From positions 572,902 through 636,901 of the forward strand of contig RDEW01000035.1 in the NCBI GenBank assembly GCA_011109175.1: a stretch of DNA of 64,000 nt, read 5' to 3'. This document shows, in pieces, positions 1 to 64,000 of this stretch (position 1 is the stretch's first letter; every line of letters starts with the position of its first letter). Under the pieces are notes generated by a model. That model made no database searches. It was not told the DNA's origin and saw nothing but the letters and a program-made list of their open reading frames with translations. Origin of the DNA: Dicyema japonicum (lineage: Eukaryota > Dicyemida > Rhombozoa > Dicyemidae). The translations under genes and the position numbers were made by a program.

Positions 1-210
1 GGTCGGCCAGGTCTTCTAATAATATTGCTTAGCATAATGGTTCTTTCCATGGAGTCAGAGCGGACAACGCCCAAAGAACGTTAATCTGTTTTTTACGATT
101 TTTCTTTTTAGCGAAATGTCCGTCTCCACCCGTTTGAGTACATCGATGTTTGTTATTTTGGAAGTTTAAGGGATTCTTAGTAACCTCCAGCACCACAGTT
201 CAAATGACGG
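1..210 (-). mobile_element. LINE-B (RTE/BovB-like) 3' end fragment
   Basis: The reverse complement matches the C-terminal part of the RTE element at about 17810-18010: the same run through ITNIDVLK, RTIMLSNI and RRPGRP, with small indels. It is cut by the window edge, so more may lie to the left. Confidence 0.8.
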
Positions 211-502
211 CCAAGTCAAGAGACACTAAATAAAAAAATTCGTCAATATAATATTCAATATTTAAAATATGGTTTTATCACATCTCCTAATGATGAAAGA
301 CGACCTTTTTGTTTATTATGGTCAAAGTCATTTTCTAACGAGGCTATGAAGCCTTCTAGATTCAGTCAGCATTTACGAAGGGTTCTTATATTTTACTAAA
401 ATATAGGTCCATTCAACTAACTCCAACCAGGACGTTTTTCCAAAAGTTTCTGGGGAAACAAAAAATCAACGGAGCCTGGAGAAATTATTCTCCAGTATGC
501 AA

Positions 503-665
503 TAGTAAATGGTTTATTAGTATTATATATACTACATTCCAATATTAAATGGTTTATTAGTATTATATATACTACATTCCAATATTAAATGGTTTATTAG
601 GAGAAATTATTCCATTATCTGTTTCATGCTGTTTTCTTCATGCTGTTTTCTTCATGCTGTTTCTG
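503..665. repeat. Two short tandem repeats (40 bp and 14 bp units)
   Basis: A 40-bp unit starting GGTTTATTAGTATTATATAT occurs at 511-550 and 551-590, with a partial third copy at 591-600. A 14-bp unit TCATGCTGTTTTCT follows three times at 624-665. Both are AT-rich and contain no ORF. The stretch 211-500 holds nothing I recognise. Confidence 0.85.
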
Positions 666-674
666 CCTAATATT

Positions 675-1128
675 CAAACGTCGACGTAATATTTTTTCCA
701 AAAAAACACAACTTCCTTAATTCAGCCATGTGACCAAGGATAATACAAGCATTTAAGAATCATTTCAATAATTGGATGATGAAAACGATTATCTATGATA
801 AAAATCCTGTAGCTCAAATAGATGAAGCAATAAAGGGAATCACAATATTGGACGCTATTTCATGTTCGAAATTGGCATGGGCGAGATTACGGAAACTTCA
901 ATACGAGATTGTTTTGAAAAGGCTTTGGAATATGACTGTCGGGAAAAAGAGGACACCGGAGAAAGTCTATTTGATTTGGATATTGTGGAGAATGCGATTT
1001 TGGATAGCTTCTGGGATGATAATAGTGATGAAGAGGACTGCAGCGAACACTTTCTGGAACATTTGGATGATCAGCAAGTTATAAAAAAATGCGGAATGCG
1101 AATTCACAATGCTGCTAAATGTTATTAA
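675..1128 (+). pseudogene. Degenerate Tigger/pogo (DDE) transposase, C-terminal part
   Basis: Three frames together give the pogo/Tigger C-terminus. Around 680-745 it reads VDVIFF then TTSLIQPCDQG, the conserved stretch before the last catalytic acidic residue. Next come IIQAFKNHFNNW, ITILDAI and EITETSIRDCFEKA, the family's usual IQNCFRKAGF-type end. At least three frameshifts separate these pieces, so the copy is dead. The acidic tail (about 960-1120) is probably still element sequence. The catalytic D residues further upstream are missing. Confidence 0.75.
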
Positions 1129-1289
1129 GCAAGAGACTCTGAAAAATGTCTTTGATCTATACAGATTCAAAGCAAATATTATAAGTTCGATTCGAAAAAA
1201 TACAAAACACTCGATTAAAATTAACAGATTTTTTATTAAAAAATAAAAATTGTAATTATCCGTCTTGGTTATATTATTAAGGATAATAA

Positions 1290-1610
1290 TATGCTGCCAT
1301 GTGGTGTTTCGTGGCTAAGTGTTGAAGTTTATGTTTGTTCGTCTGTTCCTCCTCTCTCTTCCTATCAGAGTGGCGTCATGTGATCCACCTGTCTAGGTGC
1401 CGCCCAGTGCCAGGCTGGCATGAAAAAGGATCATTTGCTTTTCCCCACTCCACTGGAGGGGTTTCCACAACTGCAACTATGGATGTCTTTTTCCTTTTTT
1501 GCTGATTCTGGATGGACTCTGTAAAAGTGGAAACTGGATACACTTAATTAGTTGTTTACTTTAACTTCTTTCTCGGTGTATCCGGGGTTAATAAATAAAA
1601 AAATAAATAA
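1290..1610 (+). mobile_element. SINE-B copy
   Basis: This stretch is repeated with moderate divergence in reverse at 27120-27460 and 22715-22980. Shared blocks are GTGGCGTCATGTGATCCACC, a pyrimidine-rich core with GTTTCCACAACTGCA, and an end block near GGTGTATCCGGGGTTAATAA followed by an A-rich tail (about 1590-1610). There is no ORF. The 5' block (TGGTTAATTGG in the 27.4-kb copy) resembles a pol III A box, so a tRNA-derived origin is possible but not shown. Confidence 0.7.
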
Positions 1611-1739
1611 TGATAATTAAGGTAAGACATTGAACAGGGGAGACCCAAATTTAAGGAAAACCCTTTTTTTTGGGAAAACCTCAAAATTGGGAACAAATTT
1701 CCCCAATTCGGGGTCGCACTGTACCATAAATTCATGAAG

Positions 1740-3240
1740 TACTAAAAACAGTAATGCACCAACCTTTCCAGAATATTATTAAGTCGATTTCGCTTAGCAA
1801 CAATACGATACAGAGACGTATGATATGGCTTTCGATGTGGAAAACGATCTTTGTTTAATACAGACAAGTACGGAATTCAGTCTACAATTAGAAGAGTCAA
1901 TACTTCCTGGAAATGACTCATTATTGCTTGCATATGTACGTTTTATCAAGGATGGTCGAATTATGCAGGAATTACTTGTTCTCGAAAGCTTAAAATTGAT
2001 ACAAAGGGAGAATCAATGTTCGACAAAGTCCATAAAGTTCTCTGTCTTAAAGATATACCATTAACAAATATAGTGATGGGGCACCTTCAATGATTAGTCG
2101 CTATCGCGGTTTTATGGCAAACTTAAAGTAACACGTACCAAGTGACTATTCATTGTGTGATCGACAGCATCTGGTGGCTAAAAATACAAATGGTCGTCTA
2201 CGTGACTCTCTCAATACAGTTATTTTTGCTATTTACAAAATTAAATCCAACTCTTTAAATTCAAGTCTTTGTCGAGAGATATGCACTGAAAATGAAGATT
2301 TTATACGACCATTAATACACACAGAAGTACGTTGGTTATTAATGGGCGACTGTTTGGCGCTTATATTCTCTCTTTTCAGCACTGCTGTAGAATTTCCCAA
2401 ATCTTTAAACTCTCAAATTGGCCCGGAACTAGAATCCGTTAAACATGATGTAGCTTAGTTAGCAGATATCTTTGCTAAATTTATGAACTTTATGGGAATT
2501 TACAATTTTCTGATTTTAATTTAATCAAGGTATTATTTTTATAATCAATTTAGGCAAAGTCACTTATTTCTGCTTTTATTTCGAAACTACCTTTATTTTG
2601 TAGAAATATTGGCAGGAAAAAATTAATCCAATTTCCACGGCTCAACAACCTTAAAGACTTTCTTTTTGAAGATGACTTCGAAATTTATATTGAACATTTG
2701 ATCAATCTTGAACAAAATATGAAGGGACGTTTCAAAGATTTATTTAAACTCAAAGTTCCAGATTGGGTAATAGACCCCTTTCAGAATGTAGATGACGTTT
2801 AATCTTGTTGTCAAGAGGAACTAATTATATTAATAAACTATTTAGAAATTAAACCCACTTTTAAACACCGGTCGTTTCAAGATTTTTGGTTACAAAAAGA
2901 TATTCATGAAAAATATCCTATGTTATGGAAAAAATCAAAATTGTTTTTTATTGCTTTCCCCACTTTTATTTGGTTGAGAGAGGCTTCAGTATTGTATCAC
3001 AGGTAACCAAAAGAAGAAACCGCATGGACATTGTTGAAAGAGGAGATCTACGAATTAGGCTTACAAACATGAATTCAAATATTGAGAAACTTGTGTCAAC
3101 TTTTTGCAACATCATTGTTGACATTAATTTTTTTATTTCCAACTCGGTGGGCGATATTTTTTAAAAGTTCGTTAAAGGGGGCGATGACCTGAATAAGTTT
3201 GAAAACCCCTCCTCTAAAAGATAAATAAAAGACTGTGAGA
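1740..3240 (+). pseudogene. hAT-family (ZBED/FAM200-like) transposase, decayed
   Basis: Successive blocks in changing frames follow a hAT transposase in order: ISLSNNTIQRRM (about 1785), ENDLCLIQTSTEFSLQLEES (1840-1900), RQHLVAKNTNGRL (about 2160), IHTEVRWLLMGDC (about 2315), a middle block near 2640-2800, and the C-terminal dimerisation region YPMLWKKSKLFFIAFPTF and VERGFSIV with RRNRMDIVERGDLR (2915-3070). Stop codons and frameshifts break it, and the N-terminal BED finger is absent. GTTTGAAAACCCCTCC near 3200 looks like a hAT right terminus. CAGGGGAGACCC at 1635 may be the left one. Confidence 0.8.
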
Positions 3241-3665
3241 CTCTTAGTAACGATATATAGATGAGGTTGAAACTAATTGAGGCCAACTTTTCATAGACAA
3301 AGAGTAATCAGTGGAAGATCGATTCCCTGATATTAAAAATTAAGCAGAATTTGTTGACAGCTAAGGACGCTGAGTGACTGAGGATTTATTATATTAACTT
3401 CGGGAACACTATAGTAAATCAGCAACCAGTTCTCGTGACCAACTCTGAGCAAGTCAATTAAGAAAAAGTCTGACAGTGAAGTCCTTTAGTGATCGGTACT
3501 TAAGTAAGCGTTAGCTTAACACACGAATCTCTAATTAGATGCATTACTAATTAAAAAATTTAAATTTTAATTCAAATAAAATAACTCAGAAATGATAATT
3601 TAAATAAAACAATAAATATTTTAAAAACACCTAGCTCCACAAAAAGGGTTTTGACATTATAACAA
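3241..3665. other. AT-rich spacer, no gene seen
   Basis: No ORF, repeat match or RNA-like structure was recognised on either strand. Confidence 0.5.
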
Positions 3666-4120
3666 AAACTCGATTATACAACTCTCTAGTGAAACCCATA
3701 CTACTGTATAACTGTGGTACCTGGGTCTGCTCAAGAAATGAACTGAGGAGGCTTAATGCTTTTCATAGAGACTAACTACCGCATATGATGTTCGAAAGAA
3801 GTGAACGAGGATGTCATCTAATCTTCTCTATAAAAGGACGAGGACCTCTGAAATTTATATTGAAATTCTGGATACACGATGGAGGCTTTTCGGTCATATT
3901 CTGCGACTGGACCTAGATGCCCCCACGAACGTAGCCATGGAGGATTACTTCATTTTGGAAGCCCCCCGTTTCCGTGGTCGCCCAATGACGACACTGCCAG
4001 TCGTTCTCGACGAGACCTCAAAGAAATGGGACGGCATCTTGGAAGTAGAGAAGATCTTGACTAATTACGTACTGCGCTTTTGAATAGGAGGAAATTTTTA
4101 TTCCACTTAACCCCCATTTC
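3666..4120 (+). mobile_element. LINE-A C-terminal fragment
   Basis: It matches the C-terminal third of the 48-51 kb LINE-A copy. It has NSLVKPILLYNCGTWV (about 3683), then after a slip RWRLFGHILRLDLDAPTNVA, MEDYF and RFRGRP. Identity to the intact copy is moderate, and stops break the frame near 3770. The reverse transcriptase core is missing, the usual 5' truncation of LINEs. Confidence 0.8.
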
Positions 4121-4129
4121 TGGTAAAAT

Positions 4130-4945
4130 AAACAGTTAGCACTCCCGCGTTGCCATAAGCACGTAAAATGCCTAGGTTTCGACTATCCTCCCAGTCAGCC
4201 CTCTCCATCTAGCTCTGTTCCTCGCGCGTTTACGAATATCCTCAAGAACGTCTCAAGTTTTGAGTTGACCGCCAATTCGTGCGTAATCGTTATTCAGGCA
4301 GAGGGGAAGCGTACATCTTGGCCTACCCCGAATTCCAATTCCGTGATTTGAATAGTAATCTTTCATGAATCACTTTGTCCATTCTCAGAACATGACCGAA
4401 ACGTCGCCAGCGTGAGGTAATTACTCTCTGCTTATCGGTTGCATTTACATAATTTGTAAAGAGTGTGGTTTTTGATATTCTGTGGCCATTTGATTCCGCT
4501 ATTTTTCTCAATTGATTTCTATGAAATGTGTCTTGTATGTCAAGGTCCGTTTTTGATGTTCCCCATGTTCCCGAGTTATATAATAGGACTTGTTGTATGA
4601 ACGCGCTATATAAGCGCATCCGAAGATTTAAGGAGATAAGCTTTCTGCGAGTCAAAATACTCCACATCTTTTCAGTACATACGATGCCAACATCTTTTTG
4701 CAAGCAATGTCCTCAGCATCACCCAAAAACGAGCCGTGCCTTTAACTAAACCTCCATTTCTCGCTGAATCGACTCAGACACAAAATCGATGTCATCAGCA
4801 TTTTAATTCCACAAAATGATTATTTTAGTGACCCAATTCTTTTCTAACGTCTCTCAACGCAACTTCCAAATAGATTCCAAAGAGAACTAGCGAAAGCGAG
4901 TCCCCTTGCGGAGTACCAATCCGGTCGTGAATTTTTCTGAAAATA
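4130..4945 (-). mobile_element. LINE-A fragment with partial RT
   Basis: Read on the minus strand it holds RIGTPQGDSLSLVLFGIYLE (RT motif 4, about 4870-4930), a decayed ADD box region (about 4790-4810), GDAEDIACKKM, RLYSAFIQQVLLYNSGTWGT and SRWRRFGHVLRMDK. The order matches the 49.3-51.0 kb copy. Frameshifts are present near 4710-4800. It lies tail to tail with the plus-strand fragment at 3666-4120. Confidence 0.8.
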
Positions 4946-4979
4946 AACAGGAAAATGTTTAAGACAATGTCACAGAGTA

Positions 4980-5175
4980 GAAAATCGGTCAGTGCTGTCG
5001 ATTAGTTGTGGGTTCGATTCCAACGGTGCTATTTATCTGGTTGAAGAATTCCGCTATGCTCTGCGATCCACCTGTGACCAGTGCCTGACCGGCATTCAAA
5101 GCTTATCTCTCAAAAAGGATTCCTCCGCTCTGTGCACACTAAGCAGATCACATATGAGAAATCGTTCACATTAAC
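4980..5175 (+). mobile_element. tRNA-derived SINE-like repeat
   Basis: It has a B-box-like GTGGGTTCGATTCCAAC at about 5007, then a body with GATCCACCTGTGACCAGTGCC and GACCGGCATTC. That block order resembles the repeats at 12820-13035 and 1370-1430. No protein is encoded. Confidence 0.45.
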
Positions 5176-5264
5176 AGTAAAGAAAATATCCTCATATTTT
5201 CCGGGAGCTTATTGGTCGACTCGAATAGCACACAACAGATTCTAAAACTGAGGAACAAACGTCG

Positions 5265-6600
5265 ACTTTCTCCGACACACAAAGATTAAGAAGCGCAATA
5301 CACCGCAAGCTTTCCGAAGGCGAAATCTGTGCTGTCGTAAGGATTCTTGTCGATAAAACCCGTATGTTTGAGCCATTCGAACAGTCCTACACAATAGTCG
5401 TTGAGCTACACCCTAATCCCTTAAATGACCAGCTGACCCCCTTACCCTGGACAAATACATTACCTACCTGTTTCTAAGTGGAAGTAAAATATGGGATTCT
5501 CTCCTCCCAGGCAGCAGTGAAGGACTTGATGGTCTCTGTCCGGGGCATCTCAATGACCTCATTTAACACGTGCAGCTCTGATGTCCGGCTTGTGTCGACT
5601 ATCACAAAACTACCTGAAACAATTCGTTACATCATGTTATCTAATACACTCCACTGCTGTGAGTTTTGTTTTCCATCGGTTAGCCTCAAAACTCATATTC
5701 AGAGCAATCCTTCCCAAACTCGTTAAATAGCTGCAACCAGTCCAATTAAGGCTCAGCACTCCCGTTAGTTGTGAAGCAGTAGTATACGTCGTGTGGACAT
5801 TCATACAAAACAAGTGGAATATTCCTCATGTGATTCTCAAATTTGATATTAAAAACTCCTTCAAGACCAAACGTCGTGGTACAATTCCTGAAGATTTGCT
5901 TTGCACTCAGCCTCTCAGTGTACATATCTCCTATGGAAAATCGTCACGCATTATCCACTGCCAATACTTAATTTCCTCGTATTCTGGAGTCCAATAAAAG
6001 TATCCACTGTGACCAGCTCTGTTTAGTCTCGAAATAGGCACTGTCACAGGATGTTGTTCTCATCTTTGAACGTGTGGTACTTGGGTGATTGCAACATCGA
6101 CAGCCAACCAAAGAATTTGTGGGATCTGATACTTCAACTTTACTCTCGGCCTAACACTTCGAAATGTCGATCCTTTCTGCGTTCAGAGAAATATTTGGAT
6201 GCCCCCTTTCAGAGGGCAGAATCATTGACACTCAAATAAAAGAAAAACTAAAAACGACGCTCACACTGCTAAAGATGTTTTCTGAAAAGTCAACAGCGCA
6301 AAACAATCGACTCCCCTCTAGTCCACAACCAAACATCTCACCAACGTTAAATTTGACGACCAAGGATGTGACCAAGCAATCTTATCCGTTTGCTTCGAAG
6401 CAAACTTACCTGTTTTATTAATCAAGATGATTCCTTGACTCCTAACAGAATCCCAGAAATAAGGAGCAACTGTAAGTCAGTTTAATCCAGGCTCTCAGCT
6501 TGGCTCGATGCTCCTCCCTCGATCCTACACAAGCTCGTTGGGGACGAATTTCTCATGATCACGTTGGATCAAGTCTTTTCCGTTATTCCTTCGATTAAGA
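5265..6600 (+). mobile_element. LINE-D reverse transcriptase, decayed
   Basis: Successive frames give RSAIHRKLSEGEICAVVRIL (about 5285), LPGSSEGLDGLCPGHLNDL (5505-5560), HVILKFDIKNSFKTKRR (about 5830), a GVQ...PL..ALFSL motif (about 5990-6030) and WYLGDCNIDSQPKNLWDL (about 6070), which replaces the usual WYLDDGT of this RT type. SILSAFREIFGCPL and LSAWLDAPPS follow (to about 6520). I know this arrangement from multicopy RT proteins of marine invertebrates whose tail carries an RPDGMT-type domain; tails of the same type occur at 12190 and 38740. Stops break it, and the DD of the active site reads GD here. Confidence 0.65.
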
Positions 6601-6689
6601 TCTCCAAAGGTGTCAGCATCATGTTCTTTTCGTTTCTATCACTCCAAAAGCCCCACGATTTTCTGTGCATTAGTCCAAGAGATGTAAGG

Positions 6690-7680
6690 TCCCGTGAAGC
6701 ACATGTATAGGAAATGCACGGTTCAATGTTTAGTTCGGGGTGGTTTACGATTTTCCATAGCTCCCGTTAGGTTATTTAACATGCAGCAATAAACAGATCA
6801 CAGCCCACTCCCAGAATTTCAGCCATTTCTTAAATGGCAATGTTCTCTCACTCACTTCAAATTCAATTCACTTGCTTGACATTTTATTTTCCGAAGTTAA
6901 TAGGGATGTGACCAATTTCTTAAGGCTGATTGTCAGTCGGTTTTCGTTCAACCACACAGACAAAAATTCCGGCATTAAGTTAGATTCTTCCTGGGAATGG
7001 AGTCGAAGGCTTTACACACATCTACTAGAACGGTCTTCTGATAACTGGTTTTGTTGAAGAAGCCAGAGTGAATGAAGTTGCTCAAGGAGATTAGATGACT
7101 AGTGGTTGATCAGTTTTTTTAATTCATACTCGAACTGTCTGTCAGGAATAAAGTCCATGATTTTCAAAAAAACACGCTTCTCCAAATTTGGGACATTGAG
7201 CATAGAAAATAACTGTTTTGAATCAAGTCGGGTCTTTTTTTAGTTTTTCAGTCTTCAATATAAGCCGGATGTTCGTCAGTTTCTACAACGGTGGAATCGA
7301 ATTGTGATTTATGAACAAATTATAGACTTTAGTCAGTGTAGAATTCTCTTGTTACCAAGATTTTTCAGAAGTATGATAGAAATCCCATCGGGCCCCATTT
7401 GAATGTGTTAAAAAGTCTGAGTCAGGATTTCTCTTACTTCTTTTTCAGAAAAGTAGGATGACAATGGACCCCTTTTCGGTTTTCTTAATAAGTGGAAGTG
7501 CGTCCGACCTTTCTATAGTCCGTGCGAGTTGCCAAGACATTTAGGTTTTTGGTTGTTGTTGTCTTGGGATGGCCTTTCATCTGCCTTCGAAATTTTATGA
7601 ATTATTTTCTCGACTGTCGACTGATTTCGGTTTAGGAATTTTGAAATAAGTTCATAATTTTCCAATTCCGTTTACGTTCG
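6690..7680 (-). mobile_element. LINE-C (Jockey/CR1-like) RT fragment
   Basis: On the minus strand: EKEVREILTQTF then GPDGISIILLKNLGN (about 7380-7440), RVFLKIMDFIPDRQFEYELK (about 7130-7180), and FLSVWLNENRLTISLKK (about 6900-6960), the piece that follows the YADD box in Jockey-type RTs. The intervening PQGS/YADD segment appears deleted. Several in-frame stops show it is inactive. Confidence 0.65.
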
Positions 7681-7859
7681 TTGAGTAACAGAGATCATAT
7701 CCTTATGTTTGCGTCGGTGAAACAGGTGTCCGAGAAGCAGAAATTCTTAACCGAGGTAGAAATGTTCTCCAGATGGAAGAGAAATAATGTTTTTTTTTCG
7801 CGATGCATTAAGTTCACCCTGAGCGCCTCAAGAACTTTCAAAACTGGTAGACCACATGA

Positions 7860-8765
7860 CGCCACGTAACAATTTAATTAATTTATTTATTTTAATAATT
7901 CCGGGAACACCTAAACAGAAAGACAAAAGAGTCAAACAGTTAAGTGATCCCAGTCCCCGCAATCAATTGTGCCATTCGACGTCTGTGATCTTCCATTGTT
8001 CTTTCCAGAAAAGCCTTCTCTCGGTCTTGCAGAGGAATCCGATCGGGGAGGGGAATTTCCTATCCAATCGGTTTTCTCTTGCCATGGAAATGATCAGGCG
8101 AAACGGGTTTCCATCTTCCTCACAGACGCGAAGAAATCCGGAACCACGACTACGGGTCTTAGCTTCCATGAGTAGTGGGTTGACTGTTGATCCATTACGT
8201 GGGCAAAGCACACTTATGGTTTTCTGGTGTATTGAGTTGACTCTGTGGACCATAGTCTCCGATAGGCATACTCAACGGCTGGCGCGATTGTTTGCTGGCA
8301 GAGGGTAGAAACAGAATAGTCCATATTCCTCGAAGTCTCCGGACAAGGCCGCGTAAAACGTTAATTTTCTGGAGGCCCCCGGTGATCATGTCTTTTGCGT
8401 GGGAGTTAAAATTGAGTAGACTGTCGTACTTGACTCCAAGGACAGTGGGGACCTTGTCACTGGAATCCGAGTGGATCAATAAAGATACTCGGTTCATCCT
8501 TAGAACGACGGTCCGAAGTGAAAATGGTACAAATAGACTTGGCTGCAGAAATCGTAGGTCGATTGCCAACAATCAATCGTGGAGAATGTTCAATTTTGCC
8601 TGAGTCTTAAAGGATGCGACTTGCGACGAACGGTTCCGTATTGCAATGACTACATCGTCTGCGTAGGATAATAGCAGGGAATCTTCGTCTCCATCATTAG
8701 GTAGGTCGTGTAGGAATAAGTTGAATAGAATTGGTAAAAGTGGAGACCCCTGGGTAACAATTTAA
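7860..8765 (-). mobile_element. LINE-C RT 3' half
   Basis: Minus-strand reading gives QGSPLLPILFNLFLHDLPN, LLSYADDVVIAIRNRSS (YADD active site about 8660-8680), then after one stop VLGVKYDSLLNFNSHAKDM, INVLRGLVRRLRGIW, and a C-terminal block with NPLLMEAKTRSRGSGFL. This is the Jockey/I-type order: palm, then the ILGVxxDxxLxFxxHI motif, then the tail. One in-frame stop and at least two slips are present. The repeat GGTAACAATTTAATTATTA lies beside it at about 8753. The stretch 7681-7860 holds no clear feature. Confidence 0.75.
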
Positions 8766-8799
8766 TTATTATTATTTTTTAACACCGTCTTAACCAATA

Positions 8800-9110
8800 A
8801 CTAATATTCAGGTGATCCCGGCATCTCTCAATAATCGGCCCATTTTTTCTCGATGCTCCGACCGTGATCCCACGCATTTTCTATACGGACGAGGGTCTTT
8901 TTCTTTTCCTCTTCTGAAATTGCTTCCAGTTGCCTCTATGATAGACTCGATTGCTCTGTGGGCAATTTCTTTATCTGTATATTTTTCCAGTAATTTTTTT
9001 GCTCTTGACTGGATCTCTTGAATTTTTGTTAGGTTCGTTGCCGACAGGTCCCCATGCAGCACATGCATAGCCTATTGTTGGCTTAGATCCCCATGCAGCA
9101 CATAATTTAA
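8800..9110 (-). mobile_element. LINE-C C-terminal tail
   Basis: Minus reading: YACAAWGP, then after a slip LSATNLTKIQEIQSRAKKLL and a tail ending SRSEHREKMGRLLRDAGI before a stop at about 8810. This is the usual end of Jockey/CR1-type proteins (a WxP...LxxLQxxQxRAxR motif). The tail motif recurs at 22280, 24885 and 51175. The 18-bp string ATCCCCATGCAGCACATA and near-copies sit at 9046-9105. Confidence 0.6.
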
Positions 9111-9215
9111 TTATTATTTACTCAATTATTAGTTAACTGTATTTACTTAAATAAAATTAAAAATAAATAATAAAATAATAAATAAATTAGTTCGCTAAAT
9201 TCGCATTTCACGAAA

Positions 9216-10939
9216 ATGAGTTATTTGAAAATGAATTCAGAAAACTTCAAATTCGTCAACAAAGTTCAATCCAAAGGCCCGTATTCACAAATTGAAGCCT
9301 TCGAAGGCTTCCTCCATTTATGGATTCACTCTTTTTAAACAAGATTCGACTTCCCAAAATAAGGTAGTAAACCTGATTGAGAACTGTCCTGCAAGTATGT
9401 CGGGAATGATGGAGAATGACATTCTCATTATGGTAAACGACATCAATGTTGAACAAATGGATCATTCCGATATTGTTGATCTCATTAAAAACTCATCCCC
9501 TGAGTTGACTCTTTTGGTGGTTGACGAAAACTCCTATCAATATTTTACCAGTAAGGGAATACGTATTTCAAACGAAATCGACGAAATTGAGAGTTTCTCT
9601 AACCTTAACAGTTAATTTTGGATAATTTCAGGTTCACTCGATGATTATTCTGAAAAATACCAAGACGAGGTCAAAGGTTTATCCATTTGAGGATTATAGA
9701 ATCATCCAATGAGGGCTCTCAGGTAAAGAAGGAAATAGGTTTGCTTATTGAAGAATTCAATTCAGTCAAGGAGGATTCCAAGGAAATAAATGACAAAGGT
9801 TCGCTCATTTGAGGATTTCAATTCAGTCAAGGAGGATTCCAAAGAAATAAATGACAAAGGTTCCCTTATTTGAGGATTTCAATTCAGTCAAGGAGGATTC
9901 CAATGAAATAAATGACAAAGGTTCGCTTAGGATTTTAGGATCATCCAAAGAGGGCTCTCATGTAAAGAAGGAAAAAGGTTCCCTTATTTGAGGATTTCAA
10001 TTCAGTCAAGGAAAATTCCAAGGAAATAAATGACAAAGGTTTGCTTATTTGAGGATTTTAGGATCATCCATGAAGGGCTCTTATGTAAAGGAAAAAGGTT
10101 CGTATATTTGAGGATTTTAGGATCATCCAAGAAGGGCTCTTGTGTAAAGAAGGAAAAAGGTTCGTTTATTTGAGGATTTCAATTCAGTCAAGGAGGATTC
10201 CAAGGAAATAAATGACAAAGGTTCGCTTATTTGAGGATTTCAGGAACATCCAAGAAGTGTCTCTTATGTAAATGACAAAGGTTCCTTTATTTGAGGATTT
10301 TAGGATCATCCAAGAAGGGCTCTTGTGTAAAGAAGGAAAAAGGTTCGTTTATTTGAGGATTTCAATTCAGTCAAGGAGGATTCCAAGGAAATAAATGACA
10401 AAGGTTTGCTTATTTGAGGATTTCAGGAACATCCATGAAGGGCTCTTATGTAAAGGAAAAAGGTTCGCTTATTTGAGGATTTTAGGATCATCCATGAAGG
10501 GCTCTTATGTAAAGGAAAAAGGTTCGTTTATTTGAGGATTTTAGGATCATCCAAGAAGGGCTCTTGTGTAAAGAAGGAAAAAGGTTCGCTTATTTGAGGA
10601 TTTCAATTCAGTCAAGGAGGATTCCAAGGAAATAAATGACAAAGGTTTGCTTATTTGAGGATTTCAGGAACATTCAAAAAGTATTCTGGGATAAGAAAGG
10701 ACAAAAGTTGGCTTATTTAAAGATTTAAGAATCGTCCATTGAGGATTCTGAGATAGACATGTCCAAGGGTTCGATTATTAGTAATTTCCAGGAACTTTGA
10801 GGACGGATTCTGTGATTAGAAAGGACAAGGGTTTGTTTATTAGAGGATTCAGGGTCACCCACTAAGATTACAAAGGAGGTCAACTTCGTAGATTTAACGA
10901 CAAAGACAGGTACTGCTGAGTAATATCTTAGACATATAA
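9216..10939 (+). CDS. PDZ-domain protein with tandem mini-exon repeat tail
   Basis: Exon 1 is 9216-9254 (ATG at 9216). A 22-nt intron (9255-9276) leads to exon 2, 9277-9610, which encodes one PDZ domain: IYGFTLF as the carboxylate loop, ENCPASMSGMMENDILIMVN, then HSDIVDLIK and LTLLVVDEN. The LLVVD-type end is typical of NHERF PDZ domains. A 21-nt intron and exon 9632-9676 follow, then 19 mini-exons (9700-10830), a 57-nt exon (10853-10909) and a last piece ending at TAA 10937-10939. The spliced length is about 389 codons, allowing for one extra base in exon 10244-10280. The tail is charged and rich in Lys, Glu and Ser. NHERF-like proteins scaffold membrane proteins; the tail's job is unknown. 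The end is less certain: a 44-codon open stretch lies just downstream (about 10958-11088). Confidence 0.75.
9700..10830 (+). repeat. Array of 19 duplicated mini-exons and mini-introns
   Basis: Type A exons are 33 nt and encode VKEDSKEINDK across the junction (9766, 9827, 9888, 10006, 10188, 10371, 10612). Type B exons are 36 or 39 nt and encode GSSKKGSYVKEK-like units (9700, 9939, 10062, 10121, 10304, 10427, 10486, 10545, plus a 37-nt one at 10244). Three diverged 39-nt exons end the array (10668, 10730, 10792). All begin and end in phase 1. Introns are 28 nt (ending TTTCAATTCAG) or 22-23 nt (ending TTTTAG or TTTCAG), plus one each of 27 and 18 nt. Read unspliced, every frame is closed by the intron TGA and TAG triplets. 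Confidence 0.8.
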
Positions 10940-11435
10940 AATGACAAATCTCTACAGGACATTGTTAAACAAAATATTCCCGATGATATTGTCGCATACA
11001 AGAATAGTTTGATTTTGAGAGGCAATTGTCTCAGATATCGAAGATCAGAAAGTCTACGCGAACATGTGTTCAAATTGTCCCGAATCTAGTCCTTAACCTT
11101 AACTATTCTTTTACCTGTTTGGTTAAAATATGCCATTAATATGATTTCATTAAATTTCACATTTTTTGGATTCCACTAAAATGCCTTAGGACTTTTCATT
11201 TTTAATCCTTTTTTCAAGTCTTTGAAGTTCCCCTGGAAGGGAAGCAGTCAAAACTAATGTGGACTTTTAGGACATCTTTCGAAATCCTCTTAACATAAGA
11301 AGGATGGGATTATGGTCGTTGGAAAACCATAATTCACATCCATGTAGCAAGTCATGCCAAAGAGGATGAACATAAGGTTAAATCGGTAGAAGTGCAACTA
11401 TCAGTGTTCCTCAATGGGGTTCTTGTGTAATTTAG
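10940..11435. other. Spacer after the PDZ gene
   Basis: It contains an open stretch of 44 codons (about 10958-11088, DIVKQNIPDDIVAYKNS onwards, stop TAG) that could be an alternative last exon of the PDZ gene, but I found no splice that joins it in frame. The rest shows no feature. Confidence 0.35.
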
Positions 11436-11439
11436 GGTC

Positions 11440-12110
11440 ATAAAGGATAATCATATAAGTAAGACCATTTGCGATGAACTCACCTCGTTTGTCAGAGGAC
11501 TGTGAAGCAAGCCAAACGGGGTGTCGGCCATTTAGGTCGCCGCATATTGGAACGTTTTTTAGTACTTAGAGGCAGGGTATATTTGGGGTGTAGGATTTTG
11601 GGTAGGATCTTTTTGGCAGAATATGTAGGTTAATCAAATTAATCCAAAAAGACGGGAATAGATATATTTTGATGGTAATCTGCTCTATGGTATTATCTGA
11701 GCACAAAAGTTCAGAGGTCCATCGACTATAGTCAATGAAGGGTATACCATTCTTTATGATGGTGAGTAGTCCTCAACCTGGTCTTCAATGGCGGTCCATG
11801 CGCATCCTGTGTACCCTGGCAAAGAAAATGTTGGCGTGGAGGCTGAGAGCTTGGATTTCTGAATGAGAGCATGGTCAGTTCGATTTGCGGAGAGGAGAGC
11901 TCGGAGTTCCAGAATCTTTCTTTTAATTCCATTTGTATTTAGTTTTAGAATAAAGTCTCCCTGTTTATCAGGGTTTTTTAAATGTCGCCACATAATATGA
12001 TCAATAGTCCAGAACAATGATACAACAGATGCAGTCGGAGGCAAAGGTAACCCCTAAATGGAGGATAGAAGCTTTTTTCGTTCCTTTCCGGAATGGGTGA
12101 CACCTTTTTA
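11440..12110 (-). mobile_element. LINE-C 5' part: APE endonuclease
   Basis: Minus reading runs NTNGIKRKILELRALLSANR, ALIQKSKLSASTPTFSLPGY, a slip, IIKNGIPFIDYSRWTSELL, ITIKIYLFPSFWINLINLHI and PICGDLNGRHPVW. This is the order of an exonuclease-endonuclease-phosphatase domain (N at the start, E in the IQE-type motif changed to K, GDLNGRH for the GDFNAHH motif). It is nearly collinear with the copy at 13060-13700. Broken by frameshifts. Confidence 0.75.
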
Positions 12111-12189
12111 GGTGACCCACAAGACACCACCATGTTGAGCACATTTAAGTCGAGTTAATTAATGTTTAATTAAAACGCATGCGGGAAAA

Positions 12190-12650
12190 CAGTCGATGCG
12201 AAAGGATTGCACCTGCTGTCCTGTAGAAGAAGCGCCGGAAGGGGACCACGTCATGCTGCTCTGAATGATGTGATCGTCAGAGCTCTTAAGGCTCCAGGCT
12301 TACCAGCACAGTTTGAACCAGTGGGTCTTGATCGAGGAGACGGGAAGAGACCTGACGGGATGACCCCTTCACGTCTGGAAGATCTTTGGTCTGGGACGCA
12401 ACTTGCATAGACACGTTCTCAAGCACGAACATTTTTAAATCGGTTCAGACTCCTGGAGCAGCTGCTTCGACTGCGGAAAACCTAAAAATCAAGAAATATT
12501 CTTGCCTCGGGGATCGCTACCGATTTACTCCTGTTGCGACCGAATCATCGGGAGCCGTTGGTCCAATGACGGCTGAATTCTTGCAAGAACTCGGAGGATT
12601 GCTTGCCAGAAAGAAAAGGATCAACGAGAAGGGTTATGGCTAAGACAAAA
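12190..12650 (+). mobile_element. LINE-D tail domain (RPDGMT type)
   Basis: Two overlapping frames give [38 protein letters not shown], then [31 protein letters not shown] and YRFTPVATESSGAVG. The same layout appears at 38740-39335. The spacing PD...(V)WDxT recalls a PD-(D/E)xK nuclease core, so this may be the endonuclease of the element; that is an inference. One frameshift lies near 12395. 12650-12820 is A-rich with no feature. Confidence 0.65.
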
Positions 12651-12819
12651 GATAGGAATAGCCATACTCCGAGGGAACTCGTTCGCAATCCACGCAGCAG
12701 GCTTCCTCAACTGACATTTGTTTAATTGTTAAAAAAAATTAAAAAAAAAAAAATTAAAACGCATCAAATAAATAAAATAATAAAAAAGCATCACAGTCAT
12801 CCAAATCGACATTGTAAGA

Positions 12820-13035
12820 ATCCCTTTAGTGGATTAGTGAGGAGAGATCCTCTATGGATGCCGGCCAACCACTGGGTGTCTTCTGAAACAGGCGGGTCAC
12901 ATGACGCCTTTTAGTAGTCGACGAATACAGAGCAGAACTATATCCCTCGATAAAGTAGGTAACGGTGAGGGAATCGAACCCACATTAATCGTGGGACGAG
13001 TCACCACTACCATTATTATTTAACCATAATAGCTA
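12820..13035 (-). mobile_element. tRNA-derived SINE
   Basis: On the minus strand TGGTAGTGGTGACTCGTCCC precedes a good B box, GTGGGTTCGATTCCCTCACC (12965-12985), about 30 bases later, as in a tRNA head. A body with AGGCGTCATGTGACCCGCC and TGGCCGGCATCC follows, shared in outline with 4980-5175 and SINE-B. It does not fold as a clean full tRNA, so it is not called as a gene. Confidence 0.55.
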
Positions 13036-13059
13036 TGGTTTTATCAGCCCGGCGTTGGA

Positions 13060-13700
13060 GACAGTCAAACTAAGTGGTTTCACTTATACGGTCGTGTGCA
13101 ACCTCTCTCAAGTCGTCCAGAAGTTCTCCAGGATTTTGGGCAGGATCCTTGTGGTGGAATATATATATGTTTATCAAGTTGATCCAAATAGACGGGTACA
13201 GCTCCATTTTGATAGTGATTTGCTTCATGGTATCGTCTGAGTCCAAAAGTTCTGAGGTCTTTCGACTCACATCAATAAAAGGTATACAATTCTTTATAAT
13301 TGTGAGATTTCCTCCACGTTCTCTTCCCTGACGGTCCTTACGGATCACTGTGTATCCCGGGAAAGAGGGTGTTGGCGTGGAGGATGAGAGCTTGGATTCC
13401 TTGATGAGAGCAAGGTCAGTTAGAGTTGTGGAGAGGAGAGCTTGAAGTTCCAGGATCTTCCTTTTAATTCCATTTGTATTTAGTTGTAGAATTATTAAGT
13501 CTCCGCGTGGACAAGGGTTTTTCCATTGTCGCCACAACACAGACGGAGCTACATAGCTTACGGGTACCTCCAATAGGTGGGGAAAAGTTATTGGCTCTTT
13601 CGTTCCTTTCAGGAATGGGTGACATCTTCTCGGGTAAGCCACAAGAAATCTGATGATAAATATTTCTTGGTAAGATCTCTTGTCTCCAGTAAAGATCACG
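13060..13700 (-). mobile_element. LINE-C 5' part: open endonuclease ORF
   Basis: A single open frame of about 209 codons on the minus strand carries RCHPFLKGTKEPITFPH, LQLNTNGIKRKILELQALLS, LALIKESKLSSSTPTPSFPG, RERGGNLTIIKNCIPFIDVS and INLINIYIFHHKDP. This is the N-terminal half of an APE endonuclease. It is the best preserved copy of this part and a near-duplicate of 11440-12110. The element ends abruptly at about 13060, so RT is missing. Confidence 0.75.
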
Positions 13701-13940
13701 TCATTTTGAACCCCACCTGTTTTCCAATCATTTTTACTTCTATTTACCTAAAAGAGACCGAGTGACCTCTCATTTCTCCAAAGCTCCTTATTTCTTCATT
13801 TACACTCATGGATACTTAGTAGAGGTGGGTAGATGATTAATGAGAACTCAGATATTTCCTAAGAGAGCAACATGACCCCTATGTCATAAATTTAATTCTT
13901 GGCAGATTAAAATTATTAATAAATTATTATATTAATCTCC

Positions 13941-15661
13941 CTAAACAGAAAATTCATTGTTCTCCAGGTATTTCATGACTTCCAAAGCCTTCGAATGATC
14001 TAATCCATTCTCAGTAAACCTAAACAGTAAACAAAGCGACAGTACGTGACATTCGTCTTCCCATTGACGACAAAGAGGGAATTTTCGTTAGTCATTACAT
14101 TTTGGTTAACGGCTAATCCATCCAAATACTGTTTGAGAATATTTTTCAAATATAAATTTTCATTCATCAACTTCTTCTGTTTATCCTGCAGACACATTAC
14201 GTCTAAGGCCACGTGGTTGTAACGTTTCCAAGCCATTTCCTGTCCTTCATTTTCTACCACTGACTTGCGCTTAGTAATATTTATTTACTTTAAAAGGCGC
14301 CAGAACTTCAGAATATTGGTTATTCGAGGCATCCTCAACTTTATCAGATTCGACCGCGCATTCGTAAAAAGGAAGTATTTTCTCCTCCTCGGTCTCCATT
14401 TTGCGACATTGCTCAGCCAATGATAGAAGTTTTTTCCCCTTTAAAATATATACGAGAAATTATCAAAAAATAAAATAATATTTAAAAATATTAAAAAATT
14501 AAAAATTAAAAACTTAAAAAATAAAAAATTATTTACTTCACTTAATTTATTCTCTAAGGCTTTTAACGCAGAGTTGCTTTTAACGACGACCTTGTTCAAG
14601 CGGTCTTTCTCAACGAGTCTGAGTTTGTTCATATCAGACTTCATGGAATAAAATATTTTATTGGTTTTATCCTTCTCCTTCAAATGAGCGACTAAACAAC
14701 CTGTTTTAGCTTGGAATTCGTCTCTTCGTATTCTCGCTGAGTTTTCGATAACTTGAGCTTCGCCGAGTTGATCGCTTCCTTAAAATTAGTTTTCCCTCGA
14801 ACCGCCAAGTTTTGCAGTTTTTTCCGTTGTTGGGCAATTTCATCAGAATTATTGACGTCCTTAGCACTCAACTCTTCGAATAATTTTCGACGTTCTTCCG
14901 TCGCCTTGTTGTAGTTTTCGTAAGTCTGCCGAAACTCCTTCCATAGATTATCCCCGATAACGTCGAGCTGCGCTTTGAGGGAATGTTTGTCTTCCAAACT
15001 CTCGAATTCTCCAGAAATCGAAAAATACCTTATTGTTTATCTCGTCGATCTGATTCTGGTAGTTTAGCTCAACGTTGGCCTTTTTGGCCTCGTAATTCGT
15101 TTTCAGTGAGAAAAAAATATCCGCCAAGTCGCTGAGATCTTTTTGGTTCTTTTCTTCGATCTCCTTGCATTCCTTGTCGAACTGTGCCGTCAAATTGTTG
15201 CATTCTTCGTTGAACTTTAAATTTTCGTTGTACAGAACTTGTCGTTGGAAATCTTGGGAATAAGCATGAGGTCAACCAATCACACGATCGACGTTTTCCA
15301 TGTGACTTGAGACGGAAGTCTCATACTGGGTTTTGGCCTCGTCGATGTTCTTCAGCAAATTAGAAACTGTTATGCTCTTCAGGTCAACAATTCTTTGAAA
15401 TGTCTGAAATAGAATGAAGGCCTCGTCTCTTAGTTCGTCGACCTTTTCTCTTCTCATTTTGTAGCGATTGTGAAGATCCACGAATTTTGTGTTTATGTTT
15501 AACGCTTTGTTTTCTTTCTGCATTTTTATCTTCAGATATTCGCATAACAGCAACTCCTTCTTTTTTGCTGCTTCCTTGTCTGCTATTTTTTGTCTTTCCA
15601 TTTGCAGGATTCGTTCTTCTTCATTCATAAATTTTTTCATTCCTTTTTTTGCTGCTGGCAT
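13941..15661 (-). CDS. DRC2: Dynein regulatory complex subunit 2 (CCDC65)
   Basis: DRC2 is a coiled-coil subunit of the nexin-dynein regulatory complex that governs axonemal beating. ATG is at 15661-15659. Seven exons are separated by introns 15253-15276 (24 nt), 15001-15028 (28), 14678-14700 (23), 14439-14536 (98, very AT-rich), 14264-14288 (25) and 14020-14045 (26). Exons sum to 499 codons with no slip (498 residues, close to the vertebrate length). Landmarks: N-terminal KKKELLLCEYLK, TFQRIVDLKSIT, SHMENVDRVI, DNLWKEFRQTYENYNKATEE, LAEQCRKMETEEEKILPFY, AWKRYNHVAL, and LKQYLDGLAV followed by NSLFVVNGKTNV. The last stretch, DHSKALEVMKYLE, fits the family C-terminus. Nearly all of it is predicted helix. 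It is the cleanest gene in the window and the best evidence for ciliated cells. Confidence 0.93.
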
Positions 15662-15769
15662 TTTCTAATAACAAAATTCTGATAGTTTACTCGTTACTAT
15701 GGAAATTGTTTAAAATATTAAATTATTACATTATTTTAAAAATAAATACAGTCACGTGCCCTTCAGTTA

Positions 15770-16030
15770 CAATGTATGTCACGTGGCACCAACGTTAGTG
15801 TTGTGCTATGTGGCTACAATGCCGTCCTATGGGAGCGACCAACATTTGCTGCGTCTTATTTTTTATAGCTGCAAGTTAGTGAGGCCGGGGTTACTTAACT
15901 AACTAAGCTACTTGAATTGAAGACTTTTGCTTATCTCTTCTGTCCCTCCTCTTCCTCTTTGGCTCCAGGGAGATTGAATTGTTAGCGTGCGTAATATGGT
16001 TCACCATCTCTGCTATATATAATCCTAAAT
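15770..16030 (+). repeat. Dispersed repeat R, copy 1
   Basis: About 130 bases (15790-15925; GTCCTATGGGAGCGACC, CATTTGCTGCGTC, GAGGCCGGGGTTACTTAACT) recur inverted at 33440-33570. No ORF. It sits directly before the RTE element and ends in CTATATATAATCC. Confidence 0.6.
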
Positions 16031-16039
16031 TATATCCAA

Positions 16040-18165
16040 AAAGGACCATTAGTCAACAACCATCAAGAGGAGTTCCCCTTGGGCGGCACTTCCTTCAATT
16101 CGGAGCATGCGAAGACTGCGACGAATTTCAGTAACACTTGAATACCCCCGAGTAAAGAAATTCGATGTCTCAAACATACCACCAGAATACGCAATGGAAG
16201 TTAAGCACAATATTGGATAACTGGATTTGAACGGAAGGATACCTGATGAATTATGGAATGATGTGCAGTTGGTTATCAGGAACGCTGCAATAAAACATGT
16301 CAAATACAAAACGCCGGCCAAGTACTCTGAGTGGCTCTCTGTCAACACCCTAAACATTGCTGAGGCTCGTAAAGCTGCTAAAGTCTGTGTGAATATAGAC
16401 GAGACAAGAAAACTTAACTCTGAATTCAAAATGGCTGCCAGGAAGGATAAAGAAAACTACTGGAAGTTACGCTGCAAAAAATGGAAGATGACTATAAGAG
16501 AGGTCACACTAGGGATGCGTATTTACAACTAAAAAGATTACGAACCCCCATTACGAAAATGATCAAGGACAAGGATGGTGTAGAATTGCTAGCCAACAGA
16601 ACATCCGAAATCGTTGGAGACAATATACGGAACGGCTATATTTAGAAACTGTGTGCCCACCCATATATGTTGATGAAGCAACGTTGGGTGAGGGGCATAA
16701 AATCCTTGAGGAGGAATGCGTGTGGGCTACACGGCAATTAACGGGGAACAAGGCACCGGGATTGACAACATCTCAAGCGAATTGTTGAAGGCTATACCGG
16801 TGACAGCTATCACCAGTCTATGTCAAAAAATTTGGGAAACTGGTATTTGGCCACGCGAGTGGAAAAGATCTATATTCCAATACCGAAAAAAGGGAATAGA
16901 AAGGACTGTTCAAACTATCGTACAATAGCCTTAATTCCCCACGTCAGCAAAATACTTCTAAAGATAATACAACATCGTCTAATGCCAAATGCCGAAATGA
17001 TTCTACCGGATGTCCAAGCAGGATTCAGGAAGGGACGAGGCACACGTGACCATATAGCAAATGTCCGGTGGATTGTGGAGAAAGCCCATGAATCCCAAAA
17101 GAATGTATACATGTGCTTCATTGACTATCGGAAAGCTTTTTTATACATGACAAGCTGTGGTCCGCTTTAAAAAATTTGGATTCGATACCCATCTGATATT
17201 ACTTATCAAATCTCTTTATGAGGATCAAGAAGCTATTGTTAGAACAGTGTGTGGAGATACCGATTGGTTCAAAATTTGTAAAGGAGTAAGACAAGGATGC
17301 ATATTATCTCCTATTCAATATTTATGCCGAAATGATCATGACTAAATCGGATACTGTATCAAATAACGGGATTAAAATTGGAGGTAGGAACATCAATAAT
17401 TTGTGCTATGCTGACGATACAACCTTACTGGCTCAGGGAGTTGATCCTAAGATTCAGAGAAGGGAGCACCGTCTTTGATTTATTGCTAAATATCAAGAAG
17501 ACCAAAATTATGACTACTGCTAATAATGGAACTAAAAATTGGGAATGAGAAAATAGAGAGTTGCGATAATGTTGTCTTTCTGGGATGTCTAATTAATCGG
17601 AATGCTGACGGAGGCTTAGAAATCAAGAGGCGAATTGCCATGGGACGAGACACCTTCCAGAGAATGAATAGAATTTGGAAAAGCAAAGATATTTGCTTAA
17701 GGACCAAATGCAGACTGGTTAATGCAATCGTGTTCCCGTTTTTTCTATACGGCGCAGAATCATGGATACTGAAAAAGGCGGGTAGACGAAAAATTGATGC
17801 TTTTGAGCTGTGGTGCTAGAGGAGGTTACTAAGAATCCTGGACTTCCAAAATAACAAACATAGATGTACTCAAACAAGTGGAGACGGACATTTCGCTAAA
17901 AGGAAGAATTGTAAAACACAGATTGGCGTTCTTTTGGCATGTTGTACGCTCTGATTCACTGGAGAGAACAATTATGCTGAGCAATATTACTGTGAAGAGA
18001 AGATCTGGTCGACCGAGGACTCGGTGGCTATCCATGGTGGAAAACGTTACGGGAATGCCTATATCAAGGCTACTCCAAATTGCGACGGATCGTGGAGAGT
18101 GGAGGAAACTCGTTCATGAGATCTCCAGGGGTCGGACACGACTTAATTGGATAACATAACATAAT
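16040..18165 (+). mobile_element. LINE-B: RTE/BovB-like reverse transcriptase, broken
   Basis: In order: PPEYAMEVKHNI, LWNDVQLVIRNAAIKHV, KAPGIDNISSELLKAI-type block (about 16735-16800), NYRTIALIPHVSKILLKII (about 16910), VQAGFRKGRGTRDHIANVRW, VYMCFIDYRKAF, GVRQGCILSP, LCYADDTTLL (YADD about 17405), FLGCLINRNADGG, LYGAESWILKKAGRRKIDAF, and the tail RSGRPRTRWLS to HEISRGRTRLN. The last block is the signature C-terminus of RTE/BovB proteins. At least six frame changes and a stop break the ORF, and no endonuclease domain is recognisable upstream. Related fragments lie at 1-210 and 60909-61450. Confidence 0.85.
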
Positions 18166-19546
18166 TAGTAAGTTATTCTCAGCCAAATCTGACCCCGGGA
18201 GCCATAAAGTTCTCAGTCTCAATTGCCTGGTCTTCGTAGTTTCTTCAAAGAGAGTAACGAACCAGGATAGAAAAATCCCCTAAAGAAGGTTAATAGTAGA
18301 TGAACCTTAAATTAGCTATGTACTTCGAAGTATCAAGGACTAATCTGGAAGAAGGAACTGTGTAGTTAACATTATTAATAAAATACTAAAATTTATTTAG
18401 GTTTTCAAATTTTTAACTTATTTGAAAAAATTTATACATTTTTAGTGGAAAATATAATATTTTAATTAATTTTTTATCATTATTTAAAATTTTATTATAA
18501 TTTTTTTGAAAACGATTACAGACGTTTCATCCAAAAAGATCTTATTTACTTGCGTGGCGTCATGCGGTTCACCTGTTGTTGTGGCGACGCTCGGTGCAAG
18601 TTCTGCATGGAAGAGAACCGTTCGACATTCCATCCTTATACGAACTTCAGAAGGTGGGCTAAGAAGGGGGAAATATTCCTTACAACCTAGTCTAAGGAAA
18701 CTCATCCCGGATCTACCTCCGAAAGCTTTTAAAGAAAGAAGTACGTTTTCAAACAATTCGCAGTCGAGACATAGAAAATGCTCGAAAAATTCTCCCTGAC
18801 TTCTTGCAATCCATTGCCTCCCACACGTGCGGCATCTGACAGATGATCCTCTAAGCTCTTTCAATTTTGTGCTCTACTTTGTTTGAACCAGAATATTTCA
18901 AGTGTCTTTTGCTCAGAACTTAGGTTTCTGATGTCTCCTGATTACTCACCCATGTTCAAGTGAAGGAACAGAAGATTTCATTCATCATAGGGACACAGAC
19001 TGATTTACCACTGTTAGACATTAGTAATTAGTAAATTGATTTTTTTACTTAACACGCAAAAAACTACAAATTTTGGTTTTCAGATAATTATTATAACCAT
19101 AAGGTCTTCGAATGTTGTGCGGTACCTGACCACAGAAAACAAAAAATACTTGGGGTAACAATTTATTCATTTTGCGAAAATAGCCCAAACCACTTTATAG
19201 ATGTGAAGCAAGACAGTCTATGTTGGTGATCTATCCACCAAAGATAAGCGACTGTTACCTTTCTCATTTGCTGTATACGAGAGATCATGATTTAAAGGTC
19301 TCCTCACTGATCCATTTCCACATCGGCATAGACCTTCCTTGTTGGTCCATCCCATAAGGATAGGGAAAGTATAGCTCTCTTTCAAAGTCACCACGTGGTC
19401 GGTTAGCCACATGACAATTTCACTAACCCGATTAATAATTGTCTTGGTCCATCGCAAGGCAGATGGTCAGCTTCCCCCAATTAAATATTGCAGTGGTTTC
19501 TGAATACATTTTTTGTGATAATTGAATTTAGTTGCCATAGTTTCGA
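18166..19546. other. Spacer with a partial SINE-B-like block and short ORFs
   Basis: 18535-18640 contains GTGGCGTCATGCGGTTCACC, the SINE-B core. A 126-codon minus ORF (18484-18864) overlaps it and starts with VRCRTCGRQW and HFLCLDCEL, a possible C-x2-C / C-x2-C pair, but the second half is SINE sequence, so I do not call it a gene. A 79-codon minus ORF at 19218-19457 has no recognisable homology. The rest is AT-rich. Confidence 0.4.
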
Positions 19547-21791
19547 ATGTCAGAAATTATCGAACATTTGGAAAAATTTCGTGATAACCGTAATTATGTT
19601 AACCAATTAAAGTGACGAAACTAAGCGGAAGGATTGAAACAGAATCAGGGTACAATACAAACTTGGTGACTTTGGTGGATATATTTCAGTTTCAACCTCA
19701 GAGCATGGAAGAGTTGGATCAAAGCAGAATGGACACATTCTCAAAATCACAGGTTTTACTAGATTTAACCAAAGTCCAACATGGAGCTCTTCCAAAAAGA
19801 CGTGAAGACTCTCGTTGACGAGAATAACTCGTAGTTTATGTAAATAGGCCGAGGTTACAGGACGAACTCAAGAAGGTAATCAGCGAACAGGACTTCGAAA
19901 ATTCTAGAAAGATTTATCAGACCGAACAGATCGAATTGGCACAAAAAGTATGTTTTCACTGAAAGCCCGCGTAGAAGAAAGAAATGGCCGAGGAGATGTG
20001 CGGAATAGCGATGGAGCACGTGGATCGACTTGAAAAGGAGTTAGAGGTTATTTTTGTAGGAAAATTAGTATGTGAAAGAAATCTGCGACGTCCCTGGCGT
20101 TTATCATCAACTTCAAAATGTAATCGGGCCCATTTCATTCTCAGATTCAGTTCGAGTACCGTCGTCTTGTGGAGACTCAGAACAGTTCCATGGAATCAAT
20201 GCAGTGCGAGTTATAGTTTGTGGGAGTAGTAAATTTCCAAGTCGATTGCAGAAAGAGAACAAAGTTGCAGAGATCCAGATTGAGGACTATCGCCTGGCCT
20301 TGGAGAATGTGAGAACCAAAGTCAAAAATAGGGTTACTCTTCAATTATGTATCTCCCAGTGCTCCAAAATGGAGGACATCCACGAACTCAGGATGATCTA
20401 CGATGATAAAATAGCAGAGCTCACCAAGCAAGCGGAAGATGATATGACTAAGTCAGATATACGTTTATTTCAAGAATTGAGGAGACTGAGAACCACGTGG
20501 CAGTTCTGGAAAATGAATCTTATAAAAGCAAAGAGCGCATAGCCTTGCTCAGACAAGAAATGTATCTTGTTAAGTCTCACGTGCAGAGGATCCCTGGAAG
20601 AAGCCAAAGAGAGGCTAACAAGAGAAAATAAAAAACAAGAAGAATTACTGAACAATCTAGAAAGTAGTAAAATGAGGGTACCTCGAGTTTGCTAGCAAAT
20701 AGATCCGACAAGAGTTGGTCCAGAAGGAAGAAGACCTCGACTCACTGAAAAAGCAGATCAAGGACGTAATCGAAGAGGTCAAGTCGAACTCTTTGGAGCA
20801 GGTTTGGCCACGTGTGTGAAAACTAACCAAAAGATCAAAATGGAACGAGCGAAACAGGAACAGATAGTACAAAACACGAAAAATGATAATATACGGTTGA
20901 ATCAGGTCTGGGGGACTGTTATTAAAGGAAAACACCGAGTTGAGGGCGAAATTGTTGATGGAACAGGAACATCACAGGCAAATACAGACAGAAAACGACA
21001 ATGTACTGCATTTTCTGAAATTCAGGCGAGAAACGAGATGATTGGGCAAATTCAGAAGCTTTACGACTCGAAAAATTTTCAGGATAAAAAAATAAATTCT
21101 TTGACTGCACAAAAAACCAATTTATCTGACGAAAACAGGAAATTGAAGGAGAAAGTGTCAAAAATCGTGACAAAGTAGACTCTGACTTAACGTAGGGGAA
21201 ACGACGAAAATAAATATCTAAATAAGCAGACAGAACTCATGACGAATCGTCTCAAACTCTTGGAGAAGGAGAATGAACAGAACAAGAAAAACACGGACAA
21301 TTTGATCGACCAAAAGAACTCTTTGCTGGAAGAAGTCAGAGAAGAACTGAAAAGTAAAAACAAGGAGTGCATATATTTGAAATCTAAGGTACCAGTTAGC
21401 TTCCACTACTTAGCTGAAATCTCTGAATGATGACTTCAAGAACCTCAAGGCTGACTCTGAGAGTCAAATCAGACTTCAGACAATCGAAAAGGAATCCATA
21501 ATGGAAGAAATGAACGGTCTCTTAGAAGAACAGCGAAACAGCCACTCAAAGTGGAAAAATGAATGTGAACTGACCATCTTTCAAAAAGATCAGGAAATCG
21601 AATCATTAATTGAGAATCACAAGAAAATGAATGGCGTCCCTTTATCGGAGTCAATCCATAAATACGAACGAGAGATTGAAGAGCGGGATGAGATCATAAA
21701 ACGACACCAAACCCAATATTTGGAGTTGCAAGGTGAAGTGGCCAAATATAGACGAATTATGAAAGACTTATCTCGGAGGACTGCCAAATGA
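19547..21791 (+). CDS. Coiled-coil protein, many tiny introns; SCLT1-like?
   Basis: ATG at 19547 (MSEIIEHLEKF). The reading continues through at least 13 small introns whose removal keeps one long heptad-rich frame. Examples are GT-AG introns of 22 nt at about 19755, 27 nt (19949-19975), 25 nt (20131-20155), 23 nt after DDMTK, 25 nt before GSLEEAKERL, 23 nt before ARNEMIGQIQ, 21 nt before GNDENKYLN and 25 nt before LKSLNDDFKN. It ends at TGA 21789-21791 after MKDLSRRTAK. There is no membrane segment or globular domain. Two places resemble SCLT1 (distal-appendage protein of centrioles): FQKDVKTLVDENNSLQDELK near the start, and LLEEQRNSHSKWKNE near the end. I also considered lamin, but there is no LTD domain or IF end motif. 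Function is therefore uncertain; a centriole or cilium role would suit the nearby DRC2. Confidence 0.65.
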
Positions 21792-21904
21792 TGATTTAGT
21801 AACTTTAGTCCGATGATAGAATGTAGATTGACTTACACGTGCTTGATAATTTAAGATGCATTCTACCATAATCAAACATTTTTGACCAGTTAGTGGTCTA
21901 TTGG

Positions 21905-22110
21905 TGGACTGGTGACGTAGGTCTTGTGCACGAGTGAACTTAGTGTCCTCACCTCTTCAATGCGGATGTAACCTCCCGTTTCCCTTTTTGGACTCAGGGA
22001 CCAATTGGTTCGAATCCCAGGGAGAACTTGGATAAGTGGGGAGGAAAAAAAATTATGATAATTCTAACCAATCTCATAGCCTTGAAGAGGATAATCCTCG
22101 TCTAAGTCCT
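21905..22110 (+). mobile_element. tRNA-like SINE head
   Basis: Contains the B-box-like CCAATTGGTTCGAATCCCAG at about 22003 and, about 95 bases earlier, GGTGACGTAGGTCTTG as a weak A-box candidate. The spacing is too long for a plain tRNA, so a SINE or tRNA relic is more likely. Confidence 0.35.
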
Positions 22111-22269
22111 TCCATTTAGACTGAACGGGATTAGGAGTCTGTGACAAGTTAATTTTCATAGTCTTGAAGCATCGTTGACTCATTATACTTCCCCACTTCA
22201 ATTTTCCTCGTTACCGGACGTGGAGATTCTATTGACCTCTTATTTATTTAACAACCAAAGACAACGATA

Positions 22270-22680
22270 ATAACCAAACTAATTATCGATCCCGATGCAA
22301 TCCAACAGTGACCTCATCTTTTCCCGGTGTTCTTCCCTAGTGCCAGCGCATGATCGTACAGGACGGCTGAATAATTTTACGCTGAATAGTCTTCCCATAA
22401 TCTGTAGTCTAGTCTTGTAAGGGCCTCTAGAGACGTCTGTCCGGTTCGGTGATCTCCACAAATCCAACCCTCCGTTACTCCGAAACCGTCTTTTGCATTT
22501 CCTCGATCTTCCTCATATTCGTCCAAGATATAAACAGTCCCCACGAGAAACATGACTTGATGTACTGTCTGTACACGTTCATCAGGACCGGGTGAGTAAC
22601 CCTCTCCATATTGCCAATAAACTTTTTAATAAGTTCAGTTTCTTCTCCCATTTTAATGTTTTCTACGTGTGGTGTACACA
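22270..22680 (-). mobile_element. LINE-C C-terminal fragment
   Basis: Minus reading: ELIKKFIGNMERVTHPVLMN, VYRQYIKSCFSWGLFISW, RKIEEMQKT, then after a slip a tail ending GTREEHREKMRSLLDCIGI. This is the Jockey/CR1 order (PVLxxxYxxxVxSxLxYG, then LxxxQ), and the tail equals the one at 8800. Confidence 0.55.
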
Positions 22681-22714
22681 GAGATGCATTGACATCTGTT
22701 GAAAAACTATCTTA

Positions 22715-22980
22715 ATTTTTTTAATTTATTGACCCCGGATACGTTGATAAAGAAGTTAAAGTAAACAACTAGTTAAGTGCATCCAGTTTCCACTTCTACA
22801 GAGTCCATCCGGAACAAGAATAAAAGGTAAAAGACGTCCATTACTTGCAGTTGTGGAAACCCCCCCAGTGACGCCACTTTAGGAGGAAGGGAAATAGGAG
22901 GAACAGACAAAACAAACAGAAAACTTCAACCGATTAGCCACGTAGCACCACATAAAGCCACGCGGATAAAATTCTTTATC
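22715..22980 (-). mobile_element. SINE-B copy
   Basis: Reverse orientation copy of 1290-1610: GACCCCGGATACGTTGATAA, TCCAGTTTCCACTTCTACAG, GCAGTTGTGGAAACCCC and TAGCACCACATAAAGCCACG. The GGCGTCATGTGATCC core is partly deleted. Confidence 0.65.
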
Positions 22981-23166
22981 TTAAAGCTATAATTTAGTCA
23001 ATAAATTATTTTTTCGTTTAATTTGCATTTTCAAAATATTTTAAATAAATTTGAATTTAAAAACCGTTTCATGTGTGTTTTTTATTTGTGCGGCCTTACA
23101 AATTCAGTTGGAATTAACGACCGAATATTCAAGCTCTTAAGAGAAAACCGGACATATTCAGTTAAC

Positions 23167-24278
23167 ATGAACTTTCCATTGATCGATTCTGACTACAAAT
23201 CCATTATCATGGATATGATAGGATTATATTCTTCCAGTAAATATGAAGCCGCACGTGTAACTGGTCTAATACTGCGCACGATTGCTTGGGAAAAACTCAA
23301 TTCCTGGCATTGGCAGGAAGTCCCCATCGAATGGAGAGAACAGTATTACTTTTCCAGTCTCATCCTCGTTCTTTCCCGCCTTTTCTTAACCACGACTTCA
23401 AATCGATACTCGTTGACTGTGACAAGGCCCTCCTCATGGGATATACGAGGCAATTTAACGTGGTCAGTCACTTGGCCACGTTGATTCACGATATTGTTGT
23501 TGAAGGCCGGTCACCGGGGAATTATAAGGTACCCTGATGCTGGGAGACACTCTCTCCTTGGATTTGATCACTTAAAGAAGTTACCCAAGTTGGAAACCAT
23601 GTCTATAGAAGACTTCGTCGAATACCACATGGCTGAAACTCCCTGTGTGATATCAGGAGCTTGTGCTCACTGGCCTGTATTTGGGAATAACAAGTGGACC
23701 TTGGACTATTTGATGACATGTGCAGAGTACCGGACTGTGCCTGTGGAAATTGGGAAGAATTACATGACTGATAAGGCTTGGCACCAGAAGATGATGTTGT
23801 TCGGAGATTTTGTCAGGGATTATATTTTAGGTACCCCAAGAGTAGTAGGGTACCTGGCTCAGCATTCCCTGTTGTCCCAGATCCCTCGTTTGGAAGAAGA
23901 CATTGAGCCCCCTGATTACTGTTTTGTAGCCAACTGTGAATATCCTGAGATTAACAGCTGGTTTGGTCCCCGGGTACCGTGTCCCCCCTTCACCAGGATT
24001 CAAGGAACAACTGCTATGTGCAGGTTGTGGGCTCAAAGTATGTTCAGTTGATATCTACGGAGTATAACGAGGACCTATACAGGGACAGTAATGGACTCAT
24101 AACCACCACCAGCGCGGTGGATGTGGCTAATCCTGATTATGAGGCGTTCCCTAAGTTCAGGAATGTCCGTGGCTTTGAAGTTATTCTAAATGAAGGGGAT
24201 CTTCTTTATATTCCCAAAGATTACTGGCATTATATGGAGTCATTGGAGATCAGTTTCTCTTTGAGTTTTTGGTGGTGA
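23167..24278 (+). CDS. KDM8: JmjC protein hydroxylase/demethylase KDM8 (JMJD5)
   Basis: KDM8 is a 2-oxoglutarate, Fe(II)-dependent JmjC oxygenase. ATG at 23167; stop TGA 24276-24278. N-terminal helical region: IAWEKLNSWHWQEVPIEWRE and DCDKALLMGY. JmjC region: CVISGACAHWP, YRTVPVEIG, VGYLAQHSLLSQIPRLEEDI, PDYC, NSWFGP, SPLHQDS with Fe-binding His 23991-23993 and Asp 23997-23999, VQVVGSKYVQLIS, then YIPKDYWHY with the second His at 24228-24230 and the hallmark end SFSLSFWW. Three frame changes occur: near 23385 in a CTTTTC run, near 23515-23540 (a 19- or 49-nt GT-AG intron would fit), and at 23971-23974, where GGGG seems to have become GGG. The active-site set is complete, so the slips may be sequence errors; a recent pseudogene is the alternative. 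Confidence 0.88.
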
Positions 24279-24554
24279 TTTTTGTTTATAAATATGATCT
24301 TTCGGGTTAACCTTACGTAACGCGTGTGATTAATTTATTGGTATTTGTGGGGGTTTGTTAGTCTAAGTTGTGGTGACAGGGATAATTTTAATAAAAAGTA
24401 CTGATATCTCGGAAGTACGAAGAATGGGGAGTTAAGAAAGGCGGCTCTTTCAAAATATGGGGAACTAGTACTTGTCAATTCTAGTTAAGAGTATACTCAA
24501 ATTTTCTGCAATGGCAAACCCAAGATGGTTAGGATAAAATTAATTATTCGTGAT
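24279..24554. other. Spacer after KDM8
   Basis: No gene. AATAAAA at about 24390 may be the KDM8 polyadenylation signal. Confidence 0.3.
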
Positions 24555-24880
24555 TACTGCGTAGCCGGGTGGCATAGTGGTTAGGTGTCGGGCAAAGTGA
24601 CTTAGGTTACGGATTCGATTCTCGCTGCTGTTCACCTGGTGAAAGGTTCCACGCATATACGATGCTAAAAAGGTTTGACGAGTGACTCCGTTTTCAGTGG
24701 ACTCTCACAGCGGAACTGGATAGTCAAAAATGACTCACACACAAGAAAGAAAATAGAAGTGAAGATCATTACTTGGTTTTACGATTAGTTAAAATTAACT
24801 TAAAGTGTGTGTCCTTCCTATGCGGAGCTATAAATATCATGAATCCGTGAAAAGGCTGTTATTATTATTACTGCGTAGTG
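24555..24880 (+). mobile_element. SINE-A, best copy, tRNA-derived with LINE-A-like tail
   Basis: The head GTAGCCGGGTGGCATAGTGG carries a near-consensus A box (TGGCATAGTGG), and GGATTCGATTCTCGC about 30 bases later is the B box. The body includes AGGTTTGACGAGTGACTCCG and GATCATTACTTGGTTTTACG. The 3' part (TATGCGGAGCTATAAATATC, CCGTGAAAAGGCTG, then TTATTATTATTA) resembles the LINE-A 3' end at 50990-51041. Other copies: 26160, 28440, 47535 and 62250. Confidence 0.8.
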
Positions 24881-25000
24881 ATCCAATGTGAAGTGACAAA
24901 TTCAAAGGACAACGGTAAAGCCAAACTAGCTACTCACGGGATCCTGACACGATTCAGTAGTGACCACATCTTGGTTCGACGTTCATCACTCAAGCCCACG
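24880..25000 (-). mobile_element. LINE-C extreme C-terminal scrap
   Basis: Minus reading gives DERRTKMWSLLNRVRIP, the same tail as EHREKMxxLLxxxGI at 8810 and 22290, with identical downstream flavour (AGTTTGG). Short and decayed. Confidence 0.4.
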
Positions 25001-25059
25001 TAAATACATATAGAGCGTAAAACTGGATGCTCATAGTTGCCCGGGTACGCTCCTCCGTT

Positions 25060-25260
25060 CGATGCCCATCCCAGAGACATCTGAAAGGAGTCCTTTCCAA
25101 AGTTCATCTCTCCGTAACTTTGAATGCCCTTTTCTGGCTAAGATTAAATTAATTAAATTTTACTCCAAGATCACTGTTAGGCGAAAAAAACAAACTGATC
25201 TCGACAAATTAGATCCAAACTCTCAGCTTGGCTCGATGGTCCTCCCTTGAACCTACATAA
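25060..25260 (+). mobile_element. LINE-D scrap
   Basis: CTCTCAGCTTGGCTCGATGG at 25218 repeats 6493-6512 of the LINE-D copy; it encodes the LSAWLDGPP piece that follows the RT in that family. The remainder is too decayed to place. Confidence 0.45.
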
Positions 25261-25409
25261 ACACTAATTAAGTTCTCCCTGCTTACATTAATTACTAGAT
25301 CCTCCTTGCGTGGTTTTACAATTTCCCAACTGTAGAATGGTAGACCCTCCACGAATATCTAAAAAGGAACTCGATTGGGGTGTTCTTTTGTTAAGACCGA
25401 TCGATGTTC

Positions 25410-25711
25410 CCCTGCTTGAGCAGTCACATCTCCCAATTGGTTTCCTGGTTTTTTGGAGAATTTAGAAATCCGTGGCAATGGTTCCACGTGGACTCTATGA
25501 AGGAGAATGAGAAGGGGGATTGTAATAGTGTAGGATGCAAACGTGTGGCTCTTCGCCTGATTGAATTTAGTCTATTGAGTTTGGAAAAGGATATCGCAAA
25601 TCTCCACGAGGGACATGGATATTCAATTCTTGGAACGGTGACATAACTATAAATCTGGATATGGAGTCCACAGGGGGAAGAGGCTATTCTTATTATTTGC
25701 CTTGAATGCAA
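25410..25711 (-). mobile_element. CR1/Jockey-type LINE tail
   Basis: A 95-codon minus ORF with SYVTVPRIEYPCPSWRFAIS and LNRLNSIRRRATRLHPTLL resembles the VRPxLEYxxxVWxP...LExVQRRATRLV motif of CR1/R1-type LINE proteins. The rest is not recognisable. 25712-26159 shows no feature. Confidence 0.5.
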
Positions 25712-26159
25712 TCAACTTCCAAACTCCTTTGGTAAGACTTGATCAGCGTGATGAGAGAAAGTCATTAGAAAATCGTAGGTAACTCGATAATACTATGTCG
25801 CGAGCGCTAAGAGAGTGATCCATCATTGTCAATCATCGTCAAAAATAAAAATAATCTATTACATCAAAGTTAAGTGCAAGATTAACGAGCACTAGCACTA
25901 TCTTCGACTTTGACAAAATTATTAGACAATTTCTCGACAATAGTTACTGGATCCCCATACGGATGTTCAAATTTTTTTAATCGAAGAAAAGGATTCGTCC
26001 CATAATTTTTTTTGAGTACGAAGCTTTAAATAATCAAAAATAGAATACAAGATCTCCAACATCTAACTCATATTTTGATCAATGCACTCCCATCTTCCTA
26101 TTGATTCTTCTATAATATGAAGACTGCAAATTCACCCTCTCAAAGTAAAACTGGTACTC

Positions 26160-26400
26160 ATCATAATAATAATAACAGCCTTTTTCACGGAGCCGTGGTA
26201 TTAGCTCCGCATAGGCAGGACACACACTTTATTTAAGTAAAGAACAGTTAATTTTAACTAATCGTAGAACCAAGGAATGATCTTCACTTCTTTTTTCTTT
26301 TTCTTGTGTGAGTGTCCTTTCTAGACAATCCGGTTCCGCAGTGAGTATCCACTGATGACGGCGTCACTCGTCAAACCCTTTCCTACTTATCATCTTACTA
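26160..26400 (-). mobile_element. SINE-A copy
   Basis: Reverse copy of 24660-24880 with the (TAA/TTA) tail at 26161-26175, GTATTAGCTCCGCATAGGCA, CCAAGGAATGATCTTCACTT and GACGGCGTCACTCGTCAAAC. It is truncated before the tRNA head. Confidence 0.8.
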
Positions 26401-27119
26401 ATAAATAACAATAAAAAACGTCGGAATTTTCTACAATTTCCAATTCTTCCATATTAAAACTTTTTGGATTTTCCTGAACATCTGATTCCACAAATACCAC
26501 GATACTCTTTGGAATCGGTCAGAGACAACTCGCCTAGAAATAACATGTAATAAATATATTTTTCCACACTTTAGAAGCAAAGTATAGGAATTTTCCCCCT
26601 ACCCGTTAGGGGGCAAACTCTGGAACGTGCGTACATACGACCACATACCTGTTAAGGAGCGAATTCCGGAACATGGGAGCATACGACGATAATATTAAAT
26701 TCCTGCTTATTCCTCCTAAAATTTTTATTGAAATTAAATAAAAACTTTTCTATACTTCCGAGTTGCTGATACATTCAGGTCTTGTTTTTCTTCAGTAGTT
26801 TTTATGGTAACTTTATTAGACATCAGGACATCTTGATGTGGGTTAGTTTTTTGATTTTATTCAGTCCTTTTCCTGCGGTTAGTGTTGGAGTCCTGGATTA
26901 ATCTCCACAACAAGAAAGGTTTTATCTCGTATCTAGGGAAGGCGTCCAGATATAGTTTGATGTCCGGCCCGAGGGAATGGTCAAGGACATTGCCATTTAG
27001 ATGAAGTCCCGGTGGCGTTTTGTAAGGTATTCCATGATGGGAGACGTTTAGTTTTTTCCTTAGTAACGAAGTTGATGTCTTTTGAACGGCAACGTTCGGT
27101 AACAAGTGAGATATTATTA
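26401..27119. other. Spacer with an imperfect direct repeat and one ORF
   Basis: Two similar units of about 40 bp lie at 26603-26642 and 26649-26688 (CCGTTAGGGGGCAAACTC / CTGTTAAGGAGCGAATTC, each ending in CATACGAC). An 82-codon minus ORF (26857-27105) contains HHGIPYKTPPGLHLNG and IKLYLDAFPRYEIKPFLLW; I do not recognise it, and no splice signals tie it to a neighbour. Confidence 0.35.
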
Positions 27120-27460
27120 TTTATTTTTTATTTTATTAACCCGGGATACACCGAGAAAGAAGTTAAAGTAACCAACTAATTAAGTGTATCCAGTTTCCAC
27201 TTCTACAGAAACAGAGTCCATCCGGAATCAGCATGAGAGGTAAGACGTCATACATGCAGTTGTGGAAACCCCTCCAGTGGAGTGGGGGAGAGCAAATGAT
27301 TCTTTTTTTTGCCGGCCTGACACTGAGCGCCACCTAGACAGGTGGATCACATGACGCCACTCTAATAGGAACAGAGAGGAAACAGACAAGCAAGCAGAAA
27401 ACTTCAACCAATTAACCACGCAGCACCACATGTCCACGCGGCGTGAGATATTATAATTGT
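27120..27460 (-). mobile_element. SINE-B, full-length copy
   Basis: Reverse copy covering the whole family: AACCCGGGATACACCGAGAA, TCCAGTTTCCACTTCTACAG, GCAGTTGTGGAAACCCCTCC, ACCTAGACAGGTGGATCACA and, at the 5' end, CATGTCCACGCGGCG. The A-rich tail is at 27120-27140. Confidence 0.8.
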
Positions 27461-27719
27461 CATACTGTATTATTCCTGGCATCGAATATCGTTGATTCAA
27501 TTATATAGTTAATATTATATTAAAATTTAAATATTAGTAAATATTTAATGTTTTACCCAAAGTCGCATTTGTGGTCACGAAAAAAGAACAATGGAATCGA
27601 CAGGTTTAAATACTTGGAAATGCTAATTACTGAGCTAACCACTACAAATTCAAAGCGTATGTCCATTATTTATTACAGAGGCCCGTTCCCAAGTCATTGC
27701 CAACTTAGCGAATTTTTCG

Positions 27720-28260
27720 TATGACCCCCTAAACTTCAATTACCTGTCAAAGTTGAACATTGTGGATATATTTTTTGGTATTTTTCATTTTCTAAGTTTT
27801 ATACGTTATCTCCACAAACAATAACCTTCAAGAGGTTGAGTTGGCCTCTGCAGGGATACTGAATTTGATAGCAGGTTACTTTTCTTACGTAGGCTAGATT
27901 CTACTTTTGCCGACGCTGTCTCTACCAAAGTGCACGTGCTTGTTGATTTGCTGTGCAGGTGTTGTTGATGTGACGTAATAGTAGTGAGTCTGACCTCATT
28001 CTGTCTCAAGTTATGACGTCATTGATATATTTGGGGGAGTCCGACCATCGTGGAGGTTGGTCTGTGGTAATGGTTGATAGAGATTTTGGTACCACGTGTC
28101 ATTGGAAGATTCAAAGAGTTGGTAGATCACTCTAATGTTGTAATCAGAAACGTGGCTCAAATATTTTTGCAGGATTATTGTGGGGTTGTCTGAGTTGTGT
28201 ATTTTTGCACGTGGGTTAATCATATCTGTTGTGAGTTTTTGGAGTGACTGGATCATAGTC
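27720..28260 (-). other. Two unrecognised minus-strand ORFs
   Basis: An 81-codon ORF (28011-28256; MIQSLQKLTTDMINPRAKIH at its start) is followed by a 67-codon ORF (27806-28009). No known domain; the composition is hydrophilic, without membrane segments. They may be one decayed gene or LINE sequence; nothing decides it. 27461-27719 and 28261-28439 show no feature. Confidence 0.25.
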
Positions 28261-28439
28261 GGTATTTTGGCTCAGCGATGTTAATAATCGTTAGGGCGAT
28301 TTTTGTTAATAAAGTCAAAAATTCATTCTTTAAAAATTGTTTGAAACCTCCAAAAAGGTAAAAGTAAAAAATGTTCTATCAACAGAAATCTTATTGCAAC
28401 TCATGCGGCATACTTTTTTTATTGTCCTTCCTCCGTTAA

Positions 28440-28660
28440 CTAGTGATGTTCCCATTACTTAAACCTCCGTTTAGACAGGACACACAGTTTATTTAAAAGG
28501 ACGTCAGTTATGCTAAATAACCGAGGAATGAGGCCAAGATCGAGTACGCTCTTAATTTTTTTCTTTTTCCGTTGCATGCGAGTCCCTGAGACAATCCGGT
28601 TTCACAGTGATGAATTACTGATGACGGCGCCACACGCCAATCTATACTTGTAGTTGCTAA
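28440..28660 (-). mobile_element. SINE-A copy, diverged
   Basis: Reverse copy: GACAGGACACACAGTTTATT, ACCGAGGAATGAGG, GAGACAATCCGGTTTCACAG, TGATGACGGCGCCACACG. It has neither tRNA head nor clean tail. Confidence 0.6.
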
Positions 28661-29689
28661 AAACAGTTTCTTATTGAATAGTACCCTTCGTCTAAAACAT
28701 CTAAAAAACGGATTTATTATATTTATTGTCATTCCACACGACTTAATACTGCAAAAATTGGACATAAACATGCCAACACACTTATCGGAGAAATCTGATA
28801 CTAATAAAATATTTTTAATATCTTTTCCCCATTATACGGTTAACTAGTCGACTATCTGTTATTGAGATGTGTTAAGGGATTTTGCGATCGCATAAATTTT
28901 TTATTATTGACATTAGAGTCAGCCAGATACACGGCACGGGTATTGAACGTTCATTCTTTCAGCCTATATCTGCGAGATATATGGAGTTCTTAACCTCAAC
29001 ACGATTGAGTTAGCTTGACCAGTTTGTAATAATTTGAAGGAATTGTCGGGGGTAACACAATCTACTCATTTATGTTGATGGAATTATTAACAGTGGTTCT
29101 AGGTATATTCACTCCGGTAAATCAATCAAATTGCTTTATTTAGCAAAAAATAACCAACAAACTAAAGTTAGACATCCATCTATTCCACGAGTCCATTTAT
29201 AGGACTAACAACTTCCTGTATGTCGAACAGCCCTCGGACTACTGAACCTACGTTACCATTGTTTTCTCTATTGAATTCATTCGTAGTTAAGTTAGAAGGT
29301 AATGTTCCATTATGATCAGTAGAAACAAGCGTGTTCACCAACACAGGAAATTAAAATATCAGTTCTCTTTATATTCTCCTATTTTGCATCAGGTCACACA
29401 GAAATTTGGACGATTTATTATTTAAATTATTTAAAATAAATTTATTTTCTAAATTAACATAATTAAAAAAATCCGTATTCGAAAATCGCCCCCAAAAGAA
29501 ATGATCGAACAACATTGGTCACAACAAAAGGCACAATGCAGTCTGAGACGAAAGGAGAACATATTCCCATCCTTTCATTGACTAGTACCCCCAATGAATT
29601 AATATATATTTCCCCTGTGAGTCTACAGTATTTTTATGAAAATTAAACTTTTAAGAGAAAAAGAGAGCCAATTTAAGACAAATAGAAAA
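28661..29689. other. About 1 kb without a gene
   Basis: AT-rich. No ORF of note, no match to the repeat families defined here, no RNA-like structure seen. Confidence 0.5.
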
Positions 29690-30758
29690 TTCTTATAAAA
29701 CACTCAGACAACAATAAATGAGGAGAAATCACCGCAGAATACGTCGACCACATTCCCAGGGGTAGAAATCTCCGTTAAAGTCGATACAGAATCACCCCAA
29801 TCCCTAACTGTCCCCACTCATTCGATCCACAACAGTATACTCGACCACTTTCTAACATTATCCCTACTTAGACCTGATAAAACCAACGTATGTCGTCCTC
29901 CACACAAAGCACGTGCTATATTCTCGTCCCCATTCACGTCCACCAAGACTGGGTACGGCATACAGAATCATTAACTCCTAACTGTCCGTCTAAGTTCCAC
30001 CCCCAGCATATAGGTCCCCAATCTCTACAAATAATTCCAAAATAAACCTGAAACCACAGAATTGTGCCATTTTCCGCATGAAATACTCCTAATTTTCAAA
30101 CTGTGAAGAATTCGACTTCCCGAGACTGTATGAGTCGTTCCTTACATCAAAGCAGTCGCCATGTCCAGCTGCCCCTTACTAGACTTACCCCATCAAGAAC
30201 CTCCCACATCCGTAGCTGTACAGCGTCCCATTCACCGTCCTCATCAACAAATGCTGAGTTCCTGTGGAAATCTGATCCACTCTCTGGTCAAGGTTAACCC
30301 ATTCGATCTCGTCTCTAAATACCCCGACCTTTCCGTCATCTATAAGTGAGAGAACGAGTCAACTAGTGAGGAAGTAAACGTCCTCCGCAGTACAAGCGAG
30401 ATCATAAACTCCTTGGAAGATTAATACGTGGTTTCCTGTCAAATCAACCTTAAAGAGTTCGTCTTCCAGTTTATATAAAACAAGTCCCCTACTCGGAGAC
30501 TGAATTTCTACAACAAATCGAGCAGACTTACTTTTGAGTGAATGGAGGACAAATATTGTTTGATATATCCGAAGTATTCAGTGTGGCAGTCTGAACACAT
30601 CAAACATTAAGCAAACCGTGAATGATAGACATGGAAGACCACGTGCTACTTACTCCTGCGAAATCTGTGAATCGTCCATATTCCGTGAACTGTTTGGAGT
30701 ACCCTTTGTTTATCGTCGCGTAATAAGCAAGTCCACTGAACAACAAAGTATGCTCCAT
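29690..30758 (-). CDS. RCC1-repeat protein (RCCD1-like), possibly broken
   Basis: RCC1 repeats form beta-propellers used in chromatin or GTPase binding. On the minus strand from ATG 30758: LLFSGLAYYATINKGYSKQF, later VNGTLYSYGCGRF with GHGDCFDVRN, then IGDLYA followed by WNLDGQLGVNDSV (a DLYAWGWNxxGQLG motif split by a slip), PVLVDVNGDENIARALCGGR, HTLVLS, and GRVYCCGSNEWGQLGIG. These are repeated blade signatures. Intron candidates include 26 nt after HTLVLS. Four or more single-base slips interrupt the frame, several next to G or C runs, so this is either a pseudogene or a region of poor sequence. RCCD1 is the closest layout I can suggest; the small size (about 350 codons) fits. Confidence 0.55.
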
Positions 30759-30828
30759 TAATATTTAATTGTTTAAAACTTTCTTTATAACAAAGTATAA
30801 TTTTAATTAAAGTAATTATTTTTAAAAT

Positions 30829-32260
30829 AAAGTAAACCCTCATTAATCTGAACTAAAAAAATTTTTATGCCTTTCGGATTGTGAAGAGATAAATATATTA
30901 ATTTCATAGTAGTTAATATTTATGTTTTCATATAAATGACGATTTCGTTCGCGTCGAGCACTTCTGTTTGAGTTATTCTTATCATTAGCAAGTTCAGTTT
31001 CTGCATTATATCTTCATTAGCAAATTAATCAAGACATTTAATTGTCTCAGTCTTTTTAAAACAATGGTCTTTTAGTGTTGAGAATCCATAATGATGGCCT
31101 TCCGTAAGTTCACATGAAATTCTTTTTTCCAAGTCAAGGGCTTCCATATAATCCAAAATGAGCCTTTTTCTATAATAATGCTTAAAGTTCTTTATTATGC
31201 CTGCATCAATGGTTGAAAACGTGCAGTTGTGTTTTTTTGGAAGGAATAAATTTCAATTTTCAAAAAATTTTGTTAAAACGTAGAGCATTATAAATTATAA
31301 AAAGAACTTTTTCTGTAACATTTTAATTCATCACTATGATGACTGATAAAAACATTAAAAATTATGTTGTCATTCAAACCCTTTTTGCATATACAATAAT
31401 TTTCAAAGTCAAAATCTTTGAAAAATCTTGGTCTTTATTATGGCCAATAAAAAAGGTTAATTTTTTTGTTCTAGTTTCATTGGCACAAAGAGCTATAGTG
31501 ATCCTCACTTTTGATTGCTTTATGGTTTTTCTATCTTTGATGAAATTGTTCTAGAAAAGTAAGATTGAAAAAGAGTCTAGTTTCATCCATGTGAGCAATG
31601 CTTCAGGGTCAACTTCTTTAACTAATCATATTGTGTCAAATTAATTTCATCTTGTAGGTTTCTCCACCAAGAGCTTTTAGTTTTAAATCTTCGTTTAAAT
31701 TTGTGCAGCCTTACTAAATTCAAGAACATTGATCCAAGCTTTTCACCAAATACTTTAGCTTGTGAAATGATGATATCTTCAGTAACAAAACCATTAATTT
31801 CATTATTCACAAGTGAATTATCAAGTTGATGTTTCACCACTGTCTTGATTTGTTAATCGTAGTTTCACGGTTTTCCAATTTTCACGTTTTTTAAATTTCT
31901 GAAAGTGTAGAAATTCCCAAAAGGGTTCATTTTTATTTCAAAATGTGGATAATTCTCTGAAAGTCATTTTTGATTTATTTTTATTTCACAAATATTACTT
32001 TTCCACGCAATAGAAACTTCTGTCCTCTTTCTAACCATGTGTACTGTTAGATTTTAAACTTAAATGTAAATTCATTTGAATGTATGATTAACAAAAATAA
32101 ATTAATCCAAAATTTTTTAATAAATGTATTTGCGGATTATGAAGTTTCGATTTATTGAAGCTTGTTTGTAAGGAAACTTTGTAAAATTTTGCTAACTCAT
32201 CAAAAATTAAAACTATTAAAGTTTTCGGATTATTGTATATGCTTTAAAATATTAGGGGAT
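30829..32260 (-). mobile_element. Tigger/pogo element, copy 1, decayed
   Basis: Left end AGTAAACCCTCATTAATCTG (30829) and right region CGGATTATGAAGTTTCGATT (about 32132) are shared with the copy at 62479-63800. The minus-strand transposase remnant reads SQAKVFGEKLGSMF (CENP-B/HTH region, about 31750), QSKVRITIALCANETRTKKL (about 31500), YAKRVWMTT (about 31380) and LHVFNH-type remains of the last DDE block. Stops are frequent. Confidence 0.7.
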
Positions 32261-32339
32261 GAATAGACAGTGGATAGTATGGATATTTATTATTATTAAT
32301 AGTACTTTCGAAGAACCAAAAATGTATTTATTTAATTAA

Positions 32340-33420
32340 AATTCAGCTTGTGCCGTATTTTTCTTCAGGTTATTCTTTCTCCCACAGTTCTCTTGACCAA
32401 CTTCCTCCATGCTCCGCGGTTACAGGCAGTTAATCTGAGCGTATCCAGATCATCTCCAGTTTTCAGCTTTCGTCCTACATTGGTCAGTCTTGTGTAGAAC
32501 CTCTGGCAAAGTTATGCGAGTCTTCCACGGAACGAGGTATTCACTCTGGGCAGAAATAGTTCTCCTTGCTATTTAGCAGGCGTCATCTGGCTCATTCGAA
32601 GGATGTGACCAAACAGACGCCAATCTTGATCAAGGATATCCAGACTCAATGGTCTTGTATTACATACTTTGTATAGATTCTTGTTTGTAATTTTTTTGGC
32701 CAGTTGATGCAAGCAACAGTCGAGTTGGTTTACGATGGAAGGCTCTAGTTTGTCCATTACCGCTTCCGAGACACCCAGGTTGCAGCGTTGTACATTAGGA
32801 CTGGTTTTCATGAAGGCATTATATAGTCTCACACGTAATTGTGTGCTAATTTGTTTACGATTATTCCACACTACTCCCATTTTTCTAAAGGCCGCGACGG
32901 CCAACATCTTCCTGTTAGTGATATCCTCAGCGTCTCCGAGCAACGACCCAATTTTTACAGTATCTCCATTTTTCATCAGTTCGGGTTAGTTCACGGCGTA
33001 TGGTAGTTGTTCTCCGTCTTTTCCGTATTGATTTTGATGAACCATTTTTCTAGGAATCTGACATCCTTGTCCGTATATAGTTTAATGTTTTCTCGTCGCT
33101 GGATTATAGTTCGATATCATCTGCATAAATCATTCAGTTTGAAGTAGATCGCGATTAATAGTCTGAAGTCTCTGAGTGCGCCTCCAGATATGTCACAAAA
33201 AGTACGGTGACAAGGAATCTCCCTGCGGTACCCCGAACGTTGTCTCGAATGGGACAGACTCCAATTTTTTTAAAACGTACACTTAGCGCTTTCCAAGTAA
33301 TAGACGGATCATTCTGACACTGTCCTCGTCAACCAACTTCTCCAGATATCCAAAAGTCTCCCTCTGTGTATATATTATGGATATATATAATCATTTAATG
33401 ACAGGTTAAGGAGACGTGGT
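32340..33420 (-). mobile_element. LINE-A 3' half
   Basis: Minus reading: SVRMIRLLLGKR (about 33290), GVPQGDSLSPY (about 33220), a decayed YADD region (about 33110), IGSLLGDAEDITNRKMLAVA, RLYNAFMKTSPNVQRCNLG, DQDWRLFGHILRMSQMTPA, then a 3' end with TTCTTCGAAAGTAC and TAATAATAATAAAT at about 32290. The layout matches 50-51 kb. Several slips. Confidence 0.8.
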
Positions 33421-33439
33421 AATTCTCGAATGATATGAG

Positions 33440-33570
33440 GAATTAAATATTTTTTAAGTTAGTTAAGTAACCTCGGCCTCATTAACTGTAGAGGCCAGCA
33501 GCTATTAAATAGGACGCAGCAAATGCCGGTCGCTCCCATAGATCGGTCAGTCCCAGAACGAACGTTGTGC
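33440..33570 (-). repeat. Dispersed repeat R, copy 2 (inverted)
   Basis: Inverted match to 15790-15925: AGTTAAGTAACCTCGGCCTC, GACGCAGCAAATGCCGGTCG. 33571-33930 that follows has no feature I can identify. Confidence 0.6.
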
Positions 33571-34170
33571 TAATTCATGATATTCAAATATGTGATTTAT
33601 TGTCTACTTGTAGAGTTACAAAAGGGACAGAGGATATTGTACGTCGATAGAGAGGAATGGTCCCCACATCGCAGACGAGCCAGGTTTATCCAGATGTCCC
33701 TCGGAAGAGAGGATTCTGCTTGATCTATTGGAAGAGGGGGTCAGTGTAGTATTTTATTATCATCGAGTCTTAGGATACTTCTCGTAGAAACAAAATCGTG
33801 TATCCGTTTCAGACGACTCCAGTCATTGGGGCTGGAAGGGAAGGATGATAGCATTCGAGACAAGTCATTGGTTGTCATAATTTTTATTTTGTTTTGAGGT
33901 TTGCGTAGAGAGTGACATGGATGGTCTGGACCAGGGGTTCGAAACCTATTTCAGCAAAATGGACCACTTTCTTTGTTAAAAATTCCCATGGACCACTTCT
34001 TATACTTGAGGTTTAAAAATTAATTTTTTTTACATTTTTGTATTTATTTAATTAATTTAATTAAATTATTTTAATATTTTATGAACATATTCAAATATTT
34101 CCTACTTACTTATTTTTCCGCGGTATATTTAGTACAGAGTTTTTAAAGACTACCTTTTTAAATTGTAAGA

Positions 34171-34440
34171 ATGTCGGAACCAACTTCGAAAAGGACAAAC
34201 ATTAGGAATTACCATAAAGATTTTATTCTGTTTGGCTTTGTATCTGTAGACTCAAAACCTACTTGGCTTGAATGTTCTGCCATTTTGACAAACGATTCCA
34301 TGAAGAGTCAAACTGGAGCAGAACCACAAGTCAAAGCATCCATCGTCTGTTGGTAAAGATATGGAATTTTTTGAGAATAAAAAGAGAAGGCAGCCAGTAA
34401 AACTATTTGACTTTGTAAATAAAATGAAAACTACAAATGC
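34171..34440 (+). pseudogene. hAT transposase N-terminal piece (plus strand)
   Basis: ATG at 34171 followed by RNYHKDFILFGFVSVDSKP, LECSAILTNDSMK: the N-terminus of ZBED5-like hAT proteins, where a Cys pair of the BED finger is expected. One Cys is kept. Frame lost at about 34350. It faces the minus-strand copy, so the locus is rearranged. Confidence 0.55.
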
Positions 34441-34455
34441 AATAAACGCTCAAAT

Positions 34456-35720
34456 TTATTTGGTCCCCGACGCAAGTTCTTCTTCCTCTTTTAATGATAG
34501 CTCGTTTCCAGTTATTTCGTAATCAGAAAAAGGATTCCTCACCCAATCAGAGTTCAACTGATGTGGGTGGAAAATAATTATTCGTACATGTAAATAGTGA
34601 CTCCAAATGGTCAACAATTTGTGGAACAATTTCTTTAAAATTTCTTTTTTGCACATGAGGGAACATTCCCAAGTTTCCAAACGTGATATGTTGTTTCATA
34701 TTTGTAGTTTTTTTCAGAAAAGCAGCTATTTTGTCCGCGCAACTCAATAGATTTTCATTTTTCCTTAAATGCTGATATTGAGAACATTGAGTTCATTAAA
34801 AATATCGGCGAGGTATGCTAGTTTGCAGCACAACGTTCATAATTGAGGCATTCAATAAAGTCATCCAACTTCTCTTGCATACAAAAAGCCAACAATTCGT
34901 GTCTGTTCATAAAAACAAATTAACATGTTTTTCTTTGACAGCCTTACTTGAGTATGCGACCAATGCCTCGCAATGAAGAAAACAGTGTGTGAATAATGTT
35001 CGGATTCTTATTTTTCGCAATAGAAACAAAGCCTTTAAATTGCCCAGTCATTGCCGGAGCACCATCAGTGCAGATACCCACACATGCATTACAATCAAAT
35101 TTTATATCCTCAAAATATGAATTTATAAGATTGAAAATGTCATATCCCTTTGTTGTTCCGAGTAACTCTTTGCAGCAAAAAAAATCTTCAACAATGGATT
35201 CATCGTTCATATATTGAACGAAAACAAGAAGTTACATTATTTCTGTAATATCTAAGCTTTCATCCAATTGAAGAGATTTTTTATTCGCCAAACCAAAGTG
35301 GCTTCAATTTAATCAGACATATCGTTGATGCGTCTGCTCACATAATTATTAGAAATAGGAATTAAGTCGAGCTCATCGGTTCTCCGAACATTATCTTCAC
35401 TACTTCTTTGCATGCAAGCAAAACAACAGTTTTGGCGAGAGTATGCGATTTCATATTTTTAGCGGCAATCTCAGCATCAACATAACTAACATGCAGTGCT
35501 TTTTCGTTTATTTTTAATTTTTTTTGTAAAACTGGATGCTTGAACTTTATTCTGATCCAATTTCTGCATAACATATTCCTTTTTTTCTTTGAAAGTTCAG
35601 GGTGCTTGGTGGAGAAATGACGTCTAAGTTTCGTTGGAACCTTATCACTATTCGCAAGTTTTTCACCGCAAACAACACAAAGTGGTAGAGGACAATCCAT
35701 AATTGGACAATCTTTGGGAT
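34456..35720 (-). pseudogene. hAT (ZBED5-like) transposase
   Basis: Minus reading: BED zinc finger LCVVCGEKLANSDKVPTKLR with RHFSTKHPEL (two Cys, two His; about 35600-35690), SYVDAEIAAKNMKSHTLAKT, EDFFCCKELLGTTKGYDIF (about 35150), CVGICTDGAPAMTGQFKGF (about 35040-35090), LAYLADIFNELN (about 34800), and KKTTNMKQHITFGNLGMFPH (about 34650). Frameshifts break it in at least four places; the C-terminal dimerisation end is lost. Confidence 0.8.
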
Positions 35721-37144
35721 TTTCAGTGTGTAGTTCCAAGTCTAAGTTAACAAATTCTTCTTCTGTCATTGGATTATCGACTAGTCTATTCATGAGGGGT
35801 ATGAACAGTAAAATGTTTTCAGGATTGTCGTTTATATCATATATTTTGACTGGAATGTCACAATTATTAGAGCAGAGGAGATAGTGTTTGATTTCACGTC
35901 CATCCAAGCTATGCTAATCCACCGGATAGCATCCAAGAGAGAAATTTTTTGCAAGTGGTGTCGCATTGGTTTCTGTGTCTATTTTGGCAAGAAGTTGAGT
36001 CATTAGTAGTCTTCTGTATCTTTCTTTAAATGACCGAATAATTCCTTGATCCAGAGGCTGAATGACACTCGTTGTGTCAGCTGGAAGAAATTTTAGTTCC
36101 ACGGTGGAATATTTTACGTTAGGTGAATGTGATGCTGCATTATCCAAAAACATAATAATTTTTCGTTTCTGGCGCATCATCTGCATGTTCACATCTTGCA
36201 ACCATTTTGAAAACAACTTCGATGTCATCCAGGTGTAAAGCATTACAGTAAGACGTTCCTTCGACTTCTTTGTTCCACTGTGATGATTACCTCTCACTGA
36301 TAGTGTTTTATCAGAAGGGCACGATAGAATAGTCCGGTTTCGTCACAGTTAAATATATCCTCTGGTCGATATCCCTCAATTAAAAAAGGTACACGTTCCA
36401 CCCAGTCAGAAACAACATCACTGTCAACATTTGCTTTTTCACCACTGATACAGTACGACTGGATTGAGTAACGGGACTTCCACCTGCATAACCAGCCAGT
36501 GGAAGCTTTAAAATCATTTTCGCCCAGTGCTTTAGCAAACACTGTAGCTTTTGCGATAATAATTTTTCCCGACAAACAAAAGTTTTTGGAACGTGCTACC
36601 ACTCCCAAGTGATTTTATTCAAATTTTCAAATGCAGTTTTTGTCAAAACGTTTTTTAGTAGAATTTGCGTTGTTATTGAATAATTCCAAATAAATATCAG
36701 CCTTTTTAAGTATGTCTGATACACTGCTGTATCCAACTCCATACTTCTTGCTGAGAAATTTTTTTGTTGGCTTAGGTGTTTGGTTCGATTCATTTATTAT
36801 TTGAATTTTCATCTTTAATGACGATTCGCAACGTAATCGTTTTCTTTGCTATCATTTTTTTAGTTTAAAAAATTTTAGTTTTTGATTTTCTGTCGGGTTC
36901 GCAATTCAAGGTTAAAGACGATTAACAAGAATAGATCAAAGATTGATGTCAGAAGGCCGGTTTATGATAAAAGAAAATTCAAGTTGGAACCACAAAATAC
37001 GGCCGGTATTCGGAATAGAGGAGATCCGGTATGTCGAGGATGAAATAGCAGTGATGGCCTATGAAGTGAATCGGGACCAGAAGTTTAGTCCGGTTTTACG
37101 GGAATTCCGGTATACCGAAAAGTCGGTTTAGAAAGGTCTGACTG
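35715..37144 (-). pseudogene. Tigger/pogo transposase, nearly full length
   Basis: Minus reading: an HTH start (TPKPTKKFLSKKYGVGYSSV, about 36740-36790), SKNFCLSGKIIIAKATVFAK and FKASTGWLCRWKSRYSIQ (CENP-B/HTH), IFNCDETGLFYR (first catalytic D, about 36330), KKSKERLTVMLYTW, IIMFLDNAASH (second D, about 36150) and FLPADTTSVIQPLDQGIIRS (third region, about 36060). The C-terminus continues past a stop into MTEEEFVNLDLELHTEN at about 35745. The outer end CGGTTTAGAAAGGTCTGACTG (about 37121-37142) followed by TA is a typical Tigger terminus. Two frame breaks. Confidence 0.8.
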
Positions 37145-37226
37145 TAATTCGTTTGAAAAATTATTTTTTTGAAAAAAAATTAAAAAAAATTTTGGAACTT
37201 GTCGGAACCCAGGTTGGGAACCTCTG

Positions 37227-37949
37227 CTCTATATCAATGAGCCCAATAAAATAAAAAAAATCGAATATTAACTCGACACTTCTTTTTTTCAAGACGTTGC
37301 TCTTTCTATCCTCTAACACACCAAGTATCTATACCCACCCATTCCATCGAGCAAGTTAGCTTCTGATCCCTGGGTGAGCACATTAATAGCAGATTTTTCG
37401 ACATTTCTTTCACGTCCAAAAAAATAACCTCCTTCATCATAATCGTTGTGTTTTCTTCTCGAGAGAATATTTCTCCTTTTTGCTATCAACAATATATTGG
37501 TAAGTTAAAAAGCGAAGGAGGACACAGATATCTGGTATGGAGCAGAAATCGAATGCTGAGCAGGTGCTTTGATGACATAAAATTCAATAACCAAAGAATT
37601 ATTAAAATTAAACTTTAAGCCCCGGTTATTTTTAAAATCAATAACATAATCTAACCAGACAACAAATCATAATTTTATTGAAATAATGGTAGTTACTTTC
37701 CCTGATATCATACAATCCTCTCCTATAATTTAAAAAAAGATACATTTATCGGAAATTACTACAAAGTGACAACGGCAAGCCAATTACTCACGCTTGTTGG
37801 CAAATTAAACAAAGCTGGAATTATATAAGACAGAATCATTCTCGTAAGTAAATAATTATGACTAAAATCCTGAGTTACAAATCGATTGCAACGTGATCAT
37901 AAATAGCCCGTAATTGAAATTCTGCAATAAAATAAAGTTAGATTCCATT
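37227..37949. other. Spacer, no gene seen
   Basis: AT-rich. Possible extra exons of the minus-strand fragment at 37954 could lie here, but none is convincing. Confidence 0.4.
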
Positions 37950-37953
37950 TTAT

Positions 37954-38444
37954 TCAAATAAGAAAATATTTTAGTAAATCAAGGAGAATATCGGTCGAAT
38001 CGTGAATAATCAGAGGTGTCAAACCAATTATGTTAAGCCTACCATTCAATTGATAAATGTCGTATGTCATAGCGTCCGGGTTGATAAGACCATCGCTTGA
38101 AATCATTAACAACCTAAAAGTTATGTTTCGAGAGATAAAAATATAAAAAGGAAAAATTTTAAAAATATAAAAAAGAAAAAAAAAGAGCGTCAATGCCTCT
38201 AGAATCCATGATACGCGTGAACCGTGGAAAGCTCCGTCGTGAATACGAAGATCCAGTCATTCGGCCGATACGTGCTTGTGTGTGGTGGAGGAGCATCGAG
38301 CCAAGGTGAGGTCTCTGCCGAACGTGCTGAGATCACGTGATTAGTTATGGCTTCTACATTCAGTATTATTACACACAATGAATAAAGAACATTATATATC
38401 ATCTTGAATACAAACAGTATCCTGATGGATTCAATGAAAATCAA
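37954..38444 (-). CDS. Possible TLC/ceramide-synthase-like fragment
   Basis: Two minus ORFs. The downstream one has hydrophobic stretches (LFFFLFYIFKIFPFYIFI) and ends LNIIGLTPLIIHDSTDILLD plus LLKYF. That ending resembles the Lag1 motif of ceramide synthases (RxGxLxLxxHDxSDxxLExAK), including the HD..D core. The upstream ORF (38199-38444) starts with two hydrophobic segments and ends before stops. No clean introns join the two, and the rest of a ceramide synthase is not found. Treat as a weak suggestion. Confidence 0.3.
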
Positions 38445-38739
38445 ATTCGGACATTACGTTCAAGTTAACATAATTTCTTCATAATCAAAAGCACCATAGT
38501 GAATTGATGAATCAAAGGTTTATATAATAAAGGTTTGATAAATCTTGGACTTTCAATAATGAAGAAATATTAATATTAACAATAAAAGTAAGGCATGCCC
38601 ACAAGAATGGCAATTACAACGTGTATGACAAACTTTATTAATTACGGTTAACCATATTAAAAAAATTTTTTTAATTTTTTATTACTTATCAACTTTCTCT
38701 GCCTTTCGCGTTCTCTCAGAAAGGTCTGGACGATTTTAT

Positions 38740-39335
38740 ATACCGGAATTCTTTCGAAGATTTGTTAGTGTCATCTAGCCAACTTCGCCGTGCCTGTTTG
38801 TTGTCGGAGGCGTCATCCGAGAGCGGTGCCTGGCTCAAAGCCATTCCCAGTGGAGTTTTGGGTACTTTTCTGGATGATGAATGGGTCAGTATTGGGATCT
38901 CATTACGACTGGGATTAAAAATCTGTGTTCCATATCCGTGCCGATGTGGAGACTAGATCTATTGTTTTGCCCTACACCCTTTCTCACGCAGGAAGAGTGC
39001 AGGCCGATTTCCCAGACAAATGGCCTTGAACGAAGTCTTTAGGCGAGTTTTGGACAACACTCCATGTTCGAACAAGTCGGTCTTTGCAGGCGTGACGGGA
39101 AAGCACCAGATGGGATGACAATCTTCCCCTTTGAAGCCGGGAGATTTCTTGTCTTGGACATCACCTTCACCGACACGTTTGCACCTACTCCAGAATGCCT
39201 CTGGGACCTGTTCCGCCGCTGAGAAGGCCGAGAGGTTGAAGCGGTAAAAGTACGTGGTCCTGCCCAAGGATTTTATGTTTATTCCGATCGCAGTTGAGAC
39301 GTTTGGTTCCCTTCTGGTTACAGCCTAATGATTTT
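38740..39335 (+). mobile_element. LINE-D tail domain copy
   Basis: SQLRRACLLSEASSESGAWL, GVLGTFLDDEWVSIGISLRL, then GLCRRDGKAPDGMTIFPFEA, GRFLVLDITFTDTFAP and IAVETFGSLL after slips. It matches 12190-12650 block for block and preserves the APDGMT...LVLDITF spacing better. Confidence 0.65.
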
Positions 39336-39381
39336 CACTAATAGAAAAAAGTCAAAAAAAACAATTTAATAGAAAAAGTCA

Positions 39382-42300
39382 CTATTTGAAATACTCCTTC
39401 AGTTCATACAAACACTCTACGGGCTCGGCTCCCTACAACATCATCAGCCATACTACCGTCTCGGACTCGTTAATATATTCCTTCATCCCTCTATTAGGCA
39501 CCACGTGGGCTATGATTCGAGATCTCTCGGGGACATTTTCCCCATATCCAATGAAGGTATCAAAAAAACAGAGCACGTGCCTAATCTCCAAAAGGTCCAC
39601 CTCTGCCACCAACTTGCTTCCTAAATAAACAGCAACGTCAAACTTTTATTAAACTCAAAGGTCTCATTCAAAATAGGTTTAAACAGTCTATTCGCATGTT
39701 CATAAGCAGTATGGGGCTTTTGTAGCCAAATGGACCTGTACGAGTCCACCACGTTGGCAAACTCATCACTGGAAAAGCCCGCTAAATAATCCTAAAATGA
39801 CGTTTTTAGCAAACTCTAAAGTGATGCAGAGCCTCCTCGATCTGCCCTTCCACATATTTGACATTGTAGGATGACTCGATAAAAATCTTAACAGCGCGGA
39901 AGCAACGTGACAAAGAGACTTCAAAAGAAATCGAATAACCTATGTTTTCTCATCAATCAACCCAAATGTCGCTTTGTCCGCAGAAAATCTGAACACTCAT
40001 CAGCCAAAATCAGATCCAACAGGCCCAGAATGCATTCAACTCGCAAGCAATTGCAAAAGAGCTTCTGATCGTGACTCAAATCCAGACTGGCAGTTTCTGG
40101 GACGAAGAATGTGTGCGAAATTCCATTGCCCGTATGTTCTTTTGTGACAGAAAGAAACACACGTGACAACCCTAAGATTAAAAAGTCAGTCTAACCTTTC
40201 GGTGGATAAAATTTCAATATTTTACCACGTGACGGCAAATTTTCCACAGGAAAATGTTCCTGAAATCTAAAAAACAGTTGGGAAGCCATCTAGACACGTC
40301 AATACAATTCAAACATCCGTGGAAACGGGACCACAGACGAATCCATCCACAAATACGTTATTCAGGGTCTCGTCCCTGAAGTTCATCAGAGATGTCATGG
40401 TAACGCCTAGTCCTCTAGCCACCACTTACTTTTTCTAACAGCAAGCAAATCATCCGGGAGAAAACAGAATTCAGTGTGAGCCAGGGAGGAGAAAAAGCAT
40501 ACTTGTTCAAAAGGACTCGCAATGTTCATATCCTCGATTTTTTGGAAGTACTACAATAAGCCCACACAAACATCATATTTTATGGCGTCGAACCTATTTT
40601 TGGTTGGTCTGAAATGTTTAATGTTGTGGGCCACGATTTGAACAACATCACTGATTTTGTGATAAAATCCATAGAAAATAATCAAAATCAAATCAAGGCA
40701 AACTTTAATCGACCGGTTTAGCATCTTTACGTTCACAGAGATGCCAGCCAGGTAGGCCAAAGTCAAAGTGTATTCCAAATGGTCGTTAAAGGCGTTTATC
40801 AGAATTTGAGACAGGCAGTAACTGAGAGGATCATTTTTGAAATTTTCACTACTTTGAAGGAAATCAATACCTGAAGAGGCGAAACCCCAAAAAAACCTTA
40901 GGGAACTTTAAATAGTAGTCGAATTTATACCAAAAGCAATAATTTGGAGAGGCCTTAACAAATTAAAGGACTAGATACCATCAATTTAACAGGAATGGGT
41001 GAATTCTCTTTCTAGAATTTTTGACACCAATAACCTCATTTTGGCGGGAAAAATCATCCAAATCAATTAGACTGGTAATATCATCGATATTTTGCAGCAT
41101 GTAGGGGTTCGCTTCGGGGTATTCGAAGGTTTCATCATAAACAGAGGACGTCCACATCTGAGAATATAACCAAAGAGAACCTCAATCTGTGCCTCACTAA
41201 GGGGTTTTACGCAGAATTTGGCACCTGTGTGCGGTTCAGTCCGATCTGTCTCATAAGGTAGTTTTTTAGCCATGAACATCAGTCTAAACTCACTAGAATC
41301 ACTACAAGGCATTCTCCAAAGTAAAATGCTGGAGCACGTGGTTCACAAGGGCGGGGTTATAGATATCAGGGAGAAAGAAGATGTCCTTAATTGATAAAAA
41401 CTGCAGAGAGGCCGAGGTTTCTTTTGACTGAGAGACTGGAGGCAGACTCTCGCTGTAGTGGAACTGAATGGCAAAGTAAGTCTACAATAAATAAGAAAGG
41501 GACAGTGAAATCGTCAAAGACCGACTTAGGGCAGCCCTCATCCCTCACCATTTTAATGTAAGCAAAGAACATTAGGACAATTTCGTTGATATAGTCTATA
41601 ATAAGTGGAGAAATACCAATGTTGTAGGTCTCCAATTCAAAATCACAAACAAACAAGTTGAATCCTTTAGCCAAACGATAACAATCAAAATCGGCATCCA
41701 CGATCAGTCCTAAAATATAAATATTAGTAAAAATTAATATTCAAAAAATAATAATTTAATAAAATATAATTTACAAATAAAATAATAGATAATAATTTTT
41801 TATTTAATTTAAATCAAAAACACAAAAATAAATTAGAAATTATTCCCGCCGACATAATCGACGTTGCGTTGCCTCTCAAATAATAAATAAACCTCGTTCT
41901 TGGAGTAAATGTATTAGTCCTTGTGGTTGCTTATTTTTCAACAAGTATTCGACGAACCTCAGCGACTTTAAATAAGTGACATAATAAACAATAGATTTAT
42001 CATAGTCATTCATGTCAGGGACAAAAAACTTAATAATGAGCTTGTTGACTTCCCCCAAACTCTCAATGAAAATCATGCACTACAAAATAAATTCACCAGT
42101 ACATTTTTTGTTTTCAGCATCGGTATCTCCCAAGTTTTTATTTGCATTTCTTTATTCTCGATTTTCGAGAAAATTGCCGAAATTTCCCGTTCCATCAAGC
42201 AGACATCATCTTTTATAATTAAACAAGGCTACGGCTAGAGATCACAGTCATGGTCATCAAGTTACTGCTAAAAAGACTAAAATATCTCTTCAGGGCCTCC

Positions 42301-43010
42301 CGAATGTCCGTCCCACAATCGCGTGGATTTTCAAGCAGCGATTTTAGGTTACCTAAATATCATTAAGTCCTACCAAATGAGAATAAGCTCATTGGATGAC
42401 CTTCCTTCAAAAACATGCGGGCAACCTCCATACATCGGAAGAGGTCGTTCTCGCTGTTGCCCACAAACTCGGACTCTACGGCCTCAATCTCCCTCAAAAT
42501 GCTGTCAGGGCAAAATATAGGCGATATGAAAAACTCAGCAAATCTTAACTCAGTCATTAAAAAACATCTCCATCGCTTGGAACAACTTCCCTGTCTTGAC
42601 AGTGAAGTAGAATGATGTCCAGTCACAGGTTGTGGAAGCGTTGGTGAATCCCCCGTTGTTCTGAATGAACTAGAAGGTTATTTATGTTGCGGGAAAACTT
42701 TTCCGTATTCGTTTTCCTCCGGAAACTAGGATGTTAAAATTGTCAGACCTTCTGGGAACCCATAAAAAGCATATGCTCGCAAAAGTGGGCAAGTCCTGGT
42801 ATGTCACGTGGTTCGTAGAATGATCCTATGATTAATGATAAGGTTACCAATTCCCACGGTAAGGTTAGTGGCCGCGATTTTAACGTTGGGATCGTTAATG
42901 AGTAGGATTTTCATGCCATTATGTAGTTCAATGCCGCGATAAGTGCGTTTGCTGGAGTAAGGCACCAGAAATTCGTCGTGGAATACCCTTTGCTTGATTT
43001 CCGCACACAT
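39382..43010 (-). CDS. M16A zinc metallopeptidase (insulysin/nardilysin family)
   Basis: This family cleaves peptides inside a two-lobed chamber. ATG at 43010; stop TAG 39382-39384. N-terminal: [40 protein letters not shown] with the inverted zinc motif HFCEH (42773-42787), [29 protein letters not shown], then [10 protein letters not shown] holding the third zinc ligand Glu. Small introns at 42826-42847 (22 nt), 42726-42748 (23), 42670-42698 (29), 42544-42565 (22) and 42353-42373 (21) restore the frame. Later blocks follow insulysin order: [16 protein letters not shown] (about 42050), [14 protein letters not shown] (about 41650), [10 protein letters not shown] (about 41240), [12 protein letters not shown] (about 40740), [14 protein letters not shown] (about 39980) and [14 protein letters not shown] (about 39490). 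Active-site residues are intact. Length resembles insulysin; NASTTCDWT and GHP are more nardilysin-like, so the subfamily is open. Confidence 0.85.
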
Positions 43011-43224
43011 TGCACGTTTGTCGCTGTCAGTGAGTCTTAAATAATTTATTACGTAATTTTTGTTGCGTGTTTTATTATGTAATTATTATATAACCTGAAA
43101 AAGGAAACACCAAGGAGTTAAACCATCCAATTAAGTGATCCCTGGTAGACCGCAAAAGGATCGAGAGGTTTTTGTGAATTCACGACGTTCTTCCTTCATT
43201 AAGGGAGGTGAGGATTTTTTTTAA

Positions 43225-43665
43225 TTACGTGTTGATAGAAATGATCGGATTTGGAGCCACAGAGAGTGATAAAAACGGACTCATTGTTCCGAATTGTCAC
43301 GTGGTCAGGTAGTGGTTGGAATAGTCGGGAAGAGAAATTAGATAAGCTAACTTTTTTGCTCTTAGAGAATTTATCGTGTAGTAGTTCGAAATTGAAATTA
43401 CATATGCCCAGGAGGCATACTCAAAATGATCTTTATAATCTTCGTTCTCTTTAACGTTTTCCACGTGTTTGGTGAAAGAGAGTCTTTGGTCAAACATGAC
43501 TTACAAATGTTTGGCTTTGTATTGAATGGAATAATAGTGTTATTGTGGAGAAGTCTTTTTTGCTGATTGATGGTCGGTTTCCGGTCCCAGAGATCACCAA
43601 GTCGAAACCTCTGATATACGATGACGAGTATTACTCTCAAGATCGAGTCTGATCTCTGAGAAGAG
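43225..43665 (-). mobile_element. LINE-C-like fragment
   Basis: Two minus ORFs give RFRLGDLWDRKPT, SLSPNTWKTLKRTK and VMFDQRLSFTKHVENVKE (the LGVxxDxxLxFxxHV motif), then YKDHFEYASWAYV. Short, with slips. Confidence 0.5.
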
Positions 43666-43752
43666 ACTAAATGTATTTACGAAGAGATAATAGACTGGTG
43701 GGGTCTTTAAAGTTGTCAGAAGAAAAATCTAACACAAAGTTTTTGGGTCGCA

Positions 43753-43998
43753 ATGAAAAAGGACATCAGCAAAGCTCCGTGGAATAAATACTGTGAAATC
43801 CCTGAAGTTTATGAGAACAGCTTTCAAAAAGGCTTTGAGTATGTCGCTCCTCTATGAACTTGGGGTAGTGGTAATCACTCCATCAAGGAGAGTGTTATCG
43901 TGCCTTTTGAAAAGCCGAGGAGAGCAGGGATCAATATTTCTCTACACACAAGAGACTTAGATGAGGATGAAGATCTACTATTAGTGTCGATCAGATAA
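43753..43998 (+). CDS. Unrecognised small spliced gene or 3' exons
   Basis: The ATG at 43753 opens KKDISKAPWNKYCEIPEVYE and NSFQKGFEY. A GT-AG segment of 45 nt (about 43843-43887) joins it in frame to ESVIVPFEKPRRAGINISL and TRDLDEDEDLLLVSIR, stop TAA 43996-43998. The second exon is acidic near its end. No family recognised; more exons may lie upstream, although that region is LINE sequence on the other strand. Codon texture is gene-like, but evidence is thin. Confidence 0.3.
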
Positions 43999-44198
43999 GT
44001 AACATAGAAAAGGATGGTAAACCTTCTGAAAATAGATTCAATCGTTGACTCATCGCAACGCGAAATGAACCATAAGAGGGATTCGAGGTCACAGCAGGAG
44101 AGTCCAAGGTATGGCAGATGTTGAACTCAGTTTGCAAGAAGACTAAAAAATACTCACTTAAGTAATGAAGTTCGTTATGCCTGAATAAGAGTCACTCC

Positions 44199-44950
44199 TT
44201 ATTTTATAGTCTCACTAATATTCTGAAAAAGTCCTCGTTTTAGCTTCTTTATTTCTACTATTTTTAAATTGAATGGGTATTTTGATCTTCGACTTCCGTT
44301 GTGGTTACCACACAGATTTACGACCGTGTTTGAACAGAGTCGGACAATAGCCTTTACCACTTTTCCTTTTCTCCCTTCTAGATGGCCAGAAGACAGACCA
44401 CCCCTTCTCTTGGCCGGGTACACCTACGAGTTTTGCGTCACTGGTAGAGTCTACTCTTGGTTGTCACTTACATGTTTGCCGCAGGTTTCCTTAACTTGAA
44501 AAGACGGGGAGTAAATAAATAAATTGATCTTCGAATAAGGGAAGGTGGTAATATAATTTGAGAATTCTGGGAACGTGTACCATGAGCTAACCGTCATGTT
44601 GACACAAACTTGGCTAACATGCAGTAAGCTGGAGACTATCAGGAAACTCTCCCCAAAAGGTTGCTTTCAAATATTTATTAATCCAACGAAGGAACTCAAG
44701 AGAGAACGTCTGCTTGTGTCGACCAAATTCATCCTCCAATTGTCCATTACAGACATCCGAAAAAATAGTCCGCCTTTTTCCATTTTGTCTTACCGTCACG
44801 GACATCGTTTCATTTTTAGGGAAGAGTTTGGTTATTCTCACCAGTGGAGTTGGTCGAGGATTAATTACACCTTGATTTCTTCCACCAAATGTCAGACCTC
44901 TTTACTTTAGCATTTTATAATTAGTTTAAAATCTTAAATTTCTTACACAC
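44199..44950 (-). CDS. Unrecognised spliced gene
   Basis: Minus reading: GVINPRPTPLVRITKLFPKN, ETMSVTVRQNGKRRTIFSDV, EFLRWINKYLKATFWGEF; then a frame with SSWYTFPEFSNYITTFPYSK and SPSFQVKETCGKH, a perfect donor GTAAGT starting a 21-nt GT-AG segment, and a last block VYPAKRRGGLSSGHLEG, KVVKAIVRLCSNTVVNLCGN, SRRSKYPFNLKIVEIKKLKR, stop at 44199-44201. Beta-rich, basic and with a few Cys; p53/Rel-type DNA-binding domains came to mind but no signature is firm. Confidence 0.35.
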
Positions 44951-45192
44951 ACGCTCAGTTTAAGTCCATTTTTACCTTTTCGTGAAAATTCATATTACTC
45001 TTATGTATTAGGAAAACAGAATGTCTTTAATGTGATTAAATTTATAGAAATTTTCCTACCCTTTCAAAGAAACCCTTCAATCGAAAAAGTTCTCACCATT
45101 TACTTTGCAATAGCTTAAACAGTTTGGCATGGATGTGGACAGTTAATTACTTTTTATTTATTAAATAAATAATAAAAAATAATAATATTTAA

Positions 45193-46640
45193 ATGGACGG
45201 CTTTGTGCATGAATATACGGTTCGCGTTCCAAAGTAAATTTACACTTATTATTCAGAATAAATACCAAGCGTTTCCACGTGCTTAGTTTTGGGACTTCTG
45301 GGAAGGTAGATGTCTCCAAGAGCTCAAAGGTCAGTTCATTGACCCACACCAGATATCAATGCAGAGAGAGAATAACCTGAGGGATTACAAGCTTGCCAAC
45401 GACATCGATGTCACTCCCAAATTCGGGGCAGGGAGTGAGTATGGAAAGGATCTCCGGGACGAACTAAAACGGAAAAAGTATGGAATCAATCTGGAGAACT
45501 ACTCGGTGGACGACCAACCGTGGATATACAAGCAAGGGATAGGGAAGGACACCAAAAAGTAAGATCCCTTCTAATGGAAGGTACAAGGGAGTCAAAGAGG
45601 GTCAGATCAACATGAACGCGGAATACTACGTCTTTATGCAGAACAGAGATGGGGTATTCGACGCCTTCCCGATTGATTCTACAAGATGTACCCCACAGGG
45701 AGTACAAGCATCTTTCCATAGAAGAGGCCGAAACTGAGTTCAAAAAGTACTGCTATTTATTTAACTCAGGGCCGACAAGTACGTGGATCACTACCAGTAC
45801 ATGATATCTCGGAGAATGAAGAAGGAGGATGATGAAGAGGCTGTGAAGACGGTATGAAGTGTGCTTATTGCTACAGGAGGTTAAGCCCACGGTCCCCAAG
45901 CAGAAGGAGGACCCTGAAGGTCGAGTTTTTTTTTGTGATTTCAGAGGTTCTGAGGCGGAAGAGGAGGAATGTGAAGTTCAATGAAGACAATGAAGCTCTG
46001 GATGAGTCTGATAGTGACAGCAATGCGGAACTGAAGGGGGAGGATCAAAGCAGTGAGTCTGAATTGGAGGAAGGGAGGAGAGCCATGGGGAAATACGCAG
46101 AGCAGGGAGTCATGGAGGAGATCGGGGATTCGGGGACCGACTCTGAGAAAGAACTGACAGAGAATCATGATAAGAAAGGAGATAAGAAAAAAGAAGAGGA
46201 CGTGAAGAAAGGACAGATCTCTGGTAACACGTGTCAAAAATTTAGATTCTGGTTCGAGTTTTTACAGTGAAGAAAATTCTGGAGAGAGCGACTCTTCAGT
46301 TCCCCAAGATAACGACTTTGAAGAGTTTCAGCAGGGAAAGAGGAAGCCTGTGATGGAGGACGAGCCTGCGGCGAAGAGGACTGAGGCACCGGGAAGGTCT
46401 CAAAGTATGAGCACGTGTCATTTCAGTGAGAGACTGTCTGCGAGTGCAGTTGAGCGATGTTTGAGGAACCGACCATATAGATTTAAGCACCTGTTGGGTA
46501 CTTTATGAGGACAAACACCTGAATACTCCGAGAAGGATATGACTAGTGAACTGTTTTCTATATTGGGGGGATTGGACGTGCGTACTATTAAAATAGGGAA
46601 ATATCAGCATATGTATATTGATGATAAGAAAAAGATTTGA
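45193..46640 (+). CDS. GTF2F1: General transcription factor IIF alpha subunit (RAP74)
   Basis: RAP74 pairs with RAP30 and binds RNA polymerase II. ATG 45193; TGA 46638-46640. Eight exons with introns 45234-45256 (23 nt), 45330-45352 (23), 45559-45580 (22), 45747-45769 (23), 45852-45876 (25), 45920-45944 (25) and 46224-46245 (22). N-terminal dimerisation region: HEYTVRVPKINTKRFHVLSF, FGAGSEYGKDLRDELKRKKY, DDQPWIYKQ, KKYKGVKEGQINMNAEYYVF, FDAFP, EYKHLSIEEAETEFKK. An acidic/basic low-complexity middle follows (SDSDSNAELKGEDQSSESEL), then the C-terminal winged helix ASAVERCLRNRPYRFKHLL and TSELFSILGGLDVRTIKI. There are two defects: a one-base slip near 45680-45690 (total exon length leaves remainder 1) and an in-frame TGA at 46506-46508 inside the winged helix. 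About 427 codons, shorter than the human protein. Confidence 0.92.
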
Positions 46641-47046
46641 TTTTTTGTTTTATTGTTTGCTTTATTATTAGTCGCGTGTTATATTTTTATAGGTAAATGT
46701 TTTTGTTCTATTACTGTAGTGTAGATTTGCTCATGTTATATTGAGTGGTGAATTATGGTTATTGAGGTTTAGGTGGCTGTTGACGAAATGTCTAATTTGT
46801 CTCTGGATGTATGAAAGCCCTTGTTTTACTTCTTCATGGATATGTAATGCACTCAGAAGACATCAAATACCTGAAGCTTTGAACTACTTTCACGGTTGTC
46901 GTAAAAAGTCCAAACATCCCTCTCAGAACAATTACTAGATTTCTCAGATTTCTACTGATCATCTACACTGAGAATCAAAGATCTTCCAATAGGATACCAT
47001 TGGAGATGAAAGCTCTGTAGTTCCTTTCCCAAGCAACAGTCTAGAC
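46641..47046. other. Spacer after GTF2F1
   Basis: T-rich, no gene. A 65-codon ORF (46741-46938) has no recognisable features. Confidence 0.4.
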
Positions 47047-47973
47047 CAGTGGTTCCCAACGTAGTCCAGGTGGATCACTGGTCCACAGAGAGATTTCACA
47101 AAAATTTAACTAACCAACTTTTTTTTAAAGCTCTTTATTTAAAAAATCAAGGATAAAACAAAATTGACAACATTCAATTAACTAGTGACTACCTTGATCT
47201 TGGTGTTTATGAAACAAGATATAAAGTCAATTTTGATGCAAGCATTCAATCTTATTGTTCCCTGCTGTTGATGTCCAATGTGTTCCGTTTTTTACTAAAA
47301 ACATACAAAACAGCTAAAAATCCAGATTCAACCATCCATGTGGTAGGGAAAGAAATTATGCTTGTTTCTACATCAGTGTTTCCCAACCTGGGTTCCCTGA
47401 ACTTCAAAATGTTTTTTATTCTTTTTTCAAAAAAATGATTTTTCAAAACGAATTAATTTAATTTGCGCGTGTCTAAATGGAGTCTTGTGACAGTGCATAT
47501 TTTAAAGTTCGATCATATCGATAAAGTTATATTGCCCCTAGTTTCACCGCATAGGCAGGACACCACACTTTATTTAAGTAAGAACAGTTAATTTTAACTA
47601 ATCGTAGAACCAAGGAATGATCTTCACTTCTTTTTTTCTTTTCTTGTGTGAGTGTCCTTCTAGACAATCCAGTTCCGCAGTGAGTACTCACTGATGACGG
47701 CGTCACTCGTCAAACCATTTCTGCATCGTAGATGCGTGGAACCTTCCACCAGTGAACAGCAGCAAGATTCGAACCCGTAGCCTAAGCAACTTAAGCCGAC
47801 ACCTAACCACAATACAAAATATTACAGAGCTATGCAAGAGACATCAGCCTCAACCATCTCACTAACTAGCATTTTATTTTGATATATTAGTAAAATACTG
47901 ATAATTGTTTAAAAAAAACTATATAAGCGTTCAGTATAGGGTTCCATGCTTTCATAAAGGTTGTGAACCACTG
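47047..47973. mobile_element. hAT-like non-autonomous element(s)
   Basis: Left-type termini CAGTGGTTCCCAAC (47047) and CAGTGTTTCCCAACC (about 47376), and a right-type terminus GGTTGTGAACCACTG (ending 47973). 47376-47460 is an inverted copy of the right end of the hAT at 37226. No transposase remains. A SINE-A sits inside. Confidence 0.55.
47535..47815 (-). mobile_element. SINE-A copy with tRNA head
   Basis: Reverse copy: CGCATAGGCAGGACACCACA, CCAAGGAATGATCTTCACTT, GACGGCGTCACTCGTCAAAC, then AGATTCGAACCCGTAGCC (B box on the minus strand) and ACACCTAACCAC from the A-box region. It lacks the LINE-like tail. 47974-48350 holds no feature. Confidence 0.75.
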
Positions 47974-48354
47974 ATATAGAGACTTGAAAATATGAGCTGA
48001 TCGGGCAAACATAAGAAAAAATTCTTGCACAGAATCGGATTTAGTTGAAACCTAAAACAAAGAATCCATCTTCCAAGAATAAGCTTGGAAGAGGATTTGC
48101 ATCTATTACACAAAAAGTAAACGAATGCGTTTTAGAATTCTTCCGAGACCTTGAAAAGAAGTCGAATTATTGTTTGAGGAAAATAAGATTATACGGGTCA
48201 TAAAATCAAAGAAAACATATTGGCCACAATTGTAGAATCCTGAATCTAAACTATAAAGAACCCGCTGTTATGCATCCGACTTACTAAAAAAGCTCCAGGA
48301 GAAATCTTTTAATTGTAAAAATACGGAAGAAGCAATTGCATATGTGTCCTACAA

Positions 48355-51045
48355 GTCAAACTAAATGAACTATGCCCGTCCAAGAGTCTACTAACCGTCA
48401 TAAATGTCTATGCACCACACTGTGGACGAGTAATCAAGAACCACGGTGAACTCGAGGAATTCTACTCAGAACTATCAAGCACATACTCTAACAATGCTTC
48501 CTCGTCTCTTATCTTTGTTGCGGGAGATATGAATGCAAAGGCCGGAATGCGAATGGGGCCCGAAGAATCCTCTATTGGAAGACACGGGCGCGGAAGGAGA
48601 AATGCATCTGGAGCCTCTCTGGTAAACTTCTGCGAGGCGAATAGCCTTTTCCTGTGCAACACGGCCTTTACGCACTCAGCTTGCCACAAGACGACGTGGC
48701 ACGGACAAAGAAAAAACTCTGTCGGAGAGACCGTGAATATATATAATCAAATCGACTACATTATCTGCCGAAAGTCTGATAAACACCTGATAAATGATGC
48801 ACGTTCCTACCAGGGAACAACAACCGACAGCGACCACAGGATCGTCATTGCAAAACTTTGTGTAAAAAAGCACCTGACTGGGAAAAAATACATTGAAAAC
48901 GCGAAGAAGGCGAGACAAAGACCCAATATATACTTTCAGACAGAAAAATTGTGGTTAGAGCCAACTTGTAGAGCTAAATATCACGAACAAATCGAGACTC
49001 TTATGGTGAAAACCGCACCGGAATCATCAGTACGAACTCTGTGGGATCAAACAAAACAGGCAATCTCCAAGTCGGCCAAAATATGCCTTGGAGTCCGAAA
49101 TCATCACGCCCTAAAATTGGATCACCACCCGAACGTGCCAAATATGGCAAAGCATTGCAGAGAGCTACGACTAAAAGCGGCAAACACGTCAGACGAGAGT
49201 AAAAAAAAGAGCTTAATATCCAACAAAGGGAACTAAAGTGGAAAATCAAAAAGATGAACAGAAAACACTCACGGGAAATTATTACATCTCTATTAAAAGA
49301 TGTGGAATGCCTAAAAGACAATTCAAGGATGTATGCGGCTGCTGCGGACAAAGAAAGGACAAAACATCCTTCACATCAAAGACAAAGATGGAAAATTCGT
49401 GGGTAACCCGAAAGAAAAAGCAGAATTGATTGCACGACACTTCGAAACACTGTTGAATAAAGAAAATAATGACTTTCCCCCTTTCCAAGGAGAAGCAAAG
49501 GCGCTAAAAATCCCAATCACAGTGGAAGAGGTGGAATTAGCGATAAATAAACTGAAGAACAACAAGAGTGCTGGGCCGGACAACATAAGCCCTGAGCTCC
49601 TAAAATATGGGCCAAAAAAACTTAGCGACACAATTGCAAAAACCCTAAATGACGTCTTTGAAACTAATACCGATCTAGGACTTGGAAATGGATTATTAAT
49701 ACCCATACAAAAACCGAACAAATCAAAAGGACCAGTAGAAAATCTCCGCCCGATAATACTTCTGAATTCGATACGCAAGGTGCTGGCAAACATTGCACTA
49801 AGCCGGATAAAGGGTGTGGCGATCTATACCTACCAGCAAGTCAAAGTGGGTTCCGAGAAGAGGTCTACGGCAGACATTGTATGGAGCCACAGATGGCGCT
49901 GCGCAACGCACCAAAGATTCAAGAGCGCAACAACCGTGTTGGGAATAGATCTCTCCAGAGCTTTCGACTCAATAAACAGACAGAAACTGATGAATGTGCT
50001 TGAGCAAATATTGGATGAATCGTCGGTTAGGATAATCAGACTACTACTTGCGAACACAAGACTATCTGTGAGGACAGAAGGAGCAACTTCCCGCAGTTTC
50101 AAAACAACGATTGGGACACCCCAGGGTGATTCCCTCTCCCCTTTACTATTCACCATATACCTTGAATCTGCACTCCGCGACCTCCGTAAATGCTATATAG
50201 GAGACATAGAAGAGACATCTTATGCGGATGATGTGGATTTTGTATCACGGGATGTGACCGCACTCCAACACCTGCTAGAAAATGCACCTGCGGAGCTTGA
50301 GAAATGGTTTCTCAGCGTAAATGTTAACAAAACTGAAATTACGGAAATCAAAAGAGAAGACGATATTACTCATGAAAGATGGAGACGTACTAATAAGCTC
50401 GGCTCTCTACTAGGAGACGCTGAAGATGTACTAAGGAGGAAAACACTGGCAAATGCGGCAATGGCTAAACTGAAGAAAGGATGGCTAAGGGCCAAAGGAC
50501 TTGGAATTGACATCAGATGCAGGCTTTACAACGCGTTTGTGAAACCGATCCTACTGTATAACGCTGGGACATGGGGAAGTTCCTTCAACGAACTATTGAA
50601 ACTGGATTCGTTCCATAGAAGGCAACTAAGAAGCTTACTCGGAATGGAGTGGCCACGTAGAATATCAACCACTGGTATCTACAACAAGTGTATGTGTTCT
50701 TACATCAGCAAGGATGTGATAGATGCCCGGTGGAGGCTATTTGGGCATGTACTAAGAATGAACCCGGACGCACCCGCTAACAAAGCGATGGAAGATTACT
50801 TTGACAGATGCGAAAAACCCTTCCGCGGACGACCTAGATCGACACTTCCGACAGCCCTAAACAAAGACTTAAATCGTGTGAGAAAAAATTTAAAGACGGG
50901 AGACGACCTGGACGAATTGAGATCACTCGCATTCGACAGAGGAAAATGGAAAAGACTAACTATAAATATTGTTTCTTTGAGTGTTGCACATGCGGGGCTA
51001 TAATCATTATGGCTTTCGTGAAAGTGCTTTAATAATAATAAGGCC
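48355..51045 (+). mobile_element. LINE-A, nearly complete: APE endonuclease plus reverse transcriptase
   Basis: The endonuclease part runs from about 48360 to 49236: LLTVINVYAPHCGRV, FVAGDMNAKAG, NQIDYIICRKS and TTDSDHRIVIAKL (the GDxN, DYI and SDH motifs of APE nucleases). After a frameshift at 49236-49333 comes one open RT frame of 556 codons ending 51003: KNNKSAGPDNISPELLKYG, LRPIILLNSIRKVLA, VLGIDLSRAFDSINRQ, GTPQGDSLSPLLF, SYADDVDFVS (YADD, about 50218), LYNAFVKPILLYNAGTWG, ARWRLFGHVLRMN, FRGRPRSTLPTALN. There is no RNase H or gag-like ORF1. The 3' end finishes in TAATAATAATAA at 51030-51041. This is the best copy of the family; others lie at 3666, 4130, 32340, 52080, 54880, 55260, 56250 and 58300. 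Confidence 0.9.
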
Positions 51046-51169
51046 TTGTTTCGTCAATAGGAGTTGGAATAAACCCAAATGCTAAGAATCTGCTTTGGTA
51101 ATTACGGTGTCTACTCATCACGAAGAAATTTATTTCACGCTTCTTAATTAAAGTAAAATAATTTCAAAG

Positions 51170-51410
51170 ACCAAGAGTAACCAAACTAACTAAGTCCTTG
51201 ATCCTGACTCGTTCCAGAACTTGTCTCCAGGTAACGACATTGTCACCAAGGAAAGAATAGTGAATCTTCTTGATGTCGGCCAGGCATTGGACGTCTCCTC
51301 AGTAAGGTGGATCCAATGACGCTATCAAAGGGAGGGAAAATAATTTTTGACATACTAGCCACATAGCACCACATGGAGCTACGCGGCCACTCTTAATAAT
51401 TTATGCTTGC
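51170..51410 (-). mobile_element. LINE-C tail scrap and SINE-B fragment
   Basis: 51170-51270 minus reads TWRQVLERVRI, like the EHREKMxxLLxxxGI tail. 51280-51410 minus matches the SINE-B 5' half: GTAAGGTGGATCCAATGACG and TAGCACCACATGGAGCTACG. Confidence 0.45.
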
Positions 51411-51699
51411 CTTCTACAAAGTGTTAGTTATTGAATTTTTATTTAATTAAATAGCAATTTAATATATTTTTGTCACTGTCCGTACGTGGAACTCCACAAG
51501 AACCAATAAAAATTAGTTCTCTGGATAATTCAGATTTTCTCAGTTGAATGGTATAATTTTTACATTCCTCCAAGAACTAAGCCGTCATTGGGTCAGCGGC
51601 TCTTGATGACTTTGATTTTATAAAAAAATATTTTTAAACAAAGTATTATTCAATATTACAACATACTTATAATCATATTTTGTAATTTTTTGTCAAGAC

Positions 51700-51965
51700 C
51701 AAGTACTCAATGCTGTCGCTCCAGTCGACACTAGCTTTGGGTTCCATTCCCAAATTACTACCTACCTGTTCGAAATGTTCCATTCTGCTCTATGGCTTTT
51801 TTAATCCTGAGAGACGTCAGTTGTTCTGCCTGCCTTAGAAGACTCTCATCCAAAAAGAATATCTTGCATCATTACTCCGCTCGAAGGTTACAACAATGGT
51901 CGATATGGCTGGACGTGATGCTTGGGCAGGATGCGTTCAATCTGACCGTGAGACTGAATATAACC
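51700..51965 (+). mobile_element. tRNA-like SINE relic
   Basis: AGCTTTGGGTTCCATTCCCA resembles a B box, preceded by AATGCTGTCGCTCCAGTCG. The head resembles the one at 4980. 51411-51699 is AT-rich with no feature. Confidence 0.35.
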
Positions 51966-52079
51966 TATCAGATAAGATAAATTGAATCATTGACTATCAT
52001 CGTACATATGGTCCTTAAGTTTTTTTCAGTTTTTTGGAATAGATTCAAACATGGATCCTACGTGTATCCAATACAATCT

Positions 52080-52265
52080 TTATTCAGAATTACAAGTTTC
52101 CGATGTCACCTGAGTCCGTCGCCTCGTCAATGTCTAACCCACAGCGTAGTGCTAGAAACATGACATCCATACCTCTGAATACAGTAAAGTAGTTTTCTAT
52201 GGAGACATTCGACGTGTTTGGGTCCATTCTCAAAATGTGGCCAAAAATTCCAATGTGCCTCTGTG
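52080..52265 (-). mobile_element. LINE-A scrap (FGHILRM region)
   Basis: Minus reading RHIGIFGHILRMDPNTSNVS, IENYFTVFRG. Matches RWRLFGHVLRMNPDAPANKA of the intact copy. Confidence 0.65.
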
Positions 52266-52676
52266 ACTAACATGCTAATGAAACTCGTGAAGCATCTCTC
52301 GTACTACGTTTCATTCTTTATTCGCTTTTATTATTTCAGTCCTAGGAGAGACCAAGGCTGTTTTCTATTGAATGAATTAAGCCCCTTCTTATCGAGCTTT
52401 AAGTTTCCCCATTTGCCCTAATTAGAATCGACTTCACAAAGGCGTCATGCGGTCTGAAACGAAGGGAGAGGTAAACAGGACTTCTCCTTATCCATTCGTT
52501 GGCTAATTTTCGTGCTTCTATGAACTTCAAAAATTTACTTGAATGAAGACGAAGACTAGGTTTTTCGACGCTTAAGACAAACTGGTGGACAATATAACCG
52601 AGAATTCTAGCGATGGTAGTATTTGTAGTATTTTTAAGTAAACAGCTTTTTAAAAACCGCCAAAATAGAATCAAAT
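52266..52676. other. Region just 3' of the SLC17 gene
   Basis: A 93-codon minus ORF (52399-52680) overlaps the SLC17 stop; it reads VHQFVLSVEKPSLRLHSSKF and is not recognised. AAAGGCGTCATGCGGTCTG at about 52439 is a SINE-B core scrap. Confidence 0.35.
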
Positions 52677-54351
52677 TCATAAAACAACAAAAATTAGTAA
52701 AATATTAAATGACATTTTCAACTTTGGGCTTTCTTCCTCATCCTTCTGGACTGCCCAGCTTTGTTCAGTTCCTTGTCCAAAAATAGTAAACACAGTAAAT
52801 CCAAATGCTTGCAAAATGACGAGTATTCCGAACACCAATTGCCACTGGTAGGGTTTGTGCTAAAATTTAGGAGATCCACTCACCTCATCTGTCACGATGG
52901 AATAAGCAATTTGTATGCTTGCAAGGGCTGTGAGGGTAGCAATCGTATTCATAACTCCGAAAACGATCCCGAATATTGTGGGCAGATGTCCCCAACGTTA
53001 GGCATGCTAACTGCGACCTCAAATCCGGCGAAGAAGCAAGCGATGAAAAATAGCACGATTCCCCAATATATTTTTCTGGGGGAATCAACGTCGCAAATAT
53101 GAAGAACAATCCCGTGGGGAACAACGCTAAAGTTAACCAAGTCAATACAAATATATTCAGAAATTTCCTTATATTTATTTTAGGGAATATATTTTTTGCC
53201 AATATAAAGTCAAATATGTAGCAGGAGACGATTCCACCAATCCACACTATGATCGGGCGAGGAACGAAAAATATTTTTGCTACAAATATTTGTCTCCCAA
53301 ATACATCTTTAACTTCAATGTAGTACAAATCAGCGATTATTGAGGGCATCAGCGCTATAATGTAGTTCAAGCTTAAGCGGCAACTGAATGGCAAATAATT
53401 ATGCTGATTACTGGTTTTGAAGAAAAGGAGGCTTTTACGGGAAAATTCTGAAAATAATTCGCAAACTTAAACCCTCAAGTTGGTGACTGGCTTCCTTCTA
53501 ATATTCTCACCAATGAACTTCTTTTCCTTATCGCTCATCCACTTATTGTTCTGTGCATTGTCGGTATAGAAAACTAGCCAGCAAATAGCCCACAATAACC
53601 CAAAACCCCTGAAATTCATTACACCAGCCTCTACCTAATATATAAACGATAAAGGCCAGTTATGGGGTTGCTCGCGATTGTTGATGGTACGCTCATTGCT
53701 AATATCGTTCCAAGATAAGTCCCTTGAATGCAGGAATTTTAGTTTACCTGGAAAGATCAGTCCTATTGCTCTGGACCGACAATTTTCGGGGTACCAATTG
53801 ACCATTATGAGGAGGAAACAAGCTGGAAAGATCCCCTTCGAATACGTAAATGAAAAAACCTGACAGAGTCCAAATACTACGCGAATTGTTATAGCAAGGT
53901 ACGGGGACTTGGCAATTGCTACTGGGGTTGCGATACAAAGAAGAGAAGATAAAACTCCAGAGATTGCCATGAGTCTTTTAGAACCATATTTTTCTGCCAA
54001 AGCTCCCCCAGGGATCTGTAGTACCCAATATCCGGCATAAAATGACATCAGTGCACTCGACTTCTGCATCTGAGTCCAGGAAAATTTCTATTTTTAATTT
54101 CACGGTTAAATTTACGTTTTCAGCAGGCCCAGTTATGCTTACAACTTGAGCGATGATTACGTTGAAATTGGCCCTCTGGGCATAAACGAATACCCAGCTT
54201 GAAAAAATGAGCAATCCAACTATAATTCTTCCTTTCATCATATTCCAGTCAAAGATCTTAAGTTTGTCAAACATCGAAGATCTCTCTATTTTTAAGTCTT
54301 AAATTTACCATCTTTTATTTCCAGATTTTCACGCGACTGCTCGTTTTCCAT
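52677..54351 (-). CDS. SLC17-family (sialin-like) anion transporter
   Basis: A major-facilitator transporter of the SLC17 type (organic anion or phosphate, lysosomal or vesicular). ATG 54351-54349; stop TGA 52679-52677. Introns: 54286-54308 (23 nt), 54088-54115 (28), 53836-53859 (24), 53723-53747 (25), 53609-53634 (26), 53448-53472 (25), 52860-52883 (24). Exons sum to 1500 nt (about 499 residues, the family length). Landmarks: first membrane helix IVGLLIFSSWVFVYAQRANF, FSWTQMQKSSALMSFYAGYW, LQIPGGALAEKYGSKR, VVFGLCQGIFPACFLL, YPENCRSRAIGL, GVMNTIATLTALASIQIAYS, YQWQLVFGILVILQ, and the end FTIFGQGTEQSWA. GLCQGIFPA corresponds to the GLGEGVTFPA motif. Three single-base slips (about 53393, 53090, 52960) break the long seventh exon; at 52960 a GGG run seems one base short. 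Confidence 0.88.
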
Positions 54352-54879
54352 TAGAATTTGTATTTTTTGTATTTTCTGCGAATATTTATAGTAATTTTAA
54401 TGTGATAATATTATCATTAAGGAATTGTGTTTTTCACATTATAATTGACCACTAAACTTTTATAAAAAAACAATTTAAGTGTAGTTTACTATCAAGAGAA
54501 GAGAACCCAAGAAGGACTTTGGTTGAGACAGAGACTCGAAATGGCAGTAATCAGAGGAACACTCACACAATCCTTGCCTTTTAGCTAAAGGACTTATAAG
54601 TTATATCTTTGTACGATAAAGACAAGTGGGAGTACGATAAATGCGAAGACAATATAGAGATGTCAATCACTCAACTGTATGATTGATTGACTCTTAACTA
54701 TAATCATAACTATCGATCCTCATTGACATAATTGAGGAAGTCTCTCAAGTTAGTAACTGAGATCAATCTTTCTGAGAAAAACAGAAATACCTTTCAGAAT
54801 ACCACATGCCCGTAAGAAACGTGTTTTTAACTAGATGACTCAATACATCATCAAATCTTCATTATGGTCTCACATCACC
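54352..54879. other. Upstream spacer of the SLC17 gene
   Basis: AT-rich. Presumably holds the promoter, but no motif stands out. Confidence 0.35.
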
Positions 54880-55010
54880 ATTAAGAACTTCAGGAAGCTT
54901 GACATACAAGAAGTCCTTTCCAAGATGCTGCTAAATAGTCCTCCATTGTGACGTTTGTTGCATGCTTGGGTCCATCATTAAAATATGAACAGATTCTATT
55001 CTTAGAATAA
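54880..55010 (-). mobile_element. LINE-A scrap
   Basis: Minus reading HILMMDPSMQ and, one frame over, ATNVTMEDYLAASW. This is the HVLRMNPDAPANKAMEDYF region. Confidence 0.55.
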
Positions 55011-55259
55011 AAGTCACGTGCTCTTAAAATTTATCATTTTTGTATAATAGATAAAAACCACAAATTGAATTTTAAGACAATTAAACAAAAGATTGACTGC
55101 TTGAAGTCACGTGGTAGAATGTTTACTATATTTTTGTACAAAAAATATTCATAATAATGGAACAGTGGTACTTCTCTGAAAGTCATTTAAAAAAACTCAC
55201 ATGCGCAGGATATGAATTTTATCAGCAATTATTATTTATTATTAAAAAGCACTCCCAAA

Positions 55260-55760
55260 AAACATAAATTAGTTAAGATTCCCTTGTGACGTATTCCTAA
55301 TCATCCTCTCCGTCAACCTCGACCATGATCCTCTGTTACGCGCTAGTTCTCGTAGGTATTCAGATCGTCTCATACCAACCGCCGGTAAGTCTTCGTTCAA
55401 GATAGTCGGAAGTGTCGTTCTTGGTCTTCCGTGAAATCCGGCTACTGTGTGAGCGAAGTAGTTGACCATTGCGAAATTTGAGGACCTGGTCATTTAGACG
55501 TCTTGATTAAAAATATCATCTGACAGCACGCCGTATTTGCATTTATTATAAAGGTTTGCGTCAGAGATCTTCATAGGCCAGTTAATCTTGATTACCGATT
55601 TGAGCTGAGCTCTGTGGAAAGAGTCAAGACGGTCCATTCCCGTTTAGAGATTCCCCGAATCCCAGAGTTGTAGGTTAGTACCGAGATGACAAAAGCTTTG
55701 TATACTCTAAACCTGGTGTTTAGTTCTATCCTCTTCTTGTAGCTAGGTCGCATACCAGTT
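55260..55760 (-). mobile_element. LINE-A 3' fragment
   Basis: Minus reading: KKRIELNTRFRVYKAFVISV, LTYNSGIRGISKREW, INWPMKISDANLYNKC, and after a deletion of the FGHVLRM block FHGRPRTTLPTILNEDL and RGSWSRLTERM. 55761-56249 holds no clear feature beyond AT-rich sequence. Confidence 0.7.
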
Positions 55761-56249
55761 GGTGTTTCTTGTGAGGTTGTTTAAGTCATCTGCAATTGAA
55801 AGTTCTCAGAGTAAACGGAGAAGTCTGTAGAGAATACGAATCAGCATTTAAATTAACCACAATTTGTATATTTATACGATTATTATTATTTAGCTAAAAA
55901 TCACTAATTATGGGGGAGCTCAGTATGGACCCCAACTTTTCTCAGTGTTTTCTCCGGAACCGACGCATTCCCTGTAAGCCTGTTTAAGGGCGATTTTTCA
56001 CATTGGGCGAATGTGCCACCCGACTTTTTCACAATGTCCTGAAAGGGGGTTCCTTTGCATAACCATTAAGAGTGATAGATGGTTTGTCAGCTCTGGAATG
56101 AGTATAATTAATCTTCCCAACGTTTGATATGGTTAGTTTTGTTACCCAAGTGGAATAACCGATGGTTAAATTGTAATCAGGGGACATAGCCGTGAATTGA
56201 ATGATCACTTGAATTTGAGAGTAACATTTTAACAAAGTTCAATTTTCTT

Positions 56250-56765
56250 GCGCACACAATGATTATTATTATAGGCACGTACGCGATGCCAAGATCATGA
56301 CAAAGCATGTGCAACACGAAAAGTTAACAATTTAATTAACGTCCCCCATCTTTTTCGATCCGTTGCCATGTTCCGTAGCGTATCCTGAGATCTTCATCTT
56401 GAATAACCGGCATTGTTGTCCTCGGCCGGCCGCGGAAACGAGAAGCTTCTAAGACAAAATAATCCTCCATTGTTATGTTGGCAGGGGTCCCCATATCGAG
56501 GCGGAGTATGTGTCCAAAGAGCCTCCATCTTGAATCAGTAATCTCACATGATATTGGCTCAGTTCCTGTTCTCTTGTATAAGATTTCAAACTCCTTCGAT
56601 ATTTTTGTCTCTTGGAGACATCCGCTTGATATCTTGTATTTTGAAAGGTCTTTACAAAGTTCTTTTCTTTTCCATGCACTAGAGAGTCCTTTGACATTGA
56701 ACGTTAAAAGAGAGAAGTCATTTAGGTTGCAATTTTCGTGTTTTTCAGACATACTTTTCAAGAGG
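56250..56765 (-). mobile_element. LINE-A, internally deleted, endonuclease fused to C-terminus
   Basis: One open frame runs from FSLLTFNVKGLSSAWKRKEL and GCLQETKISKEF (start of the APE endonuclease) straight into EITDSRWRLFGHILRLDMGT, ITMEDYF and FRGRPRTTMP (the C-terminus). All of RT and most of the nuclease are gone, yet the frame is kept. The 3' end at 56250-56335 has the LINE-A style hairpin and ATAATAATAAT tail. Confidence 0.75.
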
Positions 56766-57480
56766 GACGTCACCACCTCAACCAAAACAATGATTAGGCA
56801 TTCCAAAATAAAATTTGATAGAGTTTGAAGGTGGGTGCTTGTAGATAGGTCTTTCTTAAATCCACGTTGGAAGATTCGGCAAATATAAATGAATCCCATA
56901 AAGGACTATTTTTCTAAGATTTTGGGCAATGTGGATAACAGAGATATTGGTCTGTATTAAGAAGATCCTTCGGTTTCCTTGGTTTAAGTACTGAGAGGAT
57001 GTGGGCTACTTTCCACATTTTGGGGATTGTGTTGATTGATAAGTTGTAAATCTGCGTTAAAACTTTAGGACCATAACTTCCTGAGCACAATTAATGGTGC
57101 ACTATCTGGTCTCCAAGGTTTGTTTTTGAGTTTAATAGCATCTTCAAACTCTTCAGGAGACAAGAAAACAAATATGTAAGTATCGATTAATTATTTTTGT
57201 TTGAATTTCATAAAAATTAAGGTTTTAGTTACAACTTGTCTCTGTAGCGAGGCTATCATCTCCAATTGTTAGGATCTTTCAGTTTTCCAGATCATTCAGA
57301 GTCCGTTGAAGGTTTTTCCTTGTAGAAAGTTTTTTTTGAAATGTTTTCTTGTAAATCATATTCTTCGAATAGCACTAATTTTGAGCAAAATTCAAAAACT
57401 GATTTTATTTTGGAATTGGCCTATAGTTTTGTAACACCAAATAGTTCAAACTCGCTAGAGCCTTCATACCACCTACAATT
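56766..57480 (-). mobile_element. LINE-C RT 5' part
   Basis: Minus reading: SPEEFEDAIKLKNKPWRPDS (about 57090-57160), YRPISLLSTLPKILEK (about 56910-56960), FQRGFKKDLSTSTHLQTLSN (about 56820-56880). This is the Jockey order of YRPISLL then QxGFRxxxSTxxQL. It continues in frame into the LINE-A derivative at 56760, giving a 187-codon chimeric ORF (56336-56899). Confidence 0.65.
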
Positions 57481-57489
57481 TGAGCAAAA

Positions 57490-58260
57490 AAAGAAAATTA
57501 GAAAGGTCTCTTCGTGCTAGTTCTCGCCATAAAAGTATCACTACTTAGGTAAATTCTACTATCTGTGGGTTGAATAATGGATTCTCCATGAGCCGAGCGA
57601 ACAAATTTGATATTCTCAGTTAGACCTTTCAGTTTTTCAACATCCATACTAAGCAGTAACAGAGACGCCTCTCTATCTACCAAATTGGTGATTTCTCTCC
57701 CAGTTGCAAGTCCTCTCAGTGAACTCATATCATACGGAAACTGTCTTTTTCAAAATCATCCAATCGTTCGTTATTAAATATTGCAGATTAGTGAGAGAAA
57801 ATATATTACCGAGCTCACGTGCTCTGCTTGTGTAGCGTTGTCCACATGGCACACCCAAATATTACTGACATTACACTTCATTGGTTTAGAAACCTGAAAT
57901 TACAATTTGCATTGTTAAACAACTCTTTCTTGTTCTGTTACTGTACTACAGCCACTCGTTGGCGATCAATTGATTGAATTAAACCACGTGCTATAAGTTG
58001 AACTCATAAAGCTGAGCCTTCTTGTCTTCAATGTTTTCACTTTCTTCATTTATCAAATCTATTTGTTCTTGTTTCCACTCTGAGAGGAGAATAGGGAAAA
58101 TGACTTTCTAGAAGATTGAAAGTCTTTGGTCGTCTTGGGTTTCTTCCTCGCTCGTAGCCTAATCGGACTTGTTTTTCAAAAAATTAGCATTTGCATCTGT
58201 TCTTACCGCCATTTTAGTAACCTTGATTTTCTGTTTTTTTCGAAGCTCATGCAAAGTTTC
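57490..58260 (-). CDS. Unrecognised spliced gene
   Basis: Minus reading with small-intron logic: ETLHELRKKQKIKVTKM (about 58205-58260), KQVRLGYERGRNPRRPKTFN then LLE (about 58110-58170), a clean 25-nt intron (GTCATTTTCC to CTCAG), KWKQEQIDLINEESENIEDK, KAQLYEFN; later MKCNVSNIWVCHVDNATQAE (about 57820-57890), SLRGLATGREITNLVDREAS, LLLLSMDVEKLK, and FVRSAHGESIIQPTDSRIYL ending at about 57498. The intron size and compositional bias match real genes here, but no domain is recognisable and some junctions are unresolved. A cilia-associated protein is only a guess. Confidence 0.35.
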
Positions 58261-58299
58261 ACAGACATGGAGTGACCCTTACTCATATAGACCCGAATT

Positions 58300-59260
58300 C
58301 CCTCTATTGTGTACTGACTTCATGAAAAGTGTGGACGGTCTCTTTTTGAAAATGTTCGGTAATAGTCTCAGTTTTTTCTTTATTATCCAATATATTTCTT
58401 CCTTGACTGTCGTGAATACAAATATTCGTAGGTTGAACTCCCTTCTGCAAAAAGCGAACTACTCGAAACATTTGCGTTCCGTACCCCCAACTTCTCAATT
58501 TCACTGACACGTTCGTTACTTTCTTGACATAAATTTCCTTCATCCTCCTTCTAATCTCCTTGACGATTCGTTTTCTTTCTCTTGTTAATTCGTTGTAAGT
58601 ATCATTATTTGCACACGATTCCATTCTCAGCCTCAATTTTTTTTGTTTAATTGATATTCCAATTTCGTGATCGAAGATCCCTTTAAATCCTGCCAGCCTT
58701 TTTTCCCCAAGCACGTCGAAACTTGCCTTCTTTATTCCATCAACAGTAGCATTCCAAATCATCTCTGGGGATTTTCCATATTTATGTTCACAATCTCCTT
58801 CTTAATTGCCATACAATAATCCTCACGCTTCTTCTCACATAAGCATAATTTTTCCACAATGAATCGATCCGATAAGTTCTCTTTTTTCTAGCTCCATCTA
58901 TTCGGAAATATCTTTTCATTCTGAAACGTGCAACCAGCAGCTATGATCACTATAAGTGATGGTGCCTCCATAGCTGCGAGAGTCTGTTAGTAAAGCACGA
59001 AGAGATCTTTTAGATATAACATAATCAATCTGGTTGTATATCCGGACATAGTCACCATTTCCATCCTTTCTGAGTCCAGTCCACGTAGTCTTGTGCCTCG
59101 CATTGTGGTCGAATGCAGAATTATAAATGAAGTAGTCAAACAAGTTACAAAATTGCACGAGCGATTCTCCTGACATATTCCTCCTCCCCCTGGCATGCCT
59201 ACCCATACAGGGTTCTCTCCATAGAAAGTGTCATACTTTAACATTCCAATCTCCACGACA
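58300..59260 (-). mobile_element. LINE-A 5' half: endonuclease and linker
   Basis: Minus reading: MGRHARGRRNMSGESLVQFC, TTWTGLRKDGNGDYVRIYNQ, IDYVISKRS, YGGTITYSDHSCW, then a helical linker with RERKRIVKEIRRRMKEIYVK and NICIHDSQGRNILDNKEKTE. It matches 48570-49430 of the intact copy. It stops where RT should begin. Confidence 0.8.
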
Positions 59261-60908
59261 TGGCTTTAATACAAGAGACGAAACTGCCTGAGAACAGTCC
59301 TACCCCGATGTTCCCTGGATACGAGTCAGTACGGACTGACCGAAAGAGGAAGCGGGTGGTGGCCTCCTCATTTTATATCGGAAAGACCTTAAATGTGAGG
59401 ACATCATTTCAGTTGTGAAGAATATCTTGGGAGACGACGATGTTACTGAAGTCAATGCAGTCTACTTGAAACAACAAATGGAAAAATTACCTTTTGTGAA
59501 CGTCTATGTACCCCACTGGTTCTTGCCCGAAGCACTACAATATGCCAATTTATCTACCTTGGCTTCTTTGAACGACGTGATCATTGGCGGGGATGTCAAC
59601 GCAAACACCCTCTGTGGCTGGCAAGACAACCGTCCGACTCAAAAGGAAAAGTACTACTTTCGCAGACAGGCCTTTCACGGTCATGAATGACCCGTCAAAA
59701 CATACGAGAACCCCTTCAGGGAGTCAGACATCACGCTTTGTTCTCCCGACCTGGCGGCAATATCGACTTGATCAGTCACTTACAACTCAAGAAGCGACCA
59801 TAATTTCATCCTTTTGGAGATCAAGAGAGAAACGTCAACTAGGATGAGATCCCCAGAACAATTCAACTACAAACGCGCAGATTGGAGACTTTACCGTACA
59901 CTCACTGACAATCTACTGCAGCACCTGGATGGTATTACTTCCATGGACAAAGTAGTCGCTTATGTAAACCGCACTATCTTGGACGCGAGATCACTATCTG
60001 TACCTAAACACCACCTAAATACACCAGGGGATATGGCAGGTCGACATTAACCAAGGAAAGAAACGAACTCAAAAGTCTGTCCGATTAACTTCTGAGGATA
60101 AATATAGACTCAAAACTTTGAACAATGAACAAAAAACAGTGAGGCAAAATCACAAATATCAAGATGGAAGCATGTGTTTTCCTCGTTGAATAGAAATAGA
60201 CCCACTACTGTAATTAAGAAGACCATCCGAGACGCTTCGAAAGGGGATGAAAGATCGTCCGATGTGGACCACAGCCAAAAGGACATAAACAACCTAATAA
60301 AATACTATGTGAAAATATCTCATAAAGACCATAAGAAGTTGGATGTACCCCCGAAACATCTCAGTAAACCAAAAAAGAACCGGAAACGATTCACTTCACT
60401 GAAAACGACGTGAGATATACATTGAAAGCCATTAAAAAACCTATTCTAACGGACCGGATAAGATCCCAATGACCTCTAAAGAATTGGGAGACTATAGAAT
60501 CGCTGCATTAACGAAGAAATTCAATCACTCCATTAACAAAAATTGTATTCAAGCATTATGGAAGCTGCCCACCTACGTCCAATTTTGAAACCCGGTAAAG
60601 TGAAGAAGGACCCAGCTACATACAGACCGGTCGCGTTATTGTGTTCGATGTCGAAATCCTGGAAAGGCTGGTTTTTGCGAAAATCAAATATTTCCTCCCT
60701 GATTTGTCATTTCAACATGTTTTAAAACGGAGAGTCTACTTCGACCCACTTATCTGCATTGACTAACTTTATACGATATGGTTTCTGCACAACCGGGACA
60801 CATGAAGACTGTACTTTGCTCCATAGACGTCCACAAGGCTTTCGACTCTGTGTCAAGGCAGATTCTTACTTGGAAATCAATAAAATTAATTAAACATGAG
60901 CATATGCG
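59230..60908 (+). mobile_element. LINE-C: endonuclease to RT, decayed
   Basis: Plus reading: ALIQETKLPENSPTPMFPGY-like start (about 59262), NVYVPHWFLPEALQYANLST, SLNDVIIGGDVNANTLCGWQ (GGDxNA nuclease motif), YKRADWRLYRTLTDNLLQHL, ILKPGKVKKDPATYRPVALL (about 60580-60640), CSIDVHKAFDSVSRQ (about 60815). Breaks near 59690, 60050 and 60410. It is joined at 60908/60909 to RTE sequence. Confidence 0.75.
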
Positions 60909-61450
60909 TCTAATTATTGGAATGGTGACGGAGGCTTGGAAATCAAAAGGCGAATTGCCATGGGACGAGACACCTTCCAGAGAATGAATACAATTTGGAA
61001 AAGCAAAGATATTTGCTCAAGGACTAATTGCAGACTGGTTAATGCAGTCGTGTTCCCGGTTTTTCTATACGGCGCAGAATCATGGATACTGAAAAAGGCG
61101 GGTAGACGAAAAATTGATGCTTTTGAGCTGTGGTGGTGGACGAGGTTACTAAGAATACCTTGGACTTCCAAAATAACAAACATCGATGTACTCAAACGGG
61201 TGGAGACGGACAATTCGCTAGAAGGAAAAATCGTAAAATACAGATTGGAGTTCTTTAGACATGTTGTCCGCTCTAATTCACAGGAATGAATCATTATACT
61301 GAGCAACATTACTGGGAAGAGAAGACCTGGCCGACCGAGGATTCGGTGGCTATCCACGGTGGAAGACATCACGGGAATGCCTATATCAAGGCTACTCCAA
61401 ATTGCAACGGATCGGGGAGAATGGAGGAAACTCGTTCATGAGATCTAACC
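60909..61450 (+). mobile_element. LINE-B (RTE) 3' part
   Basis: Very similar to 17586-18125: GDGGLEIKRRIAMGRD-equivalent sequence, TFQRMNTIWKSKDICSRTNC, LYGAESWILKKAGRRKIDAF, LLRIPWTSKITNIDVLKRVE, then RPGRPRIRWLSTVEDITGMP. An in-frame TGA at about 61289 breaks it. Similarity starts abruptly at about 60909. Confidence 0.85.
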
Positions 61451-62249
61451 ATCCTGAAGTAGGAGAAGCTATTCGTTCGTCCCGCAACAATTACCAGGCA
61501 AACTAATAAGTAGTTGCTTGGCAAGGGAGGGAAAGTGTTGTTGGCTACAATTGTAGGCCGTTTTCTCAACGAGCTGGTGACCCACATGCAATCGATCGTG
61601 ATACGAATCCTTGGATACAACGAGTTTCTGAGTCGTCCTCCACCGAACATCGATGATAGTGAATCTTATTCACTTCGTTAAATTCATGTAAATCTGGTCT
61701 GCCTCCACTGTGGTCAACACATGGACTCAATTCATACCTATACAAGACCAGACAGGCAAAATCGTCACTTTACCCTTCATGTTCACTCGATGACCACAAG
61801 ATATATCATCCTTTTATGTGTACTGGTTTTCTTTCTGTCTCTCCGTCCCATGGAATCAATTTTCCCGATATCTTGTGGTCCGTCTATGGTAGTTACGTTC
61901 TTGTTAGTCTCTGGTTTCCTTTGCTTGAAGGGACCAGCTATAAACAAATAAATATTTAAACCATTAGCAACCTTCCTCGCCTGCATATTCGTCGGCCTCT
62001 TCAGGAAGGTTTGATTCTGATTGATGGAACAACTCCGACAGCATATTGTATAATCGAGCCCTCCGCCTTTATGTGGGCTCCAAGCTCTGCCTCCTGTAAT
62101 CCAATGTAAGACTCTTTAAGGTTCGCTTTAAAACACTAGACTGCATGTAGGCCTGGAGCTTCATATTAAAAATTTGAAATTTTACTATTATTTTTAATTT
62201 ATAATTTAGACAAACTTTAAATTTATTACAAATTGAAACAATCTTAGAT
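61451..62249. other. Spacer with two overlapping unrecognised ORFs
   Basis: A 76-codon plus ORF (61721-61951) has one strong hydrophobic stretch, MTTRYIILLCVLVFFLSLRP. The minus ORF 61783-61986 covers the same bases. Neither has known relatives to my eye, and at most one can be real. Confidence 0.3.
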
Positions 62250-62430
62250 GCAACGTCATGAGTGATTTATCAACACGGGACCGGATTGTCTCAGGGACTC
62301 ACACACAAGCAAAAAAGAAAAGAACAAAAAATTAACAATCTCGATGTCTCGGATTATTTAGCATGACTGTTCTTACTAATTAAAAAAGTGTGAGTTCTGC
62401 TTATCTGAGGTGAGTAATGGCAACATAACT
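62250..62430 (+). mobile_element. SINE-A fragment
   Basis: Plus orientation middle part: CCGGATTGTCTCAGGGACTC, CACACAAGCAAAAAAG, TTATTTAGCATGACTG and GTGTGAGTTCTGCTTATCTG, most like the diverged copy at 28440. Confidence 0.55.
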
Positions 62431-62478
62431 ACTCCTCGACGGAAAAAACCTTTAGCCTTGGCCGAATAATCTGTATAC

Positions 62479-63800
62479 AGTAAACCCTTATTAATCCGAA
62501 CAAAAAAATTGGATGCCTTTCGGATTGTGACGGAAATAAATATACTACTTTCATTGTAATCAATATTTATGTGTTCATATATAATAATCTCAACATTTTC
62601 AGCATCAATGGTTCCCTCGTCGACATTATAATCATGAAAAAATGACGATTTCGTTCTCGTCGGATTTTCTGTTTGAGTTATTTCTTATTCTTCCAGTTCT
62701 TTTTGGAAGTCATTCAAAACAGGATCTTGCATGATACCTATTAGCAAATCAACCAGGACATTTAATTGCCCCTGTAGGATAAGATGGCCATCCGTAAATT
62801 CACAAAATTTTTTACAATAAGGGCTTCCATATAATCCGAAATAATAAAAAACTTTTTTCTTAAAATTTTAACTGATGAAACATTAAAAAGTTCTGTTGTT
62901 ATCCATACTACAATATTTTTCAAAATCGAAATCTTTTAAACATTTTGGACTTTACTGTGCCCAATAAAAAAAAGTTTAATTTTTATTGTTCCAGTTGTAT
63001 AAACACAAAGAGCAATAGTGATCCTTACTTTCGATTGCTTTATATCTTTTCTGTCTAGAAGGGAAAGATTGAAAACAGGATCCAGTTTCATCCACATTTA
63101 GCAATACTTCAAGGCTAACTGAAAACAGGATCCAGTTTCATCCACTTATGAATCATATCTTGTCTATTCAAGTAAATTTCATCTTGTGCTAAGCTGTTAG
63201 CTTCTCGTAGAATAACTTTTAGTTTGAGATTAAATCTTCCTTTAAAGACATTACTAAATTAAAGGTCATTGATTCCAAGCTTTCATCAAATACCTTAGCT
63301 TTTGAAATGATGATATCTTCAGTAGTGAAACCATTGATTGCATCCATCCTCGAAATCCATTCAACAAGTGAATTATCAAGTTGATGATGTTTACTACTGT
63401 CTTAACTTTTTAATCAGTTTTGCAATTTTTCACGGTTTTTAAGAATTTACGAAAGCGTCGAAATTACCAAATAAAGTTTCATTTTTATTTTACAAATATG
63501 GGATAATTCTCTGAGAGTCATTTTTTGATGTATTTTTCATTTCACTATTCTCTTTTCTATGGAATAGAAATTTCGACCCTCTTTCTAACCACGTTGCACT
63601 GTAAGATTTAAATGTAAAATGTATATTCATTTAAATGTAAAATATATATACAAAATAAATTAATCCGAAATTTTTAATAAATGTTTTTTCGGATTGCGGA
63701 TTATGAAGTTCCGGTTTATTGAAGCCTGTTTGTATGGATCTTCGTAAAATTCTGCTAACTCGTCAAAAAAATTCGGAATATTGAAGTTTTCGGATTATGT
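62479..63800 (-). mobile_element. Tigger/pogo element, copy 2, decayed
   Basis: Left end CAGTAAACCCTTATTAATCC (62481) and right region CGGATTATGAAGTTCCGGTT (about 63697) pair with copy 1 at 30829-32260, and the interior is collinear with it. The transposase is more decayed than in copy 1. A 25-bp block (GAAAACAGGATCCAGTTTCA...) occurs twice, at 63073 and 63120. Confidence 0.7.
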
Positions 63801-64000
63801 TTTTTCCTTTGATGTGTTTAAATATTTTTTCAAGAAATACTTTAAAGGATATCTGTCCTCGAAAAATCAGATAAGACTTTACCGATATCACAAAGTGGTC
63901 TTTTATGTTTAGCATTTGATTGCTTAGTCCTGAATTTCTTTAAAACTAACATATCTCCCCTTTTATTTTTCAAAGACAGGGGAACCTCCAAAACAACAAA

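Follow-up and report, generated by a model that had tools for sequence, protein, structure and literature searches.

A tandem array in a Dicyema japonicum PDZ gene is best read as mini-exons paired with very short introns

Introduction

The stretch of Dicyema japonicum DNA analyzed here (64,000 nt, C121:572902-636901; the window) carries a PDZ exon followed by a tandem array with a period close to 61 nt. The locus raises the question of whether this array is a non-coding minisatellite lying behind a short gene, or part of the gene itself, composed of duplicated units that each hold one exon and one intron. An earlier note, made from the sequence alone, took the latter view. We read the array unit by unit, compared it with a second copy of the gene, and set its introns beside those of actin and HSP70 loci in the same genome.

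Results

In the window, TRF places a tandem array of period 61 at 9685–10677 (16.4 copies) and reports the same array at periods 59, 62, 182, 365 and 424. A scan of 188 kb, comprising the window and 13 fetched loci out of the 64.67-Mb genome, gave one other array with a period of at least 30 and at least 2.5 copies, a 40-bp repeat of 2.5 copies at window positions 500–600. Read unit by unit on the forward strand, the array resolves into 19 mini-exons between 9700 and 10830, each preceded by a GT..AG intron of 18–28 nt (Table 1), with lengths, phases and GT..AG ends as in the earlier note. A recount also upholds its statement that 18 of the 19 have lengths divisible by three. Together the mini-exons amount to 688 nt, or 229.3 codons, and stops within them number one in the coding phase (phase 1; inside the 37-nt exon) versus 23 and 13 in the other phases. 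They are flanked by a 45-nt and a 57-nt exon of the same gene model, which places 22 introns within 1.3 kb (9611–10931). Three of these 22 introns have lengths divisible by three, and retention would meet an in-frame stop in phase 1 for 18 of them. The array introns at 9921–9938 (18 nt) and 9739–9765 (27 nt) are divisible by three and stop-free, such that retention would be read through. No Rfam match at the gathering score and no tRNA was found in the window. Elsewhere in it, at 48319–51003 on the plus strand, a pair of adjacent open frames with matches to Exo_endo_phos_2 (PF14529) and RVT_1 (PF00078) marks a retroelement of LINE type.

Table 1. Predicted features of the window copy of the gene
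Feature	Positions	Strand	Remarks
Start region	9216..9240	+	ATG 9216 is the counterpart of the L004 start codon
PDZ exon (NHERF type)	9241..9610	+	Pfam/PDB matches, gene model
21-nt intron	9611..9631	+	holds TAA 9613-9615; L004 has the same 21-nt intron
45-nt exon, phase 1 to phase 1	9632..9676	+	
Array, 19 intron-plus-mini-exon units of 57-62 nt	9677..10830	+	
Mini-exon 1, 39 nt	9700..9738	+	counterpart present in L004
Mini-exon 2, 33 nt	9766..9798	+	
Mini-exon 3, 33 nt	9827..9859	+	
Mini-exon 4, 33 nt	9888..9920	+	
Mini-exon 5, 39 nt	9939..9977	+	preceded by the shortest intron, 18 nt
Mini-exon 6, 33 nt	10006..10038	+	
Mini-exon 7, 36 nt	10062..10097	+	
Mini-exon 8, 39 nt	10121..10159	+	
Mini-exon 9, 33 nt	10188..10220	+	
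Mini-exon 10, 37 nt	10244..10280	+	frame-breaking; TGA 10273-10275
Mini-exon 11, 39 nt	10304..10342	+	
Mini-exon 12, 33 nt	10371..10403	+	
Mini-exon 13, 36 nt	10427..10462	+	
Mini-exon 14, 36 nt	10486..10521	+	
Mini-exon 15, 39 nt	10545..10583	+	
Mini-exon 16, 33 nt	10612..10644	+	
Mini-exon 17, 39 nt	10668..10706	+	
Mini-exon 18, 39 nt	10730..10768	+	L004 counterpart identical
Mini-exon 19, 39 nt	10792..10830	+	counterpart present in L004
57-nt exon	10853..10909	+	L004 counterpart identical
22-nt intron	10910..10931	+	identical in L004
Last exon	10932..11089	+	in-frame TAA 10937-10939, not in L004

Classified by exon length, the units run in the order BAAABAbBAxBAbbBABBB (A, 33 nt; b, 36; B, 39; x, 37). 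The introns of A units measure 27–28 nt, and those of the others mostly 23 nt. In our reading of the alignment, one base has gone from the old acceptor AG of the 28-nt introns and a later AG serves instead, shortening the exon by 6 nt, so that the A-type units would represent an acceptor move that keeps the frame. The units at 10160 and 10343 are identical; together with the periods of 182, 365 and 424, this suggests duplication in blocks of several units.

Searching the genome at the DNA level with the array as query recovers, besides the array, a single further place at C121:539758-539979. It belongs to a second copy of the gene (L004), which lies outside the window, ∼43 kb upstream of the window copy, start region to start region. 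L004 is one open frame of 253 amino acids from an ATG at L004:1051. Its seven exons (388, 45, 39, 39, 39, 57 and 155 nt), of which three are mini-exons, are separated by six introns (21, 23, 23, 23, 23 and 22 nt). Retention gives an in-frame stop for four of the six introns. All five internal exons are divisible by three, and exons 2–7 (374 nt) run without an early stop. This frame pattern was matched by 2 of 20,000 within-exon shuffles (0.0001), a figure that flatters the model because the boundaries were picked by eye, following the repeated motif. The open frame of L004 provides the strongest evidence that the predicted junctions are real, and it lends support to the claim of the earlier note that the array consists of duplicated exon-plus-intron units with phase-1 symmetry and is more than a non-coding minisatellite.

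The two copies can be aligned over ∼2.2 kb (window ∼9105 to 11260), and relative to L004 the window copy holds sixteen extra units (9739–10706). A search for the intron-core pattern allowing up to three mismatches returned 38 matches across the genome, 25 on the forward and 13 on the reverse strand, against 4 + 4 for a reversed-pattern control. All 14 matches with zero or one mismatch lie in the array, and three of the five with two mismatches lie in L004; the other two, and all 19 with three mismatches, are spread over other contigs at a spacing of at least 15 kb. As far as this pattern search sees, the repeat is limited to the locus pair. A stretch resembling a tRNA-derived SINE was noted by eye on the minus strand at ∼861–930 of L004, immediately upstream of the gene there.

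The PDZ exon matches PF00595 (E 7.1e-08) and 56 PDB sequences at E ≤ 0.001, the best being PDZK1 (E 3.1e-11); with PDZK1/NHERF relatives among these, the assignment to a PDZ gene in the earlier note holds. The gene is predicted from these matches to encode an NHERF-type PDZ scaffold. A six-frame genome search gave 10 matches, namely the two copies and eight on six further contigs. Two of the paralogs, L014 (C53) and L015 (C152), read on the opposite strand of the fetched loci, have by eye an additional PDZ-like stretch upstream, and share with the last exon of L004 a tail motif, (L/F/I)P(D/E)xI, likewise seen by eye; the C termini read KLSKL (L004), RISRM (L014) and ALSQM (L015). Members of the NHERF family carry a C-terminal ERM-binding tail, which the tails of L004, L014 and L015 may resemble. 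NHERF1–4 each contain more than one PDZ domain; by reading, the 253-amino-acid frame of L004 contains one. Because the tails of L014 and L015 match the last L004 exon, the array would encode a linker between the PDZ domain and the common tail. With the 37-nt exon omitted, the stretch after the 45-nt exon is 238 residues long, of which 61 are K, 37 S, 28 E and 20 D; from this composition the linker is charged and probably disordered. No homologue of the spliced L004 protein reached E ≤ 0.001 among 279 candidates.

Human actin and HSC70 were aligned by splicing to 15 loci on both strands, three of which (L035, L036 and L040) are one gene. Among the eight loci aligned to human beta-actin, seven show 80–92% identity and one 56%, as befits an animal-like genome. 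The alignments yield 39 distinct GT..AG introns: four of 13, 13, 17 and 17 nt, 34 of 20–30 nt with a median of 24.5, and one of 78 nt, such that 38 of the 39 are at most 30 nt long. Several actin copies have common introns of 22–28 nt at residues 42, 114 and 192, and the 78-nt intron is that of actin locus L025 at residue 114. Actin matches number 76, including some equal-scoring pairs within one contig (C94 and C137; loci L022–L031). Published values for Dicyema are a median intron of 27 bp for Dicyema sp. (PMC6543705) and, for D. japonicum, a genome size of 67.5 Mb and introns averaging 38.2 bp (PMC6736024); the assembly used here (64.67 Mb, 191 contigs) agrees with them in both genome and intron size.

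A splice matrix was built from the 34 introns of 20–30 nt, some of the 20-nt ones possibly being alignment artefacts, and the introns of 13, 13, 17, 17 and 78 nt were dropped. Scored against 8,227 random GT..AG pairs, the 22 modelled introns range from the 63rd to the 99.7th percentile. The six 28-nt array introns score weakly (77th–86th percentile), and the 27-nt intron is the weakest. Against the model, the matrix, which has no length term, gives its 11 highest scores in the region to 15-nt GT..GAG pairs that are not among the modelled introns. None of the 34 training introns is so short, and splicing at these pairs instead of the 23- or 28-nt introns would lengthen the exons by 8 or 13 nt and break the frame. 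The 18–28-nt introns of the array have the size class and splice signals of the genome's own introns.

The window copy departs from the intact frame of L004 at three places. The frame from ATG 9216 ends at 9336, and the PDZ frame has a TGA at 9232–9234, leaving the start out of frame. With every exon kept, the frame shift in the 37-nt exon leads to a TGA within that exon, so that the ∼229 residues that the earlier note expected the array to add are not reached; the other 18 mini-exons, without this one, add 217. Finally, a TAA at 10937–10939 precedes the tail, beyond which the frame stays open to TAG 11087–11089 and encodes the tail common to L004, L014 and L015. Near the start, 5 of 10 GT..AG pairs, one of them 22 nt long, would give an open N terminus; since half of all candidates pass, the case that the start is spliced around is weak. 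An intron directly after ATGA was rejected, as in both copies it throws the PDZ exon into the wrong frame. A donor site within the 37-nt exon, which would leave an exon of 24 nt, was also rejected, the junction to the next exon creating a stop (by reading). Given the three lesions relative to intact L004, the window copy would be either a decaying duplicate or the source of a shortened product.

Differences between the copies are distributed 12/10/14 over codon positions 1/2/3 in the PDZ exon and 5/9/4 in the linker exons. For the PDZ exon, dN is 0.098 and dS 0.137 by NG86, and 0.113 and 0.088 by YN00, giving dN/dS of ∼0.7 and 1.3. Introns and linker exons have diverged to a similar degree (11/112 and 18/219). 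Of seven indels in coding sequence, five are divisible by three, versus none of four in introns (two-sided p 0.06, one-sided p 0.045; hand counts). The comparison of the copies gives no visible sign of selection on the amino-acid sequence, and the window copy is possibly a recent pseudogene.

Discussion

The array is best read as part of a gene rather than as a non-coding minisatellite, because its second copy keeps an intact frame and because actin and HSP70 introns are equally small. We infer that the 18–28-nt segments are spliced out. It seems probable to us that the locus is one of two copies of an NHERF-like PDZ gene whose exon-plus-intron units act as minisatellite units and have expanded in the window copy. 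That the array is instead a non-coding minisatellite behind a gene ending at TAA 9613 would suit both the 61-bp period and the lack of a selection signal at codon positions. We nevertheless consider this very improbable, since the L004 frame crosses the same junctions to reach a tail motif common to two paralogs, 18 of the 19 lengths are divisible by three with stops so uneven among the phases (1 versus 23 and 13), and the introns fall into the actin/HSP70 size class.

A closer contender accepts the exons and introns as real but takes the window copy for a pseudogene, whose array has expanded or persists unused. We hold this to be quite possible, if somewhat short of probable. A start codon in a different frame from the PDZ exon, a stop at 10273 brought in by the 37-nt exon and another at 10937 before the conserved tail are what decay would leave, differences between the copies lack a third-position excess, and L004 is intact; yet 18 of the 19 mini-exons have stayed in frame, the frame beyond TAA 10937 is open to the end, the start lesion could be spliced around by 5 of the 10 GT..AG pairs, and an exon can be skipped. 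The same lesions, and perhaps some of the units, might alternatively be errors of assembly or sequencing in a working gene. A one-base insertion and a one-base shift are frequent error types, and tandem arrays are difficult to assemble. However, the TAA is a three-base difference, the start region differs at several bases and the units differ from one another at many positions, which makes this explanation unlikely. A further proposal, in line with the potential for very many isoforms raised in the earlier note, is that the mini-exons are skipped in many combinations to provide a set of linker lengths, in the manner of micro-exon genes. The symmetry of 18 of the 19 mini-exons would permit it, a long product would require omission of the 37-nt exon, and schistosome micro-exon genes are reported to skip exons (PMC4015677). 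Against this, skipping a single exon needs an intron of 79–90 nt in a genome where 38 of 39 actin/HSP70 introns are at most 30 nt, and L004 manages without the expansion. The length of the intron needed makes skipping less likely, and we doubt strongly that the array serves as such a device. If splicing proceeds by intron definition, as would be expected here, retention with an in-frame stop is a likelier error than skipping.

Under the favored reading of a two-copy gene with exon-plus-intron units, ∼60 bp are enough for a mini-exon with phase-1 symmetry plus its mini-intron, and the two could act together as one minisatellite unit. The difference of 19 versus 3 units would be explained most simply by expansion in the window copy through unequal exchange or slippage, a direction that we infer, as we do the role of the array as a linker. 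Each added unit would bring its own donor and acceptor, and the linker would therefore grow by 11–13 residues per step with the frame intact. Splicing would be expected to proceed intron by intron, retention running into an in-frame stop for 18 of the 22 introns; skipping of exons would be a possible, unproven route to shorter forms. Since exon and intron together fit within 57–62 bp, minisatellite expansion would be able to add whole exons. We put forward tentatively, and with more doubt than belief, that the gene works and that repeat expansion changes its exon number, its linker length and perhaps its set of isoforms from one individual to another; if so, it would be a length-variable protein linker that can be built in this way only in a genome with introns of ∼20 nt.

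If the array is spliced as modelled, extreme intron shortening has placed exon-intron units in the size range of minisatellites, and repeat instability could add exons one by one. The pair of copies ∼43 kb apart, with 3 and 19 units, makes this process of exon addition testable, and 22 introns of 18–28 nt among exons of 33–39 nt within 1.3 kb would be a stringent natural test of a spliceosome.

Comparison with known systems

The earlier note knew of no gene built in this way, but schistosome micro-exon genes are described with coding regions that consist mostly of tiny symmetric exons, with lengths mostly multiples of three (PMC4350168, PMC4015677, PMC10526429), and with symmetrical exons that undergo alternative splicing (PMC4350168, PMC4015677). 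The array shares with them many small symmetric exons (18 of 19), whose symmetry allows skipping without loss of frame. Micro-exon gene introns, by contrast, are given as 0.1–5 kb (PMC10526429), and those of the array are 18–28 nt. Most micro-exon genes are described with a signal peptide, unlike the PDZ protein encoded here, and adjacent exons and introns of the array repeat one unit in near-identical form; the likeness drawn here is one of architecture. Davis reportedly described tandemly repeated exons in the S. mansoni gene 10-3 / MEG-4 in 1988. As is reported for that gene, tandemly repeated exons here encode protein repeats, although the repeats of 10-3 / MEG-4 are given as 81 bases.

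Minisatellites are reported to alter exons and introns of human paralogs, with units that average 30 bp, lie in exons or introns and in some cases make introns from cryptic sites (PMC2812944). There, as here, expansion reshapes the gene structure of recent duplicates, but each unit of the present array comprises one exon and one intron. In a search of open-licence literature on tandem exon-intron units, covering titles and the openings of abstracts and so constituting weak evidence, none so small with both an exon and an intron was found. The array also recalls NHERF and PDZK1 scaffolds, in which PDZ sequence is followed by a linker and then a C-terminal tail, although the L004 frame has a single PDZ domain and a linker made of mini-exons. 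Serial exons encode protein repeats in titin PEVK, collagens and spider flagelliform silk as well, with exons and introns much larger than those of the array. Schistosomes thus already offer described cases both of genes built from symmetric mini-exons and of exons repeated in tandem; what is new at this locus is the scale, with an exon and an intron together in each unit of 57–62 bp.
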